NCBI GenBank assembly: GCA_900696645.1
Contig: CAADGV010000006.1
Location: forward strand, 62,001-126,000
DNA length: 64,000 bases
Reading direction: 5' to 3'
Origin: an uncultured Chlorobiota bacterium
GTDB lineage: Bacteria > Bacteroidota > Ignavibacteria > UBA10030 > UBA6906
The translations under genes and the position numbers were made by a program. The notes beneath the pieces were generated by a model. That model had not been told where the DNA came from. It saw only the letters and a program-made list of their open reading frames with translations, and did not search any database. Shown piece after piece: positions 1-64,000 of the stretch (position 1 is its first letter; every line of letters starts with the position of its first letter).

Positions 1-889
1 GATTGCGCTGCAACTGCAATTCCGCCGAGTTGATGATTGCGCCCCTTGGAATGTGCGACACATCGAAACGCAATCTGCTGCGATAGGCAATCCCGGCTTG
101 CGTAACAAGATGTTGAGGGTCGAGAGGAAAAGGAAATACATCCGCCACATACGTATCTTGGCCAATCTGGCTTTCGAACCGCAACCGGGTTGTATCGGAA
201 ACTGGAACATTTGCCCCGCGGGCAACCACATTCAGTTTGGGTTGAAAATCAGATGAATCAAATCCGAATGCATGAAATCCTCTGATGAGCGATGCGTTGG
301 ATGTCGGGACGAGAATGATGCCGTTGTTTGTTGTTGTGTTGGACCGGAACCAGCTTGCGACCATTGCCGTATCGATATCTACGGAAATGTACTGCGTATC
401 GGCGCCGACTGTAGAAGAGTAGGTTCCCTTTACAACAGGATCATAGAAGTTTGTCGAGTCGGCTGTGGGCCATGTGAGTGTACCTTCGGCCCATGAGGTA
501 TTAATACTGTGAACATTGAAGCCGAGTAATCCTGCGGAATCGCCGCGCCAACTGACGAGCCGCAATGTTATTTTTGCGGAGAGAATATCAAGCGTGTCGA
601 TCGGCGAACCGAGCGTGAACCGTATTGCCGCGTACGCCTTGTAGTTGCCGGTTCTTCCGACAAAGTTCTGACGTAACGGAGAAGCAAGCCCGTCCGCAGG
701 AATGCGCTGCAGAAACGACGTATCGCTTATTGCAAACAGAACCGTGTCGCGTATGATCACATCCCGCGTCAACAGTCCTGAACCCGGCGTGTCGGGATTT
801 GTGATTGACTCGCTGCACGATGTGAGCGCGAATGCCGTTAAAAGGCAGCATACCACCAAACGGCCCCTCTGTTTCAACCCATCACTCAT
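1..889 (-). CDS. Lipoprotein with DNRLRE-like repeats, C-terminus outside the window
   Basis: This is a 296-residue N-terminal fragment that reads off the left edge. It starts with a lipoprotein signal (basic N-terminus, hydrophobic core, lipobox LTSC with the lipid-bearing Cys at residue 25). The body has repeats of the DNRLRE kind: 'AAIRFTLGSPIDTLDILSAK' then W-E-G-x-L-T-W, an aspartate-rich 'SVDID' turn and a 'GIILVP' strand. A second unit begins near residue 235 and is cut by the edge. AAGGAG lies 10-15 bases before the ATG. The start overlaps the end of the phosphatase gene by 8 bases (ATGAGTGA), so it is translationally coupled to glgA-gmhB. The role is unknown; it is probably a surface-anchored adhesion or scaffold protein. 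Confidence 0.75.
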   Translation of the reverse strand, partial: MSDGLKQRGRLVVCCLLTAFALTSCSESITNPDTPGSGLLTRDVIIRDTVLFAISDTSFLQRIPADGLASPLRQNFVGRTGNYKAYAAIRFTLGSPIDTLDILSAKITLRLVSWRGDSAGLLGFNVHSINTSWAEGTLTWPTADSTNFYDPVVKGTYSSTVGADTQYISVDIDTAMVASWFRSNTTTNNGIILVPTSNASLIRGFHAFGFDSSDFQPKLNVVARGANVPVSDTTRLRFESQIGQDTYVADVFPFPLDPQHLVTQAGIAYRSRLRFDVSHIPRGAIINSAELQLQRN

Positions 890-1472
890 TATGACTTCTC
901 ACTCCTTTACGTTTGTCCAGTATAAACTCTGTCGCTTCAATGATTGACGCTGCAACATGCCCTATCGGGATGTTCTGTTCACGGCAGGTGAGCAACGATT
1001 GCTTTCCGTATCCTGTTTGCACGAGAATCGTTGTAGCGCCCACCGTATTCCCCGCCTGCATATCCACAACACTGTCTCCTACTACGAATGAACGCTGCAA
1101 GTCGAAATTGAATTCCTTCGATGCTTTGATCAGCATGCCGGGCTTCGGCTTCCGGCAATCACATTCCACATTGTAGGGAGCAATACCTGCGGTCGGATGG
1201 TGAGGGCAGTAGTAAATGCCGTCGAGTGTTGCTCCCTCGTGTGCCAACTCGGCTCTCAGCTTTGCATGAATCGGGATGAGATCCGCCTCAGTCAGGAATC
1301 CCCGCGCAACGCCGGATTGATTTGAGATGACGCATGTTACAAGCCCAGCATTGTTGAGCCGCCGCACCGAAGCCGCTGCACCGTCGATGAGCCGCAAATC
1401 GTCAGGTGTGCGAAGATAATCGACCTCGATGTTGAGTGTTCCGTCGCGGTCGAGAAAGACGCCTGCTGCCAT
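882..1472 (-). CDS. gmhB: HAD phosphatase, D-glycero-D-manno-heptose-1,7-bisphosphate 7-phosphatase type
   Basis: The 196-aa HAD protein opens with FLDRDGTLN (nucleophile Asp8, acid Asp10). It carries the zinc-loop pattern of GmhB and histidinol-phosphate phosphatases: YYCPHHPT followed by CDCRKPKPGM. Then comes FVVGDSVVDMQAG, the C-terminal metal-binding Asp motif. GmhB removes the C7 phosphate of heptose bisphosphate on the way to ADP-heptose for LPS core, which fits a genome that also carries lptF/lptG. It follows glgA after a single base and overlaps the lipoprotein gene by 8 bases. Histidinol phosphatase is the alternative, but no his genes are nearby. Confidence 0.82.
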   Translation of the reverse strand: MAAGVFLDRDGTLNIEVDYLRTPDDLRLIDGAAASVRRLNNAGLVTCVISNQSGVARGFLTEADLIPIHAKLRAELAHEGATLDGIYYCPHHPTAGIAPYNVECDCRKPKPGMLIKASKEFNFDLQRSFVVGDSVVDMQAGNTVGATTILVQTGYGKQSLLTCREQNIPIGHVAASIIEATEFILDKRKGVRSHNE

Positions 1473-1473
1473 A

Positions 1474-2949
1474 CTATTGCAGCAGTTTCTTGTACAGGTT
1501 GATGTACTTCTTTGCTGAAGCCTCCCACGAAAAATCCTTGCTCATCGCGTTCTTCTGAATCTTTCTCCACAACGCTTGATTGCCGAACTGTTGAATGGCA
1601 TGCTGAATAACAGACAGCAGCGCTTTGCTGTCGTATTCTTCGAACTTGAATCCCGTTCCGGTTCCTTTCGCCGGTTCCACTTGTTCAACTGTTTCGTCAA
1701 GACCGCCGGTGGCGCGTACAATCGGGATTGTGCCGTACTTCATGCTGTAGAGTTGGTTCAGCCCGCAAGGCTCGTACCGTGAAGGCATAAGGAACATGTC
1801 GCTACCTGCCTCAATCCAGTGTGCCAACTCCTGATCGAAGCGGAGACAGACACCGAATTTTTCGGGATATTTCTTTGCCGCTTTCTCGAAGAGCGCGTGA
1901 TATTTCTTTTCACCGACTCCCAATAACACGAACTGTGCGTTCAATTTCGCCAGCTTGTCGATGATCTCACCAATCAAATCAAAACCCTTCTGGTCGGCAA
2001 GCCGTGAAATAATTCCGATGACCGGCGTTGATTCTTTGAACGGCATCTTCATCCGGGCAAGCAACGCCTTCTTGTTCTCCAGCTTCAGCTCGATTTTCTT
2101 CAGGCTGTACTGCTGGGGAATCAATTCATCTGTTTCCGGATTCCATTTCTCGACATCCATCCCGTTCGTTATGCCTACAAGATGGCGCTTTCGTTTCTGG
2201 AGAACTGACTGAAGTCCGCAGCCGTATTCTTCGGTGGTGCGGATCTCCTCCGCGTACTTTGTGCTGACGGCGGTTATCACGTCGGCGTGCAGTAAACCTG
2301 CCTTCAGAAAATTTGTCCTCCCGTTATGGAGAACATCTTCCTCGAGTTCCGGCGGAAGCAGGGTCTTTGCGAATGAGGTTTTCGGGAAGTCACCCTGGTA
2401 CGCGAGGTTATGAATTGTGAGAACACTCTTGGTATTCTTGTAGAACTTATCGTCTTTATAAAGCGTTTTCAGATATGCGGGGATGAGGGCCGTGTGCCAA
2501 TCGTTGCAATGAATAATATCCGGTTGCCATCCCATCTTCTTCAGCATTTCGAGGACACCGCGGCAGAAGAAAATAAAGCGAACATCGTTGTCCGGAAACG
2601 CTTTCTTGGAATCGGGATGCACGTACAAGCCCGGCCGCCCGAACAGGTCGGGATTGTCGAGCAGATACACCTGGACTTTGGTGAACGTTCCCAGAATGAA
2701 GGATGATTTTACATTTGCCTTGAGAATCTTATCGCCGACCGGAACATCTATTCCTTGCAGCCGGATCATGTCGTGCAATTTAGACGGAGAATTCTTGATG
2801 CTGCCGTAGCGCGGAAGCATGATCCGAACTTCGAGGCCAAGATTGTAGATGGTGTGAGGTAAGGCGCCTGAAACGTCAGCGAGACCTCCGGTTTTTGCAA
2901 ATGGCTCAACTTCGCTGGAAATGAACAACACCTGAATTGGTTTCGCCAT
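1474..2949 (-). CDS. glgA: Glycogen/starch synthase (GT5)
   Basis: The 491-aa protein transfers glucose from ADP- or UDP-glucose to the growing alpha-1,4-glucan. The N-terminal motif FAKTGGLADV binds the sugar nucleotide. HCNDWHTALIP, TIHNLAYQG, GITNGMDVEKWNP, ISRLADQKGFD and the C-terminal MPSRYEPCGLNQL with 'ATGGLDETV' are all typical of family GT5. The reading frame stays open for about 170 codons further upstream, but family similarity begins at MAKPIQVLFISSE, so that ATG (2947-2949) is chosen; it lacks a clear ribosome site. It is first in a minus-strand group with gmhB and the lipoprotein, and diverges from the porU promoter. Confidence 0.93.
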   Translation of the reverse strand: MAKPIQVLFISSEVEPFAKTGGLADVSGALPHTIYNLGLEVRIMLPRYGSIKNSPSKLHDMIRLQGIDVPVGDKILKANVKSSFILGTFTKVQVYLLDNPDLFGRPGLYVHPDSKKAFPDNDVRFIFFCRGVLEMLKKMGWQPDIIHCNDWHTALIPAYLKTLYKDDKFYKNTKSVLTIHNLAYQGDFPKTSFAKTLLPPELEEDVLHNGRTNFLKAGLLHADVITAVSTKYAEEIRTTEEYGCGLQSVLQKRKRHLVGITNGMDVEKWNPETDELIPQQYSLKKIELKLENKKALLARMKMPFKESTPVIGIISRLADQKGFDLIGEIIDKLAKLNAQFVLLGVGEKKYHALFEKAAKKYPEKFGVCLRFDQELAHWIEAGSDMFLMPSRYEPCGLNQLYSMKYGTIPIVRATGGLDETVEQVEPAKGTGTGFKFEEYDSKALLSVIQHAIQQFGNQALWRKIQKNAMSKDFSWEASAKKYINLYKKLLQ

Positions 2950-3093
2950 GCGGGCCCGGGTTGTGGAACGTACTTGATTGTGTGATGAAAACAACACAAA
3001 TCTAATCAAACTGCGGCTGAGAATCAATGAACTCGCGGATAGCGAAAACCGGCTCCGATTCGTAACCCTCCAGGCCTGCGACACAAAATTCTC

Positions 3094-3122
3094 TTGACAT
3101 TCAAGTCCACCTTGTCTATATT
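3094..3122 (+). promoter_or_regulatory. Sigma-70-type promoter upstream of the RNA candidate and porU
   Basis: TTGACA (3094-3099), a 17-base spacer and TATATT (3117-3122) form a near-consensus promoter. Transcription should start near 3129, leaving about 230 bases before porU that hold the structured element described next. Confidence 0.65.
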
Positions 3123-3128
3123 TTTTCA

Positions 3129-3285
3129 AATAATTGACGCATGTTCGACTGGAGTGCAGCCTATAGAGTTGTTCGGTAAAGGTTTCGGCAAGAGATGCAG
3201 TTAGGGCGTTACTCTTGCAGGGGGTTGGAGATTGAGGGGGAACCTTTAGCGAACACAAGAACCAATGGCGGTAGCTCCATTTTTT
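3129..3285 (+). ncRNA. Candidate structured small RNA or leader before porU
   Basis: From the predicted transcription start the sequence folds into a long rod. Bases 3171-3184 pair with 3241-3254 at 13 of 14 positions (GTTCGGTAAAGGTT with AACCTTTAGCGAAC). Inside it, GCAAGAG (3188-3194) pairs perfectly with CTCTTGC (3212-3218), leaving a purine-rich internal strand at 3219-3240. A short hairpin (AATGG 3264-3268 with CCATT 3277-3281) followed by six T could end the transcript. It matches no family I recognise with certainty. A 6S-like RNA or an attenuating 5' leader of porU are the two readings. The pairing is seen; function is inference. Confidence 0.4.
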
Positions 3286-3359
3286 GTTTGCCGCCGGGTG
3301 TTGCAGATACTGTGTAACGTTCGGCTTTTTGTTTTTGTCAGATTTCAGAAGAGGGCAGC

Positions 3360-6300
3360 ATGAAACTACGACTCGGAGTGCTTCTGGCCGCAGCCGTTTT
3401 CTTCGTATCCGCGGGCGGGGCAGGAACGAACGAATCGAATGACGTGCGTATTTTGTTTTCAACGGAACAATCCATTCAACTTGAGTTTACCCCCAAGCAT
3501 TTTACGCCAAACACAATCAGAGAGAATGGGCGCGAATTTGTTGACTATTCCTTCGAGAACGCAATCCCCCTCGCAGGTATGAGGGAATCGGGAGTGCCGG
3601 ACCTGAAGTTTCGGTTGCTGCCGCTCGGTTTTCAATCTACCGAAAACAACTTTGTTCAGGTAATCACGGTTGAGTATGAGGATATTCCCAACGTGCTGCT
3701 AAAGCCTGTTCCTGCGCTGCATGTGGTGGATGACATGCTGACCATTAAGGAATATCCCATCGACGCTACACGATACGGCAGCAATCAATTTCTGCCATCC
3801 GCAGTTGCCGAACTTTCGCCTGTTGAGCAGACCCGCAGTATGTACATTGGCGGCGTGAAGATTTTCCCCCTTCAATATAATCCTGTTACAAGAACCCTGA
3901 GACGCTACAGCCGCATTGTCGTTGAAGTTGTGTACGGAGCCCCCGCTTTGCAGCGGGCCGTGAATGATGACGATATGCTGTTTAACGGAATGCTTCTCAA
4001 TAGAGAAACAGCACGAACCTGGAAATTCGGCGAGTCGCGGGCTCTCAACCGTACTACAGGCGCGCCAAGTGTGCTTGCAAGCGGCGCGTGGTATCGCCTC
4101 ACGGTTGCAGATGAAGGGATGTATATTCTCGATGCGAGTTGGTTCACGGCTAACGGCATCAACCTCTCCGGAACCGACCCGCGCACAATCAAGATTTACG
4201 GAAACGGCGGCGAACAGCTTCGTGAAGGACTTGCAGCTCCCCGGCCCGTTGATCTGGTGGAGAACGCCATTTTCGTGCAGGGTGAAGATGACGGCCAATT
4301 CAATCAGGGCGATCATGTGATTTTCTACGGCAAGGCCGTGCAGGGGATCAAGTATGATGCGGCTCGGAAAACCCTCCGGCACTACATCCACAATTATAGC
4401 AGAGTCAATTACTACTGGCTGACATTCGGCGGGCAACCCGGAAAGAGGATGCAACTTCAGGCTTCCGTCACGGATCCGGCGACAATCACGCCCAACTCGT
4501 TCATGGATGCCGTGTGGGTGGAACCTGACACGGTGAACTTGCTGAAGTCCGGCAAAAGTTGGCTCAGCTTTCCCATCAATCCCGGCGGAACGCAGTTGCG
4601 CATGTTTCCTCTTGCCGGACTCGTCATCAGCGAGCCGAGAACATACCGCTTCACGCTTGTTGCCGGATCGAGCACGGGTTCGACGTTCAATGTGAGGGAA
4701 AGCGGAAACCTGATCGGCGCGTACAACATTTTCGGTGTTGGCGGAGAGACGATTGCACGCGATGCTTCGTTTGAGCTTACAGGCGATTTCCCGATTCAGA
4801 ATAACACGAGCCAACTCGGCTTCGAGTTCCGTTCCAACGATCCGGGCGCAAGCGGCTGGTTGGATTGGGTCGAGATTGTGTACCGCCGACTGTTCGAGCC
4901 GGTGAACAACTACCTGCGCTTCCGCTCTCCCGATACAACCGGCGTTGTAGAATACCAGCTCGGCCAGTTCACCGGCACGACGTCGGTATTTGACGTCACC
5001 GACTACGCAAATGTGAAAAGGATCGGGGCAAGTGCCGGAGTCTTTCGTGCCCAGCAGTCAGCAGGAGGAGTTTCGGAGTACATCGCGTTGGGAAGCAGCG
5101 CATACAAGGTGCCCGCCGCAGTTGTTTCCATCCCAAACCAGAATCTCCGCGGTAACGCGCAACAGTACGATTTCATCATCATCACATCACAGGAGTTTGC
5201 CTCTGCCGCCAACAGGTTGAAAGCGCATCGTGAAAATCCGGCCTACGGTGGATTGACAACGATTGTCGTGGATGTGAATCAGATCTACAACGAATTCAAT
5301 GCAGGCGTTCCCGACGTGACGGCGATCCGGGATTTTCTGAAGTACGCTTATGAGAACTGGCCGGTCAATGCGCCGAAATTTGTATGCTTCTTAGGACAGG
5401 GCTCATACGATTATAAAGGCGTTCTTGGCACAAAAACCAACTATGTGCCGACCTGGCAGCGTACGGAGAATCCGTATGACGACGTGTACAGTTCCTCATC
5501 CGACGATTATTTTGTCCGGAATCTCAACAACAGGCCCTTCATGGTTACCGGCAGGTTGAACGCCCGCAACGTTCAGCAGGCGGATCAGCTGGTGAACAGA
5601 GTGATTGCTTACGATACACAATCGGCGAGAGACAGCTGGAAGTTTCGAGCGATGTTTGTGGGAGATGATGGATGGGTAGGAGGGGCAAACTCAGAGGGCG
5701 ACATTCACACGCGCGGGGCCGAGAGCATCGCTAACCTTACTCCGTTGATTTTCGAAAAGAAGAAAGTCTATCTCGAAGAATATCCCACCGTTGTCTCAGC
5801 GCTGAGCCGTCGCAAGCCGGGCGCATACCAGGATATCATCGACGAAATCAACCGCGGCGTTCTGATTGTGAATTTTGTCGGTCACGGCAATCCGACAGTC
5901 TGGACGCACGAAGCAGTCTTCAGCACGCAAACGTCCATTCCGCAACTGTTCAATGCGAACAAGCTTTCGTACTTTTTCGGAGCAACCTGCAATTTCTCGC
6001 AATTCGACGATCCGAGCCGGGAAACCGGCAGCGAGCTCCTGATGAACAGACCGGAGGGAGGCGCAATTGGAGTTGTGTCGGCATCACGCAAAGTTTTCTC
6101 AAGCTCGAACGAAGCGTTGAACCGGGGAATTTTCGTGAACATGTTCCGGCAGGATATTCACGGTCGGGTGCTTGTTGATCGCGTGGCAACGGCCCTGTTC
6201 TTGTACAAAGCCGCGGGCGGAAGCTTTGATCTTTTGAATGATGAAAAATATCTCGCGTTGGGAGATCCGACGCAACAACTCCAATTTCCCCGCGGATATG

Positions 6301-7397
6301 TTGCTATCGATACGATCAATTCCGAGCCTGTTGATTTCGTCAACGGCATACCGCGTACCTCGCCTATTCAATTGAAGTCGCTGGCCCGCATCAATGTCAA
6401 AGGCTCGATTCGGAATGAAGCGAATGCTCTCGACTCACTGAGACAAGGTCAGCTGACGTTGATTGTGAACGATGCAATGCGCTCGATTCTCATTCCTGCC
6501 TATAATTGGTCGTATTCTGTCGTCGGAAGCTTGATTTATCGCGGCGAAAACTCCATTTCAAACGGAAGATTCTCGGCCACATTCATCGTTCCCAAAGATA
6601 TTGCCTACGCTGATTCCACGGCACGCGGGAGACTTGTCGGGTATTTTCTGGGCTCTGACGCCACTTCCGATGGAGTCGGATATACTTCCAACGTAGCGGT
6701 CAGTGGAACCGACACAACCGCCCGTCCCGATACAATCGGACCGGCGATGCGGATCATGCTCGGACACTCCTATGAGAGCAGCCTTTCATTCCGCGATGGC
6801 GATGTTGTAAGCGAGAGTCCCATTTTGTTTGTTGACTTGGAGGATTCAAGCGGCATCAACACATCTACCTCCGGATTGGGGCACCGTATTGAGGCCTGGT
6901 TCAATGGAAGCGCGCAAAGCAGGGACATGACGGAATTCTACACAAGCAGGCTGGATAATTTCCAGGCAGGAACCGTGCGCTATCCCTTGCGTGATTTGCA
7001 GAGAGGTCAGAATACTGTCCGCGTTCGTGCATGGGATACGTACAATAATGCCCGGACAAGCGAGGCATATTTCCGGGTTCTCTCGAACGAACAACTGCAG
7101 GTTGTGGATGTATTCAATTATCCCAACCCGTTCACAACCGGAACCGCATTCACATTCCGCCATAACCAACAGATGCCCGTCAACGCAACAATCAAAATCT
7201 ATACGATTGCAGGACGGCTCATTCAAACGCTGGACAGATTCGGCGCGGCCGACTCCTATGTTGCAATACCATGGGATGGGCGTGACCGGGATGGTGATGT
7301 TCTGGCAAATGGTGTATATTTATACAAGGTTCTTGTGCGGACAATCGACGGCAGGTACAGCAGCGAAACACTAGGCAAGCTTGCAATCGCAAAATAG
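3360..7397 (+). CDS. porU: Type IX secretion system sortase PorU (C25 cysteine peptidase)
   Basis: The 1345-aa exported protein has a signal peptide at residues 1-20. PorU cleaves the C-terminal signal of T9SS cargo at the cell surface and attaches cargo to anionic LPS. A gingipain-type C25 domain lies in the middle: catalytic His842 in NFVGHGNPTVW and catalytic Cys877 in FFGATCNFSQFD, the spacing expected of the dyad. Upstream are jelly-roll-like and propeptide segments; downstream is an Ig-like region. Residues about 1255-1345 form a T9SS-type C-terminal domain (FNYPNPFTTGT, IYTIAGRLI, WDGRDRDGDVLANGVYLYKV). PorV, its partner, follows 44 bases on. It is longer than the roughly 1150 aa of the Porphyromonas protein. 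Start: first ATG after AGAGGG. Confidence 0.93.
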   Translation: MKLRLGVLLAAAVFFVSAGGAGTNESNDVRILFSTEQSIQLEFTPKHFTPNTIRENGREFVDYSFENAIPLAGMRESGVPDLKFRLLPLGFQSTENNFVQVITVEYEDIPNVLLKPVPALHVVDDMLTIKEYPIDATRYGSNQFLPSAVAELSPVEQTRSMYIGGVKIFPLQYNPVTRTLRRYSRIVVEVVYGAPALQRAVNDDDMLFNGMLLNRETARTWKFGESRALNRTTGAPSVLASGAWYRLTVADEGMYILDASWFTANGINLSGTDPRTIKIYGNGGEQLREGLAAPRPVDLVENAIFVQGEDDGQFNQGDHVIFYGKAVQGIKYDAARKTLRHYIHNYSRVNYYWLTFGGQPGKRMQLQASVTDPATITPNSFMDAVWVEPDTVNLLKSGKSWLSFPINPGGTQLRMFPLAGLVISEPRTYRFTLVAGSSTGSTFNVRESGNLIGAYNIFGVGGETIARDASFELTGDFPIQNNTSQLGFEFRSNDPGASGWLDWVEIVYRRLFEPVNNYLRFRSPDTTGVVEYQLGQFTGTTSVFDVTDYANVKRIGASAGVFRAQQSAGGVSEYIALGSSAYKVPAAVVSIPNQNLRGNAQQYDFIIITSQEFASAANRLKAHRENPAYGGLTTIVVDVNQIYNEFNAGVPDVTAIRDFLKYAYENWPVNAPKFVCFLGQGSYDYKGVLGTKTNYVPTWQRTENPYDDVYSSSSDDYFVRNLNNRPFMVTGRLNARNVQQADQLVNRVIAYDTQSARDSWKFRAMFVGDDGWVGGANSEGDIHTRGAESIANLTPLIFEKKKVYLEEYPTVVSALSRRKPGAYQDIIDEINRGVLIVNFVGHGNPTVWTHEAVFSTQTSIPQLFNANKLSYFFGATCNFSQFDDPSRETGSELLMNRPEGGAIGVVSASRKVFSSSNEALNRGIFVNMFRQDIHGRVLVDRVATALFLYKAAGGSFDLLNDEKYLALGDPTQQLQFPRGYVAIDTINSEPVDFVNGIPRTSPIQLKSLARINVKGSIRNEANALDSLRQGQLTLIVNDAMRSILIPAYNWSYSVVGSLIYRGENSISNGRFSATFIVPKDIAYADSTARGRLVGYFLGSDATSDGVGYTSNVAVSGTDTTARPDTIGPAMRIMLGHSYESSLSFRDGDVVSESPILFVDLEDSSGINTSTSGLGHRIEAWFNGSAQSRDMTEFYTSRLDNFQAGTVRYPLRDLQRGQNTVRVRAWDTYNNARTSEAYFRVLSNEQLQVVDVFNYPNPFTTGTAFTFRHNQQMPVNATIKIYTIAGRLIQTLDRFGAADSYVAIPWDGRDRDGDVLANGVYLYKVLVRTIDGRYSSETLGKLAIAK

Positions 7398-7441
7398 GAA
7401 TTGAAAAGACGAAAAATCATTATCAGGAGGAGAGATATCTC

Positions 7442-8593
7442 ATGAAGGCATTAATCAAAGCATCGTTTGTGTGCGCGTTGGCAGTTGTGCTCGGCATGCC
7501 TGTGCCGGATACGGCACAAGCTCAGGGAGAATCGGCGGTGCCCTTTTTGCTGATTGCACCAAACTCACGGGCCGCCGGAATCGGTGAAACAGGTACGGGC
7601 TCGGTTGACGATGCCTCGGCGGTGTTCTGGAATCCCGGCGCGTTGGCGTTCATGGACGGACAGGAAGTGACGCTGACGCATGCAAACTGGCTTCCGCAGT
7701 TCGGCCTCTCGGATCTGTTCTACGAATATCTGAATTATCGCAATCGTATCGACGATATCGGCGGGACGATCGGTGTCAGCATCACCTACCTCAATCTTGG
7801 CGAGTTCGTCCGTACAAACTCCGCCGGGCTTGAAGAAGGCAAGTTCAAAGCATACGAGTTTGCCGTAACTGCCGGTTACTCAACAAAGATCTTCGACGAT
7901 CTCGGACTCGGGTTCAATGCCCGGTTTATTCGAAGTTCTCTCTCTCCGCTCGGAACCGCCGAAGAGCAAGGTTCAGGCATCGCAAATACTGTCAGTTTCG
8001 ATATTGCCATGATGTGGCGGCCGTTCGATTTGGGTCTTGATTGGCTCGATAACAAGCTCAGTATGGGCTTCAATCTCTCCAATCTCGGACCCAAAGTCAC
8101 ATACGTCGATGCCGCTCAAGCCGATCCGCTTCCGACAAATCTTCGTGTCGGGTTGGGCTATAAACTGTTTGAAGATGAATACAACAGCTTGACCTACTCT
8201 GTCGATGCAAGCCGTCTTCTCGTTCGTCGCCGTCCGGAAATCAAGGACAGTCTTGGCAACATTATTCAGGCGGCGTCGGTTGACCCTCTGCCGAAATCGT
8301 TGTTTTCGGCGTGGGGAGACGGCAGCGGCCTGAAGAAAATCAATCTCAGCATGGGAGCGGAGTACTGGTACGGCTCTCCGCGGCTGATTGCAATTCGTGT
8401 CGGACACTTTTTTGAAGATCCGAGTTTCGGAAACAGAAACTTCTGGACGTTCGGCGCCGGGTTGCGCTATGATATTTTCGGTTTCGACTTCAGCTACATT
8501 TCCGCCGCAGAAGGGCATCCGCTCTCGGACACCATCCGTTTCTCGCTGCTGATTGGCTGGGGCGCTTCAACGGCAGTGAACGTTCCACAATAA
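7442..8593 (+). CDS. porV: T9SS outer-membrane shuttle protein PorV
   Basis: The 383-aa protein has a signal peptide ending near AQAQGES. It is a FadL-like outer-membrane barrel that in T9SS collects cargo at SprA and delivers it to PorU. Family marks are FLLIAPNSRAAGIGETGTGS followed by DDASAVFWNPGALA near the mature N-terminus, alternating barrel strands, and a closing strand 'RFSLLIGWG'. Length agrees with known PorV (about 390 aa). A strong AGGAGG site precedes the ATG. It sits directly after porU, so the two are probably one transcript and form the surface sortase complex. The paralogue PorQ is less likely because the DDASAVFWNPG block matches PorV. Confidence 0.9.
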   Translation: MKALIKASFVCALAVVLGMPVPDTAQAQGESAVPFLLIAPNSRAAGIGETGTGSVDDASAVFWNPGALAFMDGQEVTLTHANWLPQFGLSDLFYEYLNYRNRIDDIGGTIGVSITYLNLGEFVRTNSAGLEEGKFKAYEFAVTAGYSTKIFDDLGLGFNARFIRSSLSPLGTAEEQGSGIANTVSFDIAMMWRPFDLGLDWLDNKLSMGFNLSNLGPKVTYVDAAQADPLPTNLRVGLGYKLFEDEYNSLTYSVDASRLLVRRRPEIKDSLGNIIQAASVDPLPKSLFSAWGDGSGLKKINLSMGAEYWYGSPRLIAIRVGHFFEDPSFGNRNFWTFGAGLRYDIFGFDFSYISAAEGHPLSDTIRFSLLIGWGASTAVNVPQ

Positions 8594-8604
8594 GTCAATT
8601 TCCT

Positions 8605-8636
8605 GCATGTCGCAGACTTCAATGTCTGCGACATGC
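8605..8636. repeat. Perfect 13-bp palindromic hairpin after porV
   Basis: GCATGTCGCAGAC, a 6-base loop, then its exact reverse complement, starting 12 bases after the porV stop. There is no T-run, so it is not a standard terminator. It resembles a dispersed REP-like palindrome that could stabilise the porUV message end. Confidence 0.6.
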
Positions 8637-8674
8637 GTGATGCAGCCTCCTCCTTATGTAGAATCTAAATCGCA

Positions 8675-11600
8675 ATGATGTTGACGAACTATCTTCTCCC
8701 TCTTCTGCTTGTTTCGGGTTCCCTGTTTGCACAACAACTGAGTCATCCCGTGATGGTTTCGCGGGATGATGCGTTTTCATCACCACGTCCGTATGTCGTG
8801 CAACCCGAAACGGTACATGTGCTGGCAGCGATGGTTCAATTTCAAATTGATAACGATGCAGGCACAAGCGGCAACGGACAGTTCGATCTTTCAACGCCTG
8901 CAAACCCGGGGCTCGATGCACCGCCGCGCAACCGGCAGTACTTTCTTGATCATCTCACATTTCTCACCAACTACTATCGCAAGGCTTCAAAAGGGAAAGT
9001 GATCATTCAGGCGACGCTTGTCGATTCGGTATTTACGCTCGGCAGCCAGATGGCTCGGTACAGTCCGCCGAAAAACGGGCCGAACACAGTCGTCGGTGAT
9101 CTTGCCCGCGATTCGTGGCTGAAGGTTGATTCCTCCGGTTTGGTGCAGGATTTCTCAGCGTATGATTGCTTTGTTGTGTTTCATGCCGGAGTCGGGAGGG
9201 ATGTTGATGTCGCGGGAACAATCGGTTACGACCCGACACCGCGCGATATCCCCTCTCTCTATCTTGGGTTGCATGCGTTCAAGGAATTTTATGGCGGAAC
9301 GTATCAGGGCATTCCGGTTCGCAACGGATTCCGCATTACGAACACCATCATCATGCCCGAAACGGAGACGCGTGAGCTTCCTGCAACACCAACCAACTTC
9401 ACGCTTACGCTGGGAATCAATGGCCTCTTGTGCGCATCGGTCGGCAATTTTCTCGGCCTGCCGGATTTGTTTGATACAAACACCGGGCGTTCGGGCATCG
9501 GCAGATTCGGTTTGATGGACGGACAGGCGATTTTCAGTTTTCGGGGCGCATTTCCTCCGGAACCCTCTGCGTGGGAAAAATACTGGCTTGGCTGGATAGA
9601 GCCGATTACTGTCCCGGCAGGGGAACAGACTGTGCGTCTCCCGGCAGTTTCGTTTGCCGATACCGTGTACCGCATCCCGATCAGCGCTTCAGAATATTTT
9701 TTGATGGAGAATAGAAACCGCGACGCTGGGCGAAACGGCCAACGTATAACAACCCGATACGGGGGTACAATTCGCCAACTGAGTGTTGCCCGCGACACAG
9801 CCGGATTTGAAGCATTTGATATTTCAGGCATCAGCGGAAACATCATTGATGTTGAGGATTTGGATTGGAGCTTGCCCGGCGGCGTGAACCGCGCCGGAAC
9901 ATTCTACGACGGCGGCATTCTCATCTGGCATATTGATGAGACGGTGATCGCTCAAGGACTTGCAACGAACGGCGTCAACGCGAATCCGAGGCGCCGCGGC
10001 GTGAATCTCATGGAAGCCGACGGGTCGCAAGATATCGGCCAGCAATACGGCCAGCTTGAGCCCGGCAGCGGCAGCGAAGAAGGCACAGCGCTCGACTTCT
10101 GGTATCTCGGCAACGAATCGCCGGTGAACAAGAATGAGTTCTCGGGCAAAACCTATCCCAACTCCAACAGCAACAGCGGAGCCAACAGCCACATCACGAT
10201 TAAAGATTTCAGTTCTCGCGGCCCGCAGATGACGGCTCGGATAATTGTGGGAGGGGTTGTGACGCCGGTTGCCGGATTCCCCAAAATTCTGCCCAACCAA
10301 ACTGCAAATATCTCGTTGGCGGTTGCAAACATTGGCGCAACGATCGGCCAGTCTATTCTTGTAACAACCACGGAAACGCCCGCAAAACGTCCCGGCGTTA
10401 CCTTCGGCAGTCTTTCACGAATCTATGCATGGAAGGTTGATGGGAGCCCGCTCTTGCGAAGCGATGGGGTGGTTGCGGAAGTTTCGTTGTCCGGTTCTTC
10501 ATTCCTCAATCTTATCGGAGCAAGGGATTTGAATGGCGACGGCTCAACCGAAATCATTACAGGAATGAGTAACGGAGACATTCGTGCATACTCCGTGAAT
10601 TCGATTTTGCTTGATAGTCTCGCGGCGCCGTTGTTCACGCAATCGGTAAGTCGCCGTTTGACAACACAACCGGTTATTTCCGATTCGATTATCGGTTTTG
10701 GGGCTGAGAACGGCAACTTCATCACGTTGCGGTTTGATGGAACGGTTGTCGATAGTACGCAACGGGCAGGTTCAACAATAACGGGACTTGCCACGAAACT
10801 GAATAGCGATGCGTTTCTCGCCGCAACCTCGGATGGTTCGCTTTTGCTTGCTCCGTCGAGAGGGGCCGTCATTCCGGCGTTGCATTTCAATATAGGAAGG
10901 CCTATTGCCGGTTCACCCGTCTCCGGTTTCGTCGGTTCAGATGAACGAATTGTATGCGCCACAACCGATGGCGCTGTGTTCATGCTCGATGCAAATCTCA
11001 GATCTGTCCCCGGATTTCCGGTCAACACCGGAGGCACGGTCATCCATTCGCCCGCCCTTGCCGATATCGACGGCGACGGGATTCGAGATATCGTTGTTTT
11101 TTCCGGCAATAAGATTCATGTGTACAATCACGCCGGTGCAACGCTTGACTATTTTCCGAAGTTGATTCCTTCGGCGCAGCCCATTACATCGTATCCCATC
11201 GTTGCAGACGTTGATGCTGATGGCGATGTCGATATTGTTGCCGTTGCGCGTGACGGACTTGTTGTTGCGTATGACAAGAGTGGCACGATGGCCTCCGGCT
11301 TTCCGCTTCAAGCTGGAACTGGAAACCAGTCTGTTGCAGCTTTCAGCTATTCGGCTCCCGGCAATCAGCTTGTTCAACAGGGATTGGTTGTTGCATCATC
11401 GGAGGACGGATCAATCGCAGGATGGTGGACGGGCAGTTCGGGTCCGGCCCAGCAACAAATGCGAGGCTCTACGTGGCTTCAATACCAACACGATGCCCAA
11501 CACACCGGCCTCGCCATTGAGCCGCTGACAGGGACGCCCCTCAGTTCTTCCTTCTTCGCTAAAGAACGTGCATACAATTGGCCCAACCCGGTGTACGATG

Positions 11601-11833
11601 GCAGAACATTCATCCGCTATTTCGTGAGCGAGAATGCAACCGTGAAGATCAGGGTTTTCGATCTTGCGGGAGATTTAGTGACGGAATTCAACGGGCCGGG
11701 TATTGCCGGAGTTGATAATGAAGTGGAATGGAATGTGCGAGATGTGCAAAGCGGAATCTATCTTGCCCGTATCGAAGCAAGCGGTCCTGGTAAAAGTGAA
11801 ACTGCAATCGTGAAAATTGCTGTTGTGAAATAA
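8675..11833 (+). CDS. Secreted M6-peptidase-like protein lacking HExxH, with FG-GAP repeats and T9SS tail
   Basis: The 1052-aa protein has a signal peptide (residues 1-19). Residues about 45-450 follow the M6 (immune inhibitor A-type) fold: DHLTFLTNYY, SRGIGRFGLMDG-like segment (actual GRSGIGRFGLMDG) and WEKYWLGWIEPI. At the zinc site, where active relatives read H-E-x-G-H before LGLPDLYD, this protein reads A254-S255-V256-G257-N258, then FLGLPDLFD. Both His ligands and the catalytic Glu are gone while the flanks are intact, so it should be proteolytically dead. Residues about 520-940 hold FG-GAP/VCBS propeller repeats (DLNGDGSTEIITG, DIDGDGIRDIVVF, DVDADGDVDIVAV). The last 80 residues form a T9SS-type C-terminal domain (NWPNPVYDGRTFI...IYLARIEA). 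Probably exported by the T9SS and used as a binding or adhesion protein. Confidence 0.82.
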   Translation: MMLTNYLLPLLLVSGSLFAQQLSHPVMVSRDDAFSSPRPYVVQPETVHVLAAMVQFQIDNDAGTSGNGQFDLSTPANPGLDAPPRNRQYFLDHLTFLTNYYRKASKGKVIIQATLVDSVFTLGSQMARYSPPKNGPNTVVGDLARDSWLKVDSSGLVQDFSAYDCFVVFHAGVGRDVDVAGTIGYDPTPRDIPSLYLGLHAFKEFYGGTYQGIPVRNGFRITNTIIMPETETRELPATPTNFTLTLGINGLLCASVGNFLGLPDLFDTNTGRSGIGRFGLMDGQAIFSFRGAFPPEPSAWEKYWLGWIEPITVPAGEQTVRLPAVSFADTVYRIPISASEYFLMENRNRDAGRNGQRITTRYGGTIRQLSVARDTAGFEAFDISGISGNIIDVEDLDWSLPGGVNRAGTFYDGGILIWHIDETVIAQGLATNGVNANPRRRGVNLMEADGSQDIGQQYGQLEPGSGSEEGTALDFWYLGNESPVNKNEFSGKTYPNSNSNSGANSHITIKDFSSRGPQMTARIIVGGVVTPVAGFPKILPNQTANISLAVANIGATIGQSILVTTTETPAKRPGVTFGSLSRIYAWKVDGSPLLRSDGVVAEVSLSGSSFLNLIGARDLNGDGSTEIITGMSNGDIRAYSVNSILLDSLAAPLFTQSVSRRLTTQPVISDSIIGFGAENGNFITLRFDGTVVDSTQRAGSTITGLATKLNSDAFLAATSDGSLLLAPSRGAVIPALHFNIGRPIAGSPVSGFVGSDERIVCATTDGAVFMLDANLRSVPGFPVNTGGTVIHSPALADIDGDGIRDIVVFSGNKIHVYNHAGATLDYFPKLIPSAQPITSYPIVADVDADGDVDIVAVARDGLVVAYDKSGTMASGFPLQAGTGNQSVAAFSYSAPGNQLVQQGLVVASSEDGSIAGWWTGSSGPAQQQMRGSTWLQYQHDAQHTGLAIEPLTGTPLSSSFFAKERAYNWPNPVYDGRTFIRYFVSENATVKIRVFDLAGDLVTEFNGPGIAGVDNEVEWNVRDVQSGIYLARIEASGPGKSETAIVKIAVVK

Positions 11834-11881
11834 GGATGTCATTAGTCATTGGTCTTTAGTCAGTAGTTATTGGTTATGTGA

Positions 11882-14800
11882 ATGAGTCGAATTTCCGGCT
11901 GTCTCATTGTCTTCTTCCTGTGTATTTCCTCCACGTTTTCTTTTGCTCAAGCGTTGGATGTCTACCATCCCGAACTTGAGTGGAAGACCATCGAAACCGA
12001 ACATTTTCTGATTCACTTTCATGAAGGGGCGGAACGATCGGGCAGGGTCGTGGCAAAGATCGCCGAAGATATCTACGGCCCTGTGACATCTCTCTACAAT
12101 CACAAACCCGATCAGAAAGTCAGCTTCATTATCAAAGACTACGACGATTATTCCAACGGCGCGGCGTACTTCTACGATAACAAGGTCGAGATCTGGGCGC
12201 CGAGCATGGACTTCGATTTCCGCGGCACGCATAACTGGCTGCGCAACGTCATCACGCATGAGTTCATACACATCGTACAAATTCAAACGACGATGAAATT
12301 CGGCAGGCGCATGCCGGGGTTCTATCTGCAATGGCTCGGCTACGAATCCGAGCGCCGCCCCGATGTGTTGTACGGCTTTCCGAATGTGATTGCTTCGTAT
12401 CCGATTTCGGGATTTCTCGTTCCCGCCTGGTTTGCAGAAGGTGTCGCCCAATACAATCGTCCGCAGTTGCGCTATGATTTTTGGGACACACACCGTGACA
12501 TGATTCTGCGTTCGTATGTGCTGCGCGACAGCATTCTCACGTGGGCACAAATGGGCGTGTTCGGGAAGACAAGTCTCGGCAACGAATCGTCCTACAATTC
12601 CGGCTTTGCTTTCGTTCATTACATTGCGCAACGATACGGCATTGACAAGCTTAACGAAATCTCGCGCAATCTCGCATCGTTCTCTGCCACAACAATCGAC
12701 GGCGCAATCGAGAAAGCGCTCGGAAAAAACGGAGAGACTGTGTACAACGAATGGCGCGATGAACTCAAACGGGATTATGCCCGGCGCGTCGCGCCGATCA
12801 GAGACAAAGTGCAGGAGGGTATTCCGTTTCTCTTTGTTGATGATGAGAAGAAATTCAAACAACTGCCTGAACCGATCGACGGCAAGCCTGTGTTTGCATT
12901 GACGCAAGGAGTCAGGGAAGCTCATCGTGACAAATGCGGACTGTTTGTTGATATGGGATTTGCAAACCGGTTTCCCTCGTTTTCTCCCGACGGAAAAAGG
13001 ATTGCGTTTGTCAGCACAATGGGCGCGCCGTACCTTGGACAGTCGCAGCTAATTGTTGCGGAGATCGGAGGGAAGTATAAAGCCGTAGTGCCGGGCGTCG
13101 GATCGGAAGTCAGTTGGTCGCCTGATGGCAACAAGCTGTATTATTCCCGCATCACGAATCGCAATCCGAATTTTTCGATGCAATCGGATTTGTATGAGTA
13201 CGACTTGACGAATGAAGATGAGAAGAGGCTGACATACGGCAAGCGTGCGATGAGCCCGAACGTGTCGCCTGACGGCAAGTCGCTGGTGTTCGTTGTTGGT
13301 GCCGACGGCACGACGAACCTTGCAACAATGAACATCGATACATCGGGCTACAAGCTGATTACGTCGTTTAAGCAGGGCGAGCAGGTGTACGCCCCGAAAT
13401 GGAGTCCGAGGGGAGATCGGATTGTCTTCGACTATTCAATACGGGATGGCCGCGATCTTGGCTGGATTCGTTCGGACGGCAGTGAAATGGAATTCTTAGT
13501 GACGGGCGACTTTGATTCACGCGGAGCAGTCTTTACGCCCGACGGTTCGGAGATTCTGTATTCATCGGACGAAACCGGAATCTTCAACATCTATTCGTGT
13601 AACCCATCGTCAGGCACATCTCAGCAAATTACCAATGTGCTCGGAGGGGCGTTCATGCCCGCAATTAACCGCGAAGGTTTGATCGTGTATTCCAACTACA
13701 CGGCAGAAGGCTACAAATTGTTCGCGCTGAACAAGTCGGGCGTGCAGCCCGTGAACACTCACTATTTGCCGCTGAACAGCAACGATAGCGCATTGCCCCA
13801 GCCCGTGTTTGACCGGATGGTTGACGTTCCTTCTGATACCTTTGACTGGCAGGCACTACGGTCGTATGACGACACGGTATTGCCGAATTCCGAGGCGAGA
13901 TCATACAAAAATGTTTTCACGAGTCTTGCATTCGTGCCGTTTGTCCGGTTCGATAACTACAATACGAAGAACAAGGCGATCGAATCGATCAAAGCCGGCG
14001 TGTACATGTTCTCCAACGAAGTTCTCGAGAAACTGAGTATGTTCGGCGGCGCTGCCTTCAATTCGAAACTTGAGCGGGATTTGTTTGTGGTATTCGAGTA
14101 TCGGGGCAGGCTTCCGCTGTTCTATCAACTCGGACTTGAGCCTGTCGCGTCGCTCGAGATGTACAACGTGACACGCAAAACAGACAATGTGTTGACGTTG
14201 CCCGACCGTCCGCCTGTTCCGATTGATGTGACGTACAATCTCACCGAGTTTGATGTTGTCTTGACCCAACCATCGCATCTTGGCTCGTTTGAGTTTCGCT
14301 ATGCGCACAGCCGCTACACATCAACTATTGAAACATTCACCACGCGTGCCGATGACACGAGTCCGACACTGCTCATTCCGGGCTCAAGCGATTTGTATTT
14401 GATAGCGAACGATCTGACGTTGAAGTGGAATCTCAGCATTCTTGCCCGTTCCAATACAATGGACATTAACCCGGTTGGCCGGAAAATCCAGTTATCAGTC
14501 AATCGCTCGCTGAACAAGTTTAACGGCGATGGAGATTATGATATCGGGCCGACGGGTCTGGTGCCGAAGTACAAGAAAGTGAATTTTACGCGTGTGGAAT
14601 TGAACTGGAAAGAACATATCCCATTCTTCTTCAAGAATCATACTCTCACGATCAAAGCCCGCGGCGGTACGATTCTGGAGAATACGGTTGACGACTTCTT
14701 TGATTTCTACATCGGAGGGTTGATCGGGATGAAGGGGTATCCGTTCTACTCTATCGGCGGAAATGAAATGGCTGTCGTCGGGCTTGAGTATCGCTTTCCG

Positions 14801-15103
14801 CTCGTTTCAAATATCGATGTACGGTTTCTGCAATTCTACTTTGACAAATTCTACGCATCATTCTATACAGACTTGGGCAACGCGTGGAGCAGCGCAAAGC
14901 CGAAGCTGAAGGAATTCAAGAGCGACGCGGGCGTTGAATTGCGTCTCGAATCGTTTTCGTGGTATGCATACCCGACCCGCATTTTCTTCAATGCGTCGTA
15001 CGGGTTCAGCGAATTTGAGAAGGATGTTCGCGGAACCCCTATCAAGTACGGGAAAGAGTGGCGGTTCTATTTCGGCGTGTTGTTCGGATTTGATTTTGAT
15101 TGA
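11882..15103 (+). CDS. Peptidase MA-like / TolB-type propeller / Omp85-like barrel fusion
   Basis: The 1073-aa protein has a signal peptide (residues 1-22). Residues 25-290 form a gluzincin of the peptidase-MA kind: H126-E127-F-I-H130 in THEFIHIVQ and a third ligand Glu186 in PAWFAEGVAQYN. Residues about 330-640 are a beta-propeller with Tol/DPP-IV-type repeats (FPSFSPDGKRIAFVS, VSWSPDGNKLYYS, APKWSPRGDRIVFD). The C-terminal 400 residues look like an outer-membrane barrel, ending with an Omp85/surface-antigen-like part (FYIGGLIGMKGYPFYSIGG, VVGLEYRFPL, FYTDLGNAW). This implies a protease head anchored by its own barrel. The gene lies 48 bases after the M6-like gene and 19 before the DUF5683 gene. 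The substrate is unknown. Confidence 0.8.
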   Translation: MSRISGCLIVFFLCISSTFSFAQALDVYHPELEWKTIETEHFLIHFHEGAERSGRVVAKIAEDIYGPVTSLYNHKPDQKVSFIIKDYDDYSNGAAYFYDNKVEIWAPSMDFDFRGTHNWLRNVITHEFIHIVQIQTTMKFGRRMPGFYLQWLGYESERRPDVLYGFPNVIASYPISGFLVPAWFAEGVAQYNRPQLRYDFWDTHRDMILRSYVLRDSILTWAQMGVFGKTSLGNESSYNSGFAFVHYIAQRYGIDKLNEISRNLASFSATTIDGAIEKALGKNGETVYNEWRDELKRDYARRVAPIRDKVQEGIPFLFVDDEKKFKQLPEPIDGKPVFALTQGVREAHRDKCGLFVDMGFANRFPSFSPDGKRIAFVSTMGAPYLGQSQLIVAEIGGKYKAVVPGVGSEVSWSPDGNKLYYSRITNRNPNFSMQSDLYEYDLTNEDEKRLTYGKRAMSPNVSPDGKSLVFVVGADGTTNLATMNIDTSGYKLITSFKQGEQVYAPKWSPRGDRIVFDYSIRDGRDLGWIRSDGSEMEFLVTGDFDSRGAVFTPDGSEILYSSDETGIFNIYSCNPSSGTSQQITNVLGGAFMPAINREGLIVYSNYTAEGYKLFALNKSGVQPVNTHYLPLNSNDSALPQPVFDRMVDVPSDTFDWQALRSYDDTVLPNSEARSYKNVFTSLAFVPFVRFDNYNTKNKAIESIKAGVYMFSNEVLEKLSMFGGAAFNSKLERDLFVVFEYRGRLPLFYQLGLEPVASLEMYNVTRKTDNVLTLPDRPPVPIDVTYNLTEFDVVLTQPSHLGSFEFRYAHSRYTSTIETFTTRADDTSPTLLIPGSSDLYLIANDLTLKWNLSILARSNTMDINPVGRKIQLSVNRSLNKFNGDGDYDIGPTGLVPKYKKVNFTRVELNWKEHIPFFFKNHTLTIKARGGTILENTVDDFFDFYIGGLIGMKGYPFYSIGGNEMAVVGLEYRFPLVSNIDVRFLQFYFDKFYASFYTDLGNAWSSAKPKLKEFKSDAGVELRLESFSWYAYPTRIFFNASYGFSEFEKDVRGTPIKYGKEWRFYFGVLFGFDFD

Positions 15104-15122
15104 GAACATGAAGGAGTCTGGA

Positions 15123-16070
15123 ATGGTGAAGTCAATAAGTGTTGCTATCCTATGCGTGTTGGTTGTTCCGGCGTTGCTGGCGGGTAGCAAGGGTAAGTCT
15201 ATTGTTTTCCTTAATCAGTCTTCACTTCAGCAGTCCTTAACAGGAAACCTCCAGATAGACTTCTTCAGTCAACGTCTAAACATTTCCGAGACAATGCAGT
15301 TGCAATCAGATTCGCAGCCTGTCGAAGTGTCGCGCAAATCGCCATGGCTTGCTGCCGGACTTTCTGCGCTGTTGCCGGGAGCCGGCGAGTTTTACGCCGA
15401 AAGCTATTGGAAAGCAGCCGCGTTTCTCGCCATTGATATTGCAGCGTGGGGACTTGCGTATCATTTTGACAAAAAAGGTGACCGGCAGACAGATTTCTTC
15501 CAGAACTACGCAAATCAGAACTGGGATCCCGAAAAATACGCGCAGTTTTCGTTTGACCATTACTTGACGACGCAGCAAAAAGATGATTTCCGGAACCGGT
15601 TGTTCCAGCCGGGCGCAACTCCTCGCGAGAGAGTGAATTGGAATGTCCTGAATGAAATGGAACGCGTCATCAGTGCGACAGCCGAGGGAAGATTCTACTC
15701 GCATACACTGCCACCCTTCGGCGATCAGCAATACTATGAACTGATCGGAAAGTACCAGCAGTTCTATCAAGGTTGGAATGATGCCGATCCTTCGCTCACA
15801 ACCTATGCGCTGATCGAAGCAAAAATCAAGAATGGCCCCACGAACTTCAAATACTACTCTCTTGAACGCGGCAAGGCAAACGATTTCTATACGACAGCAA
15901 CAACGTACGTGACGATTGCGATTGTCAATCACGTGCTCAGCGCCGTTGACGCCGCCTGGACCGCCGCCAGCTACAATCGAAACCTGCATGCGTCGGTTCG
16001 TATGCAGCAAGTTCCAACGTACCGCGGATACGCTTTGATACCTGTAGCGAGGGTTGAGTATTCGTTCTGA
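15123..16070 (+). CDS. DUF5683 domain protein, envelope-associated
   Basis: The 315-aa protein has an N-terminal signal peptide. It contains the DUF5683 core: KSPWLAAGLSALLPGAGEFYAESYWKAA is split here as SPWLAAGLSALLPGAGEFYA plus the following helix, then 'FLAIDIAAWGLAYHFDKKG' which is a membrane helix. A second hydrophobic helix (VTIAIVNHVLSAVDAAWTA) is near residue 270. Such proteins are common in Bacteroidota and Chlorobi and have no fixed function. The frame is open 63 codons further up inside the previous gene, but ATG 15123 has AAGGAG seven bases ahead and begins the signal peptide, so it is chosen. It is the last gene of the porU-side group and converges with lptG. Confidence 0.78.
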   Translation: MVKSISVAILCVLVVPALLAGSKGKSIVFLNQSSLQQSLTGNLQIDFFSQRLNISETMQLQSDSQPVEVSRKSPWLAAGLSALLPGAGEFYAESYWKAAAFLAIDIAAWGLAYHFDKKGDRQTDFFQNYANQNWDPEKYAQFSFDHYLTTQQKDDFRNRLFQPGATPRERVNWNVLNEMERVISATAEGRFYSHTLPPFGDQQYYELIGKYQQFYQGWNDADPSLTTYALIEAKIKNGPTNFKYYSLERGKANDFYTTATTYVTIAIVNHVLSAVDAAWTAASYNRNLHASVRMQQVPTYRGYALIPVARVEYSF

Positions 16071-16115
16071 GATTGGCGGCAAGAGATGAAAAGCAGGCGC
16101 AGCGATGCGCCTTTG

Positions 16116-17201
16116 CTATTTCTGCACCCTGAATGTGATATAGGCTGCACCACCGAGGAAGAGGAGATTTGCCATCCATGCAGTGAGCAGCGGATTGACG
16201 TCGCCATTGTACCCGAACACCTGGCTCACCTTCATGAAAATAAGATAGATGAAACAAATCAGCAGGCTGATTCCGAGTTGCACACCGATGCCGCCCCGGC
16301 GCTTTACCGAGGCAAAGGGAACTCCGAACAAGACAACAATCACCGACGCAAAAGGAAATGAAATCTTGCTGTGGTAATCCACCAGCCACCGAGAAACATC
16401 CTGCCCCGCCCGCCGTTGGTTTTCGATGAACTTCTCAAGTGCCCGGTACTCCATTTCATCGGGCTGTTCCTGTTTCTTCCGCAAATCTTCCGGGTCGAAA
16501 TGTATCTTCTCCAGAAAATGAATCTCGAAAGCCTCGTAATGCTCTTTATCGTCGGTAAACCATCGCCTGACGCCTGATCGCATCATCCATCGATGGCCGG
16601 TGGAGTCCCATTCCATCGTCTGTGCATCGATGCGCCCGACCAGCATTGTGCGGTTTGTGTCGTCGAAGTCCTGAATGCTAACGCGGCTTGCCGTTGAACG
16701 ATACTCGTCATAGTATCCGATGGAGAGTATGCGAGTCGGCGAATCCTGAATATAGATGTTCGCCCCTGAACCGCTGACGGTGTTCTTCAGCAGATACACA
16801 CGCTCGAGCGTGAACTTGTGTTTGTTGGCCTTGGGCACAATCCAGCCGTTGAAGTACACCGAAGCAATGCTGATGATGAATGCGACGACAAGGTAGGGGA
16901 TGACGATTCTGTACAAACTCATTCCCCCCGCTTTCATTGCCGTCAGTTCGTTCTGTGTTGACATACGGGCGGTGACGAAGAGACTTGCCAGCAACAAGGC
17001 AACCGGCATAATCAGTTTGATGATCTCCGGCATGAAATACAGGTAGTATGTAAGAATGATTTGGACGGATGCATTTCTGTCGATAAAATCATCCAGATTC
17101 TCCATCGCATCTATAACGATGAAGATAACGAGAACGGCTAACAGCGAGAAGAATGTAGTCGTGAGAAACTGCCTGACGATATATCGGTCGATCAGCTTCA
17201 T
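16116..17201 (-). CDS. lptG: LPS export permease LptG (YjgP/YjgQ family)
   Basis: The 361-aa inner-membrane protein has three N-terminal and three C-terminal membrane helices around a periplasmic jelly-roll (residues about 120-270). It begins IDRYIVRQFLTTTFFSLLAVLV, and has the cytoplasmic coupling-helix segment ARMSTQNELTAMKAGGMSLYR that touches LptB. LptF, LptG and two LptB subunits extract LPS from the inner membrane and push it to LptC/A/D. Length equals the usual 360 aa. It overlaps lptF by four bases (ATGA), so translation is coupled. The assignment of F against G rests on order and size and could be swapped. Confidence 0.88.
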   Translation of the reverse strand: MKLIDRYIVRQFLTTTFFSLLAVLVIFIVIDAMENLDDFIDRNASVQIILTYYLYFMPEIIKLIMPVALLLASLFVTARMSTQNELTAMKAGGMSLYRIVIPYLVVAFIISIASVYFNGWIVPKANKHKFTLERVYLLKNTVSGSGANIYIQDSPTRILSIGYYDEYRSTASRVSIQDFDDTNRTMLVGRIDAQTMEWDSTGHRWMMRSGVRRWFTDDKEHYEAFEIHFLEKIHFDPEDLRKKQEQPDEMEYRALEKFIENQRRAGQDVSRWLVDYHSKISFPFASVIVVLFGVPFASVKRRGGIGVQLGISLLICFIYLIFMKVSQVFGYNGDVNPLLTAWMANLLFLGGAAYITFRVQK

Positions 17202-18664
17202 TCGGCACCCTGGGCATTGTACGATGCATCATCCGGCAGGTCCTTGCGCCACCGCTTCGGAATGAGTCTTCGCATGAAGCCCCAATCGATAACCACGGCT
17301 TCTTTGCCTATGCGCAGAGTCAGATAGACTCCGATGATGCCAAGCAAGATGTTAGCGGCCCACATTCCCCAGAATGGTGAGAGGAGATTACGGTCGGCGA
17401 GTTTTTCTCCTCCAATCAGAAAAGCCCAGTACATAAGGAAAAACCCGAAACTCAGCGTTGCGGCAATGCCAAACCCGCCTCGCCGTGACATGATGCCCAG
17501 CGGCACACCCACCAGCACGAACACAATGCACGCAATCGGAATCGAGTACTTCTTATGAATCTCCACTTTGTACTGGTCGATTCTTCTGTTTTCCATGTCG
17601 ATCCGAAGCAACTCGTTTTGGACGGTCGAGCTGGTGACCCGGACACGTGTCTCGGCAGATTCGGTTCCTCTGATGGTTGTCTGAAGAAGTTGTGCAGGCA
17701 TATTGAAAGTGCCGAACTGAATTTGCCCTTCGGTCGGGGGGGCCGGCTTTGGTGGAACGAGGCCCGTGAGGAGGCGTTCCATATCTTGTATCACAAGGTT
17801 TTGGAGACCGGAGTCAAGCATTTGTCTCGACTGCTGCAGACTGTCCACTATGTGCTGCATGACGTGTGCGCTCAGTTCGCGATCGCCGCGCATCACTGTA
17901 CCTTCCTCGGTTCGCTCGAAGTCAAATCCCTGTACATCCGTTACAATGCGGTGGTTTTCAAATCGAACCCTCTTGTACTCGACCATGTTGGCAAGATTGA
18001 GTTCATGGATCTCGCCCTTATGTAAATCCATGATGAGTTTGCGTGCATCCTGCGAAAAGGAGATAGTTCCCCGCTCAGCAGTGATAACGACGTTCGAATT
18101 TGGATTCGTATAATCGTACAGGGTAATCCCTTCGAGGTCGTTGCTCCTCTCGAACGTCTTCTTCACAAGCATACTGTATCCCTGAATTTCCTGCGAGAAC
18201 AGACCTGCAACCATGCTGAATGTCGGCCGCTTGCGCCTGATATCCATCGTCAGGGTTTTAGCCCGGTGGTTCGCTTCAGGCAGCACATCATTGTTGAATA
18301 CAACAAGAATCGTCGCCAGAATTCCCGCGACCACAACCACAGGCGCCATCATCCTGTAAATGCTGACACCGCTCGCCTTCATGGCCGTAATCTCGTTCCG
18401 GGAAGAAAGATCGCCGAATGCCATCAGTACGGCAACCAATACAGACATCGGCACAGCAAGGACAAGCATCCAGGCAAGATTCAGTGTGATGAGTTCGAAG
18501 ATCGTCCACGCGCTCAATCCTTTTCCTACAAGCTGATCGATAAACTTCATCACGAATTGCAGGAGAAACAGGAACATCAGCGTGCAGACGGAGAAGAAGA
18601 ACGGCCCGATGTGGGCGCGCAGGAGGTAGAATGAAAGATGTCGCGGAAAGAGGTGAAGCTTCAT
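17198..18664 (-). CDS. lptF: LPS export permease LptF (YjgP/YjgQ family), enlarged periplasmic domain
   Basis: This 488-aa paralogue of the next gene has the same six-helix plan: HLSFYLLRAHIGPFFFSVCTL at the start, coupling segment DLSSRNEITAMKASGVSIYRM, and closing helices PIACIVFVLVGVPLGIMSRRGGF. It is about 120 residues longer than ordinary LptF. The extra length is in the periplasmic part (residues about 230-340), which contains a Gln/Ser-rich helical segment 'QHIVDSLQQSRQMLDSGLQN'. It is expected to pair with LptG in the LPS transporter. The start ATG overlaps the stop of an upstream degraded reading frame and also lies just where a predicted promoter would start transcription. Confidence 0.88.
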   Translation of the reverse strand: MKLHLFPRHLSFYLLRAHIGPFFFSVCTLMFLFLLQFVMKFIDQLVGKGLSAWTIFELITLNLAWMLVLAVPMSVLVAVLMAFGDLSSRNEITAMKASGVSIYRMMAPVVVVAGILATILVVFNNDVLPEANHRAKTLTMDIRRKRPTFSMVAGLFSQEIQGYSMLVKKTFERSNDLEGITLYDYTNPNSNVVITAERGTISFSQDARKLIMDLHKGEIHELNLANMVEYKRVRFENHRIVTDVQGFDFERTEEGTVMRGDRELSAHVMQHIVDSLQQSRQMLDSGLQNLVIQDMERLLTGLVPPKPAPPTEGQIQFGTFNMPAQLLQTTIRGTESAETRVRVTSSTVQNELLRIDMENRRIDQYKVEIHKKYSIPIACIVFVLVGVPLGIMSRRGGFGIAATLSFGFFLMYWAFLIGGEKLADRNLLSPFWGMWAANILLGIIGVYLTLRIGKEAVVIDWGFMRRLIPKRWRKDLPDDASYNAQGAE

Positions 18665-18955
18665 GCATCAATATACTTGAGTAAGGAGTTTTTTCCAAGG
18701 AACAACCGGGGATAGAAGGCTTGAAGTATCTGCTCTGCCAAATCACCGAACTTGTTTTCCCGCAGGAAGTTGTGGAGTATTTTATACACAACAAATGGCT
18801 TGATATTTAGACGGCAATTCTCTACGTTAATGCAGCCGAGCCTGTCTTTCTCGGTCCCACATCCAAGGAGGATTGACCATATCGATTGCTTTCGCTAATG
18901 CATGGAACCGCCCGTCTTCGGAGTGTTGCAGGTAGAGGACCGAAGCGTGGCTCAT
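18661..18955 (-). pseudogene. Possible gene remnant between sprA and lptF
   Basis: The 360-base gap before lptF is not empty. On the minus strand a 77-codon frame (18894-18661) has no start codon, but its stop overlaps the lptF ATG as ATGA, the arrangement of coupled genes. It reads LLGCGTEKDRLGCINVEN (similar to the glycine-rich N-terminus of some SAM-dependent methyltransferases) and ends in a helical segment (LHNFLRENKFGDLAEQILQA). A 42-codon frame starting at 18955 in another phase (MSHASVLYLQHSEDGRFHAL) overlaps its beginning. Together they could be a frameshifted remnant of a gene once in the lpt operon. The methyltransferase resemblance is weak and may be chance. Confidence 0.3.
18670..18698 (-). 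promoter_or_regulatory. Possible leaderless promoter for lptF-lptG
   Basis: On the minus strand TTGGAA (18698-18693), 17 bases and TATATT (18675-18670) precede the lptF ATG by only five bases, so the message would begin at or next to the start codon. It lies inside the remnant frame, so chance similarity is possible. Confidence 0.4.
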
Positions 18956-19026
18956 CCGCAAATGCAGAGGTTGGGCACCATCACCACTTTGCGCAAACTT
19001 AGTCTACCGCCCAGGGCATATACATT

Positions 19027-22000
19027 TTGAGAATCGACGTGGTTTTTCTTCTCCGCAGTCTCATTCATTTTCTGCACACGCATCCCGTCAGGGTTGTCGC
19101 GGTCCTTTTCTCAAGTGTTCTTGCGGGAATTATGTTCCTTTCGCCCGATTTATCATCGGGTTCCTATCGTCCTGCTTCACACTATGAATCTCTGTTTCCT
19201 CCGCCGGACTCCATTCCCGGCGGCGTAGTGACAAAAAATCAACCCGGCGATCCTCAATTTCCAAGTTCAATGAAATCGAGAACAGGGGGGAGAAGTATCG
19301 GCGGAGCAAGCGGACAGTTCTCCAGCCCGACCTCTCGTGCAAGTGAAACCCCGGCATTTGAAGATACGACCTGGGTTGTGTATCTCGATTCCACTGCACG
19401 GCTTGAACAGTGGAACTACAAGCGTTACGATCCGCCGCAGGTGCAGCTTTTCCCCGACCGGGTGTATCCGTTGTTTGCCCAGCCGACACAATCCCAGATT
19501 CGCTATGAAGTTACTGCGGACTCAGCCATATCAAGACTGCATTTCCGAAAAAGGATTGGCAATGAAGATGTGAGGATTCCCGTCAGTCTCACGCTCAAGG
19601 ATTATATTGCCGAGCGGCAGAAGTATGAACGCTGGAAGATGTTCGCCGACGAAGCACGAAAGCCGAAGGCTCTGGCATTGAAGAAAGACATCAGCGATGT
19701 ATTTTCCAGCTTCACCAAAATTCAGATTCCGGTTCCGGCGAACCCGATCATGAGCATCTTCGGCAAGCCCGAAATCAATCTGCAGATCAGCGGCGCCGTG
19801 GATATTCGTGCAGGCTTTCGTTCCACGAAAAACGATCAGCAGACAATCAACGTTTTCGACCAAACACGCAATGAGCCGGACTTCAATCAAGAAGTACAGG
19901 TTGCGGTGAACGGCACCATCGGCGACAAGCTGAATATCCTTGCCGACTGGAATACACAGCGTACATTCGAGTTTGAGAATCAACTCAAAATCAAATATAC
20001 AGGCTACGAAGACGAGATTGTACAGAGCATTGAGGCGGGAAACGTTTCGCTTCAGACTCCCTCAGCTTTGATCGGTCAAAGCGCTGCGCTGTTCGGCATC
20101 AAAGCCAAGTTCCAGACTGGCCCGCTGACATTGACGACTATTGCATCGCAAAAGAAAGGACAGATCAAAGAAGTTGAAGCCAAAGGCGGCGCGCAAGAGA
20201 ACCCGTTTTCGATTGATGCGTACGACTACGCAACGAATTACTATTTTGTTGATACATCGTACCGTCCCCTTTTTGAGCCTTACTACTTGAATGATCCTGC
20301 AACCGTGAGTTCCGGCAGCCAGATACTCGAAGAGGAAGTGTGGGTGTTCTTTTCCGGCAATGATCAAACGCAAATTCTGAACTCGCGACAAGCTGCCGTT
20401 CACATTGTGCTGGATCCGAGGCCTGCCGGCGGTTACGGAGACTCGCTGCGGCTTGCTAACGATCCGCCGGGAAGGGTCGAGAACCTTCGAATGCGTCGAC
20501 TTCTTTCCAATGAATATGAACTGATGGGGGATGGCTACATCGGCGTTATTGCACTGAATGCGGTAAGCGACCAGCAAACCGTCGGCATTGCCTATCGAAC
20601 GGCTGACGGCAGGCAGTACGGTGATTTGTCTCGCGATATCCCCGCGCAAGATACCTCGCGCACATTCGTCCTGAAGATGGTGAAACCGAAGAACCTGAAT
20701 TCCGTCGGTCCGCGATACGATATTGCCTGGAAGCAAATGTTGAAGAATATCTACTCGCTCAGGCTCAGGAATATCCGCAAAGCCGGGTTTGAGTTGGATG
20801 TGTACCGGCGACAAGACGGTCAAGACCCGGTGAATATCATACAGAACGAACGGCTTCTGCGTGTGTTGGGTGTTGACAGATTTAACGCCGATGATTCACC
20901 CGCACCAAACGGCGACAACGTGTTCGATTTTCGTCCTAACAGAACCGTAAAGGAATCGCGCGCCGAGATTATCTTCCCGTATCTCGAGCCGTTCGGCAGC
21001 GGGCTTGTCCAGTATTTTCAGTCGCTCAATCCTCCTGTTACCATTGATCCGGAGGTGTACGGTTTTCGCGAGATCTATGACACAACAAAAACTGTTGCGC
21101 AGCAGAGCATCCGGAACAAGTACTTCATCCAGGGAAAAGCAACGGGTGAAACGAGTTCGAAATATAACTTGGGTTTCAATGTTGTGGAGGGAAGCGTTCG
21201 AGTCTACCTGCGTGATCGGCTCTTAACTCCCAATGTTGATTATACGGTTGATTATATTCTCGGCGAGGTTGTTATTCGCAATCCCGAAGCATTGGTTCCC
21301 GGCGCGCAATTGCAGATCAAATACGAGCAGAACGATTTGTTCCAGCTCGCTTCGAAAACGTTGTTCGGGGCACGGGGCGACCTGTTTGTTTCGCAAAGCA
21401 CGAATTTCGGGTTCACTGTTCTCAGTCTGAACCAACAATCGTTGAGCGACAAAGTTCGGTTGGGCGAAGAGCCGAACAAGAACACCATTGTCGGGTTTGA
21501 CGGGCAAACAACCATCAAGCTTCCGTTTCTCACGAGTGCCATTGATGCATTGCCGGGAATTCAAACCCGGGAACTTTCCGATTTCAAACTCGCGGCAGAG
21601 GCCGCATACGTCTCACCTGACCCGAACACGAGAAAGAGTACTATTTCCAGCGATGGCGGTTCGGGTATTGCGTACATCGACGACTTTGAAGGCTCACGCC
21701 GGACGATTCCGCTCGGAACCAACTATGCCCAGTGGTTTCAGGCAAGCGCGCCGGTTGATTCCTCGTTGGGGGTGAATGATACTTCCAGGATGAAGTTTAA
21801 GGCCAAGACAATCTGGTACAATGTGTACAATCTGGTTCAGTTGACCGACGTCTATCCGGACAAACTTGCCGGGAGCGCTGCAAGCAACCGGCTGACGGTG
21901 ATGGATGTGAAGTACCACCCGACGCAGCGTGGCATGTACAACTACAATCGAGGCTCTGTGGTTGATTCGCTGCAGTTCAGAAACTGGGGCGGCATCATGA

Positions 22001-25000
22001 GGCCGATTTCCATCGCGGGTACGAACCTGATCACGGAGAACATCAACTTCATTGAAATCTGGATGATGGTTGGGGCAAACGGAGCGAGGCCCGGTACGGA
22101 TCCCGGAAAAATGTATATTGATCTCGGTTCCATCAGCGAAGATGTTATTCCCAACCGCAGATTGAATACGGAAGATCTCGTTCCTCCCAGCACCACAATC
22201 AACAACAGTCTGCAGCCGTGGGAAGATGTCGGCCTTGATATGTTGACTAATGCCGAGGAACTTGCCCTCTACGGTGACCTGAACGGAGATGGGGACCCGA
22301 GCGGCGACGATTACGCATACACGCCCAACTCCTTTGACTACAGTCGGATCAACGGGACGGAGAACAACCGGACAAGCCAGAATGGATTGTATCCCGATAC
22401 CGAAGACTTGAATTCAGACGGTACGTTGAACGAAGCCAATTCGTATTTTCGCTATGAAATCTCACTGGATACTGTGCGAGCACGAAACCCCAACATTGTT
22501 GGAGGGGGTATTGGAACGAGTGTCTACTACCAGTTTAGAATTCCGATTCGTGAATACCAGTCTGTGGTTGGATCGCCGACATTTGAAAATGTTGAGTCTA
22601 TCCGCCTTTCATTTCAGAATGAAGCTGACTCCGTTTTTCTACGCATTGCCGACTTCTCCCTTGTCGGAAACCAATGGCAGGAATTGGACAAAGAGGATCC
22701 GACGTTCGCGGTAAGTATAGTAGGTATCGAAGAAAACTCGAACATCTATGCGTCGCCCCCGGGTGTTATCCGTGAGCGGGATAAGACCCGCCCCGAAGAA
22801 CAGATCTTCGCCAACGAGCAATCGCTTGCCCTTATTCTCAGAGGAGTTCCCGACGGACAGTCGCGGCAAGCGGTGAAGTACTACACAACCCGTCCGCTGG
22901 ATTTGTTCAACTACCGGACGATGAAGATGTACGTTCACGGTGACGAGCAATTCCGCTATGTTGATGTGAACAACTATGATGCGGAGTTCTTCTTCCGCTT
23001 CGGAGCCGATTCGCTGAACTACTATGAGTATCGGGCGCCGATTCATCCCGCGTCGCCGCTTCTGCCCGGCGACCCGGTCGAGGTAAAATCCGAGAAACTG
23101 TGGAATGCACTCAACAATGTTGAGATTCGCTTTCAGGATCTTACCGCAATCAAGCAAGGCAGGGATTCTCTCACGCAATTTGTTGAGCGTGTCGTGCCCG
23201 GAGGCCCTCCCGGGGCAGTGTACCGCGTCTTGGGAAATCCATCTCTCACACAAATCCGTTATATGTCTGTGGGTGTCGCAAACCCGATGGGCAAAGGCAC
23301 GGTCGATTCGTTGTTCGGCCAGGTGTGGGTGAACGAGTTGCGTCTTATTGATGTGGATGATTCGCCCGGCTGGGCTTACAGGTTTGATGCAAGTGTGAAG
23401 CTTGCCGATCTCGGAATGGTGTCGTTCAATTACTCGAAAGTGGATCCGAATTTCCACTCCATTGAACAGCGGTTCGGATCACGGCAGACGGGCACGAACT
23501 GGGGCATAGCGGCAAACGTTGACTTCGGCAAGTTCTTCCCGTCGGATTGGGCGGGCACAACTCTCCCGATCTCCTATTCGCACAGTGAGGGACTCATCAG
23601 GCCCAAGTATCTTCCGAGCTCGGATGTGTTGGTGAGTGAGGCCGCCCGGCTTGAGAAAGAACGTCTCATTGCAAAGGGATATTCCGAGGAGTATGCAAGT
23701 GCGGCCGCGGCGCAACTTGTGCTTGACGCGGAGACGTACCGTACGTCCGATTCGTGGGCGGCGCCCAATTTCAGGATTGCGCTCCCTTCGGATGAATGGT
23801 GGATTCGTGATACGTGGAATAAGCTGACCTTCGGATTCAACTATACGAAATCGAGGGAGAGAAATCCGACTACAGCGTACAGATTATCGTGGCAATGGAG
23901 TGCCCGGATTCAATACCAACTTGCGTTCAGTCCCGATTACTTTATTCAGCCGTTCAAGAGTATTTTTGCAGGTCTATGGTTCCTGGATGACTACAAGGAT
24001 ATGAAGATCTGGTTTGCGCCGCAGAGCTTCAGTTGGTCGCTGGGAGCAAACCGCTCGCGTGACAGGTCGTTGCAGCGAACGGTGGGATCACAGGAACAGA
24101 TCAATCGTAATTTCAATACAACACGATCATTGGGATTTGCCTGGAAACTGACGGAAGGCGGCTTGCTGAACCTTTCCGGCGACTATGCGTTGAATGTCGA
24201 GGCAAGCTTGTTGAATCTCGAAACGGACCCGCTCACGAATCAACAACGCAGGTTCTCCAAAATTCTTGACGATATCTTCTTCAACAATTCGTTCATCAAC
24301 TTCGGCCAGGATACACGCTATTCACAACGGAACAACTTCAGTACCCGGCCGAATATCCCGAACATCTTCAATATCAAAAAGTACCTCGATCTATCGTTCG
24401 GGTACAGCGTAGATTACAATTGGCAGAATACGCTGATTCGGGGCGACCTCGGGAAATCGGCAGGTTGGGGGAACAATATTACGTTTTCACTCAACTTCAG
24501 GTTGAAGCAATTGTTCGACCCGCTCTTTGAATCCTCTGCCCAGTCATCAAGTGTCGGAGGCCCGATGAACAAAGGGGGCCGAAGGTCGGTTCAGGTGGAG
24601 GACGATGGCGGTGCAGGCGATACAACTGCCGTTGCCGCAAGTGATTCGACGGCTCCCGGAGGAGGCGGGCTTGACAAAGTGCTGGGTCAGTTGAAGGAAG
24701 TAGCAAGGCTGTTGATCAAAGTTCCGTTACTCGATTACGAGACGGTGAGCGTAACATTCACGCAAACGAACAATGCTGCGAACTCCGGCGTTCTCGGCAG
24801 GCCGGGCTTCGTGAACTTCTGGGGGAGGGTACCTTTCTTTCAGGAGTCCGATCCCCGATACGGCCCCTCACGCCTGTATCAACTCGGCTTGATTTCCGAT
24901 CCGCACGGAAGGCTCACGAATTTCGGCACGCGACCGAAGTTTCCGTTCTTCGGGTGGGATGTTGAACCCGGCCCCCGGGCGGCGAGTGGAACTTTGCAGA

Positions 25001-26034
25001 ACACATTCAGACAAACAAACCGCCTATCGTTCAAAACATCGCGGGGTTTGTGGGAAGGGGCGCGACTCGATCTCAACTGGAACGTCGGTTGGTCGTACAG
25101 CAGTTCGGAGAATTTTACAACCGATTCACTGGGACGAATCATTTACAACGATCCTGCCCGCCCCTTTACTGCCAGTTCGTCGGGAAGTGTTGATCGGTCG
25201 TTCTTCACGTTGCCGGATTTTCTCTTTTTCGGTTCTCTCAAAAGCAATCTGAAAGAAGTAGCGACCCGGTACGGCAACCTTTCCGAATCGCAAAGAAATG
25301 AGGAGGCGCTTGCCAAGGCATTCGAAGAGGGATTTGAAGCTCTTCCTTTCTTCAGAAAAATCTTCGGGCCGTTCACTCCGCGTGTGAATTGGAGTTTGCG
25401 ATGGGATGGGCTCGAGCGTCTTCCCATGTTCGAAAGTTTCGTCAGCAGGCTCTCGTTCGATCATTCCTACGCGTCGAACTACACACGGTCGTTCGCCAAC
25501 AGGCCGGGCGGCGGCGGTGAGCGTACGGAGGGCCAACGGGTGACATACGGATTTTCGCCGCTGGTTGGGTTGAATTTCACGTTCAAAGATCTACTAAAGG
25601 GGGCTATGGGCGCCAACATCCGATACAACACAAACACGACGTACGATCTTGCTGTATCGTCGCGGAATATAGTCGAAACCCTCTCGCAAGAAATATCCTT
25701 CACGGCATCGTATTCGCGTCGGGGTTTTGAGATTCCGTTCTTCGGACTATCGTTGAACAACGATCTTGAAATCAATGCGTCATATTCGCTGACGAGAAAT
25801 TCCCGCAAACAGTTTGAAGTAGCGCGACTGACCATCGGCAATGTTGATGGCGTTCCGCTCGAAGGCTCGACGCGCACGATTCTCGAGCCGCGAATCAAAT
25901 ATGTGTTGAGTCAACGTGTCAATGCATCGGTGTACTATCGTCTCACAAAAATCACTCCCGATGCACAAGGTTCGGCAATTCCCGGAAGCACAACAAACGA
26001 GGCGGGACTTGATATTCATATCTCAATTCAGTGA
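19027..26034 (+). CDS. sprA: T9SS translocon protein SprA/Sov (giant outer-membrane barrel)
   Basis: The 2335-aa protein is the expected size for SprA, the 36-strand barrel through which T9SS cargo crosses the outer membrane. An N-terminal hydrophobic export segment (residues about 20-40, VRVVAVLFSSVLAGIMFLS) is followed by a periplasmic part and repeated barrel strands. Recognisable family blocks are 'FGKPEINLQISGAVDIRAGF', 'DKLNILADWNTQRTFEFENQ', IEAGNVSLQTPSALIGQ, 'GIAYIDDFEGSRRTIPL' and GKGTVDSLFGQVWVNELRL. The reading frame is uninterrupted. The start is uncertain: TTG at 19027 gives the longest form, with GTG 19039 possible. No strong ribosome site is seen. It is followed after 81 bases by porX, which grouped with porU/porV places four T9SS parts within 24 kb. 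Confidence 0.92.
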   Translation: MRIDVVFLLRSLIHFLHTHPVRVVAVLFSSVLAGIMFLSPDLSSGSYRPASHYESLFPPPDSIPGGVVTKNQPGDPQFPSSMKSRTGGRSIGGASGQFSSPTSRASETPAFEDTTWVVYLDSTARLEQWNYKRYDPPQVQLFPDRVYPLFAQPTQSQIRYEVTADSAISRLHFRKRIGNEDVRIPVSLTLKDYIAERQKYERWKMFADEARKPKALALKKDISDVFSSFTKIQIPVPANPIMSIFGKPEINLQISGAVDIRAGFRSTKNDQQTINVFDQTRNEPDFNQEVQVAVNGTIGDKLNILADWNTQRTFEFENQLKIKYTGYEDEIVQSIEAGNVSLQTPSALIGQSAALFGIKAKFQTGPLTLTTIASQKKGQIKEVEAKGGAQENPFSIDAYDYATNYYFVDTSYRPLFEPYYLNDPATVSSGSQILEEEVWVFFSGNDQTQILNSRQAAVHIVLDPRPAGGYGDSLRLANDPPGRVENLRMRRLLSNEYELMGDGYIGVIALNAVSDQQTVGIAYRTADGRQYGDLSRDIPAQDTSRTFVLKMVKPKNLNSVGPRYDIAWKQMLKNIYSLRLRNIRKAGFELDVYRRQDGQDPVNIIQNERLLRVLGVDRFNADDSPAPNGDNVFDFRPNRTVKESRAEIIFPYLEPFGSGLVQYFQSLNPPVTIDPEVYGFREIYDTTKTVAQQSIRNKYFIQGKATGETSSKYNLGFNVVEGSVRVYLRDRLLTPNVDYTVDYILGEVVIRNPEALVPGAQLQIKYEQNDLFQLASKTLFGARGDLFVSQSTNFGFTVLSLNQQSLSDKVRLGEEPNKNTIVGFDGQTTIKLPFLTSAIDALPGIQTRELSDFKLAAEAAYVSPDPNTRKSTISSDGGSGIAYIDDFEGSRRTIPLGTNYAQWFQASAPVDSSLGVNDTSRMKFKAKTIWYNVYNLVQLTDVYPDKLAGSAASNRLTVMDVKYHPTQRGMYNYNRGSVVDSLQFRNWGGIMRPISIAGTNLITENINFIEIWMMVGANGARPGTDPGKMYIDLGSISEDVIPNRRLNTEDLVPPSTTINNSLQPWEDVGLDMLTNAEELALYGDLNGDGDPSGDDYAYTPNSFDYSRINGTENNRTSQNGLYPDTEDLNSDGTLNEANSYFRYEISLDTVRARNPNIVGGGIGTSVYYQFRIPIREYQSVVGSPTFENVESIRLSFQNEADSVFLRIADFSLVGNQWQELDKEDPTFAVSIVGIEENSNIYASPPGVIRERDKTRPEEQIFANEQSLALILRGVPDGQSRQAVKYYTTRPLDLFNYRTMKMYVHGDEQFRYVDVNNYDAEFFFRFGADSLNYYEYRAPIHPASPLLPGDPVEVKSEKLWNALNNVEIRFQDLTAIKQGRDSLTQFVERVVPGGPPGAVYRVLGNPSLTQIRYMSVGVANPMGKGTVDSLFGQVWVNELRLIDVDDSPGWAYRFDASVKLADLGMVSFNYSKVDPNFHSIEQRFGSRQTGTNWGIAANVDFGKFFPSDWAGTTLPISYSHSEGLIRPKYLPSSDVLVSEAARLEKERLIAKGYSEEYASAAAAQLVLDAETYRTSDSWAAPNFRIALPSDEWWIRDTWNKLTFGFNYTKSRERNPTTAYRLSWQWSARIQYQLAFSPDYFIQPFKSIFAGLWFLDDYKDMKIWFAPQSFSWSLGANRSRDRSLQRTVGSQEQINRNFNTTRSLGFAWKLTEGGLLNLSGDYALNVEASLLNLETDPLTNQQRRFSKILDDIFFNNSFINFGQDTRYSQRNNFSTRPNIPNIFNIKKYLDLSFGYSVDYNWQNTLIRGDLGKSAGWGNNITFSLNFRLKQLFDPLFESSAQSSSVGGPMNKGGRRSVQVEDDGGAGDTTAVAASDSTAPGGGGLDKVLGQLKEVARLLIKVPLLDYETVSVTFTQTNNAANSGVLGRPGFVNFWGRVPFFQESDPRYGPSRLYQLGLISDPHGRLTNFGTRPKFPFFGWDVEPGPRAASGTLQNTFRQTNRLSFKTSRGLWEGARLDLNWNVGWSYSSSENFTTDSLGRIIYNDPARPFTASSSGSVDRSFFTLPDFLFFGSLKSNLKEVATRYGNLSESQRNEEALAKAFEEGFEALPFFRKIFGPFTPRVNWSLRWDGLERLPMFESFVSRLSFDHSYASNYTRSFANRPGGGGERTEGQRVTYGFSPLVGLNFTFKDLLKGAMGANIRYNTNTTYDLAVSSRNIVETLSQEISFTASYSRRGFEIPFFGLSLNNDLEINASYSLTRNSRKQFEVARLTIGNVDGVPLEGSTRTILEPRIKYVLSQRVNASVYYRLTKITPDAQGSAIPGSTTNEAGLDIHISIQ

Positions 26035-26115
26035 GTGGGTTGAGGAAATGTCGTTTGTTTGAATCTGGCTGTTGATTTAGTTATCATTTTCTTGAATCTG
26101 GAAGAGAAGAGAAGT

Positions 26116-27684
26116 ATGGATGAAAACAAAGGCAGAATACTTTGGGTTGACGACGAGATAGATTTGCTGCGTTCACACATCCGTCTGCTGTCGGAAAAGG
26201 GGTACACAGTCGAAACGGCGACAAACGGCGAAGATGCGGTGAGTATGGTGAAGGATCGGAATTTCGATCTTGTTTTTCTTGATGAAATGATGGCGGGAAT
26301 GGGAGGATTGCGCACGCTCGGCGAAATCAAAGACATTCGCCCCAATCTGCCCGTCGTGATGGTGACGAAGAATGAGGAAGAAACGCTGATGGAAGAGGCG
26401 ATAGGCGTGAAGATCAGCGACTATCTGACCAAGCCTGTCAATCCCAGCCAGATTCTGATGGCGTGCAAGAAGTTTTTGGAGGGGAAGAAGATTGCCGGGG
26501 CGACGGTGTCGCGAGACTATGTGAGGGATTTCAACGAAATCTCGATGGCGTTGATGGGTCCGCTCGATCACGCGGATTGGGTGGAGATGTATACGCGTCT
26601 TGTGAACAGGTCAATGGAACTGGATGCGCATCCCGAACTCGGATTGAAACAGACGTTGAATGATCAATTCAGGGAATGCAACCTTGCTTTTGGCAAGTAC
26701 GTCGAAAGCAATTACAGAAATTGGGTCGAGCAAACGAAGAACCGGCCCGTGTTGTCGCATGAAATTGTCGACCGGTTTCTGATTCCCGAATTGAAGGAAA
26801 ACAGATCCGTTTTCTTTTTCGTTATTGACTGTCTGCGTCTCGACCAATGGTTGATGATGGAGAGTCTGCTGCACGAGTATTTCAACATCTCCAAAGAGTA
26901 CTACTACAGTATTCTTCCGACGGCAACGCCGTACTCGCGCAACGCCATTTTCAGCGGCTCGTTTCCGAGCGATGTCGAGTTGCGGTATCCGGAATTGTGG
27001 GAGAAGAATGAAGACGACGAGAATAGCCGCAATCGTTTCGAACGGCAATTTCTCGACGGCCTTCTCGAACGCAGAAAAGTTCAGCTTAAGCCCGAAGCGA
27101 AGTACGTCAAGATTCTTGACGCGGAATTCGGGCGAAGCATTGAAAACACGATCAATTCCTACACGAACGCACGGCTGACGTCGATTGTCGTGAATTTCGT
27201 CGATATGCTCGCGCACGGGCGTTCCGATTCGCATCTTCTGAAGGAAATCGCGCCGGACGAGTCGGCGTACAGACTTCTGACAAAGTCCTGGTTCATTCAC
27301 TCATCCCTGTTCGGCATGTTGAAAATACTCTCGAAAAACAAGAATGTGCGGATTGTTCTGACAACAGATCACGGCAGCATACGCAGCTTGCGGGGATCGA
27401 AAGTCCTTGGCGACCGCGAGGCATCAACCAACCTGCGCTACAAATACGGGCGCAACTTGAAAGCGGATGACAAAGCGGCCGTCTTTATCAAGAACCCGTT
27501 GGAGTACAAGCTGCCGAAGCGCGGCGTTGCAACAAACTACATTATTGCAAAAGAAGACTACTACTTCGTCTACCCGACGGATTACCACAAGTATCTCAAC
27601 CAGTATCGTGACAGCTTCCAGCACGGCGGCATTTCCATGGAGGAGATGATTCTGCCTGTTATCAAGCTTGAGCCGAGGGGATGA
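26116..27684 (+). CDS. porX: PorX-type response regulator with PglZ phosphatase domain
   Basis: The 522-aa protein fuses an N-terminal CheY-like receiver (residues 1-120; acidic pocket D12-D13, phospho-acceptor D56 in LVFLDEMM, K of DYLTKPVN) with a C-terminal alkaline-phosphatase-superfamily PglZ domain (DCLRLDQWLMMESLL, LPTATPYSRNAIFSG, VDMLAHGRSD, TTDHGSIRS). In Porphyromonas PorX works with PorY and SigP to control T9SS genes and its PglZ domain cleaves oligonucleotides. Length matches PorX closely. ATG 26116 follows GAAGAGAAG and is preferred to an upstream TTG. Location right after sprA supports the T9SS link. It overlaps tsaE by four bases, so it also heads the housekeeping run. Confidence 0.9.
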   Translation: MDENKGRILWVDDEIDLLRSHIRLLSEKGYTVETATNGEDAVSMVKDRNFDLVFLDEMMAGMGGLRTLGEIKDIRPNLPVVMVTKNEEETLMEEAIGVKISDYLTKPVNPSQILMACKKFLEGKKIAGATVSRDYVRDFNEISMALMGPLDHADWVEMYTRLVNRSMELDAHPELGLKQTLNDQFRECNLAFGKYVESNYRNWVEQTKNRPVLSHEIVDRFLIPELKENRSVFFFVIDCLRLDQWLMMESLLHEYFNISKEYYYSILPTATPYSRNAIFSGSFPSDVELRYPELWEKNEDDENSRNRFERQFLDGLLERRKVQLKPEAKYVKILDAEFGRSIENTINSYTNARLTSIVVNFVDMLAHGRSDSHLLKEIAPDESAYRLLTKSWFIHSSLFGMLKILSKNKNVRIVLTTDHGSIRSLRGSKVLGDREASTNLRYKYGRNLKADDKAAVFIKNPLEYKLPKRGVATNYIIAKEDYYFVYPTDYHKYLNQYRDSFQHGGISMEEMILPVIKLEPRG

Positions 27685-28112
27685 AGAAGTTTTTTTCGGG
27701 ATCGGCGAGCGAAACGGCGGCACTCGGTAAGGCGTTTGCTCAGGAGTTGATGCCGGGCGATGTAGTCACGCTGACCGGAAATCTCGGCAGCGGAAAAACC
27801 CGGTTTGTCGTCGGGATGTGTGAGGGATTACATGCACACGGCCATGTTGCCAGCCCGACCTTCACGATCATCAACGAATACGATGCACCGTTCGGGAAAG
27901 TAGTTCACATCGATCTCTATCGTATCAACAGGCGAGCGGAAATCAGAGAACTCGGTATCGAGGAGTATTTCACTGATACATGCATTTGCATGATAGAATG
28001 GCCTGAACTTGTTTCCGATCTGCTTCCTCCGAAACGTTATGACATTGTGATCGACTACGGTGAGGGGGAGAACGACAGAGTGATTTCGGTGAGGGAGGTT
28101 GTTTCCGCGTGA
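27681..28112 (+). CDS. tsaE: tRNA t6A biosynthesis ATPase TsaE
   Basis: The 143-aa P-loop protein has Walker A GNLGSGKT at residues 33-40, the family stretch ASPTFTIINEYDA, 'VVHIDLYRI' and the C-terminal 'CMIEWPE'. TsaE drives turnover of the TsaB-TsaD complex that puts threonylcarbamoyl on A37 of ANN-decoding tRNAs. It overlaps porX at its start and tsaB at its end, each by four bases, so translation is coupled across a T9SS regulator and a tRNA-modification pair. Confidence 0.93.
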   Translation: MKKFFSGSASETAALGKAFAQELMPGDVVTLTGNLGSGKTRFVVGMCEGLHAHGHVASPTFTIINEYDAPFGKVVHIDLYRINRRAEIRELGIEEYFTDTCICMIEWPELVSDLLPPKRYDIVIDYGEGENDRVISVREVVSA

Positions 28113-28792
28113 AAATTCTCGGTATCGAAACTGCAACGACGGTATGTGGTGCGGCACTCATTGCCGACGGCTCTGTGTCGGGGGAAGCTGAAATTCATGA
28201 GAAGAACGCTCACGCCGAGCGCATTATGAACCTCATCGACACGGTTGTCGAACAATCGGGAATTCGTCTTTCGGAACTTGATGCCATAGCCGTTTCCATC
28301 GGACCCGGCTCGTTCACAGGATTGCGGATCGGCCTGAGTGTTGCGAAGGGGCTGTGCTTTTCTCTTGACAAACCTCTTGTCGCCGTTCCGACACTCCATG
28401 CATTGGCACATCGGGCCGTGGCAGAGAATAGTGTAAGAACTCCGTATATTCTTGCAGCGATAGACGCACGAAGAGACGAAGTGTACTGCCAGTTGTTTCG
28501 CCGAAACGGAACAACCGTGCATCCGGAATGGGAAGAGCGGGATTGCACACTTGACGCGCTGTTTAGCGGTGTTTTGAATGAGAGTGTCACAATAACGGGG
28601 GATGCGGATGCAAAATTCGCTTCGCATCACGGCGGAAAAGGAGTTACGCACGTTTCCGGGGAAAGGGCCCGCTGCAGCGCTGCAACCGTCGGGTTGTTGG
28701 GGGAACAGTTCGCTCGGGAAGGCAAGTTTGCCGATATCAAAACCCTCGAGCCGAAATATATCAAAGAATTCTACACCAATGTTGCGAACTGA
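28109..28792 (+). CDS. tsaB: tRNA t6A biosynthesis protein TsaB
   Basis: The 227-aa member of the ASKHA (Hsp70/actin-like) fold begins ILGIETATTVCGAAL. The hallmark AVSIGPGSFTGLRIGLSVAKG lies near residues 61-80, given here as SIGPGSFTGLRIG. TsaB is the non-catalytic scaffold for TsaD in t6A formation. The start codon is GTG, overlapping the tsaE stop as GTGA. tsaD itself is not in the window. Confidence 0.93.
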   Translation: MKILGIETATTVCGAALIADGSVSGEAEIHEKNAHAERIMNLIDTVVEQSGIRLSELDAIAVSIGPGSFTGLRIGLSVAKGLCFSLDKPLVAVPTLHALAHRAVAENSVRTPYILAAIDARRDEVYCQLFRRNGTTVHPEWEERDCTLDALFSGVLNESVTITGDADAKFASHHGGKGVTHVSGERARCSAATVGLLGEQFAREGKFADIKTLEPKYIKEFYTNVAN

Positions 28793-28806
28793 GAAGGTTA
28801 TCAGGT

Positions 28807-29649
28807 ATGGCCTGGTTTAGACGATCAAAAGAGAACATAGCACCGGCAACGGCAAAGAAGGAAATGCCGGATGGCATGTGGACGAAATGCGACAAGTGTG
28901 ATGAAATCATCCACAAAATGGAACTTGAGCAGCACATGTACACGTGTCCGAAATGTGACAGACATTTCCGGATTGGCAGCAAGGAGTACTTCAAGATTCT
29001 GTTTGATGATGGAACGTTCAAAGAGTACGATCACAAAATGCGCTCTGTCGATCCGCTGAAGTTCAAGGATACGAAGCGATATCGTGAACGCATTCCGGAT
29101 GCAATAAAGAAAACAGGATTGTACGACGCAGTTCGGTGGGGTACAGGGAAGATGAACGAACGCAACGTCGTTATTGCCTGCATGGATTTTGCATTCATCG
29201 GTGGAAGTATGGGTTCGGTAGTGGGCGAAAAAATCGGTCGGGCAATTGACCGCGGTTGGAAAACGAAAACTCCCGTCATTATAGTTTCCTCAAGCGGTGG
29301 TGCCCGCATGATGGAAGGCGCGTACTCATTGATGCAAATGGCGAAAACCAGCGCAAAGCTGGCGCGGCTTGGCGATGCGGGCATTCCCTTCATTTCCATT
29401 CTTACCGATCCGACAACCGGCGGCGTGACGGCGAGTTATTCCATGCTCGGTGACGTGAATCTAGCCGAACCCGGTGCATTGATAGGCTTTGCGGGGCCGC
29501 GGGTCATCAAACAAACAATCGGCAAGGATTTGCCGCCGGGTTTCCAGCGATCAGAGTTCCTGCTTGAACACGGGTTTGTTGACATGATTGTGCATCGGAA
29601 GGAAATGAAGGGCACCGTGTCGACATTACTCTCCTTGATGACGCAATGA
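28807..29649 (+). CDS. accD: Acetyl-CoA carboxylase carboxyltransferase subunit beta
   Basis: The 280-aa protein has the N-terminal zinc ribbon of AccD (Cys28, Cys31, Cys47, Cys50) that binds nucleic acid and helps form the carboxyltransferase. The crotonase-fold core follows: GGSMGSVVGEKIGRAID, SSSGGARMMEGAYSLMQMAK, ILTDPTTGGVTASYSMLGD, and IGFAGPRVIKQT. With AccA it moves the carboxyl group from biotin to acetyl-CoA, making malonyl-CoA. AccA and the biotin parts lie elsewhere. It follows tsaB by 14 bases. Confidence 0.95.
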   Translation: MAWFRRSKENIAPATAKKEMPDGMWTKCDKCDEIIHKMELEQHMYTCPKCDRHFRIGSKEYFKILFDDGTFKEYDHKMRSVDPLKFKDTKRYRERIPDAIKKTGLYDAVRWGTGKMNERNVVIACMDFAFIGGSMGSVVGEKIGRAIDRGWKTKTPVIIVSSSGGARMMEGAYSLMQMAKTSAKLARLGDAGIPFISILTDPTTGGVTASYSMLGDVNLAEPGALIGFAGPRVIKQTIGKDLPPGFQRSEFLLEHGFVDMIVHRKEMKGTVSTLLSLMTQ

Positions 29650-29710
29650 ACGCCTCCCGTACCGGCAACAGCATGTCCGGTTTCCATATCCTGTTTTTTC
29701 CAAGAACTGT

Positions 29711-30616
29711 ATGATTATTCACCTGCTTGGCGTCCCCATGGATTTGGGCTCCGGTCGACGCGGCGTCGATATGGGGCCCTCCGCTATTCGCATCGCCGGC
29801 CTTGCTGACCGGTTGAAGGAACTCGGCCACAAGATCATTGACGACGGCGATATAGATATCAAGATCATGGAGGAACTCCGTATCGGTGATGTTCGGGCGC
29901 GCTATCTGAAGGAAATCTCCCGCGCCTCGACAATTCTCTCCCGCCATGCTGAGGGCATCATGAACAAAGGACACTTTCCGTTGATTTTGGGAGGTGATCA
30001 CTCTGTTGCTGTCGGCTCGATTTCCGGCGTGGCTGCATTCGCCAGAAGGAAAAGAAGGAAACTCGGTATTCTCTGGGTGGATGCACATGGCGATATGAAC
30101 ACGCCGGCAACATCCCCGTCAGGGAATGTCCACGGTATGCCATTGGCATGTCTGCTCGGGTACGGCCCCGGTGACTTGAGAAAAGTTGGTGGAGATTTCG
30201 ACAAAGTGAATCCCGACAACGTTGCGCTTGTCGGTGTACGCAGTCTTGACGGCGGAGAGCGAAAGTTCATCGAGCAAACAGGGGTTCACGTATTTACCAT
30301 GTCGGATATCGACCGGCAAGGGATTCATCGTGTCATGAAGAAGGCGATTGCAAAAGTCACAAACGGAACAAGTTACGTTCATGTCAGCTTCGATCTCGAT
30401 GCTGTTGATCCGACAATAGCGCCGGGAGTCGGAACGCCGGTAAAGGGGGGGCTCGACTACCGTGAAGCTCATCTCATTATGGAATCGTTGTACGAGGCAA
30501 AAGCGATGACATCGCTTGAGATCGTGGAAGTCAATCCAATACTCGATGAGCAAAACACTTCGGCTGAATTTGCGGTTGAGATAATCCAGTCTGCATTCGG
30601 AAAGAGGATATTGTAG
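29711..30616 (+). CDS. rocF: Arginase-family ureohydrolase (arginase)
   Basis: The 301-aa protein has the full set of binuclear-manganese motifs: LGGDHSVAVGS, 'WVDAHGDMNTP' and 'SFDLDAVDPTIAPGVGTP', plus SLEIVEVNP. It opens MIIHLLGVPMDLGSGRRGVDMGPSAIR, of which LGSGRRGVDMGPSAIR is typical of arginases rather than agmatinases. It hydrolyses arginine to ornithine and urea. It lies between accD and panC in one direction with short gaps, so it is probably cotranscribed. No other arginine-catabolic gene is nearby. Agmatinase or formiminoglutamase are less likely alternatives. Confidence 0.86.
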   Translation: MIIHLLGVPMDLGSGRRGVDMGPSAIRIAGLADRLKELGHKIIDDGDIDIKIMEELRIGDVRARYLKEISRASTILSRHAEGIMNKGHFPLILGGDHSVAVGSISGVAAFARRKRRKLGILWVDAHGDMNTPATSPSGNVHGMPLACLLGYGPGDLRKVGGDFDKVNPDNVALVGVRSLDGGERKFIEQTGVHVFTMSDIDRQGIHRVMKKAIAKVTNGTSYVHVSFDLDAVDPTIAPGVGTPVKGGLDYREAHLIMESLYEAKAMTSLEIVEVNPILDEQNTSAEFAVEIIQSAFGKRIL

Positions 30617-30627
30617 AAAGTCCCCCA

Positions 30628-31476
30628 ATGGTAATTAGAGATATTCGTGAAATGCGGCAGACGGCCGAGCGATTGCGCCTCACGGGAAAACGTATCAGCG
30701 TCGTACCCACCATGGGCTATTTGCACGAAGGGCATCTCTCGCTGATTCGTATAGCGAAGAAAAAATCCGACGTTACCATCACAACACTGTTTGTTAATCC
30801 TACGCAGTTTGGCCCGAACGAAGATTTCTCGCACTACCCCCGCTCCTTTGAACGGGATCTTTCTCTTGCCCACTCGGCGGGCACCGACTACCTGTTTGCC
30901 CCTGAAGCATCACAGATGTATCCGACCGGATACTCAACGTATGTCAACGTGGAAGGAGTCGCGGACGTACTCGAAGGAAAGTCACGGCCGGGACATTTCC
31001 GCGGCGTTGCGACGGTAGTGACGAAGTTGCTGAACCTGACCAAACCCCACGTTGCAGTGTTTGGCCAGAAGGATGCACAGCAAGTGGCTGTAATCCGGAG
31101 ATTGGTGAGGGACTTGAATATTGATGTTGAAGTACTGGTCGTGCCTATTGTGCGTGAGCCTGACGGACTGGCGATGAGTTCCCGCAACACATATCTCAAT
31201 GCTGAACAGCGTCGTCAGGCAACAGTGTTGTATCAAGCTCTTGTGCTGGCTGAGCAACGCATCAAGCAGGGCGTTCGTGAGTGTAGCAAGATTATTGATG
31301 AGATGAAAAGTCTCATAACTGCCAACTCGTCCGGCCAAATCGATTACATTTCGATAGCGGACAACAATTCTCTTCAAGAGTTGGCTGCTCTTCAGTTGCG
31401 GCAATCCGTGCTGGTCTCGCTGGCGGTGAAGTTTGGGACAACGAGGTTAATCGACAATATAGTACTTCTTGTGTAG
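30628..31476 (+). CDS. panC: Pantoate--beta-alanine ligase
   Basis: The 282-aa enzyme of the class I tRNA-synthetase-like nucleotidyltransferase fold makes pantothenate from pantoate, beta-alanine and ATP. Evidence is the HIGH-like HEGH at residues 33-36 within VPTMGYLHEGHLSLIR, FVNPTQFGPNEDFSHYPR, the pantoate-binding 'VAVFGQKDAQQVAVIRR', and the KMSKS-like 'GLAMSSRNTYL'. It starts 11 bases after the arginase stop and ends 5 bases before the next gene. Confidence 0.95.
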   Translation: MVIRDIREMRQTAERLRLTGKRISVVPTMGYLHEGHLSLIRIAKKKSDVTITTLFVNPTQFGPNEDFSHYPRSFERDLSLAHSAGTDYLFAPEASQMYPTGYSTYVNVEGVADVLEGKSRPGHFRGVATVVTKLLNLTKPHVAVFGQKDAQQVAVIRRLVRDLNIDVEVLVVPIVREPDGLAMSSRNTYLNAEQRRQATVLYQALVLAEQRIKQGVRECSKIIDEMKSLITANSSGQIDYISIADNNSLQELAALQLRQSVLVSLAVKFGTTRLIDNIVLLV

Positions 31477-31481
31477 GTGAT

Positions 31482-32237
31482 ATGAAACGGCCTCTTGCAG
31501 TCATCATCATGGCGGCGGGGAAGGGAACCCGCATGAACAATCCCGACATGGCGAAAGTCATGTTTTTGATCAACGGCAAGCCGATGGTCGAGCATGTTGT
31601 GGAACTTGCCCTCAAACTCGAAGCACAGCGGGTGGTAGTGATTGTCGGATGGCAGAAAGACTCGGTTATCAATCATCTCAAGAAGTACACAAACCGGAAT
31701 GTTGAATGCGTTGAACAGAATCCGCAATGTGGGACGGGGCACGCCGTTATGCAAGCGGAGGGTGCCTTTCGCAAATTCGACGGGGATGTGCTTGTGCTTT
31801 CCGGCGATGTTCCGATGCTGACCTACGAAACCGCGGCATCGTTGATCGAACTCCATCATTCGACAGCCGCCCGCGCAACGGTACTCACTGCAGTACTTGA
31901 TGACGCAACCGGATACGGACGAATTCTCCGCAACACGGACGGAAGCGTGTTAGGTATAGTCGAGCACAAGGATGCAACGCCCGAACAGCTTGAAATTCGC
32001 GAGATAAATTCCGGCATCTACGTCTTTGACGCAACGTTGTTGTTCGAAAGTTTGAAACACATCACCCCGACAAACGCCCAAAAAGAGTACTACTTGACGG
32101 ATGTGTTCCACTACTTCTGGCTTCATCAATACAAAGTCAGCGCTAGCGTGGCAGGAAATCCATTGGAGATCCAAGGCATTAACACAGTTGACCAACTCGA
32201 AGCGGCAAGGGAACTTATGCAGAAGTCCGGCAGTTGA
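31482..32237 (+). CDS. Uridylyltransferase-only GlmU homologue
   Basis: The 251-aa protein matches only the N-terminal pyrophosphorylase domain of GlmU: VIIMAAGKGTRMNN, KVMFLINGKPMVEHV, the uridine-contacting QCGTGHAV, LSGDVPMLT, GYGRILRNTDGSVLGIVEHKDA (seen as GYGRILR and VEHKDA), REINSGIYVFD. The left-handed beta-helix acetyltransferase half (about 200 aa) is absent, and the frame ends with a clean stop. It should make UDP-GlcNAc from GlcNAc-1-P and UTP, with acetylation by a separate enzyme, or act on another sugar phosphate. It follows panC by 5 bases. Confidence 0.8.
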   Translation: MKRPLAVIIMAAGKGTRMNNPDMAKVMFLINGKPMVEHVVELALKLEAQRVVVIVGWQKDSVINHLKKYTNRNVECVEQNPQCGTGHAVMQAEGAFRKFDGDVLVLSGDVPMLTYETAASLIELHHSTAARATVLTAVLDDATGYGRILRNTDGSVLGIVEHKDATPEQLEIREINSGIYVFDATLLFESLKHITPTNAQKEYYLTDVFHYFWLHQYKVSASVAGNPLEIQGINTVDQLEAARELMQKSGS

Positions 32238-32262
32238 CAATCATAGGTGTTTTTGGTATCAT
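32234..32262 (+). promoter_or_regulatory. Sigma-70-type promoter
   Basis: TTGACA (32234-32239), 17 bases, TATCAT (32257-32262). It overlaps the stop codon of the GlmU-like gene and would start transcription near 32269, about 37 bases before the next gene. Confidence 0.55.
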
Positions 32263-32305
32263 TTCATTAGAAAAAGCGTGTGCTGAAAGGTCAAAGGAGA
32301 ACATC

Positions 32306-32812
32306 ATGAAGAAACTGGCTTTGTTATTCACTCTGGTTACCGTTGGATTCGGGATTGCATCGGCGCAGCTCAAGTCTCAGGCTGCCCAAGAGACGCAAGT
32401 ATCGATTACGCGTCTCGGTGGTGATTCATCGCCTCTGTCGTACCTATTCGGATGGTTCGATCCCGACAAGTTCACGATGCGTCACTCTTTCGATATGTCA
32501 TTCATGACGGCCGGCGGACACGGACTCTCTCTCGGTACATATACCAACACGATGATGTATCAGTTCGACGACAATCTGAATGCCCGCGCCGATATTGCGT
32601 TCAGCTTCTCGCCGTACAGCTCGTTCTCGACTTTTGACAAGAAGGATCTCAGCCAGGTGTATTTGAAGAACGCCGAGGTCAACTACAAACCGTGGGATAA
32701 TACAAAGATCTCGCTTTCGTTCAGACAGATGCCATACGGAACAGGCTACTACTATTCACCGTTTTACAGTCCGTACTATTACAACCCATTCTACCGAGAA
32801 GCAGGATTCTGA
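32306..32812 (+). CDS. Exported protein of unknown function, barrel-like
   Basis: The 168-aa protein has a clear signal peptide (KKLALLFTLVTVGFGIASAQ). The mature part has alternating polar and hydrophobic strands (MRHSFDMSFMTAGGHGLSLG, 'TNTMMYQFDDNLNARADIAF', 'KISLSFRQMP') like a small outer-membrane barrel, and ends in a Tyr/Pro/Phe-rich tail (YYYSPFYSPYYYNPFYREAG). I do not recognise a family. AAAGGAGA lies 9 bases before the ATG and it has its own promoter at 32234. Confidence 0.7.
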   Translation: MKKLALLFTLVTVGFGIASAQLKSQAAQETQVSITRLGGDSSPLSYLFGWFDPDKFTMRHSFDMSFMTAGGHGLSLGTYTNTMMYQFDDNLNARADIAFSFSPYSSFSTFDKKDLSQVYLKNAEVNYKPWDNTKISLSFRQMPYGTGYYYSPFYSPYYYNPFYREAGF

Positions 32813-32939
32813 CAAAAGGACTTTCAAGCTGTTGTGAATTGCTGCGGTTTTCAGCAGAGCCGGACTGTTCTTGCGGTCAGTGCAAGAAGAGGGTCGGTTT
32901 TCGTATTTTTGCGCCTACATCACCGGATCGAAACACACT

Positions 32940-33407
32940 TTGAGTTTGCAGACTTTCCTCTCAAGCACAAAAAGGGTTCGTAGAACCGCGGTTACCACTC
33001 TGATTATAGTGCTGGTAATTGTTGTTGGCTTCCTCGGCTACTCATTTGTCTCCCGCAATTTCATTGAACCTCCTGTTGATGCCACAAAGGGTGATGTTCT
33101 GCCCGGGCAGGTCATCCAGATTGATTTACTCAACGGTTGCGGTGAACGCGGGGCGGCCTCCAAGTTCACTAACTACCTTCGTGCCCGCGGGTATGATGTG
33201 GTGGAGATGAAGAACTACAAAACGTTCGATGTGAAGGAGTCGCTTATCATCGACCGGAGCGGCAATGTCGAGGTAGCGAGAAAGGTAGCGTACGCGCTCG
33301 GCGTTAACGAGAAGAACATTATTCAACAAATCAACCATGACTATTTTGTCGATGTTTCTGTTGTCGTCGGCAAAGATTTTGCACTCTTGAAACCCTATAC
33401 CCGCTAA
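32940..33407 (+). CDS. LytR C-terminal-domain protein, single membrane anchor
   Basis: The protein has one N-terminal membrane helix (VTTLIIVLVIVVGFLGYSFV) and an extracytoplasmic LytR_C domain (IQIDLLNGCGERGAASKFTN, LRARGYDVVEMKNY, IIDRSGNVEVARKVAYALGV). The LCP catalytic domain usually fused to LytR_C is absent. The start is uncertain: the frame is open from TTG 32871, but TTG 32940, just before the membrane helix, is preferred. A TATTTTTG element at 32904-32911 could be a -10 site for it. In many bacteria LytR_C genes neighbour rsfS, as here, which supports the assignment. Confidence 0.75.
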   Translation: MSLQTFLSSTKRVRRTAVTTLIIVLVIVVGFLGYSFVSRNFIEPPVDATKGDVLPGQVIQIDLLNGCGERGAASKFTNYLRARGYDVVEMKNYKTFDVKESLIIDRSGNVEVARKVAYALGVNEKNIIQQINHDYFVDVSVVVGKDFALLKPYTR

Positions 33408-33427
33408 TCATACCAGGAGAAGATGCG

Positions 33428-33877
33428 TTGAAATCATCCGCATTAGCAAATGCAATTGCGAAACTCGCGCTCACAAAAAAGGCTCACGATGTCGTGATCA
33501 TGGATTTGCGTCCGTTAACATCGATGACGGATTTCTTTGTTGTCTGTTCCGCCGATTCCGACATTCAGGTCAAGGCGATTACCGATGCTGTTCTTGATGG
33601 TACGGAGACAAAAGGAATCGGCCCGTGGCACAAGGAGACGAGGAGTCATAGTTGGATGCTGCTGGATTTCTCGGATGTTGTTCTTCACATCTTCCACAAG
33701 ACTGCGCGGAGTTTTTACAATCTTGAGAAATTGTGGGGCGATGCAAAGATGAAACGCATCAGCGATGAAAAACCTGTTACTGCAACGCGAACACGGAAGA
33801 CAGCATCTACCAGGAAACCGTCGTCACGCAGAAAATCTGCCTCAGGAAAGGCCCCCCGAAAGAAAGCTGCTCAATGA
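33428..33877 (+). CDS. rsfS: Ribosome silencing factor RsfS
   Basis: The 149-aa protein binds L14 and blocks subunit joining when nutrients run low. Family marks are AHDVVIMDLRPLTSMTDFFVVCSA, given here as VVIMDLRPLTSMTDFFVVC, 'GPWHKETRSHSWMLLDFSDVV' (seen as SWMLLDFSDVV) and HIFHKTARSFYNLEKLWGDA. Residues 120-149 form an unusual strongly basic tail (RTRKTASTRKPSSRRKSASG and on), longer than in most homologues and possibly RNA-binding. The start is TTG with AGGAGA about ten bases ahead; no ATG fits. It overlaps argS by four bases. Confidence 0.92.
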   Translation: MKSSALANAIAKLALTKKAHDVVIMDLRPLTSMTDFFVVCSADSDIQVKAITDAVLDGTETKGIGPWHKETRSHSWMLLDFSDVVLHIFHKTARSFYNLEKLWGDAKMKRISDEKPVTATRTRKTASTRKPSSRRKSASGKAPRKKAAQ

Positions 33878-35505
33878 AAGAATATCTGCAAGAAAGAATC
33901 GCTTCATCACTCCAATCGCTCGGAATTACTTCAGATATGCCTGTCACGCTTGAAAAGCCCCGCCAAGCCGCCCACGGCGATCTGACAACAAATATTGCCA
34001 TGATGCTGGCCAAAGGTCAGAAGAAGAACCCGCGCCAGTTCGCTGCGGACATAGTCGGCAGGTTGCAGATTGATGCTTCACTGGTTTCACGAATTGAGAT
34101 TGCCGGACCGGGCTTCATCAACTTTACGTTCACTGAAAAATTCTACCGGCAAGAACTCTCCCGCCTGCTGGCTCACGAACAAATGTTTGGCCGGTCCGAT
34201 GTTGGAAAAGGAAAGAAGACGCAAGTCGAATTCGTCAGCGCAAATCCTACCGGCCCCCTTACCGTGGGCCACGGACGCGGTGCGGTGTACGGCGATACGG
34301 TATCCAACCTGCTTGAGTGGACGGGACACGACGTAACGCGTGAGTACTACTTTAATAACGCAGGCAGACAAATGCGCGTGTTGGGCGATTCGGTTCGGTT
34401 GCGGTATCTGCAAGCGGTCGGCGAGCAGGTAGAATTCCCCGAAGACTACTATCAGGGTGAGTACATCAAGGATATCGCTTCACATTTGAAGGATGAATTT
34501 GGAGATGGGCTGAAGAACGAACCCGCCGAAGGTAAGTTCAAAGCACAAGCCGAGAAAGAAATCTTTGATGACATCAAGAAAACTCTGAAGTCGCTCGGCA
34601 TTGTGCACAAGACGTTCTTCAATGAAAACTCACTCTATGAAGATGGCAAAATCAAGGAGGTGTTGGAGGAGTTCAAGAAGAAAGGTCTCTCGTATGAAAG
34701 CGAAGGAGCCGTATGGCTGAAAATGAGCGCGTTGGGCGGAGAGAAGGACAAGGTAATTGTGAAGAACACAGGCGAGCCGACGTACAGGCTTCCGGATATT
34801 GCATACCACGTCGACAAATTCCGGAGGGGATTTGATCTCATCGTTGACATCTTCGGCTCAGATCATATTGCAACATATCCCGACGTGCTCGCGGGAGTGA
34901 AGGCACTCGGTTACGACGAGGCGAAAGTGAAAGTACTGATTCACCAGTTCGTGACGATCATGCAGGGAACAGAAGTGGTGAAGATGTCCACCCGCAAAGC
35001 CAATTACATCACGCTCGACGATCTGATTGCCGAAGTCGGTGCGGATGTTGTTCGCTATTTCTTCTTGATGCGGAGCATGACAAGCCACCTGAACTTTGAC
35101 CTCGTGCTTGCGAAGCAACAATCGGATGAAAATCCGGTATTCTATCTCCAGTATGCGCATGCACGCATTTGCAGCATCATGCGAAAAGCGGAAGAAGAGG
35201 GGCAGAAGGCAGGCTCAACGCCGAATCTGGAATTGCTGAAAGAGCCCGATGAGTTCGATCTCATCAAGATGTTGTTGGAGTTCCCCGAAACCGTTCAGTA
35301 TTGTGCCGAGACATTTGAGATTCACCGTTTGGCCGAGTACCTGCAGGATGTCGCGACGGCATTTCACAAGTTCTACCACAACTGCCGGGTATTGAGTGAA
35401 GATGCAGAACTCACCCAAGCCCGGCTTGCCCTATGCAACGCGACGAAAGCGGTTCTGCGCAACGGGCTTGCCGTGCTGGGGATATCGGCGCCGGAGAAGA
35501 TGTAG
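33874..35505 (+). CDS. argS: Arginyl-tRNA synthetase
   Basis: The 543-aa class I synthetase has the N-terminal additional domain (ASLVSRIEIAGPGFINFTF), the HIGH-type signature SANPTGPLTVGHGRGAVYGD, the KMSKS-type KMSTRKANYITLDDL and the C-terminal DALR anticodon-binding domain from about residue 425. It charges tRNA-Arg and needs the tRNA for amino-acid activation. The ATG overlaps the rsfS stop. It is the last housekeeping gene before the accessory stretch. Confidence 0.95.
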   Translation: MKEYLQERIASSLQSLGITSDMPVTLEKPRQAAHGDLTTNIAMMLAKGQKKNPRQFAADIVGRLQIDASLVSRIEIAGPGFINFTFTEKFYRQELSRLLAHEQMFGRSDVGKGKKTQVEFVSANPTGPLTVGHGRGAVYGDTVSNLLEWTGHDVTREYYFNNAGRQMRVLGDSVRLRYLQAVGEQVEFPEDYYQGEYIKDIASHLKDEFGDGLKNEPAEGKFKAQAEKEIFDDIKKTLKSLGIVHKTFFNENSLYEDGKIKEVLEEFKKKGLSYESEGAVWLKMSALGGEKDKVIVKNTGEPTYRLPDIAYHVDKFRRGFDLIVDIFGSDHIATYPDVLAGVKALGYDEAKVKVLIHQFVTIMQGTEVVKMSTRKANYITLDDLIAEVGADVVRYFFLMRSMTSHLNFDLVLAKQQSDENPVFYLQYAHARICSIMRKAEEEGQKAGSTPNLELLKEPDEFDLIKMLLEFPETVQYCAETFEIHRLAEYLQDVATAFHKFYHNCRVLSEDAELTQARLALCNATKAVLRNGLAVLGISAPEKM

Positions 35506-35554
35506 CCGGGAAAGTTATTGACTCTTAGACTATTAAGTACGATACTGTATCAGA

Positions 35555-35788
35555 ATGCACTTCGAAGTTCTTGGCGAGATCACGCGGGTTGAAGTGATAG
35601 CGGTAGGTCGGAGCATTCGCCTCCTTCCTCTTCTACGCAAACGGTATGGCAGCGGGCGCTGGAGAAAGCTGAAGGGTCACGCCACTGTTCGCTTGGCTGA
35701 CGGCTCAGTTCGTGTTGCTGAGGTTCATTGGTTTGAAGCGCACGGCATCGGTAAGAGAAAAATGAGAATCAAGAGGTTTTTGGACTGA
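35555..35788 (+). CDS. Small conserved protein of unknown function
   Basis: The 77-aa, very basic protein (KGHATVRLADGSVRVAEVHW, then FEAHGIGKRKMRIKRFLD) has a beta-rich core and a Lys/Arg-rich end. I recognise this pattern as a recurring small hypothetical protein but know no function. It starts two small genes and a broken DUF2283 gene in tight order, a layout like toxin-antitoxin-type gene clusters. Confidence 0.6.
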   Translation: MHFEVLGEITRVEVIAVGRSIRLLPLLRKRYGSGRWRKLKGHATVRLADGSVRVAEVHWFEAHGIGKRKMRIKRFLD

Positions 35789-35792
35789 GAAT

Positions 35793-36095
35793 ATGGCTAA
35801 ACGAAAAGGCTCCCCGCAATTCGCAATCTGCATACATTCGGATGATCCGGATCTGCTAACGCCACGAATGATCTATAAGATCATTCCGGATGAGCAAGCA
35901 GCACAATCAGATTATTTACGTGTGGTGGATAACGAAGGCGCGGATTACCTGTACCCTGCGACATACTTTGCGATCGCTTCATTCCCGGAGCCAGTAGAAA
36001 AGGCTCTCTCGAAACTTGCTCCGCTTGGTTCTCCACTTCGCGGTCGCCGACTGCGGTCAGAGTCCAAGCTCAAGAAGACAAGGATTAGAACGTAA
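35793..36095 (+). CDS. Small conserved protein of unknown function
   Basis: The 100-aa protein reads FAICIHSDDPDLLTPRMIYK and 'VVDNEGADYLYPATYFAIAS', a beta-rich small domain common next to other short genes, followed by a basic tail (SPLRGRRLRSESKLKKTRIR). It starts 4 bases after the previous gene and ends 1 base before the DUF2283 remnant, so the three were probably one unit. No function is known to me. Confidence 0.6.
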   Translation: MAKRKGSPQFAICIHSDDPDLLTPRMIYKIIPDEQAAQSDYLRVVDNEGADYLYPATYFAIASFPEPVEKALSKLAPLGSPLRGRRLRSESKLKKTRIRT

Positions 36096-36096
36096 G

Positions 36097-36328
36097 ATGA
36101 GTGCTGTGATGAAATTCAACTACTATCCTGAAACTGACTCGCTTTACATTGACCTTTCAGAAAAAGCAAAGTGTCGATTCAAAGGAAGTTGCTGAAGATG
36201 TCGTCGTTGATTTTGATGAGAACGGCGCAATCGTTGGAATCGACTTTGACCACGCAAGCAAGATTGTCAATCTAGAACGAATAGAATCTGCGTCATTGCC
36301 GATTAGCTCCTTCTCGATCGCCCCGTAG
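36097..36328 (+). pseudogene. DUF2283 protein gene with a one-base frameshift
   Basis: The first frame gives MSAVMKFNYYPETDSLYIDL then SEKA, and the next phase continues VDSKEVAEDVVVDFDENGAI, VGIDFDHASKIVNLERIES and stops at 36328. Joined, they make an ordinary DUF2283 protein of about 77 aa. Removing one A from the run of five at 36161-36165 restores SEKQSVDSKEV exactly as in intact relatives. DUF2283 proteins often accompany small antitoxin- or toxin-like genes. It could be a sequencing error in the homopolymer, a decayed gene or a slippage site. Confidence 0.7.
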
Positions 36329-36367
36329 ATAAGCACTCTTCATTTGCAGAGTTGTTCAACTACTTGT

Positions 36368-37288
36368 CTATCCCGCCCTTCGATACAGCTTCTCATCAGC
36401 AAACAAGCCATTGTCCACCACTGCATTGACGTTGTCAAGCAGATAGGGGAATGCCAGCGCGGTCGCTTGCGGCACAAGCACCGGCTTTCCTTCGCGCAAC
36501 ATGGCCATCATTTGCAGCGCGTTGGCGATCGCCTTGCCGCCAGTTGTATTGTTGAAGATGATGTTGATATTCTCGCATTTCTCCTCAAGCGCCGCTAACC
36601 TGCGCTTTAACTCACGCAACTCCTTCGCGTTGTACAGATAGTCGTAACGTGTGTCCATCCCGTTTACGAGCCATCCTTTTTCATTTCTGCCATGAAGCCG
36701 AACGTACGCGGTTGTTCCTGCAACTTCCGTTACAAACGGCATATACCGGTTGATGCGGGGCAGGTCGGCGTTTACAATGCCGAGTTGGTTATCGCGGAGG
36801 AAACTCCTGAGGAAATGCACATCATTCCACGATTCATTTCTGAACTCGACAAAGAGCGGAAAGCCTCTGAACGTTCCGCTCAGTTTTTCCAAGTGGTACC
36901 GGTTTGCGCTTGTATTAGTGAACGAATAAGGCAGCTGCACAAGTACGGCACCTAATTTGTCGTTCTTCTGGAACTCCTGCAAAAGTCCCCGCAGACGCGT
37001 CGCCCGCTCAGGCTTGATTTCCTTGCCGTGAACGAACGATTTGTGCAGCTTCACATTGAACCGGAATCGCTTGTTTTCGGCCACCGCCGCAATCCACTGC
37101 AGCGCATCAGTCACTCCCAACGAATCATCCCAGAACGTTGAGCGAACCTCGACCGAATCGAAGTACCGGGCGTAGAAGCGAAGTCGGGCATCGGAATCCT
37201 CCATCGGCGCACTGTACAGACATTGATTGAAGCACTCGTGTTCCCACCCGCCGATGCCGATCGAGTACTGAACAGGTTTCTTGTTCAT
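36368..37288 (-). CDS. DUF72 (YecE-like) family protein
   Basis: The 306-aa TIM-barrel-like protein opens QYSIGIGGWEHECFNQCLYS and has 'YFDSVEVRSTFWDDSLGV', 'FRFNVKLHKSFVHGK', LVQLPYSFTNTS, LFVEFRNESWNDV, and 'TAYVRLHGRNEKGW' near the end, the standard DUF72 blocks. Function of the family is unknown; metal or nucleic-acid chemistry has been suggested. ATG 37288 has GGAGGCG ahead and begins the family match, so the longer upstream frame is rejected. A second DUF72 gene lies at 43.3 kb. Confidence 0.85.
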   Translation of the reverse strand: MNKKPVQYSIGIGGWEHECFNQCLYSAPMEDSDARLRFYARYFDSVEVRSTFWDDSLGVTDALQWIAAVAENKRFRFNVKLHKSFVHGKEIKPERATRLRGLLQEFQKNDKLGAVLVQLPYSFTNTSANRYHLEKLSGTFRGFPLFVEFRNESWNDVHFLRSFLRDNQLGIVNADLPRINRYMPFVTEVAGTTAYVRLHGRNEKGWLVNGMDTRYDYLYNAKELRELKRRLAALEEKCENINIIFNNTTGGKAIANALQMMAMLREGKPVLVPQATALAFPYLLDNVNAVVDNGLFADEKLYRRAG

Positions 37289-37310
37289 AACGCCTCCGCG
37301 AAAAAAGTTC

Positions 37311-37339
37311 TTGACACAACGCTTGTAATTCCGTATTAT
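37311..37339 (+). promoter_or_regulatory. Sigma-70-type promoter of the S24 repressor gene
   Basis: TTGACA (37311-37316), 17 bases, TATTAT (37334-37339); predicted start near 37346. It points away from the DUF72 gene and toward the repressor, about 180 bases upstream of its ATG. Confidence 0.6.
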
Positions 37340-37353
37340 TGCTGCAGCAAGAT

Positions 37354-37369
37354 ACGACATAATTGTCGT
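37354..37369. promoter_or_regulatory. Candidate operator of the S24 repressor
   Basis: ACGACA-TAAT-TGTCGT is a perfect 6-bp dyad about 8-23 bases after the predicted start of the repressor promoter. It is well placed for autorepression. Confidence 0.45.
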
Positions 37370-37526
37370 CTTGTCAAGATGTACAGCGACAAAAATGTTT
37401 AGACAGTCGGTTTCGTCTGTATAGTCTGTAAGTCAGCACTGGGCACAGTTCCTTTTTTCACACAAATGTGAACTTCGTATCTTGGTGTCTTTGTGGTTTT
37501 CTTTTAATATTTAGATGAGGTTTCGT

Positions 37527-38177
37527 ATGAAATCCACCATCGGCGATCGCATACGCGAGGCGAGGGAAAACAAAGAACTCGACCAAGCGACCCTCGCACA
37601 CAAAGCCAACATCGTTACCCGCACGCTGCAACGTTGGGAGAAAGGCGAGCAAATCCCCGACGGCATTTCAATTACCAAAATCGCCAAAGCCACCGGCGTA
37701 CATCCCCACTGGCTGCTGACGGGCGAAGGAGAAATGTACGATGCACCGGTCCGGCCATCGAACGTGTTTCAACTTCCCAACACATTCCGCCGAAACGCAA
37801 AACTGGTTGAGTTGCCAATCATGTCCGCCGTACCTGCCGGCAAGCTTGCCACTAATTTTCACCCCGACTACGTTGACGACTATATTGCTGTTGACGACGT
37901 ACGCGACCCGCAGGCGTTTGCGCTCAAAGTCAAAGGCAACAGTATGGCGCCCCGTATCGAGGACGGCGATACTGTTGTCGTCAGTCCTGCACAGGAACCG
38001 CACAACGGCGACGTTTGCGTCGTACGAGTCAACGGCGAAGACACGCTCAAGAAAGTAAAGTTCGAAGGAAACTACATCCACCTCATTCCCCTCAATCCAG
38101 ACTTCGAGCCGGTGACAGTGAGGAAGAAGGACGTGAACTTCTGCTGGAAGGTGGTGAAGATGGTGAAGGAGTTGTAG
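37527..38177 (+). CDS. CI/LexA-like repressor: XRE helix-turn-helix plus S24 peptidase
   Basis: The protein of about 216 aa has an N-terminal XRE DNA-binding domain (IGDRIREARENKELDQATLA, 'TRTLQRWEKGEQIPDG') and a C-terminal S24 self-cleaving domain. The cleavage site Ala-Gly is in SAVPAGKLA; the catalytic Ser is in VKGNSMAPRIEDGDTVVV and the catalytic Lys in 'EDTLKKVKFEG'. All parts for RecA-stimulated autocleavage are intact, as in phage CI repressors and in stress-controlled mobile elements. ATG 37527, after GAGG, is preferred to ATG 37515. It lies immediately before the inverted-repeat-bounded cassette, and could control it or belong to a lost element. Confidence 0.87.
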   Translation: MKSTIGDRIREARENKELDQATLAHKANIVTRTLQRWEKGEQIPDGISITKIAKATGVHPHWLLTGEGEMYDAPVRPSNVFQLPNTFRRNAKLVELPIMSAVPAGKLATNFHPDYVDDYIAVDDVRDPQAFALKVKGNSMAPRIEDGDTVVVSPAQEPHNGDVCVVRVNGEDTLKKVKFEGNYIHLIPLNPDFEPVTVRKKDVNFCWKVVKMVKEL

Positions 38178-38188
38178 GGGGAGATTAC

Positions 38189-38226
38189 GGATTGTCCGAA
38201 GGACTCCTTTGGGAGGGGATTACGGA
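38189..38226 (+). repeat. 38-bp repeat, left boundary of the restriction/TcmP cassette
   Basis: This copy matches the reverse complement of 43293-43330 at 37 of 38 positions. It contains two small dyads, GTCC-GAA-GGAC and CTCC-TTT-GGGAG-type, so each copy can form tandem short hairpins like a REP element. It sits between the repressor gene and the DUF3224 gene. Confidence 0.85.
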
Positions 38227-38255
38227 CTTCAGCCCCTTAACACATGGGAGATTGT

Positions 38256-38666
38256 ATGAAAGCTACAGCAACTTTCTCAGTCAAGAAATGGGATGAGAAC
38301 ACGTACGCGCAAATCTCGCCTACCGTAAAAATGACGAAAGCTTCCGTCGAGTATGCGCTTACAGGCGAGCTGGAGGGCGCCGCATTCGAGGAATGCCTGA
38401 TGTTTTACAGTCACTTAGATGAAAAAGACCAGCACAACTCCACCGCCGCGTACATCGGGTTGATGCGGTTTGAAGGAAAACTCAACGGCCGCACCGGCAG
38501 TTTCGTGATGAAGGACGACGGCAAGTTTGAAGCCGGCAGCGCTGATTCGTTGCTGACGATTCTCAAAGGATCGGGAACGAGCGATCTCAAAAGTATCACC
38601 GGGACGGGGATGTACCGTGCGAACAAGGAGGGGGTGAGATTGGAGTTGGAGTATGAGGTGGGATAG
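38256..38666 (+). CDS. DUF3224 domain protein
   Basis: The 136-aa beta-barrel-type protein (MKATATFSVKKWDENTY, TKASVEYALTGELEGAAFEE, then YIGLMRFEGKLNGRTGSFVM, 'SGTSDLKSITGTG') follows the DUF3224 pattern, related to allene-oxide-cyclase/avidin-like small barrels. Function is unknown. ATG 38256 with GGAG seven bases ahead is preferred to ATG 38244. It is the first gene inside the inverted repeats and may be incidental cargo. Confidence 0.8.
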   Translation: MKATATFSVKKWDENTYAQISPTVKMTKASVEYALTGELEGAAFEECLMFYSHLDEKDQHNSTAAYIGLMRFEGKLNGRTGSFVMKDDGKFEAGSADSLLTILKGSGTSDLKSITGTGMYRANKEGVRLELEYEVG

Positions 38667-38694
38667 CGATGTCAGTTGGTCAGGCCATCTCCTT

Positions 38695-38722
38695 TTGAAT
38701 TCTCATAAAGTCTTACTATACT
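38695..38722 (+). promoter_or_regulatory. Possible promoter of the methyltransferase gene
   Basis: TTGAAT (38695-38700), 16 bases, TATACT (38717-38722), about 32 bases before the TTG start. Confidence 0.4.
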
Positions 38723-38754
38723 ATCGAACACAATCTTAACAGCTGGAATACAAT

Positions 38755-40161
38755 TTGAACCTCTCACAAGCCACACTGGCCCCACGCAAGACAAGTGAAC
38801 TGGATAGTTTTGCTGAAATGCCTTTGGACTCTCTGCTCCACAGTGACCTGGATTTCCATGGTGTCGAGAGCAATCACGGTGCTCACAATTTCCATTCGTT
38901 CCCTGCAAAGTTTCCCCCTCAACTTCCTTCAAAGTTCATAGCCTCACTTACAAAGTGCGGAGACATCGTTCTGGATCCGATGATGGGCTCAGGAACGACG
39001 CTTGTTGAGGTACAAGCGTTGGGTAGGACGGGGGTTGGTTTCGATATTGATCCACTGGCCGTGAGGCTTGCAAAGGTCAAGACGACTCCCCTCAAGAAGA
39101 GTAAGGTGCTTGACACGGGAGCAACAATCGTCGTTGCTGCTCGCAAAATGTGCGAAAAGGATCGAAAAAGCCTCGAACGCGAACTAAGTTCTAGATGGCC
39201 GGACGAGGCGAGAACTTTCATTGACTATTGGTTTATCAAGGAGACACAATATGAGTTGCTGTCACTAATTAAGCATATTGAAACGTTGCGCGATGTGAAA
39301 CTGCGGACTTTCTTTGAGGTGGCTCTTTCCGGAACGATAATAACCAAGTCTGGCGGGGTTTCCCTCGCCTTAGATCTTGCTCATACTCGTCCCCACAAAG
39401 CAAAGGTAGTTTACGGTTCTGATGGGAATATCATCTTCGGGAGTGAACTGCTTAAGTCTCCGTCCCCACGACTTCCTCACGTAACGAAGCGCCTTCGATC
39501 CGCAATCGACGAGTTTGAGAGACGTTATTCTCGGAATCTGGAGAGCTTGCCGGAGACGTTGACCAATCAAATACAACCAATCATTGACTTTGCCGACGCA
39601 AAATCACTCCCGCTTCAAGAGGAATCCGTTGATTTGATAGTGACCTCTCCGCCTTATGCCTCCAATGCAATTGACTATATGAGAGCGCACAAATTCTCCC
39701 TCGTCTGGCTGGGGCACGACTATCACGAACTCAGTGAAAAGCGAGGTACGTATATTGGTGGTGAATCAACGTCGGGGTTCAGCTTCGAGAGGCTACCTGA
39801 CTTCACGATGAGTGTCGTGAATGAAGTTGGATCAGTTGACAGCAAGAAGGGAGTTGTGCTTCATCGGTATTTCTCTGAGATGACCGGAGTACTTCGGGAA
39901 ATGCATCGAGTGCTTCGTTCCGGACATTCTACAATCATAGTTGTCGGAAACTCGATAATGCGCGGGATCGACACCCAAATTAGTAACTGCCTGTCGGACA
40001 TTGGAGTCTCGATAGGCTTTGTTCAGCCAGTGATAGGTGAACGTAACATCGACCGCAATCGAAGAATGCTCCCGGCGGGAATGAGAATTGACCAGACTTC
40101 GCAAATCCAGCAGCGGATGCACAAGGAATACATTGTAGGGCTTACCAAACCTCGAGATTAA
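38755..40161 (+). CDS. DNA amino-methyltransferase of a type II restriction-modification system
   Basis: The 468-aa protein has the SAM-binding motif DPMMGSGTTLVE (residues 74-85) and the catalytic TSPPY (297-301), with IVVGNSIMRG further on. TSPPY points to N4-cytosine (or N6-adenine) methylation. The 200 residues between motif I and the catalytic motif act as a large insert, probably holding part of target recognition. It should protect the site cut by the adjacent restriction enzyme, whose gene begins 12 bases later. The proposed start is TTG 38755; ATG 38818 would remove 21 residues. Codon use looks more A+T-rich than in the T9SS region, in line with transfer. Confidence 0.85.
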   Translation: MNLSQATLAPRKTSELDSFAEMPLDSLLHSDLDFHGVESNHGAHNFHSFPAKFPPQLPSKFIASLTKCGDIVLDPMMGSGTTLVEVQALGRTGVGFDIDPLAVRLAKVKTTPLKKSKVLDTGATIVVAARKMCEKDRKSLERELSSRWPDEARTFIDYWFIKETQYELLSLIKHIETLRDVKLRTFFEVALSGTIITKSGGVSLALDLAHTRPHKAKVVYGSDGNIIFGSELLKSPSPRLPHVTKRLRSAIDEFERRYSRNLESLPETLTNQIQPIIDFADAKSLPLQEESVDLIVTSPPYASNAIDYMRAHKFSLVWLGHDYHELSEKRGTYIGGESTSGFSFERLPDFTMSVVNEVGSVDSKKGVVLHRYFSEMTGVLREMHRVLRSGHSTIIVVGNSIMRGIDTQISNCLSDIGVSIGFVQPVIGERNIDRNRRMLPAGMRIDQTSQIQQRMHKEYIVGLTKPRD

Positions 40162-40172
40162 GCTAAACGGTT

Positions 40173-41018
40173 ATGCACACGATTGAAACACTCCGGAAGA
40201 AATTCCAACGTCGCGTTTGCAAAGAATCAATATTTCTAAAATCTGGGCGCACTCCAAGCATCGCAGACACCGGCAGTAAGCTAAGTAGTGAAGTTGCAAA
40301 AGCCATTGTGAAAGCAATCGGAAACCCTATCAGTGCACGAGACATAGACGGTCAGACAGCAGGGAAGAATTTCGAGACCATAACAATGGAATTCGTCGAA
40401 TCTTCCATTGCTGCTTTGTCTCATTTGCGCCCCGGGCATTGGCTGTATTCAGTGCACAATGATATCTCTCAGTTTGTTCAGTACGCGCATCTTGCGGACC
40501 TGAAGAGAATTGTCAAACTTAACAAAGAGGCCCTTACGGCATTAGGCGATTATGTTGTTAATCCCGATGTGGTTGTCGCGAGAAAGCCTATTTCGGATCA
40601 AGAGATCAACCTGCATCACTCCTTGGTACGTTCAGGAAGTTACCCGAAACTATCGCCATTGAGAGCGGCTAATCAAACCTCGGAAATGCCCAGCCTTCAC
40701 GCGAGTATCTCATGCAAACTGACATTGCGAAGTGATCGCTCACAGAATGCGCGCACCGAAGGATTGAACCTCATAAGAAACCGCAAAGGTCACACCCCGC
40801 ATATATGCGTCGTTACCGCCGAACCCATGCCCACGAGACTCGCATCTCTGGCACTTGGTACAGGTGACATAGATTGCGTTTATCATTTTGCGCTTGACGA
40901 GCTTGAGGAGGCTGTCAAGAGCTCAAAGAATGAAGCAGCTATTGATGCGCTTGTGCCGCTCATTGAGGGAAAGAGACTTCGTGATATTGCAGACCTGCCT
41001 TTTGATTTGATCGCGTAG
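40173..41018 (+). CDS. Type II restriction endonuclease, NgoMIV family
   Basis: The 281-aa protein has the arrangement of the NgoMIV/Cfr10I group: Glu68 (GKNFETI), Asp132 (NPDVVVARK), Ser180-Cys-Lys182 (ISCKLTLRSDR), then Glu196 (NARTEGL). From my knowledge of NgoMIV (D140, K187, RSDR 191-194, E201) the Lys-to-RSDR and Lys-to-Glu spacings are identical. RSDR (186-189) is the segment that reads the outer bases of GCCGGC. The later block LASLALGTGDIDCVYHFALD is also family-like. A tetramer cutting G/CCGGC is the prediction. The adjacent TSPPY methyltransferase is its partner. Confidence 0.8.
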   Translation: MHTIETLRKKFQRRVCKESIFLKSGRTPSIADTGSKLSSEVAKAIVKAIGNPISARDIDGQTAGKNFETITMEFVESSIAALSHLRPGHWLYSVHNDISQFVQYAHLADLKRIVKLNKEALTALGDYVVNPDVVVARKPISDQEINLHHSLVRSGSYPKLSPLRAANQTSEMPSLHASISCKLTLRSDRSQNARTEGLNLIRNRKGHTPHICVVTAEPMPTRLASLALGTGDIDCVYHFALDELEEAVKSSKNEAAIDALVPLIEGKRLRDIADLPFDLIA

Positions 41019-41166
41019 GTAGAACCCGAACCCACAAGCATCGCCGGAGCGGATGAATGCCAGTTAGATAAGAGAGGACCCATGACACTTGATCAACTTC
41101 TGAAGCCAATCTTCCGCCTGAAGAGTAGAGAGCTTTCTCCGAGCCAAGCTTGGTCAAGGTATCAAG

Positions 41167-41397
41167 TTGATGCCCTTGTCTCTTCTTATCACACTTCAAA
41201 ATGATTTCAGAATCGCGGTTGATGGTGTTTCCGTTTGGCTGACTTGCCAGCGACGGGGAGAGGAACCCTCCCAACAAATCCAAATTCCTCGACAAGAATT
41301 CAATAAAATGGTTCAATGGTACATAAAGCCGCAGAGGTTGAGAACGGTGAGGCAGATTGCGCGAAGTGTGATGAGGATGTCGAGAGAACTGACATAG
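41167..41397 (+). CDS. Small protein of unknown function
   Basis: The frame of up to 76 codons reads FRIAVDGVSVWLTCQRRGEE and 'EFNKMVQWYIKPQRLRTVRQ', with plausible composition for a small soluble protein. The start is not clear (TTG-ATG at 41167). An overlapping 40-codon frame from 41082 (MTLDQLLKPIFRLKSREL) may be a frameshifted N-terminal part or noise. It lies between the restriction enzyme and tcmP. I cannot assign it. Confidence 0.35.
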   Translation: MMPLSLLITLQNDFRIAVDGVSVWLTCQRRGEEPSQQIQIPRQEFNKMVQWYIKPQRLRTVRQIARSVMRMSRELT

Positions 41398-41417
41398 AAG
41401 AAATCTGAACTTAGATA
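41389..41417 (+). promoter_or_regulatory. Possible promoter of tcmP
   Basis: CTGACA (41389-41394), 17 bases, TAGATA (41412-41417), about 27 bases before the tcmP ATG. A moderate match only. Confidence 0.3.
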
Positions 41418-41443
41418 AAACTGGTCACACTGAAGAGTCGTTC

Positions 41444-42559
41444 ATGACTTCTGAAAGTATTTGGGAAGCAGCTCCGCACACCATCGCTAAGATTGTAATT
41501 CTCGAAAAGTATCTTACAGCTTGGTTTCAGATACTTGGTAGAACTCGAAAGAAGCAGGATCTTTGGTACATAGATGGATTTGCAGGTCCCGGGAAATATC
41601 TCAACTATCCCAAAGGGTCGCCAGTCGCAGCACTCGCAGCGGCAAGAAGTTCTTTGCTTTCAAGCAAACAAAATTGGATTGCTCAAGACATACGCTGTTC
41701 CTTTATTGAATCTGACGAAGGGAGATTCAACAGTCTTAGCCAAGAGATCAAGGATTTTGAGAACGAAGAAAAATTGAAGTTCAATGCAATAAACGAAACC
41801 TTTGTTAACGGTCTTACACAGATTCAAGCCGAAGCAAATTCTCCATTTAGGCTCAGGTTTCCTATCTTCGCTTTCATTGACCCATGCGGGGCAACTGGAG
41901 TGCCTTTTAAGATTGTTTCAAATATCTTGGCTCAGCCGACAGCTGAGATTTTGCTTAACTTTGATGCAGATGGGATTGCAAGAATCTACGCGGCAAAGGA
42001 GAGTGCAAATCATGAATCTATACTCAATGAGATATTTGGTGACGATAGCTGGAAGCATCGTTTGTCAATTGTGAACTCATTCGGAAAACAATGCAGAGAA
42101 GTGCTGGCTCTCTACAAAGAGAAACTTAGACAATTGAAGGGAATCCGATATGTTTTTGCTTTTGAGATGCGAACAAAGCTTAATAGTTTGAATTACTTCC
42201 TCGTATTTGCAAGTCAACATCCTCTCGGTCTAGAGAAGATGAAAGAAGCTATGAAGGCTGTTGACCAAAGTGGAGAATACTGCTTTTCAGATGCTCGCAT
42301 TGACCAAGAGCTACTTTTTTCATTTAATGATCCAAGCATTTATGCCGAGTCACTTCACCACGCCTTCGTCGGAAGGCAAGTTTCGTATGCTGATTGCAAT
42401 GATTTTGCGCTAAATGAAACACCGTTTCTAAACCCAAAGTCTATGCTAAAAATCCTGGAAGAGAAAGGCATTGTCACAATCATTTCAAATGACCCCAAGC
42501 GGCGAAAAGGGACCTTCAACGAAGAAAAGGTTCTTGCAATTCATTTCGACAACCAATAG
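41444..42559 (+). CDS. tcmP: Three-Cys-motif partner protein TcmP
   Basis: The 371-aa protein carries the TcmP marks: an SAM-methyltransferase-like start 'YIDGFAGPGKY' (about residues 42-52), 'CSFIESDEGRF', and FIDPCGATGVPF (144-155), followed by a C-terminal domain of unknown role. TcmP is known only as the constant neighbour of three-Cys-motif (Gp37/Gp68, DUF5131) proteins; the pair's function is not established. The partner begins two bases after its stop. The DNA is visibly more A+T-rich than flanking housekeeping genes, a sign of transfer. Confidence 0.85.
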   Translation: MTSESIWEAAPHTIAKIVILEKYLTAWFQILGRTRKKQDLWYIDGFAGPGKYLNYPKGSPVAALAAARSSLLSSKQNWIAQDIRCSFIESDEGRFNSLSQEIKDFENEEKLKFNAINETFVNGLTQIQAEANSPFRLRFPIFAFIDPCGATGVPFKIVSNILAQPTAEILLNFDADGIARIYAAKESANHESILNEIFGDDSWKHRLSIVNSFGKQCREVLALYKEKLRQLKGIRYVFAFEMRTKLNSLNYFLVFASQHPLGLEKMKEAMKAVDQSGEYCFSDARIDQELLFSFNDPSIYAESLHHAFVGRQVSYADCNDFALNETPFLNPKSMLKILEEKGIVTIISNDPKRRKGTFNEEKVLAIHFDNQ

Positions 42560-42561
42560 CT

Positions 42562-43299
42562 ATGGCTGAATCCTCCATCGAATGGACTGAACTCACTTGG
42601 AATCCCACCACGGGCTGCACCAAGATCTCCGCCGGTTGCAAGTTCTGTTACGCTGAAGTGATGTCCCGCCGGTTGCAAGCTATGGGGATTGAAAAGTACA
42701 AAGACGGTTTCAAAGTCAGAATTCATCCCGAAACCCTCAAGATTCCCAATACCTGGAAATCATCCAAGATCGTTTTCGTCAACTCGATGAGTGATCTGTT
42801 TCATGAGCAGATTCCTCTTTCGTTCATTCAGCGTGTCTTTGCTGTTATGAACGACAACCCCAATCATGTCTTTCAAGTACTGACAAAGCGAGCAGAACGA
42901 CTGCACGAACTTCACAAAGAACTGAAATGGACGCACAACATCTGGATGGGTGTGTCGGTGGAAGATGAACGGGTTGCATATCGGATTGGATTGCTTCGTA
43001 AGACTGGGGCGAAGGTGAAATTCTTATCTCTCGAACCGCTGATTGGCCCGCTTCCCAACCTAAATCTCAAGAAGATTGATTGGGTCATCGTCGGCGGTGA
43101 AAGCGGGCACCGGCCGCGACCAATGAAAGCAGATTGGGTGTTGGATATTCAGGAACAGTGCAGGCGGGCGGATGTTGCGTTCTTCTTCAAGCAGTGGGGT
43201 GGCCGGAACAAGAAGGCTAACGGGAGAATTCTCAACGGGCAAACCTTCGACGAAATGCCCGGGCGCTTTGTTCAAACGGGCGCAAGCACCAATCCGTAA
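42562..43299 (+). CDS. DUF5131 (phage Gp37/Gp68-like) three-Cys-motif protein
   Basis: The 245-aa protein has Cys19, Cys26 and Cys29 in TTGCTKISAGCKFCYAEVMS, a C-x6-C-x2-C set that suggests an iron-sulfur cluster of the radical-SAM kind. Further blocks are IVFVNSMSDLFHEQIP, 'VFQVLTKRAERLHEL', WMGVSVEDERVAYRI, 'FLSLEPLIGPLPNL', DWVIVGGESGHRPRPM and 'FFKQWGG'. Family members occur in phages and mobile regions; the reaction is unknown. It is paired with tcmP. Its stop codon lies inside the right-hand 38-bp repeat (43293-43330), so the repeat abuts the cassette exactly. Confidence 0.87.
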   Translation: MAESSIEWTELTWNPTTGCTKISAGCKFCYAEVMSRRLQAMGIEKYKDGFKVRIHPETLKIPNTWKSSKIVFVNSMSDLFHEQIPLSFIQRVFAVMNDNPNHVFQVLTKRAERLHELHKELKWTHNIWMGVSVEDERVAYRIGLLRKTGAKVKFLSLEPLIGPLPNLNLKKIDWVIVGGESGHRPRPMKADWVLDIQEQCRRADVAFFFKQWGGRNKKANGRILNGQTFDEMPGRFVQTGASTNP

Positions 43300-43330
43300 T
43301 CCCCTCCCATAGGAGTCCTTCGGACAATCC
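43293..43330 (-). repeat. 38-bp repeat, right boundary of the cassette, inverted
   Basis: This is the reverse-complement copy of 38189-38226 with one mismatch. It supplies the TAA stop of the DUF5131 gene. The UUCG-containing dyad may also act as a weak transcription end between the convergent DUF5131 and DUF72 genes. Confidence 0.85.
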
Positions 43331-43339
43331 CCAATCCTC

Positions 43340-44341
43340 TCACAGCTTCTCCACCGGATACTTATCCAGCATATCAAGTATCCCCTCAATCGTCTTCGGT
43401 GAATTTCCCTCCGCCCTGTTGTTGATATAGGCATAGAGTGAGCGTCCTTCGGCAATGCAGCGATGCACCGCCTCAACAATCCCGAGTCGCAACTCGGGAT
43501 TTTCTTCTTTGATTTCTGTGTAGGGTTGAAAGAGACGAACGGCGTCTTCGTACTTTCTGCCAGCCTTGAGCAATGCCCGTGATACGGAGAATTTCGTCGT
43601 AAGAACGCCCCCAATCTTCAACTGCTCGATGATCGGCGGCATGCGGGTCCAGTTGTTCAGCACGTGAGCAACGCTGTGTGCCTCCAGCATTTTCAGATAT
43701 TCTTCCGTCAAGAACTCCTCGTTGCGTAATTCGATGGCGTAGTCGAATCCTTTCGGCAGACGACGAAGAAAGTTGTCAATTATCTCTACAAACTTCCCGT
43801 ACCTGATTCCCGAGTTCGGATGAAACGTCGAGAACTCGAAAATGATCACGCCTCTTTTTCTCTTCAGATGCTCCAGTGGTTTGAGAAACTGGGACTGAAA
43901 CAACTCAACATTGAGAAAATCGGGGTTCTCCGTTCCGGCTTTCGGGCCGAAGCGGGGAATGTCGGGATAGCGTTTGATCGTGATGCGGTCGGTGACTTTG
44001 AGCGAGAGTTTGAACTCATCCGACGTTTGATCGTGGATGAACTTCATCTTGTCGGGATCGGGGAAGTCGTACAGCGCAAAGTCGGCGCAGACGGTGGGGA
44101 AGAGTTCCGAATATTCGGCGAGGGCGTTGTCGTTAAACGCCTTCTTCGATTTGTATTCTTTGTTGTAGATTTGCCCGCGCCAGCCGGGATACTTCCACGA
44201 CGATCCGCCGAAGTAGATGCCTCTGCTCGCCCAGCGCTTGATGCGGGGTCGGTTCTTTTCGACGTATTCCGGCGTTTTTACTGGCGGTGACGGCTCTTCG
44301 CCGAAAAGGGAAAGGGTTGCGTTCTGTTTCTTCTTACTCAC
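43340..44341 (-). CDS. DUF72 (YecE-like) family protein, second copy
   Basis: The roughly 333-aa protein has the DUF72 blocks 'IYFGGSSWKYPGWRGQIYN', 'DEFKLSLKVTDRITIKRYP', 'GVIIFEFSTFHPNSG', DYAIELRNEEFLTEEY, VAHVLNNWTRMPPI and the closing SLYAYINNRAEGNSPKTIEG. It is only distantly similar to the DUF72 gene at 36.4 kb and has an extra N-terminal segment (SKKKQNATLSLFGEEPSPP). GTG 44341 is chosen because a longer frame from 44389 starts inside a palindromic repeat. It converges with the cassette. Confidence 0.83.
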   Translation of the reverse strand: MSKKKQNATLSLFGEEPSPPVKTPEYVEKNRPRIKRWASRGIYFGGSSWKYPGWRGQIYNKEYKSKKAFNDNALAEYSELFPTVCADFALYDFPDPDKMKFIHDQTSDEFKLSLKVTDRITIKRYPDIPRFGPKAGTENPDFLNVELFQSQFLKPLEHLKRKRGVIIFEFSTFHPNSGIRYGKFVEIIDNFLRRLPKGFDYAIELRNEEFLTEEYLKMLEAHSVAHVLNNWTRMPPIIEQLKIGGVLTTKFSVSRALLKAGRKYEDAVRLFQPYTEIKEENPELRLGIVEAVHRCIAEGRSLYAYINNRAEGNSPKTIEGILDMLDKYPVEKL

Positions 44342-44383
44342 TGATGTTACGCAAATTTTTAATTTCGTTTGTTTCCCTAACGA

Positions 44384-44443
44384 CCTCACCCTAAATCCAA
44401 CATCTCCCCTTCTCGTCTTAGGAGAAGGGGCCGGGGGATGAGG
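44384..44443. repeat. Imperfect palindromic repeat of REP/MITE type
   Basis: A core stem CCCCTTCTC (44406-44414) pairs with GAGAAGGGG (44422-44430). Outer arms CCTCACCC and GGGGATGAGG also pair partly. The sequence type, a CCTCACCC palindrome, is a usual dispersed repeat. It marks the upstream side of the second DUF72 gene. Confidence 0.55.
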
Positions 44444-44564
44444 TCGGTATCAAAAATAGAAGCGCCTTTGGGTTTTGCGCAACATCAATTACTCATTTCG
44501 TGTTGAGACGACAAAGCCCGTTACGCGTGCAACGGGCCTCAGAATTCTTTCCGGCAAACTTCCT

Positions 44565-44900
44565 TCACTGAATGTTCTTACGTGCTGCGAGCGCAAACCA
44601 AAGAAAATACTTGCTGAAGAACTCGGGAGTGAAGTTGTACGTGTTATTCCCGACATACAAATCACAAAGGAACTCCCGCGTTCTGACTATCTCTTTGAGA
44701 CGGTATCGCCAACGAGGGTCAGCTATTGTGAGATCAATCAATTCCAGCGACCGGTACAATGCTCTGATCGCAAATTCCTCGTTACCCTTCTTCTTCCATG
44801 AAGCAATACGCTCAACTTCACTGCCGATGTTTGCCATCTGCTCCAGCAGACTCATCTGGTGCCAGCGTTGGGCGAACTCTTCTGTGCCGAATCCGGACAA
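44565..44900 (-). CDS. Conserved small protein of unknown function
   Basis: The 111-aa protein reads FAQRWHQMSLLEQMANIGSE, 'VERIASWKKKGNEEFAIRAL', ELIDLTIADPRWRYRLKEIV, 'YNFTPEFFSKYFLWFALAA'. I recognise this as a recurring hypothetical protein with a helical, HEPN-like look, but know no function. The start is TTG, two bases after the stop of the DUF5674 remnant, so it was probably coupled to it. Confidence 0.7.
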   Translation of the reverse strand: MSGFGTEEFAQRWHQMSLLEQMANIGSEVERIASWKKKGNEEFAIRALYRSLELIDLTIADPRWRYRLKEIVRTREFLCDLYVGNNTYNFTPEFFSKYFLWFALAARKNIQ

Positions 44901-44902
44901 TT

Positions 44903-45246
44903 CTATTCCTTCACCAATTCCTTGACGATCTGAACAATTGCTGCCTGCAATGCGGGATCATCAACTGAGCGAGTCCGATTTCCATGTTTCGGGTACATTG
45001 ATCATTGAATCGAATTCGATCATCGCTTCACCCGTCAGCGAGGGATACAGATTTGTTCCCCACAAATTCGGCTGTAGGCTGCCATCCGCCAGAAGAAGGC
45101 TTTCTTCGTCCGCATGTAATTCTCCGCCAACAGCCATTATTCTGCGTTTGATGTCCACTACGGCCTTAACCAGGTCGCCACCGAGGAGATCCAGCCATGT
45201 CTTGAAGTTCAGAGCGGGTTACGGAATTTGTGATAATCTTGATCAT
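44903..45246 (-). pseudogene. DUF5674 gene broken by two frameshifts
   Basis: Three phases make one DUF5674 protein. Phase one from ATG 45246 gives MIKIITNSVTRSELQDMA. After a shift near 45190-45200 the second phase gives LVKAVVDIKRRIMAVGGELH, ADEESLLLADGSLQPNLWGT and MIEFDSMINV. After a shift near 44990-45000 the third phase gives PKHGNRTRSVDDPALQAAIV and QIVKELVKE, stopping at 44903. Each piece matches the family in order. It starts 8 bases after the DUF1015 stop. Function of the family is unknown. It is either decayed or misassembled. Confidence 0.75.
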
Positions 45247-45254
45247 CGCTCTCG

Positions 45255-46496
45255 TTAACTCAAGAAATGCACAACAACCCCATCCCGCAGCTTCGGCTCG
45301 AACCAGGTTGACTTCGGCGGCATGATCTTGCCCGCATCGGCAATCGTCAGCAACTCTTCGATTGACGTTGGGTAGAGGGCAAACGCAACCGCCATCTCTC
45401 CTGAATTCACTCGCTTTTCCAACTCTTTGATGCCGCGAATACCACCGACAAAGTCAATGCGCTTGTTCGTGCGCGGGTCGTCAATGCCGAGAATGGGGGC
45501 GAGGATGTTCTTCTGCAAGATCGATACGTCAAGCTTTTCAACGGGGTCGGGATTGGTGAGATAGGAGAGATCGGCTTTCAGTGTGTACCAGTGGCCGTTC
45601 AGGTACATGCCGTACTCGCCTTTGACTTTCGGCTGTGCCTGGCCCGACTTCTGTACCGTGAACTTGTGCTGCTTGATCTCTTCAAGAAATGCCTCTTCGC
45701 TACGCGCGTTCAGATCCTTCACGACTCTGTTGTATTCCATTATTCGAAGCTGATTATGCGGAAAGAGAACGGCAAGGAAGAAGTTATACTCTTCGTCTCC
45801 TTTGTGATTCGGATTGGCGTCAGCGATTTCTTTGCCGACCCGCGCCGCTGCTGCCGAGCGATGATGACCATCCGCGACATATAAATAGTTCACGCGTCCG
45901 AAATGCTCAACAAGCTGGCGAATCAGCCGCTCGTCCGAAATCACCAAGAGTTGATGACGTATGCCATCATCAGCAACAAAATTGTACGTCGGATCAACGA
46001 GTCGTACACGATCCACAATCGCGTCAATGCGCGGCTCGGCGTGGTACGTCAGAAATATCGGGCCGGTGTGGGCGTTTGTCACTTTCACATGCCGTGTCCT
46101 GTCGTCTTCCTTGTCCTTGCGCGTCAGCTCATGCTTTTTGATTGTGTCGTTGAGGTACTCTTGCACCGAAGCACAGCCGATAATGCCGTACTGCGTGTGA
46201 TTGCCCATCGTTTGAGCGTAGACATAAAAATAGGGATGCGGATCTTCCTTCAAAATTCCATCACGAATCAGCTTCTGCAAATTCTCCTTCCCTTTTTCAT
46301 ATACAGCCGGGTCGTACAAATCCGTGCCGTGAGGCAGATCAATTTCCGGCTTTCCGACGTGAAGGAACGAAAGGGGCTTGCCTTGCGCTTCAATGCGGGC
46401 CTCTTCTGAACTCAAAACGTCATACGGTTTTGCCGCAACCTGAGCGGCATATTGGGGGAGAGGACGAAATCCCTTAAACGGTCGAACTGTTGCCAT
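45255..46496 (-). CDS. DUF1015 family protein, serine-cluster associated
   Basis: The 413-aa protein opens with TVRPFKGFRPLPQYAAQVAA and has 'KPYDVLSSEEARIEAQG', 'LYDPAVYEKGKENLQKLI', 'YFYVYAQTMGNHTQYGIIG', 'KHELTRKDKEDDRTRHV', 'LYVADGHHRSAAAARVG' and IRGIKELEKRVNSGEMAVAF. These are the standard DUF1015 blocks; the DGHHR motif looks catalytic or ParB-like. The function is unproven. Family members commonly sit beside serA and a class V aminotransferase, as here, so a role in serine or phosphoserine metabolism is likely. A terminator separates it from serA, so it has its own transcription start. Confidence 0.85.
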   Translation of the reverse strand: MATVRPFKGFRPLPQYAAQVAAKPYDVLSSEEARIEAQGKPLSFLHVGKPEIDLPHGTDLYDPAVYEKGKENLQKLIRDGILKEDPHPYFYVYAQTMGNHTQYGIIGCASVQEYLNDTIKKHELTRKDKEDDRTRHVKVTNAHTGPIFLTYHAEPRIDAIVDRVRLVDPTYNFVADDGIRHQLLVISDERLIRQLVEHFGRVNYLYVADGHHRSAAAARVGKEIADANPNHKGDEEYNFFLAVLFPHNQLRIMEYNRVVKDLNARSEEAFLEEIKQHKFTVQKSGQAQPKVKGEYGMYLNGHWYTLKADLSYLTNPDPVEKLDVSILQKNILAPILGIDDPRTNKRIDFVGGIRGIKELEKRVNSGEMAVAFALYPTSIEELLTIADAGKIMPPKSTWFEPKLRDGVVVHFLS

Positions 46497-46533
46497 GGAC
46501 TATCTCACGATTCTTGTTGGGTGAAGAATGAAG

Positions 46534-46579
46534 AAAAAAGTGCACGGAAGAGAAGATCACTCTGGATTTCCGTGCACTT
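46534..46579 (-). terminator. Rho-independent terminator after serA
   Basis: On the minus strand a perfect 12-bp stem (AAGTGCACGGAA 46538-46549 against 46568-46579) is followed by six T (46539-46534). It lies between serA and the DUF1015 gene. Confidence 0.85.
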
Positions 46580-46615
46580 TGAGATTACGACTTTGGACTG
46601 AGAGAAGCAACTACG

Positions 46616-47551
46616 CTACACGAGAACTTCCCCTTTCTTGAACTCGCCGAGCGCCGCAACTACCTTCTCGGCAATCTCAACGCCTACCCGATCCTGCGCC
46701 TCCTTCGTCGAACCGCCGATGTGGGGCGTAACCGAGACGCGGGGATGGTTGATGAGTTCGAACTCCTCCTGCGTCGGAGGCTCATGCTCGAACACGTCGA
46801 GAGCTGCGTACTGGACTTTGTGGCTGTTGAGCGCTTCGAGCAAATCCCGCTCGTTCACGACGCCACCACGAGCGCAGTTGATGAGGATGACGCCATTCTT
46901 CATCTTCTCGAAATCATTCTTCGAGATGAGCGGGCCGCCGGCTTTGTCGAACGGCACATGCAGCGTGATGTAGTCGGAGATACGCAGAAGTTCTTCCTTC
47001 GATACCATCTTCACGCCTTTAATGTCCGTGTCCTTGATGTACATGTCATAGGCTACGACGTTCATCATCAAGCCCAAAGCGCGCTTGGCGACTTCCGTCC
47101 CAATGTTGCCGAAGCCGATAATGCCGAGCGTTTTGCCTGTTACCTCGATACCTTTGCTGAATTCCTTCTTGGGCCATTCCCGGTGGCGCATGGCAATGTT
47201 GCTCATCGGCACGAACCGCCCGATAGCAAGCAGATGCGCAATCGTCAGCTCCGCAACCGAAATGGATGACGCTTTCGGCGTGTTGAGGACTTTGATCTGC
47301 TTCATCTTGGCGTATTCAACGTCAATGTTGTCAACGCCAACGCCGCCGCGGGCAATGACTTTCAGGTTTTTACCGGCATCAATCACCGCCTTTGTTACTT
47401 TTGTCGCCGAGCGGACGATGATGGCATCGTATTCGGGGATAGTTGCTAACAATTCGTCCGGAGTGAGGGTTTTCTGCGTGAGTTCAAAACCGGCTTTCAG
47501 CAGAATATCGGCACCGGATTTTTCGATTCCGTCTGTGATAAGGATTTTCAT
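46616..47551 (-). CDS. serA: D-3-phosphoglycerate dehydrogenase, short form
   Basis: The 311-aa NAD-dependent 2-hydroxyacid dehydrogenase oxidises 3-phosphoglycerate, the first step to serine. Motifs: ARGGVGVDNIDVEYAK, Rossmann 'TLGIIGFGNIGTEVAKRAL', HVPFDKAGGPLI, NCARGGVVNERDLLEAL, catalytic Glu in DVFEHEPP and His in TPHIGGSTKEAQ. It lacks the C-terminal ACT regulatory domain, so serine feedback through that domain is not expected. ATG 47551 begins the match. It lies downstream of the class V aminotransferase, likely the next enzyme. Confidence 0.88.
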   Translation of the reverse strand: MKILITDGIEKSGADILLKAGFELTQKTLTPDELLATIPEYDAIIVRSATKVTKAVIDAGKNLKVIARGGVGVDNIDVEYAKMKQIKVLNTPKASSISVAELTIAHLLAIGRFVPMSNIAMRHREWPKKEFSKGIEVTGKTLGIIGFGNIGTEVAKRALGLMMNVVAYDMYIKDTDIKGVKMVSKEELLRISDYITLHVPFDKAGGPLISKNDFEKMKNGVILINCARGGVVNERDLLEALNSHKVQYAALDVFEHEPPTQEEFELINHPRVSVTPHIGGSTKEAQDRVGVEIAEKVVAALGEFKKGEVLV

Positions 47552-47570
47552 GGTCGTCCCTTTCATATTG

Positions 47571-47596
47571 TAGAACGGAACTCCTGTTCCGCTCTA
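47571..47596. repeat. Small palindromic repeat between aminotransferase and serA
   Basis: TAGAACGGAAC, loop TCCT, then GTTCCGCTCTA: an 11-bp stem with one G-U type mismatch. It contains the stop codon of the aminotransferase gene, echoing the 38-bp repeat that carries the DUF5131 stop. Confidence 0.5.
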
Positions 47597-48664
47597 GAGT
47601 TTAAGAATGCTTTCGATAGCTGCTGTTACTTCCTTCACGTCTTTGAGTGTCAGCTCGCCCATATGCGCAATGCGGAATGTCTTCTCCTTCAAATCGCCGT
47701 AGCCGTTGGAAATCTGCAGCCCGACTTTTGCAAGTTCGCTGTTCAGGTTGGCAACGTTGATGTTCCGCGTGTTCGTGATCGTGGTAAGAGTCTGCGACGC
47801 ATATTTCTCAACAGGGAAGAGGGCAAAATGTTTCTTCGCCCAGGCGCGGGTGAACTCGGCCATTTCCTTATGGCGGGCAAAGCGGTTGTCGAGACCTTCT
47901 GCGAGAATGCGATCCAACTGGAAATTCAGCGCAAACATATGCGGTAACGACGGCGTTGCGTGATACTGGTGATCCTTCGTCTCGATGTATTTGTAGATTT
48001 CGAGAAGATCGAGATACCAGCCGCGATGCTTCACTTGCTTGCCGTGTTCGAGCGCCTTCCGGGAGATCGAGCAGATTGCCATACCGGGGGGCAACGCCAG
48101 CGCTTTTTGCGTTGAGGTAATGCAGACATCGATGCCCAACTTGTCCACTTCCACCTTTGCGCCGCTCAATGCGCTGACGGAATCAACAAGCCACATCACG
48201 TCGGGATATTTCTTGCGGACTTCGGCGATCTCCGCAAGCGGATTCATGATGCCGGTGCTTGTCTCGTTGTGCGTGATCGTGAAGACGTCGTACTTGCCGG
48301 TGGAGAGATATTGGTCGACGATTTCAGGCGTTGTCGGCTCGCCCCATTTTGCTTCATGTTTGTCGGCGGGGATGTTGTTCACTTCCGCCATTTTGTACCA
48401 ACGGTTGCCGAATGCCCCGACGGAGAACACAACGGCGCGCTTGGCCGTCAGCGAGCGGATGGAGCCTTCCATCAATCCCGAACCGGAGCTTGTTGAGAGG
48501 AGGATGGGATTTTCCGTGTACATCACTTTCTGCAGCTTCTCTGAAATTTCCTTCTGCATCTTCGATGCATCTTTGCTGCGATGCCCGATCATCGGAGTTG
48601 CGAGTTTGGCCAACACCTCAGGCGCAACTTCGGTGGGGCCGGGGATGAAGAGTTTCTTGTGCAT
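47594..48664 (-). CDS. Class V PLP aminotransferase (alanine-glyoxylate / phosphoserine type)
   Basis: The 356-aa protein opens KKLFIPGPTEVAPEVLAKLA and has 'STSSGSGLMEGSIRSL', 'THNETSTGIMNPLAEIAE', LVDSVSALSGAKVEVD and the PLP-lysine site TSTQKALALPPGMA. Relatives are annotated alanine--glyoxylate or serine--pyruvate aminotransferase. Next to serA and DUF1015, the likely job is phosphohydroxypyruvate to phosphoserine. ATG 48664 begins the family match. The stop lies inside a palindromic repeat shared with the serA leader. Confidence 0.83.
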   Translation of the reverse strand: MHKKLFIPGPTEVAPEVLAKLATPMIGHRSKDASKMQKEISEKLQKVMYTENPILLSTSSGSGLMEGSIRSLTAKRAVVFSVGAFGNRWYKMAEVNNIPADKHEAKWGEPTTPEIVDQYLSTGKYDVFTITHNETSTGIMNPLAEIAEVRKKYPDVMWLVDSVSALSGAKVEVDKLGIDVCITSTQKALALPPGMAICSISRKALEHGKQVKHRGWYLDLLEIYKYIETKDHQYHATPSLPHMFALNFQLDRILAEGLDNRFARHKEMAEFTRAWAKKHFALFPVEKYASQTLTTITNTRNINVANLNSELAKVGLQISNGYGDLKEKTFRIAHMGELTLKDVKEVTAAIESILKL

Positions 48665-48764
48665 GATTGCCTCGGTAGTTATCGTGTAGGTGAACGCGTA
48701 GTAATACTCTTCTAAAGAAGGCAACCGTTGTGCCACGCCGGATTGTGAGAACTGTTTGAATTTC

Positions 48765-48776
48765 ACGTTTAAACGT
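48765..48776. promoter_or_regulatory. Perfect 12-bp palindrome in a divergent promoter region
   Basis: ACGTTTAAACGT lies in the 183-base gap between the aminotransferase and the divergent gene at 48.85 kb. A regulator operator is possible. Confidence 0.25.
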
Positions 48777-48847
48777 CGGGTTGATGTTGCCCTTTCCTAC
48801 AAATCGGAGGAGAGAGACACGGGTTTTTCAAAAGTGGGAATGAGCGA

Positions 48848-49966
48848 GTGATGAATGTTTCTACACCTCTGTTTTGGCGAACTTACTGCTTCGGCGTATT
48901 GATATTCTTGATGGGTTTTTGTTATTTGGCTTCAGTTATGCGCCTAACTCCAACCCTGACCTTCCTGCTCCGCCAGAATCTGCTTGCTGTTCTTGATGGT
49001 ACGTTCACATCAAAACAGCTCAGCGCTATTGTCAATCTGAGCGTTGCCTTGGCTCTCGAACTGCTCACCCGGAAATCCGGCGGCAGAAGACTTTCTTCGT
49101 TGCTGGGACTCAATGAGAAAGATCTCGCCTACGACTCCATCGCCGACCTGTTCCAGCGCAATGAAGAAGGACGTTTTGTCCAGCTTGATGCCTATTTCAG
49201 CAGTTTCGACCTTGATAGCGTTTCTGATGAAGAACTGCTTGTGGCGCTTCGCAGACTTGTCTATGCGCGTGTGAACCAAGCGTTGTTCAGGATGTATCAG
49301 GACATCGACCCCGCTTTTTACAGGATACTCCGCAACGTCAAGCTTGCGGTGGAACGGATGAATCAGTTCGAGCAAATGGATCGTTTCGGGGAATCGTCCA
49401 TTGCACCGGCACTCTGTGAAACCAATGAACACCTGCCAACCCTTGACCCCAACGAAGTACAGTACCACCTGATCTCAGCATCAGTTGGCACGGAGAACAT
49501 ACCGCAAATGCTCGGCAAGCTTTCAGTCTTTTTGAGACAACAGGATTGTCACTCGCGCATCTTGCCGGTGATTACGGTGGCAAAGATTCTCCAGTCGGTG
49601 TATGCAGTCAAGAACCAGCCGTTGCTGCTCCCTCCGACAGTCGAACATGAATTGCCGGACTCCGACACCGGAGAGATCGTCAGGAATGTCTGTAACGACG
49701 TGAAAACGGAATCGGCAAAGAAGTACCTCGCCAGGAAGAAAGTCAGCGAAGAGGCCTTCGATGCATACTTCGATGTGATCGAGTCGAGCATCATGGCTCG
49801 GATTGTAGAACAGAACGGGAGTGCAATATCATACTATGAACTGCTGAAAGCACAACTTCCCGACCTGACTCCGGAGGAATACAGAAAACATCACCGCGCA
49901 AAACTGGAGTACCTTGGCGCACTTGCGTACAAACGGGCAATCGGAAAGCTAAAGGAGAATATGTGA
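48848..49966 (+). CDS. Uncharacterised protein upstream of an anti-sigma-like gene
   Basis: The 372-aa, mostly helical protein begins GTG-ATG at 48848. ATG 48941 (MRLTPTLTFLLRQNLLAVLD) is an alternative that would drop a hydrophobic stretch (FGVLIFLMGFCYLASV). Characteristic segments are 'LGLNEKDLAYDSIADLFQRN', 'LVALRRLVYARVNQALFRMY', DIDPAFYRILRNVKLAVERM and a C-terminal 'EYRKHHRAKLEYLGALAYKR'. I do not recognise the family. The gene order, with a zinc-finger anti-sigma-like protein 63 bases later, raises the idea of a divergent sigma-like regulator, and the segment around residues 125-170 has the helical look of sigma region 2. That is inference only. Confidence 0.65.
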   Translation: MMNVSTPLFWRTYCFGVLIFLMGFCYLASVMRLTPTLTFLLRQNLLAVLDGTFTSKQLSAIVNLSVALALELLTRKSGGRRLSSLLGLNEKDLAYDSIADLFQRNEEGRFVQLDAYFSSFDLDSVSDEELLVALRRLVYARVNQALFRMYQDIDPAFYRILRNVKLAVERMNQFEQMDRFGESSIAPALCETNEHLPTLDPNEVQYHLISASVGTENIPQMLGKLSVFLRQQDCHSRILPVITVAKILQSVYAVKNQPLLLPPTVEHELPDSDTGEIVRNVCNDVKTESAKKYLARKKVSEEAFDAYFDVIESSIMARIVEQNGSAISYYELLKAQLPDLTPEEYRKHHRAKLEYLGALAYKRAIGKLKENM

Positions 49967-50029
49967 TTCCGTCACAATCGCCTCGTGGTTCTGTTCGGCA
50001 GACGTGAAGAATGTCACTCATAGAGATAT

Positions 50030-51451
50030 ATGAAGCACGTTGAACAACATATCCTTGAACTGTACGTCCTGAACACAGCCGCTGTCGAACCGCGGAAAGT
50101 TGAGATTGAAGCGCATCTTGCAGAGTGTGCAGGATGTCGTGCGCTGGTCGAGCAGATGACAGAGTCGTACGGCAATGTCGAGGAGACCTTCAACGAACTT
50201 GAAGCGGGTGCGGAAACAACCGGACGCAACCTTGTCCCCCGCCGTTTCCAATCGATTGCGCCGAAAACGCCGGATACAATGGCATCTGCTTCGTATCGGC
50301 CGGTCACTGCCTTGCAGCGATTTCAGTATTTTGTGCGGCGGCATCCGGTAATGGTGGGAGGAGGGACATTTTTGGCATTGGCTGGCTTTGCATTAATTGC
50401 CAATATCATGCTCAAGCCGAACGTCACCAAAGATCTGAACCCCGAGTTCTACAGATACAATCCGGCCTCAAACACAGCCGAGATTCTCAACAAGAACCAC
50501 GAAATTTTGTGGCAGATTCCAACCAGGAATGTGGTCGGCATCCAACGTTCAGAACATGATTTTGGTACGCCGGCAATAGTCATTGCGGATTCGAGCAGTA
50601 ATAGTAAGATCACAACGACAATCTGGCATCCGGGAGACGGGCCGGAAGCGGGTTCACCCTATGTTCGTGTATATGATTTCAAAGGCAGCGTGCTGAAGAA
50701 AGCCGAATTCGATGAATCGGTAGAGTACCTGGGGCGGGTGTATTCGGACAATTGGCGCACAGACAAGGTCGTAGCGATTGACAAGGGAGAGAAGGAGTTT
50801 TTCGTTTGTTGGGGAAACGGACGATCTCCCAATGTCATTTCCCGTTATGATGCACACGGCACTGAACTCGGGCAGTATTGGCACTTTGGGAACATTACGG
50901 GAATGTTCCCGGTCGATGTAGATAATGACGGACGCAAAGAACTGGTGATTACAGGCAGCAACGACGTGCTTGATTCAGTGGGCGGACAGTTTCCGGCAAT
51001 CGCCGTTCTTGACCCGGAACGTATGATCGGAAAGAAGAAATCCGCCTGCTCGTCCGGATTTGCGTTACCGGCTTCGGATGCTGAGATTTTTTATGTTCGT
51101 CTCCCGCTTTCTCCACTGTCTGCTGCATTGACGAAATATGAGAGAGTTAATCGCCTTCAATGGGCGGGAGATAACCGTCTAGCATTTCTGGTAACAAACA
51201 CATCACAAGAGATGGATCCTGACGTTGCAAACTATGAGTATATATTCCAAAGCAATTTCAGTATTGCCGAAGTCAAATCAACCGATGTGACCGACCTCTT
51301 GTACGCCCAGAAGGTCCGTGAAGGTCTGGTAAAAGGGTCTTTGGATGCTGCATATCTGCAAGCTCTGAAAACCGCAGTTCGCTATTGGGATGGCGAGAAG
51401 TGGGTGAAGGTGGCGGTGAAGATTACGAATAGAGAGGTAGTGCAAAAATAG
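50030..51451 (+). CDS. Membrane protein with anti-sigma-type zinc finger and external propeller-like domain
   Basis: The 473-aa protein has an N-terminal cytosolic zinc finger (HLAECAGC, H-x3-C-x2-C, preceded by HILELYVLNTAAVEPRKVEI), a linker, one membrane helix near residues 105-125 (VGGGTFLALAGFALIANIML) and a large external part with an FG-GAP-like calcium loop (DVDNDGRKELVITGSND) and a closing helix. The layout is that of a membrane anti-sigma factor whose sensor faces outward. It is probably the partner of the preceding gene. A terminator follows 28 bases after the stop. Confidence 0.72.
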   Translation: MKHVEQHILELYVLNTAAVEPRKVEIEAHLAECAGCRALVEQMTESYGNVEETFNELEAGAETTGRNLVPRRFQSIAPKTPDTMASASYRPVTALQRFQYFVRRHPVMVGGGTFLALAGFALIANIMLKPNVTKDLNPEFYRYNPASNTAEILNKNHEILWQIPTRNVVGIQRSEHDFGTPAIVIADSSSNSKITTTIWHPGDGPEAGSPYVRVYDFKGSVLKKAEFDESVEYLGRVYSDNWRTDKVVAIDKGEKEFFVCWGNGRSPNVISRYDAHGTELGQYWHFGNITGMFPVDVDNDGRKELVITGSNDVLDSVGGQFPAIAVLDPERMIGKKKSACSSGFALPASDAEIFYVRLPLSPLSAALTKYERVNRLQWAGDNRLAFLVTNTSQEMDPDVANYEYIFQSNFSIAEVKSTDVTDLLYAQKVREGLVKGSLDAAYLQALKTAVRYWDGEKWVKVAVKITNREVVQK

Positions 51452-51479
51452 CAGCCAATTGAGAGGCTGATACGGGATT

Positions 51480-51519
51480 ATCCCGCCTCACGCACAAGTG
51501 TGGGGCGGGATTTTTTTTT
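51480..51519 (+). terminator. Rho-independent terminator
   Basis: ATCCCGCC (51480-51487) pairs with GGCGGGAT (51504-51511), with further inner pairing, followed by eight T. It ends the anti-sigma-like transcript. Confidence 0.9.
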
Positions 51520-51640
51520 CGGCACTCAAACTTACCTGCCACACTATAATCAACACAGTGCGACCGGAATGGATGCCGAAAACACCAAGGCGATGTGACT
51601 TAATCGCCTAATCTTATAACTCATTCAAAAGGGGCTCACA

Positions 51641-52903
51641 ATGAGAATCTATAGTTTCTTCGTAACGACTGTTCTGTTCGTCCTCTACTCTCTGAATGTC
51701 CAACATACCTTTGCCCAAAATGAGTTCTGGCGGTGGGGAGGGTTAGGTCCAGGTCACATAACACCGGCAACCAATAATCGCGTGTTCGTGAGTCAATACA
51801 TGAATGGATTGGTAGTCACGACTGATCTTGGGAATAGTTGGAAGAACTTGGGTTTAGCAAACCTTGACCTTCGCCAGGTTTGTGTAAGTCCCACCAATGG
51901 CTACATTTTTGTCGCCACCTCGGGTGACAGCGGAGGAGTGTTTCGCTCGACAGATAATGGCAATTCCTGGGTGAGAGTTGTGACTGGAATGGGATCGACT
52001 TACACGCCGACGCGGGCAATAGCAGTTAATTCCTCTGGGCAACTGTTTGCGGGTACTTATTTGGACGGAGTTTATAAGTCAGAAAACAATGGGGGTAGCT
52101 GGTCTCCAGTTTTAGCTGCAATTGATGTATTTGATCTGCTGGTTGTTTCAGGAAAGACCTTTGTCGGGTGCGCTCAAGGAATATACTCATCAACAGATAA
52201 TGGCAGCACTTGGATATTGGATAACAGCGGTGTAATTCAGGGTGCCATCACTTCATTTGCAGTGAATCCGAACGGGCACATTTTTGCTGCGACCTACGAT
52301 GTCGGCCATATCTATCGCTCCACAAACAACGGAACAACTTGGACGCGAGCTAACCCGTTGGTTCAGGCGCATGACATTCAGCATATTGTTTTCAATCCGA
52401 ACAATGGAGTTGCCTTCGCTGCAACAGACAGTGGAATTTACAAGAGTACCGATAGCTTCGCGAGTTGGCAGCGGCTTGATGGCGACATACGTCGTATCTA
52501 CGGATCCCCGCAGAAGTTAGGAATGACACCGACAGGTTTTCTTTTTGCTTCATTTGTCAGCGGGGCCCTTTTGAGGAGCGATATCTCGACGCAAGTAAGC
52601 GAAAACCCATCCTTACAGCCGATAACCTTTGGTTTGAGACAGAATTACCCTAACCCCTTCAACCCAGCCACAACAATTGAGTACGAGTTGCCAACGCGCG
52701 GGAATGTCTCTATCAACATCTACAACTCCATCGGGCAACTCGTAAGAACACTCGTCAGCGGCGAAACGAAGGAGCCGGGTGCGTATTCCGTCACCTGGGA
52801 TGGGAGCGATAACAGGGGAAGTCGAGTTTCTTCTGGTGCTTACTTCTACACATTGCGATCGGGCGAGTATGTTTCAACGAAAAAGTCAATTCTGCTCAAG
52901 TAG
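51641..52903 (+). CDS. Secreted BNR/sortilin-type propeller protein with T9SS type A sorting domain
   Basis: The 420-aa protein has a signal peptide (residues 1-25, ending TFAQ). Asp-box repeats fill residues about 30-310 (TTDLGNSWKNLG, 'STDNGNSWVRVV', SENNGGSWSPV, 'STDNGSTWILD', STNNGTTWTRA), making a propeller of the BNR/photosystem-stability type. The C-terminal 85 residues are a canonical type A sorting domain: NYPNPFNPATTIEYELP, 'VSINIYNSIGQLVRTLV', GAYSVTWDGSDNRGSRVSSG, and a final KSILLK. It should pass through SprA and be processed by PorU. It is a single-gene unit with terminators on both sides. The ligand is unknown. Confidence 0.9.
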   Translation: MRIYSFFVTTVLFVLYSLNVQHTFAQNEFWRWGGLGPGHITPATNNRVFVSQYMNGLVVTTDLGNSWKNLGLANLDLRQVCVSPTNGYIFVATSGDSGGVFRSTDNGNSWVRVVTGMGSTYTPTRAIAVNSSGQLFAGTYLDGVYKSENNGGSWSPVLAAIDVFDLLVVSGKTFVGCAQGIYSSTDNGSTWILDNSGVIQGAITSFAVNPNGHIFAATYDVGHIYRSTNNGTTWTRANPLVQAHDIQHIVFNPNNGVAFAATDSGIYKSTDSFASWQRLDGDIRRIYGSPQKLGMTPTGFLFASFVSGALLRSDISTQVSENPSLQPITFGLRQNYPNPFNPATTIEYELPTRGNVSINIYNSIGQLVRTLVSGETKEPGAYSVTWDGSDNRGSRVSSGAYFYTLRSGEYVSTKKSILLK

Positions 52904-52928
52904 CCCTGAACCTGTCCGGCAGAATCCA

Positions 52929-52962
52929 GAGCCCGCCTCTCACTAATGAGGCGGGCTCTTTT
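52929..52962 (+). terminator. Rho-independent terminator
   Basis: A perfect 11-bp stem, GAGCCCGCCTC against GAGGCGGGCTC, 8-base loop, then TTTT. It ends the propeller gene 26 bases after its stop. Confidence 0.9.
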
Positions 52963-53081
52963 GTGCTTGGGTCGGCTGGAGAACCATGAAGCGTCGAAGC
53001 GGCCTGCTTCAGGAAATCGGCAGGGGTGTTGCGATAGTTGTTGAGAACGTCTATCTTACCTGCAACAAGAAAGGTGTGCCC

Positions 53082-53321
53082 ATGAAGAAGGCTCAAGAAT
53101 TTGACATAGATTACTATCAGGACGAAGATGGGTGGTTCACGGCAGTAGTGCCCGCAATTCGAGGGTGCGTTGCCTCAGGCAAAACACTGAAGGAAGCCCA
53201 TCGCAATGCTATTGATGCTATCGAGAGTTGCTTGGAGGCGAGAGAGAAGGTGGCCGCGAAGAACCTTCGCAAGTCGCGCTATGGCGGCGTGAACCTGTAC
53301 CGGCGCGTGTCGAATGCCTAA
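53082..53321 (+). CDS. hicB: HicB-like antitoxin
   Basis: The 79-aa HicB-type protein has the partial RNase H-like fold typical of the family: FDIDYYQDEDGWFTAVVPAI, 'GCVASGKTLKEAHRNAIDAI' and ESCLEAREK. It lacks a C-terminal DNA-binding domain. AAAGGTG precedes the ATG; the longer upstream frame is not supported. It overlaps the broken hicA by 8 bases. Order is hicB-hicA. With the toxin gone or damaged, the antitoxin may be a relic. Confidence 0.8.
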   Translation: MKKAQEFDIDYYQDEDGWFTAVVPAIRGCVASGKTLKEAHRNAIDAIESCLEAREKVAAKNLRKSRYGGVNLYRRVSNA

Positions 53322-53533
53322 ACTCGCTCGCATATCGTATCGCGAGCTTGCATCAAAACTGCGACGCGCAGGATACATCGAAGTCCGCGCAAAACGACAT
53401 CCAGTCTATTACCTCGAAGAGAAGAACATTCACCATACCCGTGCCACGACATCCAGGTGATGTCCCCATCGGGACGTTGCGCGCTATAGTCCGGGAAATG
53501 GGAATCACTGTGGATGAATTCAATGAACTGTGA
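53314..53533 (+). pseudogene. hicA: HicA-like toxin gene with a frameshift
   Basis: From ATG 53314 the frame reads MPKLARISYRELASKLRRAG, 'YIEVRAKRHPVYYLEEK', then goes out of phase. The next frame gives RRTFTIPVPRHPGDVPIGTL and 'RAIVREMGITVDEFNEL', stopping at 53533. Joined, they form a full HicA mRNA interferase of about 72 aa. The shift is one base (or minus two) within 53413-53430, in a GAAGAGAAGAA stretch. The normal 'G-S-H' catalytic loop appears here as KRHPVYY, which keeps the His. Decay or read error are both possible. Confidence 0.72.
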
Positions 53534-53645
53534 ATCCGACAAGGTTCGCGTCCCATATCAAGAATCGGGTCTTATTGCCTCTGCTGTCACGGTTTCCTGA
53601 ACCAACTCAGCACCGCGACAGCAACGCGGCTGATGGAAAAGATTT

Positions 53646-53684
53646 GTCGTCACGGTGCCATAACAATCAAGGAACCGTGACGAC
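53646..53684. repeat. Inverted repeat of GTCACGGT units before the B12 riboswitch
   Basis: GTCGTCACGGT (53646-53656) and ACCGTGACGAC (53674-53684) form a perfect 11-bp dyad with a 17-base loop. A third unit, GTCACGGTTTCCTG, lies at 53586-53599. It could be a regulator site or a terminator-like hairpin after the hic remnant. Confidence 0.45.
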
Positions 53685-53712
53685 CGGGTCGGGCAGGATT
53701 TCTTTCCATCTC

Positions 53713-53741
53713 TTGACTTCCGCGCTTCAACCCCCTATATT
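53713..53741 (+). promoter_or_regulatory. Sigma-70-type promoter of the btuB operon
   Basis: TTGACT (53713-53718), 17 bases, TATATT (53736-53741). It starts transcription near 53748, just ahead of the riboswitch. Confidence 0.65.
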
Positions 53742-53773
53742 GTCTTCCACAAGTTCGCTCTTTCTCAAAACAG

Positions 53774-53945
53774 ATTTTGGTGTCCCGTTTAAATCACGGG
53801 ATGAAAAGGGAATTCCGTACATCCGCCTCGGGCGGATACAAGCGGAAGCTGCCCCGCAACTGTAAACGGCAATTCGTTCGGCTGTCACTATGAAAATGGG
53901 AAGACAGGCGATGCAACCGAAGCCGTAAGCCAGGAAACCTGCCAA
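53774..53945 (+). promoter_or_regulatory. Cobalamin riboswitch
   Basis: The conserved core is present in order: TTTTGGTG-type P2 start, AAAAGGGAATTCCG, the block GGAAGCTGCCCCGCAACTGT (53848-53867 region), and the B12 box AGCCAGGAAACCTGCC at the 3' end. It lies between a strong promoter and a TonB receptor gene, and is followed by a terminator, so adenosylcobalamin should shut off btuB by premature termination. Confidence 0.93.
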
Positions 53946-54008
53946 AATCTTCAGTCCTACACAATCTTCGCGGGAAGATTCGGGAACAACATGAAAGTGT
54001 TTTGTTCG

Positions 54009-54042
54009 ACCCTGTCTTTCCCGGCGAGAGATGGGGTTTTTT
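54009..54042 (+). terminator. Riboswitch expression-platform terminator overlapping the btuB start
   Basis: CCCTGTCT pairs with AGATGGGG (one bulge) and is followed by six T. The ATG at 54031 is part of the stem, so termination and start-site masking can occur together. A further hairpin, AATCTT with AAGATT near 53963-53980, may be the competing anti-terminator element. Confidence 0.7.
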
Positions 54043-56061
54043 GTTGTGCCGAAATCAATACTCATCAAATACATCTCTGCCTTCATTCTTGCGCTGACGT
54101 TCTGCGTAAGTGCCGCAGCTTCCGAACAGCCGGAAGATTCATCCGGCGCCGCTAAGTCCTATTCGTTTGGAGAGATTGTCGTTACCGCCACCCGATCGCC
54201 GCTCAGCCGTCTGGATTCGCCGTCACGGGTTCAACTGATCGCCGCGGAGGAAATCCACTCCTCTCTCGAAAAAAAACTCGGTGAGTTGCTGTCCGGCAAA
54301 ACTGGCCTGCTTGTAAGAGAATACGGATTCGGCGCGAGCTTGCAAACTGTTTCGTTCAGAGGGATGAGTGCCGAACACAGTGTGGTTCTGCTCGACGGCA
54401 TGCCAATCGGCAATGTGCAAACGGGGCTTACCGATCTCTCACTCATTCCTCTCGACAATGTCGAAAGCATTGAGTTGGTTCGGGGAGGGAGTTCTGCGCA
54501 ATATGGCAGCGATGCGATCGGCGGGGCGATTAATATCCTGACTTCACCGGTGAGCGGAGGCTTCGTGCGGTTCGACGCGGCGACACGGTCGGCAGGCTCG
54601 CAACGTGCAGGCGTTACGGGTCAAGTCAGATTGTCGGATGAATTGGGGATTCGGCTCGGCAGCGCTGTCGAGTACGGAAGGGGAGATTTTGATTTTGAGA
54701 TTCAGGATGGCGGGAGAATAGTTAATGCAATCCGTTCGGGTTCCGATTTCCATTCCCGGCAGATTTACGTCAGAGGTGACTGGCTCTCAAGTCCTGAAAC
54801 AGGCGGTTCGTTGATGCTGTCGTCGCAGAATACCGATCGCGGAACGCCGGGTCCGGTACTCTCCATTCAGAACCAAGGAACAGCCCGCCAAACGGACGAA
54901 GTGGTGCAGGCAAGCGGCTCGTTCCGCACACGTCTTGCTGATCAAACCCGACTCTCGGCCGGGTTGCATGTGCAGAACGCCTATCAGCATTATGTTGACA
55001 GGCTCGGACTTTTTCAAGCCGACAATTACTATCGCAACATTCTGACAACCGTTCAGGTGAATCTCCACCATTCGATATTGCCTAACCTGCTTGTTCATCC
55101 GGGAGTTGAAGTCGGGTATGCAACGACCTCCGGCAACGCGCTTGCGACAGACCATTCGCGTACGCACTCGGCGTTGTACACCGGTGTTGAACTCCATTCG
55201 GACTTCAATCCGCTGCGCATTTCATTCTATCCCTCAATCCGCTATGACAAGTATTCATCGATCGGCTCGTCGCTCAGCCCGAAAGTGGGGGTGAATATCC
55301 GGTATCAGTCGGGCGAGAATCCGATGGAATCATTCGGCGCAACGTTGCATGCAACTGCCGGAAGAAACTTCCGTGCCCCGACTTTCAACGAATTGTACTA
55401 TGCGGGCTCGGGCGGACGCGGCAATCTAAATCTCAATCCTGAACGCTCGACAAGTTTTGATGCCGGAATTACTCTGCAATACTCGCTGATCGGCCGTCAT
55501 GAATTCGACGTAACATATTATTCTATCGCGACGCAAGATCGCATTCAGTGGCTTCCTACGTCGGTAACAACCATCTGGTCGCCGGTGAATATCGGCAAGA
55601 CGCAATCGTACGGAGTAGAGTTGGAATACCGCTGGTGGCCGATTCCCGGCTATCTGATGCTTGAGGGGAACTACGCAACCATTGACGCCCGGAAGAAGTT
55701 TGCGTCATCGCCAACTGATCCGTCATTCAACAAACAATTGATATTCGTGCCGTTAGAGACGGGGCATGCGGGACTCACTGTTGGTTTCCCGATACATGCG
55801 GCGATTTTGTCAAGAGTGTTCCTGAAACTTGAGGGAAGTTATGTCGGCATAAGGTACGTTGCTGAAGACAATACACAGGGGCTTCCTTCATATTTCTCGA
55901 TGAACGGAAGTTGCAGACTGGAGATGCAACTGTTTGACATGACGATGTTTGCAAAGTACGAAATGCTGAACATGCTGAACGAGTCGTATGAGATTCTCCC
56001 CAGATATCCTGTTCCGCTGCGGCATCACTCATTTTCCATCACCATTCAAAAACCTTTGTAA
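54031..56061 (+). CDS. btuB: TonB-dependent outer-membrane cobalamin receptor, BtuB-like
   Basis: The protein of up to 676 aa has a signal peptide (ILIKYISAFILALTFCVSAA), a TonB box region 'FGEIVVTATRSPLSRLD', a plug domain (VSFRGMSAEHSVVLLDGMPI, 'ELVRGGSSAQYGSDAIGGAI') and a 22-strand barrel with the usual NFRAPTFNELYY and a closing 'HHSFSITIQ'. The cobalamin riboswitch upstream makes B12 or cobinamide the likely substrate. ATG 54031 lies inside the terminator stem; GTG 54046 is a reasonable alternative start. The next gene, 9 bases later, encodes a BtuG-like surface protein. Confidence 0.9.
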   Translation: MGFFVVPKSILIKYISAFILALTFCVSAAASEQPEDSSGAAKSYSFGEIVVTATRSPLSRLDSPSRVQLIAAEEIHSSLEKKLGELLSGKTGLLVREYGFGASLQTVSFRGMSAEHSVVLLDGMPIGNVQTGLTDLSLIPLDNVESIELVRGGSSAQYGSDAIGGAINILTSPVSGGFVRFDAATRSAGSQRAGVTGQVRLSDELGIRLGSAVEYGRGDFDFEIQDGGRIVNAIRSGSDFHSRQIYVRGDWLSSPETGGSLMLSSQNTDRGTPGPVLSIQNQGTARQTDEVVQASGSFRTRLADQTRLSAGLHVQNAYQHYVDRLGLFQADNYYRNILTTVQVNLHHSILPNLLVHPGVEVGYATTSGNALATDHSRTHSALYTGVELHSDFNPLRISFYPSIRYDKYSSIGSSLSPKVGVNIRYQSGENPMESFGATLHATAGRNFRAPTFNELYYAGSGGRGNLNLNPERSTSFDAGITLQYSLIGRHEFDVTYYSIATQDRIQWLPTSVTTIWSPVNIGKTQSYGVELEYRWWPIPGYLMLEGNYATIDARKKFASSPTDPSFNKQLIFVPLETGHAGLTVGFPIHAAILSRVFLKLEGSYVGIRYVAEDNTQGLPSYFSMNGSCRLEMQLFDMTMFAKYEMLNMLNESYEILPRYPVPLRHHSFSITIQKPL

Positions 56062-56070
56062 GGATAAGCT

Positions 56071-57102
56071 ATGATACAATACTGCTGCGGTTTCATGCTG
56101 TTGTCAATCCTCTTCTTTCAAGGATGCAGAAATAACAATATCACCGATCCGCCCCCTCCAACTCCGCCGCAGAGCGACCGGGGCGCTTTTATTATCAACG
56201 AGGGATTGTGGCCGAATGCCGGCTCAATCAGCTTCTACAACATCACTAAGGACTCCGTGTTTCAGAATGTTATCGGCGCCTCGGCCGGATGGATTACGCC
56301 GAATGACGGTTATGTCGTTAACGGCAGGCTGTACGTGGTAGTGAATGGCGGCGACAAGATCTACGTGCGGAATGCCGAAACCTTTCAGGCGTTGGATTCA
56401 ATTTCCCTGCCCGCCGGCAGCGGGCCCGCGTACATTTCGGTTATCGACAGCGCGAAAGCCTACGTTGCGAATTACAACGGAACCATCAGCATTGTAAACC
56501 TTTCAAACCGGACGGTGTTGCTGACAAGCGCCGCTGTTGTTGCGTTCCCGGGCGGAATTGCCGTGAACGGCGGGCGAGTCTTTGTCTCGGACTACGGCTT
56601 GTGGCCGGATTTCAAGAATGTCGTCAAGGTGCTGGACGGGAATTCGCTGGCCGTTGTTGATTCGGCACGGGTAGGGTTAGCGGCAGGATCAATGGCGAGC
56701 AGTGGAAACAGAGTGTACGTTGTATGCGCAAACAACTTCCCGCAAAAGGGCAAGGTATTTGCCATCAATGCTTCAAACTCGGCTGTTGTTGATTCGATTA
56801 CAATCGGCGACGGGCCTTCCGATATAGCAGTAAGAAATCAAACCCTCTATGTTCTCCACAGCGATCATGTTATGCGACTCGGCATAAATCCGCTGTCGGT
56901 GGCAGATTCCCTCTTTATTCGTCTGTCAAATGCCTTCTATTTCTATTCCATGCAAGTCGACAACGTAACCGGTGACGTGTATGTCTCCCAGGTTATCAGC
57001 AACGGCGGAGCAGGAGAAGTTTCTGTGTATTCGTCCGCCGGCGTTCAAAAACGACTACCGTTCAGTGTCGGCGCATTTCCCGGCTCGATTGTCTTCAAAT
57101 AG
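56071..57102 (+). CDS. BtuG-like surface lipoprotein, DUF5074/YncE-type beta-propeller
   Basis: The 343-aa lipoprotein has lipobox FQGC (lipid Cys at residue 19) followed by a Pro-rich linker. A seven-blade propeller follows: GAFIINEGLWPNAGSISFYN, 'NGRLYVVVNGGDKIYV', 'SAKAYVANYNGTISIVNLS', 'GGRVFVSDYG', NRVYVVCANNFPQKGKVFAI. The INEG-x-GSISFY opening is characteristic of DUF5074/BtuG proteins. In Bacteroides, BtuG sits on the BtuB barrel and captures B12 with very high affinity. Here it directly follows btuB under the same riboswitch, which supports that role. The affinity itself is not shown by sequence. Confidence 0.8.
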   Translation: MIQYCCGFMLLSILFFQGCRNNNITDPPPPTPPQSDRGAFIINEGLWPNAGSISFYNITKDSVFQNVIGASAGWITPNDGYVVNGRLYVVVNGGDKIYVRNAETFQALDSISLPAGSGPAYISVIDSAKAYVANYNGTISIVNLSNRTVLLTSAAVVAFPGGIAVNGGRVFVSDYGLWPDFKNVVKVLDGNSLAVVDSARVGLAAGSMASSGNRVYVVCANNFPQKGKVFAINASNSAVVDSITIGDGPSDIAVRNQTLYVLHSDHVMRLGINPLSVADSLFIRLSNAFYFYSMQVDNVTGDVYVSQVISNGGAGEVSVYSSAGVQKRLPFSVGAFPGSIVFK

Positions 57103-57226
57103 CGGAGCAACTTCCCTTCTATTCGTGGAATTATACAGGAAAGGCAGAGGGTAAGAAAAGCGCGACCCGATGCAGATCACATGCGGCAATGCGCACTTTT
57201 TCTACCTTGTGCAGTGATTTTCGATG

Positions 57227-57255
57227 TTGTAAACACGTCTCTACTTTCCTATATT
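57227..57255 (+). promoter_or_regulatory. Promoter of carA, leaderless type
   Basis: TTGTAA (57227-57232), 17 bases, TATATT (57250-57255). The carA ATG begins 8 bases after the -10 element, so the message should have no or almost no 5' leader. Confidence 0.6.
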
Positions 57256-57263
57256 GAGCCACA

Positions 57264-58412
57264 ATGAAAGCAAAACTCGCACTCGAAAACGGCACTATTC
57301 TGTCCGGCGAAGCATTCGGAGCGGAAGGGGAAACCACAGGGGAAGTTGTTTTCAACACAAGCCTGTCCGGTTACCAGGAAATCTTCTCTGATCCTTCGTA
57401 TTCCGGCCAGATTGTCACGATGACCTATCCGCTCATCGGCAACTACGGCACCAATGCAGACGACGGCGAATCTCCGGCACCCCAGGTTGCCGGCGTTATT
57501 GTGAAGGAATACTTCGACTTTCACAGCAATTTCCGCGCATCGGAAAGTCTCGGGTCGTGGCTGAAACGGCACAATGTTGTGGCAGTGCAGGGACTCGATA
57601 CGCGCATGATTACGAAGATGATTCGAACATTCGGCGCGATGCGCGGCATACTTTCGACCGCGGACATGGATGATCAGCGGTTGATGATGAAGGTGAAGGG
57701 GGCTCCCGAAATGACGGGCCTCGATTTGACGAGGGTCGTCTCCTGCAAAGAGCCCTATAAGTGGGATGAGGTGGATAGAACGCCCTTCCTGCTTAAGCCA
57801 ATTGCAAACGGCAAAACAAACGGGAAGCGCTTCAAGGTTATTGCGTACGATTGCGGCATCAAGCAGAACATCATGCGCCGTTTGACGAGCTACGGCTGTG
57901 ATGTGACAGTTGTTCCCGCCCTTCATCCTGCAGAAGAAGTTCTGGCTATGAACCCCGACGGCATTTTTGTGTCGAACGGGCCGGGAGATCCCGCTGCCGT
58001 CAAGAAGGCCATTCAGAATCTCAAAACGCTGCTCGGCAAGAAACCGATTTTCGGTATTTGTCTTGGACATCAATTGCTTGCGCTTGCGTTCAATGCCAAG
58101 ACGTTCAAGTTGAAGTTCGGACATCGTGGCGGAAACCATCCCGTCAAGAATCTTCTCACTCAAAGAATAGAAATCACGTCGCAGAATCACGGATTTGCCG
58201 TCGATCCTGCAACGCTCGACCCGAAGACTCTTGAAGTAACGCATGTGAACCTGAATGACGGTACCAACGAAGGATTCCGTCACAGGGAGATGCCGGTTTT
58301 TTCGGTACAATATCACCCTGAGGCCTCGCCCGGTCCGCACGACAGCGACTACCTTTTTGCCGATTTCGTGGAGATGATGAGGACGGGCGAGCCTGCGGCT
58401 GCTCGCTTGTAG
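57264..58412 (+). CDS. carA: Carbamoyl-phosphate synthase small subunit
   Basis: The 382-aa protein delivers ammonia from glutamine to CarB for arginine and pyrimidine synthesis. The N-terminal CPSase small domain ([20 protein letters not shown], '[18 protein letters not shown]') is followed by a class I glutaminase with nucleophile Cys266 in [30 protein letters not shown], and His/Glu in [14 protein letters not shown]. carB is not adjacent. There is no ribosome site, matching the leaderless promoter prediction. Confidence 0.95.
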
Positions 58413-58460
58413 TTCAATCCGGTTTCAATACTGCTTTTGGCACTACAACACACATTTTGA

Positions 58461-59867
58461 ATGGTATCAACTGAAATAGTTGGGGGGGATACTATCCCGA
58501 CAGTTGTTCACGAGTCCGGAACGGTTTCGCTGGACATTGTAACAGATTCCCGTGGTTTTGACGCGCTTGAAGGTGAATGGAACACGCTTCTCGATCGTTG
58601 TGATGCATCCGTGTATCAAACATTCGAATGGCAGCGGACGTGGTGGAAGCATTTCGGAGAAGGGAATTCGGATGCGACTCTTCACCTTATTGTTCTGCGC
58701 CGTGACGGCGAGGTATGCGGTATAGCCCCGTTCTTTGTTGAACGTGTGCGTACCCTGGGCGTGTTGGGTCACCGACGTTTGTTGTTCCTCGCCCAGGGTC
58801 CGTCCGACTATCTCAATGTTCTTTTTCCGAGGGGAGAAGAGGAAGAATGTGCGGAACGGGTCGCTTCATATCTCGCGGAAGCAAAGCATCTGTTCGATGT
58901 AATGCACCTTGAGGATTTGACGGACAGATCCGTCAGTCATACCCACTTGTACAATGCACTTAAGCGCAGGCAGTTCAGAGGGGAACACTTCATCAACGAG
59001 TATTGCCCCCGTACCACGTTGCTGGGGACATGGGAAGAAACGCTTGCTACGTTCAAGATCGATAACCGGAGGGAAATCAGGCGCCGTGCCCGGAACATCG
59101 AGAAAAATTTCGCCGTCGAATACGAAGTCGTGACGGATGAGTCTGAAGCTGCCCCTAAAATAGATGAGTTTATTGCCTTGCATCAAAGCAAATGGCAGAA
59201 CGACGGGCATAGCGGAGTATTTGCCGAGTCGCAAACGGGGAGATTTCATCGCGAGGTGGCCACGTTGTTTGCGCGCCGCGGCTGGCTGTTTCTCGCTTTT
59301 CTGCGGGCGAACGGAACGCTTGCCGCGAGCCTGTATTGCTTTTTGTTTCGGGATGATCTGGCAGTGTATCTTACCGGCAACGCCAACCGCAGCGATGTGT
59401 TCAAGTTCTCCCCCGGGCGTGTGTTAACGGCGTTCTGCATGGAAGAAGCAGTGAAGCGCGGCAAGAAGGTCTGCGACTTTATGCGCGGCACGGAGCAATA
59501 CAAATACGAACTTGACGCGAAAGATATTCCGAATTGGGCGATTCTCATGTACAATCCCCATTCCGTTCGTCCTGAACTCCGCTACAAGCTCGATTTACTC
59601 GTCCGTTCGCTGCAACGGCGTTCGGCGCGGGAATGGTTACTGTTCAAGGTTGTCGCCCGTGAACACGGCATCTTCTCTAAAGAAATCGTTCAGCATGTCA
59701 AGACGCGGTTCAGGCAGAACGTGGCCGACGGAATGCTGAAAGCAAAAGACCCGGCGCGTGCCACACATTTGCCGACGGCCGACAAGCGTCAAGCAAACGG
59801 TCAGCAGAAGAAATCAGATTCCGTCCCGGATTCATCCGGCCCACACTCACACAAAGGAATAGTATGA
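58461..59867 (+). CDS. GNAT/FemAB-like acyltransferase (CelD/BcsL, Acetyltransf_6 type)
   Basis: The 468-aa protein shows the double-GNAT plan of the CelD/FemAB group. Segments: VYQTFEWQRTWWKHFGEGNS, 'LIVLRRDGEVCGIAPFFVE', HQSKWQNDGHSGVFAESQTG, 'LASLYCFLFRDDLAVYL' type strand (reads LAASLYCFLFRDDLAVYLTG), 'KFSPGRVLTAFCMEEAVKRG', FMRGTEQYKYELD. The last 50 residues are basic and low in complexity. Such proteins act in polysaccharide or glycan tailoring. It overlaps the DegT aminotransferase gene by four bases, so an amino-sugar made by that enzyme and acylated by this one is a sensible model. The substrate is unknown. Confidence 0.75.
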   Translation: MVSTEIVGGDTIPTVVHESGTVSLDIVTDSRGFDALEGEWNTLLDRCDASVYQTFEWQRTWWKHFGEGNSDATLHLIVLRRDGEVCGIAPFFVERVRTLGVLGHRRLLFLAQGPSDYLNVLFPRGEEEECAERVASYLAEAKHLFDVMHLEDLTDRSVSHTHLYNALKRRQFRGEHFINEYCPRTTLLGTWEETLATFKIDNRREIRRRARNIEKNFAVEYEVVTDESEAAPKIDEFIALHQSKWQNDGHSGVFAESQTGRFHREVATLFARRGWLFLAFLRANGTLAASLYCFLFRDDLAVYLTGNANRSDVFKFSPGRVLTAFCMEEAVKRGKKVCDFMRGTEQYKYELDAKDIPNWAILMYNPHSVRPELRYKLDLLVRSLQRRSAREWLLFKVVAREHGIFSKEIVQHVKTRFRQNVADGMLKAKDPARATHLPTADKRQANGQQKKSDSVPDSSGPHSHKGIV

Positions 59868-60919
59868 CGTTTAACGAATATCAGAGGTCATTGGGCGGCT
59901 CGTCGTACTTGTATGCCAATGCAAGCAATGCGATGAAGGATTTGCTCGACTACATTGCGCGGCGTTCGGAAACCAAGACGCCCAATATCGTTCTTCCCGC
60001 ATATATTCCTGCCAAGTTGTACCGGACTGCCCTCGCCGCCGGGTTCGAAGTCAAGTTCTATGAAGTATTCGGGAAATGCACGTTCGATCTCAAGCAAGTC
60101 GAGGGGTTGATCGATGGCAACACGCTGGCAGTGTTCTACGTTCACTATTTCGGTTTTCCGAATCAAATCCGTGAACTCTCGGCACTGACAAAGCAGAAGG
60201 GAGTGTATCTGATCGAGGATTGTGCCCTTTCCGTTGCGGCGGAGCATGAAGGTAAGAAGTTGGGCAACTACGGCGACTTTGCACTGTTCAGTATGAGAAA
60301 GATGTTCTTGTATTCAGAGGGTGGTTTTCTCAGGCTCGATGAACAATTCAGCGACTTCCGTCCCAACTACGAATGGCGGGTAAAGAGCTGTTTCTCTGTT
60401 CAGAAATACGTGAAGCAGCGTGCAAAGTATATGTACGTGCGGCTGACAGGCGGTAAGGACCCTCTTCACGTCGTGAAGCCCGATCCGACGGGCTACATGG
60501 ATTGGAGCACGCCGAAACAAACACTGAACGTCAAAATGTTGTCGGCGTTTACGGAAAACCGACTGAAATACGTGAATCTCGAAAAGGTTGTCCGGAAACG
60601 CCGTGAGAACTACCAATACGTGCACGAACGGTTTCCCGCCATGCCACATTTGGAGCTTGTGAACAAAACTCTGCCGGATGGTTGCACGCCATACAGTCTC
60701 CCGTTCCTTGTCCACAACGGGAAACGTAACGAACTCCGGGATGGTCTTCTGTACAGTGGCACAATGTGCGGAGCAGGATGGCCCGAAGCTCCGTTTGCTG
60801 ATGGGCTACCGAAGACGAAAGAGCTTTCAGGCAAACTGCTCGAAATTCCTATTCATCAGGCGCTCACGCGACAGCAATTGGATCACTCGCTGCGTACACT
60901 GGAGAAAATGGCGAAATGA
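59864..60919 (+). CDS. DegT/DnrJ/EryC1-type sugar aminotransferase
   Basis: The 351-aa fold-type I PLP protein reads NIVLPAYIPAKLYRTALAAG, 'FYVHYFGFPNQIRELSALT', LIEDCALSVAAEHEGKKLGN, and the internal-aldimine site 'FALFSMRKMFLYSEGGFL' with Lys in SMRKM. The D-C-A in place of the usual D-x-A-Q/H-A and the 'HQALTRQQLDHSLRTLEKM' ending fit a divergent member. It probably aminates a keto-sugar for surface glycan. The ATG overlaps the GNAT stop by four bases. A terminator follows after 14 bases. Confidence 0.78.
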   Translation: MTFNEYQRSLGGSSYLYANASNAMKDLLDYIARRSETKTPNIVLPAYIPAKLYRTALAAGFEVKFYEVFGKCTFDLKQVEGLIDGNTLAVFYVHYFGFPNQIRELSALTKQKGVYLIEDCALSVAAEHEGKKLGNYGDFALFSMRKMFLYSEGGFLRLDEQFSDFRPNYEWRVKSCFSVQKYVKQRAKYMYVRLTGGKDPLHVVKPDPTGYMDWSTPKQTLNVKMLSAFTENRLKYVNLEKVVRKRRENYQYVHERFPAMPHLELVNKTLPDGCTPYSLPFLVHNGKRNELRDGLLYSGTMCGAGWPEAPFADGLPKTKELSGKLLEIPIHQALTRQQLDHSLRTLEKMAK

Positions 60920-60933
60920 CATACTCATTCGCT

Positions 60934-60966
60934 GCCCCGACTCTGATAGCAGGGTCGGGGCTTTTT
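60934..60966 (+). terminator. Rho-independent terminator
   Basis: GCCCCGAC (60934-60941) pairs with GTCGGGGC (60954-60961), followed by five T. It ends the two-gene glycan unit. Confidence 0.9.
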
Positions 60967-61116
60967 CATTCTTCCACTCTTCTCAATAAGTAAAGTCGAG
61001 ATTGCTTCTGACGCAAAGCCAACTCGCTCACGGTCTTGGTCTCTGCCGGGAGCGAGTTGCCGTGGCAATAAGCCCAATGCGCTTTGCCGGAACTGAGGAA
61101 ACAGTTCGGGTAATAG

Positions 61117-61554
61117 TTATGATGCGGCTTGTTTACCGCCCTTGTAGATCATTCCCGCAAGAATTCCGAGCAATATACATGTAACAAACATGCCGACTCC
61201 CCACGCAACAATGACTTTCCCCTGATAATAGAACACAGCATGGTCCATGAACATCTTCGGAAAGCCAATCAGCGCACCGATCAATGCGCCGTAGCGGAAC
61301 CCTTCGCCAATTCCCGGCTTGCCTTCATATCCGAGGGAAAAGATATAGCAGAACAGCCCCGCAAACAGGGCATATCCGACATACATCCAGTGCATGCGAC
61401 TCATCATGTCTTCCGGTGAGCGCCAGTAGTGGGAGTGCTCTGCGTACCAGTCGGACAGCAGGGCCCCGTGAATGAGATATTGGATGGCAGACATAACAAC
61501 AAACACTGCCACTGTAGCAATAGCCCATTGCTTGACATTGAGCGTGGAGTTCAT
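61117..61554 (-). CDS. Four-helix membrane protein of unknown function
   Basis: The 145-aa protein has four predicted helices: WAIATVAVFVVMSAIQYLIH, 'WMYVGYALFAGLFCYIFSL', 'FRYGALIGALIGFPKMFM' and VAWGVGMFVTCILLGILAGM. A His/Tyr/Trp-rich loop (SDWYAEHSHYWRSPEDMMSR) follows helix 1 and could bind metal. A strong AGGAGGAG precedes the ATG. It is a single gene ending against the glycan unit; a GATGAC/GTCATC dyad about 110 bases upstream may control it. Confidence 0.7.
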   Translation of the reverse strand: MNSTLNVKQWAIATVAVFVVMSAIQYLIHGALLSDWYAEHSHYWRSPEDMMSRMHWMYVGYALFAGLFCYIFSLGYEGKPGIGEGFRYGALIGALIGFPKMFMDHAVFYYQGKVIVAWGVGMFVTCILLGILAGMIYKGGKQAAS

Positions 61555-61663
61555 GACTCCTCCTCAGTAGTTGTTGGTTGATGCTGTGATTTTTCTCCGG
61601 CCTCTACCCTTGTACTGAACATACGGATGTCAGCACAATGCAAAAACCTCGCGCCAATCAGGC

Positions 61664-61679
61664 GATGACTATTGTCATC
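61664..61679. promoter_or_regulatory. Candidate Crp/Fnr-type dyad
   Basis: GATGAC-TATT-GTCATC is a perfect 6-bp dyad with a 4-base spacer, the half-site plan (xTGAC-N4-GTCAx) used by FNR/NnrR/HcpR regulators. It lies about 110 bases upstream of the membrane-protein ATG. The rest of the 61555-61852 gap shows nothing else I can support. Confidence 0.3.
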
Positions 61680-61852
61680 CCTGCTCATGCGCATTCAGGA
61701 GGTTTCATAGTGGAGCTTTCGAATATCAATTGCCGAAAGATAACAGATTTCTGAACAAGAAAATGAAAGGCAAGACGACTCGCCCATAAGCATTGGTCAG
61801 ATGCCTTCTGCCCGAAGGCAGCGGAAACGAGTCGTCGTTGTGGAGAGAATCG

Positions 61853-62011
61853 TTACTGCAGAATCAAATCGTCGATGTCGTATCGCTTGGGCTCGTAGGG
61901 CAAATCCCTGCCTGCATCGCTTGGTTGTACAGACGGCGTTGTGCGTGCCCGAAGCACTTTCTCGGCTGCGACGGCAAGCGTGAATAACGACAATGCAAAT
62001 AGTGTTTTCAT
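61853..62011 (-). CDS. Small exported peptide, 52 aa
   Basis: The short frame encodes a signal peptide (KTLFALSLFTLAVAAEKV) and a charged mature part (RARTTPSVQPSDAGRDLPYE, then PKRYDIDDLILQ). AAGGAAA lies 6 bases before the ATG, better support than the longer overlapping frames in other phases. Its function is unknown. It follows the 87-aa protein by 71 bases in the same direction. Confidence 0.5.
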   Translation of the reverse strand: MKTLFALSLFTLAVAAEKVLRARTTPSVQPSDAGRDLPYEPKRYDIDDLILQ

Positions 62012-62082
62012 GATTTTCCTTAAATCTTTCCTTCAATATACGTTGCCAAGCTGCTTTCGGGCATACCGCGTTTGGGGTATTT

Positions 62083-62346
62083 TCAGAGCTGCTTCAGACT
62101 TGGCATGGCCAACAGCAGGTTCCTGTCGCGCTCATCCACTTCTACGACATGCCCCGGCCGCTCAAACCAATACCTCTTGCCCGATACAAATCCGTGAACA
62201 GTCAGGCTTGAGTTTCCCCTGTACTCGAACAACACAACGCTGCGCTTTGGCCCGGCCATGAATCCGGCCTGCCCCGGGATTGTGCCGGATGTTTGTGCTT
62301 CTGTGGATTTGTAGAGTTGTTTCCGCTGTTTGCCGCAACAAGCCAT
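62083..62346 (-). CDS. Small Cys-containing protein, phage-structural-like
   Basis: The 87-aa protein begins MACCGKQRKQLYKSTEAQ and ends in a beta-rich region (VVLFEYRGNSSLTVHGFVSG, 'KRYWFERPGHVVEVDERDR', LLLAMPSLKQL). The 'Y-x-F-PG-x-V-x-VD-x-RD-x-x-L' pattern recalls small phage head or tail accessory proteins. That resemblance is weak. AGGAG precedes the ATG, which lies 1 base after the DUF1360 stop, so the two are coupled. Confidence 0.6.
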   Translation of the reverse strand: MACCGKQRKQLYKSTEAQTSGTIPGQAGFMAGPKRSVVLFEYRGNSSLTVHGFVSGKRYWFERPGHVVEVDERDRNLLLAMPSLKQL

Positions 62347-62347
62347 G

Positions 62348-62629
62348 TCAAGTCTCCTTGTAGATTAGGCGTTGAAGAATAATAGCGCCCGCCGAAAGCG
62401 AAAGCCACAGCAACACTCCTTCACTCCAGCTTTCGGCGAGCCACCAACCGAACGGGATTGCCATCCAGATACTCAAGCAGTAGAAGCAATCCATCAGTTT
62501 TCCGAAGAACCCGTTTCCCGCTGCCCGCCGCAGGTGAATTACCGCATCCCAAGGCCCGTCTTCCGCCTGAAGCAGATGCGTCAGTCGCCAGACGGAAAGA
62601 ACAGCCAACACAAACCAGTAAAATTCCAT
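62348..62629 (-). CDS. DUF1360 family membrane protein
   Basis: The 93-aa protein has the DUF1360 pattern: FYWFVLAVLSVWRLTHLLQA (helix 1 with the conserved R-x-T-x-L), ED-GPWD, 'FFGKLMDCFYCLSIWMAIP' with the conserved C-x2-C type pair, and a final helix 'LLWLSLSAGAIILQRLIY'. Relatives include the Bacillus sporulation protein YjcA; others occur in phage- and vesicle-like gene sets. Its function is unknown. It is coupled to the 87-aa gene and lies downstream of the large Ser-rich protein, separated by hairpin repeats. Confidence 0.8.
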   Translation of the reverse strand: MEFYWFVLAVLSVWRLTHLLQAEDGPWDAVIHLRRAAGNGFFGKLMDCFYCLSIWMAIPFGWWLAESWSEGVLLWLSLSAGAIILQRLIYKET

Positions 62630-62704
62630 GTTGCAAAATGTCGATTCCTGTGCTTTGCTACCATACCGTATTCGCGGTAATTACATGTCCGAAGGCTGGC
62701 ATGT

Positions 62705-62826
62705 AGCAGGGGAGGCGATTCGGAGAATCGCCCTACAGACATGTACACTTCGGCGCGCCGGGCCCATCCCACCGGAGCCCGACGCGCCGACTCGTCACAT
62801 CAGGGCGATTCAGGATTGCCCTACAG
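62705..62826. repeat. Cluster of three hairpin repeats
   Basis: The gap between the Ser-rich gene and the DUF1360 gene holds three dyads: GGCGATTC-GGA-GAATCGCC (62714-62732); a 14-bp stem with one mismatch (62750-62763 with 62777-62790); and GGGCGAT/ATTGCCC (62803-62820). The first and third share the CGATTC/CCCTACAG words, so they are copies of one dispersed palindromic element. Confidence 0.7.
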
Positions 62827-64000
62827 CTACGCTGGCTGCTCCTCTTCTTCCGGGCAGGGGCAGCAGCGGTATTCCTGCGATTTCTCCAACAATTCGATCT
62901 TCTTTTTCAGAAGTTCGTTTTCGAGATGCCTCCGTTCGAGATCAAGCTCGATTCCTTTGGCGACGCTGTCTTCACATGTGTCGCATTCGTCGAGACATCC
63001 CTTTACGATCATACCCGGAGTCGGCAGCGAACTCTTGCGCTCGAACGAAAACTCCCGCACGATGCGATCCGAGATCTTGCCGTTCGCCCCTATCAGGCCT
63101 TGCTTCTTGAGATTGGCATCGACTTCTTTCAACGCTTCTTGTCGGAGGTTCTCGGGTATTGGTTGTAATTCTGTCGGGAAACCTTGTCGCCCGGCTGCAA
63201 ATTTCAGCTTTGCGGCTTCACTTTGTCTCCCGATTTCCTCTATTTTCAGCCTGTTTTCAGATGTTGCCAGCACGGCATTCGGGATTGCGCTCACGTCGCC
63301 GTCAGCAAGGAATGGATTGTTCGTTACTCTTGTATCCGCTGCCGGGTCAATCACACGCCGCTCGATGGCATTCAGCTTGAAGCGGACAATCTGTGTCTTG
63401 TTGATTTGATAGAAGAAGTAGGTTACCGCGTGGCATTTGTTCGGATTCGAGAACTCGCGGGAGGCGGATTCAAAATGGTCTTCCGATTCGCCTTCCTGAT
63501 GCGTACGGCTCGACACCTCGCCGATGGAAAGCGAGCTGGCGGCGCGGGTGCCCATCTCGGCACGGCGGTCGGAAGCCGAAACATGCTGCGACAATTCCCT
63601 GATGAACGTATGCGTTGACGATGCCTCGTACGATCCGCTGACATCCACCGATGCGCCGCCGAAGAAGCTCTGGATTGCGCCGCTTGTTCCGGCATGCCCC
63701 TTTGCCGAGCCACGGTTGCTGCTGCTTGCGCTCGATTGGTCACGCACCGAAACATCGGACATGAAGTCGTGCATGCTGGCCATGTAGAACCGCTCTTCCG
63801 ACGTTTGCTCGTTGCGGTAGCTCAGCTTGCTTTCGCTGTCGAACGAGAAGCGTGTCCGGCGGTCGGATGTGAATAGCCGGACTTTTTCGCCGGGCAGCAG
63901 CGTTGTGCTGTACACCAGATCGCCTAATGCCATCGGGCCGGGGCAGCGCTCCATTCGTGCGTGAATCGAAACCTCCACCTGAACGGGTCGCCCGCTCGAA
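62827..64000 (-). CDS. Large Ser-rich protein of unknown function, N-terminus outside the window
   Basis: At least 391 codons are open to the right edge, so the start is missing. Order of parts: a beta-rich segment (MALGDLVYSTTLLPGEKVRL, 'FTSDRRTRFSFDSESKLS'), a Ser/Gly/Ala-rich amphipathic stretch ('SSASSSNRGSAKGHAGTSG', FFGGASVDVSGSYEASSTHT, 'FIRELSQHVSASDRRAEMG'), a second beta-rich segment (AVTYFFYQINKTQIVRFKLN), and a C-terminal helical region with four clustered Cys (GCLDECDTCEDS) and a coiled coil ending YRCCPCPEEEEQ. The middle stretch with alternating Ser/Thr resembles the membrane hairpins of pore-forming proteins, but this is weak. I do not recognise a family. Confidence 0.7.
   Translation of the reverse strand, partial: SSGRPVQVEVSIHARMERCPGPMALGDLVYSTTLLPGEKVRLFTSDRRTRFSFDSESKLSYRNEQTSEERFYMASMHDFMSDVSVRDQSSASSSNRGSAKGHAGTSGAIQSFFGGASVDVSGSYEASSTHTFIRELSQHVSASDRRAEMGTRAASSLSIGEVSSRTHQEGESEDHFESASREFSNPNKCHAVTYFFYQINKTQIVRFKLNAIERRVIDPAADTRVTNNPFLADGDVSAIPNAVLATSENRLKIEEIGRQSEAAKLKFAAGRQGFPTELQPIPENLRQEALKEVDANLKKQGLIGANGKISDRIVREFSFERKSSLPTPGMIVKGCLDECDTCEDSVAKGIELDLERRHLENELLKKKIELLEKSQEYRCCPCPEEEEQPA

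Follow-up and report, generated by a model that had tools for sequence, protein, structure and literature searches.

A gene set coding for the proteins B, DUF1360 and D, often together with a fourth protein, BIG, is our best guess at the usual form of a mobile cassette, of which the genus of the uncultured Chlorobiota bacterium analysed here keeps BIG, DUF1360 and D. We propose, at a probability of roughly 0.35, that the products form a Sec-independent, cysteine-clamped complex which targets the cell envelope and in which DUF1360 is the membrane part. This mechanism is built, by indirect reasoning, on the domain fusions seen in giant relatives of BIG, the conserved cysteines of BIG itself, hydropathy and gene linkage. 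Searches of the open-access literature returned no description of the cassette.

The locus and its conservation within the genus

The window, that is the whole 64,000-nucleotide stretch that was analysed, corresponds to G000:C6:62001-126000, on a contig that extends to 137,236; G000 is the window genome and G001 its sister genome from the same genus. An earlier note on this DNA had described four consecutive minus-strand genes, and their ORFs were found exactly where it placed them. BIG, a Cys-flanked protein, occupies 62827..64000 (minus strand). The gene runs off the window; the contig sequence places its start at G000:C6:126125, 125 nt past the window edge, therefore only about 41 codons are hidden and the protein of 432 aa from the ATG (437 aa from an upstream TTG) is nearly complete. 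Upstream of BIG and outside the window lies a 49-aa ORF, found in the sister genome too, followed by genes on the opposite strand. DUF1360, a small membrane protein of 93 aa with the motif DCFYCLSxW, is encoded at 62348..62629 (minus strand), and D, an 87-aa protein with a CCG-(K/Q)R motif, at 62083..62346 (minus strand), its start lying 1 nt after the DUF1360 stop codon. The remaining gene, at 61853..62011 (minus strand), codes for a 52-aa peptide with a hydrophobic N-terminus.

The spaces between these genes contain several unstranded elements. A 16-bp palindrome, TACCGTATTCGCGGTA, is situated between BIG and DUF1360 at 62664..62679, and a near-palindrome with one mismatch to the pattern, TACCGCGTTTGGGGTA, between D and the 52-aa gene at 62064..62079; both are identical in G001. 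A G+C-rich inverted repeat with 14-nt arms lies downstream of BIG at 62750..62790, and a related repeat is present in G001. As compared to the sister genome, the window carries about 89 extra bases between BIG and DUF1360, in two pieces (62682-62745 and about 62801-62826). They contain repeats of AGAATCGCCCTACAG type, a small repeat element.

Comparison of the window genome with its sister gave dN/dS values of 0.053 for BIG, 0.112 for DUF1360, 0.189 for D and 0.261 for the 52-aa gene, the flanking aminotransferase having a value of 0.059 as a reference from the same two genomes. All four genes are under purifying selection between these two genomes of the genus. BIG is 91% identical in G001, and BIG, DUF1360 and D are kept together there. 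A search of 100 near relatives gave BIG, and likewise D, in the window genome and this one sister only, a third genome of the genus having neither. On comparing ten loci, the 52-aa peptide was 83% identical in the sister genome and had no match in the other eight.

Linkage of B, DUF1360, D and BIG across lineages

The gene group is conserved in relatives well outside the genus, so that the outcome named in the earlier note as refuting its reading, a group conserved in no relative, did not occur. BIG, DUF1360 and D occur together in G001, in two betaproteobacterial loci (L009 and L016) and in another lineage of the window's phylum (L038); the 52-aa peptide, which the earlier note had grouped with them, was observed in the genus only. 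The ORFs of 36 loci were searched with profiles of D, cassette-type DUF1360, BIG and B; L037, a 3.1-kb contig with BIG alone, was not among them. D was observed in nine loci: that of the window (L002), that of its sister (L007), and L009, L016, L038, L070, L071, L072 and L073. The loci had been picked for holding BIG, D or B, hence the following proportions describe these loci and not a random sample: cassette-type DUF1360 was present in the same 9 of the 36 only, directly upstream of D in 9/9, and B was directly upstream of DUF1360 in 7/9, the exceptions being the window's genome and its sister.

BIG adjoins the set in five of the nine D loci (L002, L007, L009, L016 and L038). The gene order B-DUF1360-D-BIG is identical in a Burkholderiales MAG (L009) and in L038, while the order in L016 is BIG-B-DUF1360-D. 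The set in L073 is without BIG, which the same MAG carries on another contig (L010). In L015 and L047, B adjoins BIG in the absence of DUF1360-D. Overall, DUF1360-D is adjacent in 5 of 19 BIG loci, several of whose contigs end near BIG, and BIG is commoner without DUF1360-D. No partner lay within reach of BIG in L012, L035, L036, L039, L048, L049, L050 and others, and some contigs end close to it. Since BIG is often without partners while B-DUF1360-D recurs, we consider the B-DUF1360-D link to be strong and the link to BIG to be looser. In the Propionivibrio MAG, two neighbouring genes follow the cassette (L016:4846-6788), the first with a TIR domain and the second similar to it at the start.

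B is a Cys-rich protein of 620-780 aa, with 11-27 cysteines in six cassette members (L009, L016, L038, L071, L072 and L073) and 12 in L070. Four of the first six B-like proteins, those of L009, L015, L016 and L047, were mutually detectable. Some members have stretches like carboxypeptidase-regulatory, transthyretin or bacterial Ig domains; in Pfam, TTR-52 was just over the cut-off in L071, and other domain matches, CarboxypepD_reg for example, were below it. A 703-aa neighbour of BIG in L013 and L014 was considered as a candidate B; the B profile does not match it and it was therefore not counted. One cultivable bacterium that has BIG with this 703-aa protein beside it is Dechloromonas hankyongensis XY25. 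The profile matched 19 of 296 genomes of the phylum, and all 13 further B loci obtained from these matches were without D or cassette-type DUF1360, which indicates that B occurs alone too. No B was detected in G000 or G001 by an 8-row profile, and one B protein used as query reached only E 0.22 in the window's genome. The set in the window is therefore either incomplete or works without B.

BIG relatives and a superfamily of giant proteins

A peptide-pattern scan of 84,980 species genomes yielded eight further BIG loci (L009-L016), with proteins 67-74% identical to BIG. Their hosts are Burkholderiales, Rhizobacter, Zoogloeaceae, Dechloromonas (twice), Propionivibrio, an uncultured betaproteobacterium and one 'Gammaproteobacteria' MAG, and apart from the last they are Betaproteobacteria or close to these. 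Of 296 genomes from the window's phylum the BIG profile matched 8, and of 274 from the class to which a Dechloromonas belongs it matched 6; these counts take in the query's own kind, G104 itself and two giant-protein best matches (G289, and G588, a 418-aa distant relative). BIG copies from the same phylum outside the genus (L035-L038) are only 45-57% identical, which places the window's BIG nearer to the betaproteobacterial copies. The simplest reading of these identities would be a horizontal transfer of BIG. BIG itself had no match in plasmids or phages. In genome G204, BIG is split into two overlapping ORFs (L039:7088-8454), owing to a frameshift or an assembly error.

Two weak matches of the BIG profile fell inside proteins of 1,553 and 1,666 aa. 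BIG is, by profile matching, a compact member of a superfamily of unannotated giants of 1,023-1,756 aa from bacteria and archaea. A BIG profile built without the giants matched 11 of the 12 at E<=1e-5, the remaining one (L110) giving 0.091, and the best E among 1000 shuffled copies was 1.6, so that the profile match to the core goes beyond the shuffled controls. The giants were found from L041, which itself came from the BIG profile; the set is thus not an independent sample. The main match is the core GDLxYSxxLxPGE...NxNxCHAxT, and a second, collinear match at 'slPTxGxxxxxxxxxCxxCE', usually too weak alone, was seen in 9 of the 12. Hosts of the superfamily include Bacteroidota-type bacteria, Beta-, Gamma- and Alphaproteobacteria, Cyanobacteria, Streptomyces and relatives, and the archaeon Haladaptatus. 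The core of the 1,666-aa protein, used as query, matched 27 of 72,556 plasmid and 1 of 50,697 phage records and so brought in further giants; a count of 198 plasmid records was discarded, as it had been obtained with the whole 1,666-aa query and included matches to its other parts.

Seven of the 12 giants carry known domains, C-terminal or otherwise: GH25 in L041, OmpA in L040 (over the cut-off) and L052 (25.7 bits against a cut-off of 27.2, that is 1.5 bits below), tectonin in L055 and L111, and DUF2272 in L107, which is from the archaeon, and L110. In the other five no such domain was found, four of them (L053, L108, L109 and L112) having none and L054 lying outside the Pfam search. DUF2272 is grouped in one account with NlpC/P60, CHAP and amidases, the peptidoglycan amidase effector Tse1 being named beside it (PMC10318531). 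Giants such as the OmpA family protein WP_089555793.1 of a Psychrobacter plasmid and the DUF2272 protein WP_276248611.1 of a Haladaptatus plasmid resemble BIG in the core motif, in the CxxCE that follows in the same order in most, and in lacking a Sec signal at the N-termini examined. They differ from it in their length (1,023-1,756 aa), in being mostly solitary and in N- and C-terminal domains that are missing from BIG. BIG, for its part, carries Cys pairs of its own at the two ends (CCP), and its C-terminus is short and helical.

Sequence and structure of BIG and its partners

Across 17 aligned rows, the invariant cysteines of BIG are C26, C61, C231, C381 and C384, and the alignment shows a conserved helical stretch at the C-terminus, which ends in CCP. 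The most variable part of this otherwise highly conserved protein spans about residues 130-165; it is Ser/Gly-rich, remains Gly/Ser-rich in every row, and is flanked by two predicted helices and Ser/Thr-rich strands. In the giants the corresponding position is Gly-rich too. A crude hydropathy scan of BIG, B and D revealed nothing TM-like, and the absence of a signal peptide likewise rests on hydropathy rather than on a dedicated predictor; by the same scan, 10 B proteins had neither a signal peptide nor a membrane segment.

BIG, B and D are not accounted for by any family of the PDB, NCBIfam, PHROGs or PADLOC. The earlier note had recognised DUF1360, and the assignment holds, as PF07098 scored 29.3 bits over a curated cut-off of 21. 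It was the only one of the four over the cut-off in Pfam, where no domain was found in BIG; NCBIfam had no match for the four proteins or for a 145-aa neighbour, and in PHROGs the matches of BIG, D and the 52-aa peptide were at chance level only. PADLOC returned 0 families for BIG, DUF1360, D, two B proteins and one giant, and a ZorA match, confined to L051, was at chance level (E 0.0035). BIG, DUF1360 and D are not assignable to any known anti-phage defence system among the PADLOC models. Profile searches of the PDB with BIG (two alignments), B and D yielded no credible relative; a designed TIM barrel gave the lowest E-value for D (0.0071), and was set aside as no stretch passes alone. The structure of BIG predicted from 10 rows had a pLDDT of 51, and that of a trimmed core from 8 rows a pLDDT of 33. 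A Foldseek search of the PDB with the first of these, a poor model, found nothing below E 0.67.

DUF1360 outside the cassette

Over nine rows of DUF1360 the invariant residues are L, R, L, CxxC, S and W. In PHROGs it matched a single family of unknown function (E 1.4e-6), and nine actinophage records weakly matched the DUF1360 of the window (E 3e-4 to 7e-2). The CxxC-x-S-x-W motif is kept in the phage proteins. In all four actinophage regions inspected, those of AWGoat, RiverRaider, Godines and Cece (L057-L060), the DUF1360 gene immediately precedes the portal gene. The upstream neighbour of the DUF1360 gene in AWGoat and Cece is the gene for the terminase large subunit, which in Godines and RiverRaider is several genes further upstream. 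In these four phages, then, this membrane protein keeps a constant position in the head and packaging module.

D and BIG had no relatives in phages, viral contigs or PHROGs, and neither was found to belong to a tailed-phage structural or packaging module. The description of the 87-aa protein D as phage-structural-like in the earlier note found no support, as neither PHROGs nor Pfam gave a credible match and phages gave none at all. A phage origin of D was also rejected on comparison with the neighbouring small genes of three phages, which do not align with it.

A DUF1360 match is present in Bacillus subtilis as well, in a protein that we take to be YjcA. It is like the DUF1360 of the cassette in size, in the CxxC-x-S-x-W motif and in its hydrophobic segments. 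The gene yjcA is placed in the sigma-E sporulation regulon in one report (PMC517825). That setting is absent here, where DUF1360 is always followed by D.

A putative regulon around the palindrome

The pattern TACCGN6CGGTA occurs once in the window (62664-62679) against an expectation of 0.01. A second copy lies outside it at G000:C6:126438-126453, upstream of BIG and of the 49-aa ORF; G001 has the two copies unchanged. Genome-wide, 11 sites were counted in G000 and 7 in G001, as against 1 and 2 for a reversed control pattern. One of them precedes a small lipoprotein-like gene in both genomes, one is directly before an AraC-type gene (L122; HTH_18 at 52 bits, cut-off 33.6), and another, again in both genomes, is about 430-540 nt away from a further AraC-like gene (L113 and L127), whose HTH_18 score of 28.5 bits is under the cut-off. 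Places bearing the palindrome include G000:C6:130998-131013, L120 and L125. Most of the remaining sites fall within genes and look like chance. In other organisms it was seen in L070 only, among 19 loci. A small AraC-type regulon around the palindrome is a plausible, if putative, interpretation of this distribution.

Proposed function and alternatives

The cassette corresponds to no named family or system, and its function is one that we infer. BIG, and B where it is present, would be large soluble proteins made without a Sec signal, held together by their conserved cysteine pairs and acting at the envelope, either that of their own cell or that of a neighbour. BIG may be the structural core, and the giants this core joined to a C-terminal domain that acts on the wall or binds it. 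In the cassette, the wall role would fall to a separate partner, possibly B with its Ig- and transthyretin-like stretches, or be filled from elsewhere. DUF1360 would then be the inner-membrane docking part and D, with its CCG motif, its soluble partner, all of these proteins presumably coming together in one complex. The DUF2272 and other wall-type domains of the giants are the main reason for the envelope idea; against it, BIG itself is without any of these wall domains, five of the 12 giants showed none either, BIG is commoner away from DUF1360-D than beside it, and B is missing from G000 and G001. Of the 'particle, pore or envelope system' put forward in the earlier note, only the envelope side gains from our results, by way of the GH25, DUF2272, OmpA and tectonin domains of the giants, and nothing supports a particle. 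We regard as unlikely a further-reaching version, in which B, BIG, DUF1360 and D are an undescribed Sec-independent machine delivering or displaying a cysteine-clamped complex at the envelope, and the giants are one-chain versions with a wall-cutting end.

Polymorphic toxin systems have a trunk that is conserved and C-terminal domains that can be exchanged, a number of these being active on peptidoglycan. The giants follow this same logic of trunk and exchangeable end. BIG is not a member of these systems; neither a trafficking or toxin domain nor an immunity gene was found for it, Pfam recognised no domain in it, and its C-terminus is the conserved helical stretch that ends in CCP.

Other explanations of the locus have to be weighed against an envelope-targeting complex. 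B could be a surface protein with Ig- and transthyretin-like domains, serving as an adhesin or scaffold on the bacterium's own cell, with BIG, DUF1360 and D as anchoring or assembly factors. The CarboxypepD_reg and TTR-52 matches of its stretches (TTR-52 just over the cut-off in L071), its place beside DUF1360-D in 7/9 D loci and its solitary occurrence in 13/13 further loci are all consistent with such a role, but as 10 B proteins have neither a signal peptide nor a membrane segment, and B is absent from the window's genus, it is doubtful in our opinion. It is rather improbable that the set is a pore former, in which the stretch of BIG around residues 130-165 would be a membrane-inserting hairpin, with B or the C-terminal fusions providing the targeting. 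That stretch is the most variable part of BIG and Gly/Ser-rich in every row, it has its Gly-rich counterpart in the giants, and two superfamily members contain tectonin, a lectin-type domain well known as a companion of pore formers. A flexible linker, however, would give the same picture, and we found no sequence match to any pore-former family; the poor models (pLDDT 51 and 33) gave no significant Foldseek match, whether to aerolysin- or MACPF-type folds or to others.

The remaining two explanations carry very little weight with us. The genes may be a chance cluster of unrelated, lineage-specific genes, as BIG is often without the others and B is often alone; yet DUF1360-D in 9/9 and B-DUF1360-D in 7/9 D loci across two phyla, and the same four-gene order in L009 and L038, argue against chance, which is already refuted for the DUF1360-D pairing. 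The least probable account is a domesticated piece of a phage head or packaging module, with DUF1360 and D derived from phage and BIG and B as structural proteins of a phage-derived particle. It is suggested by the position of DUF1360 directly upstream of the portal gene in 4/4 actinophages, in two of which it directly follows the terminase large subunit; but these phage matches are weak (E 3e-4 to 7e-2), D and BIG are without phage relatives, DUF1360 is found in Bacillus subtilis too, and no terminase, portal or capsid gene was recognised in the cassette neighbourhoods, as judged from sequence and partial annotation.

The palindrome beside the genes offers a handle on when the cassette genes are switched on. 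If the linkage described here does reflect one machine, then DUF1360, the CCG protein, B and the BIG superfamily, which extends over bacteria and archaea, would gain a shared and testable context.
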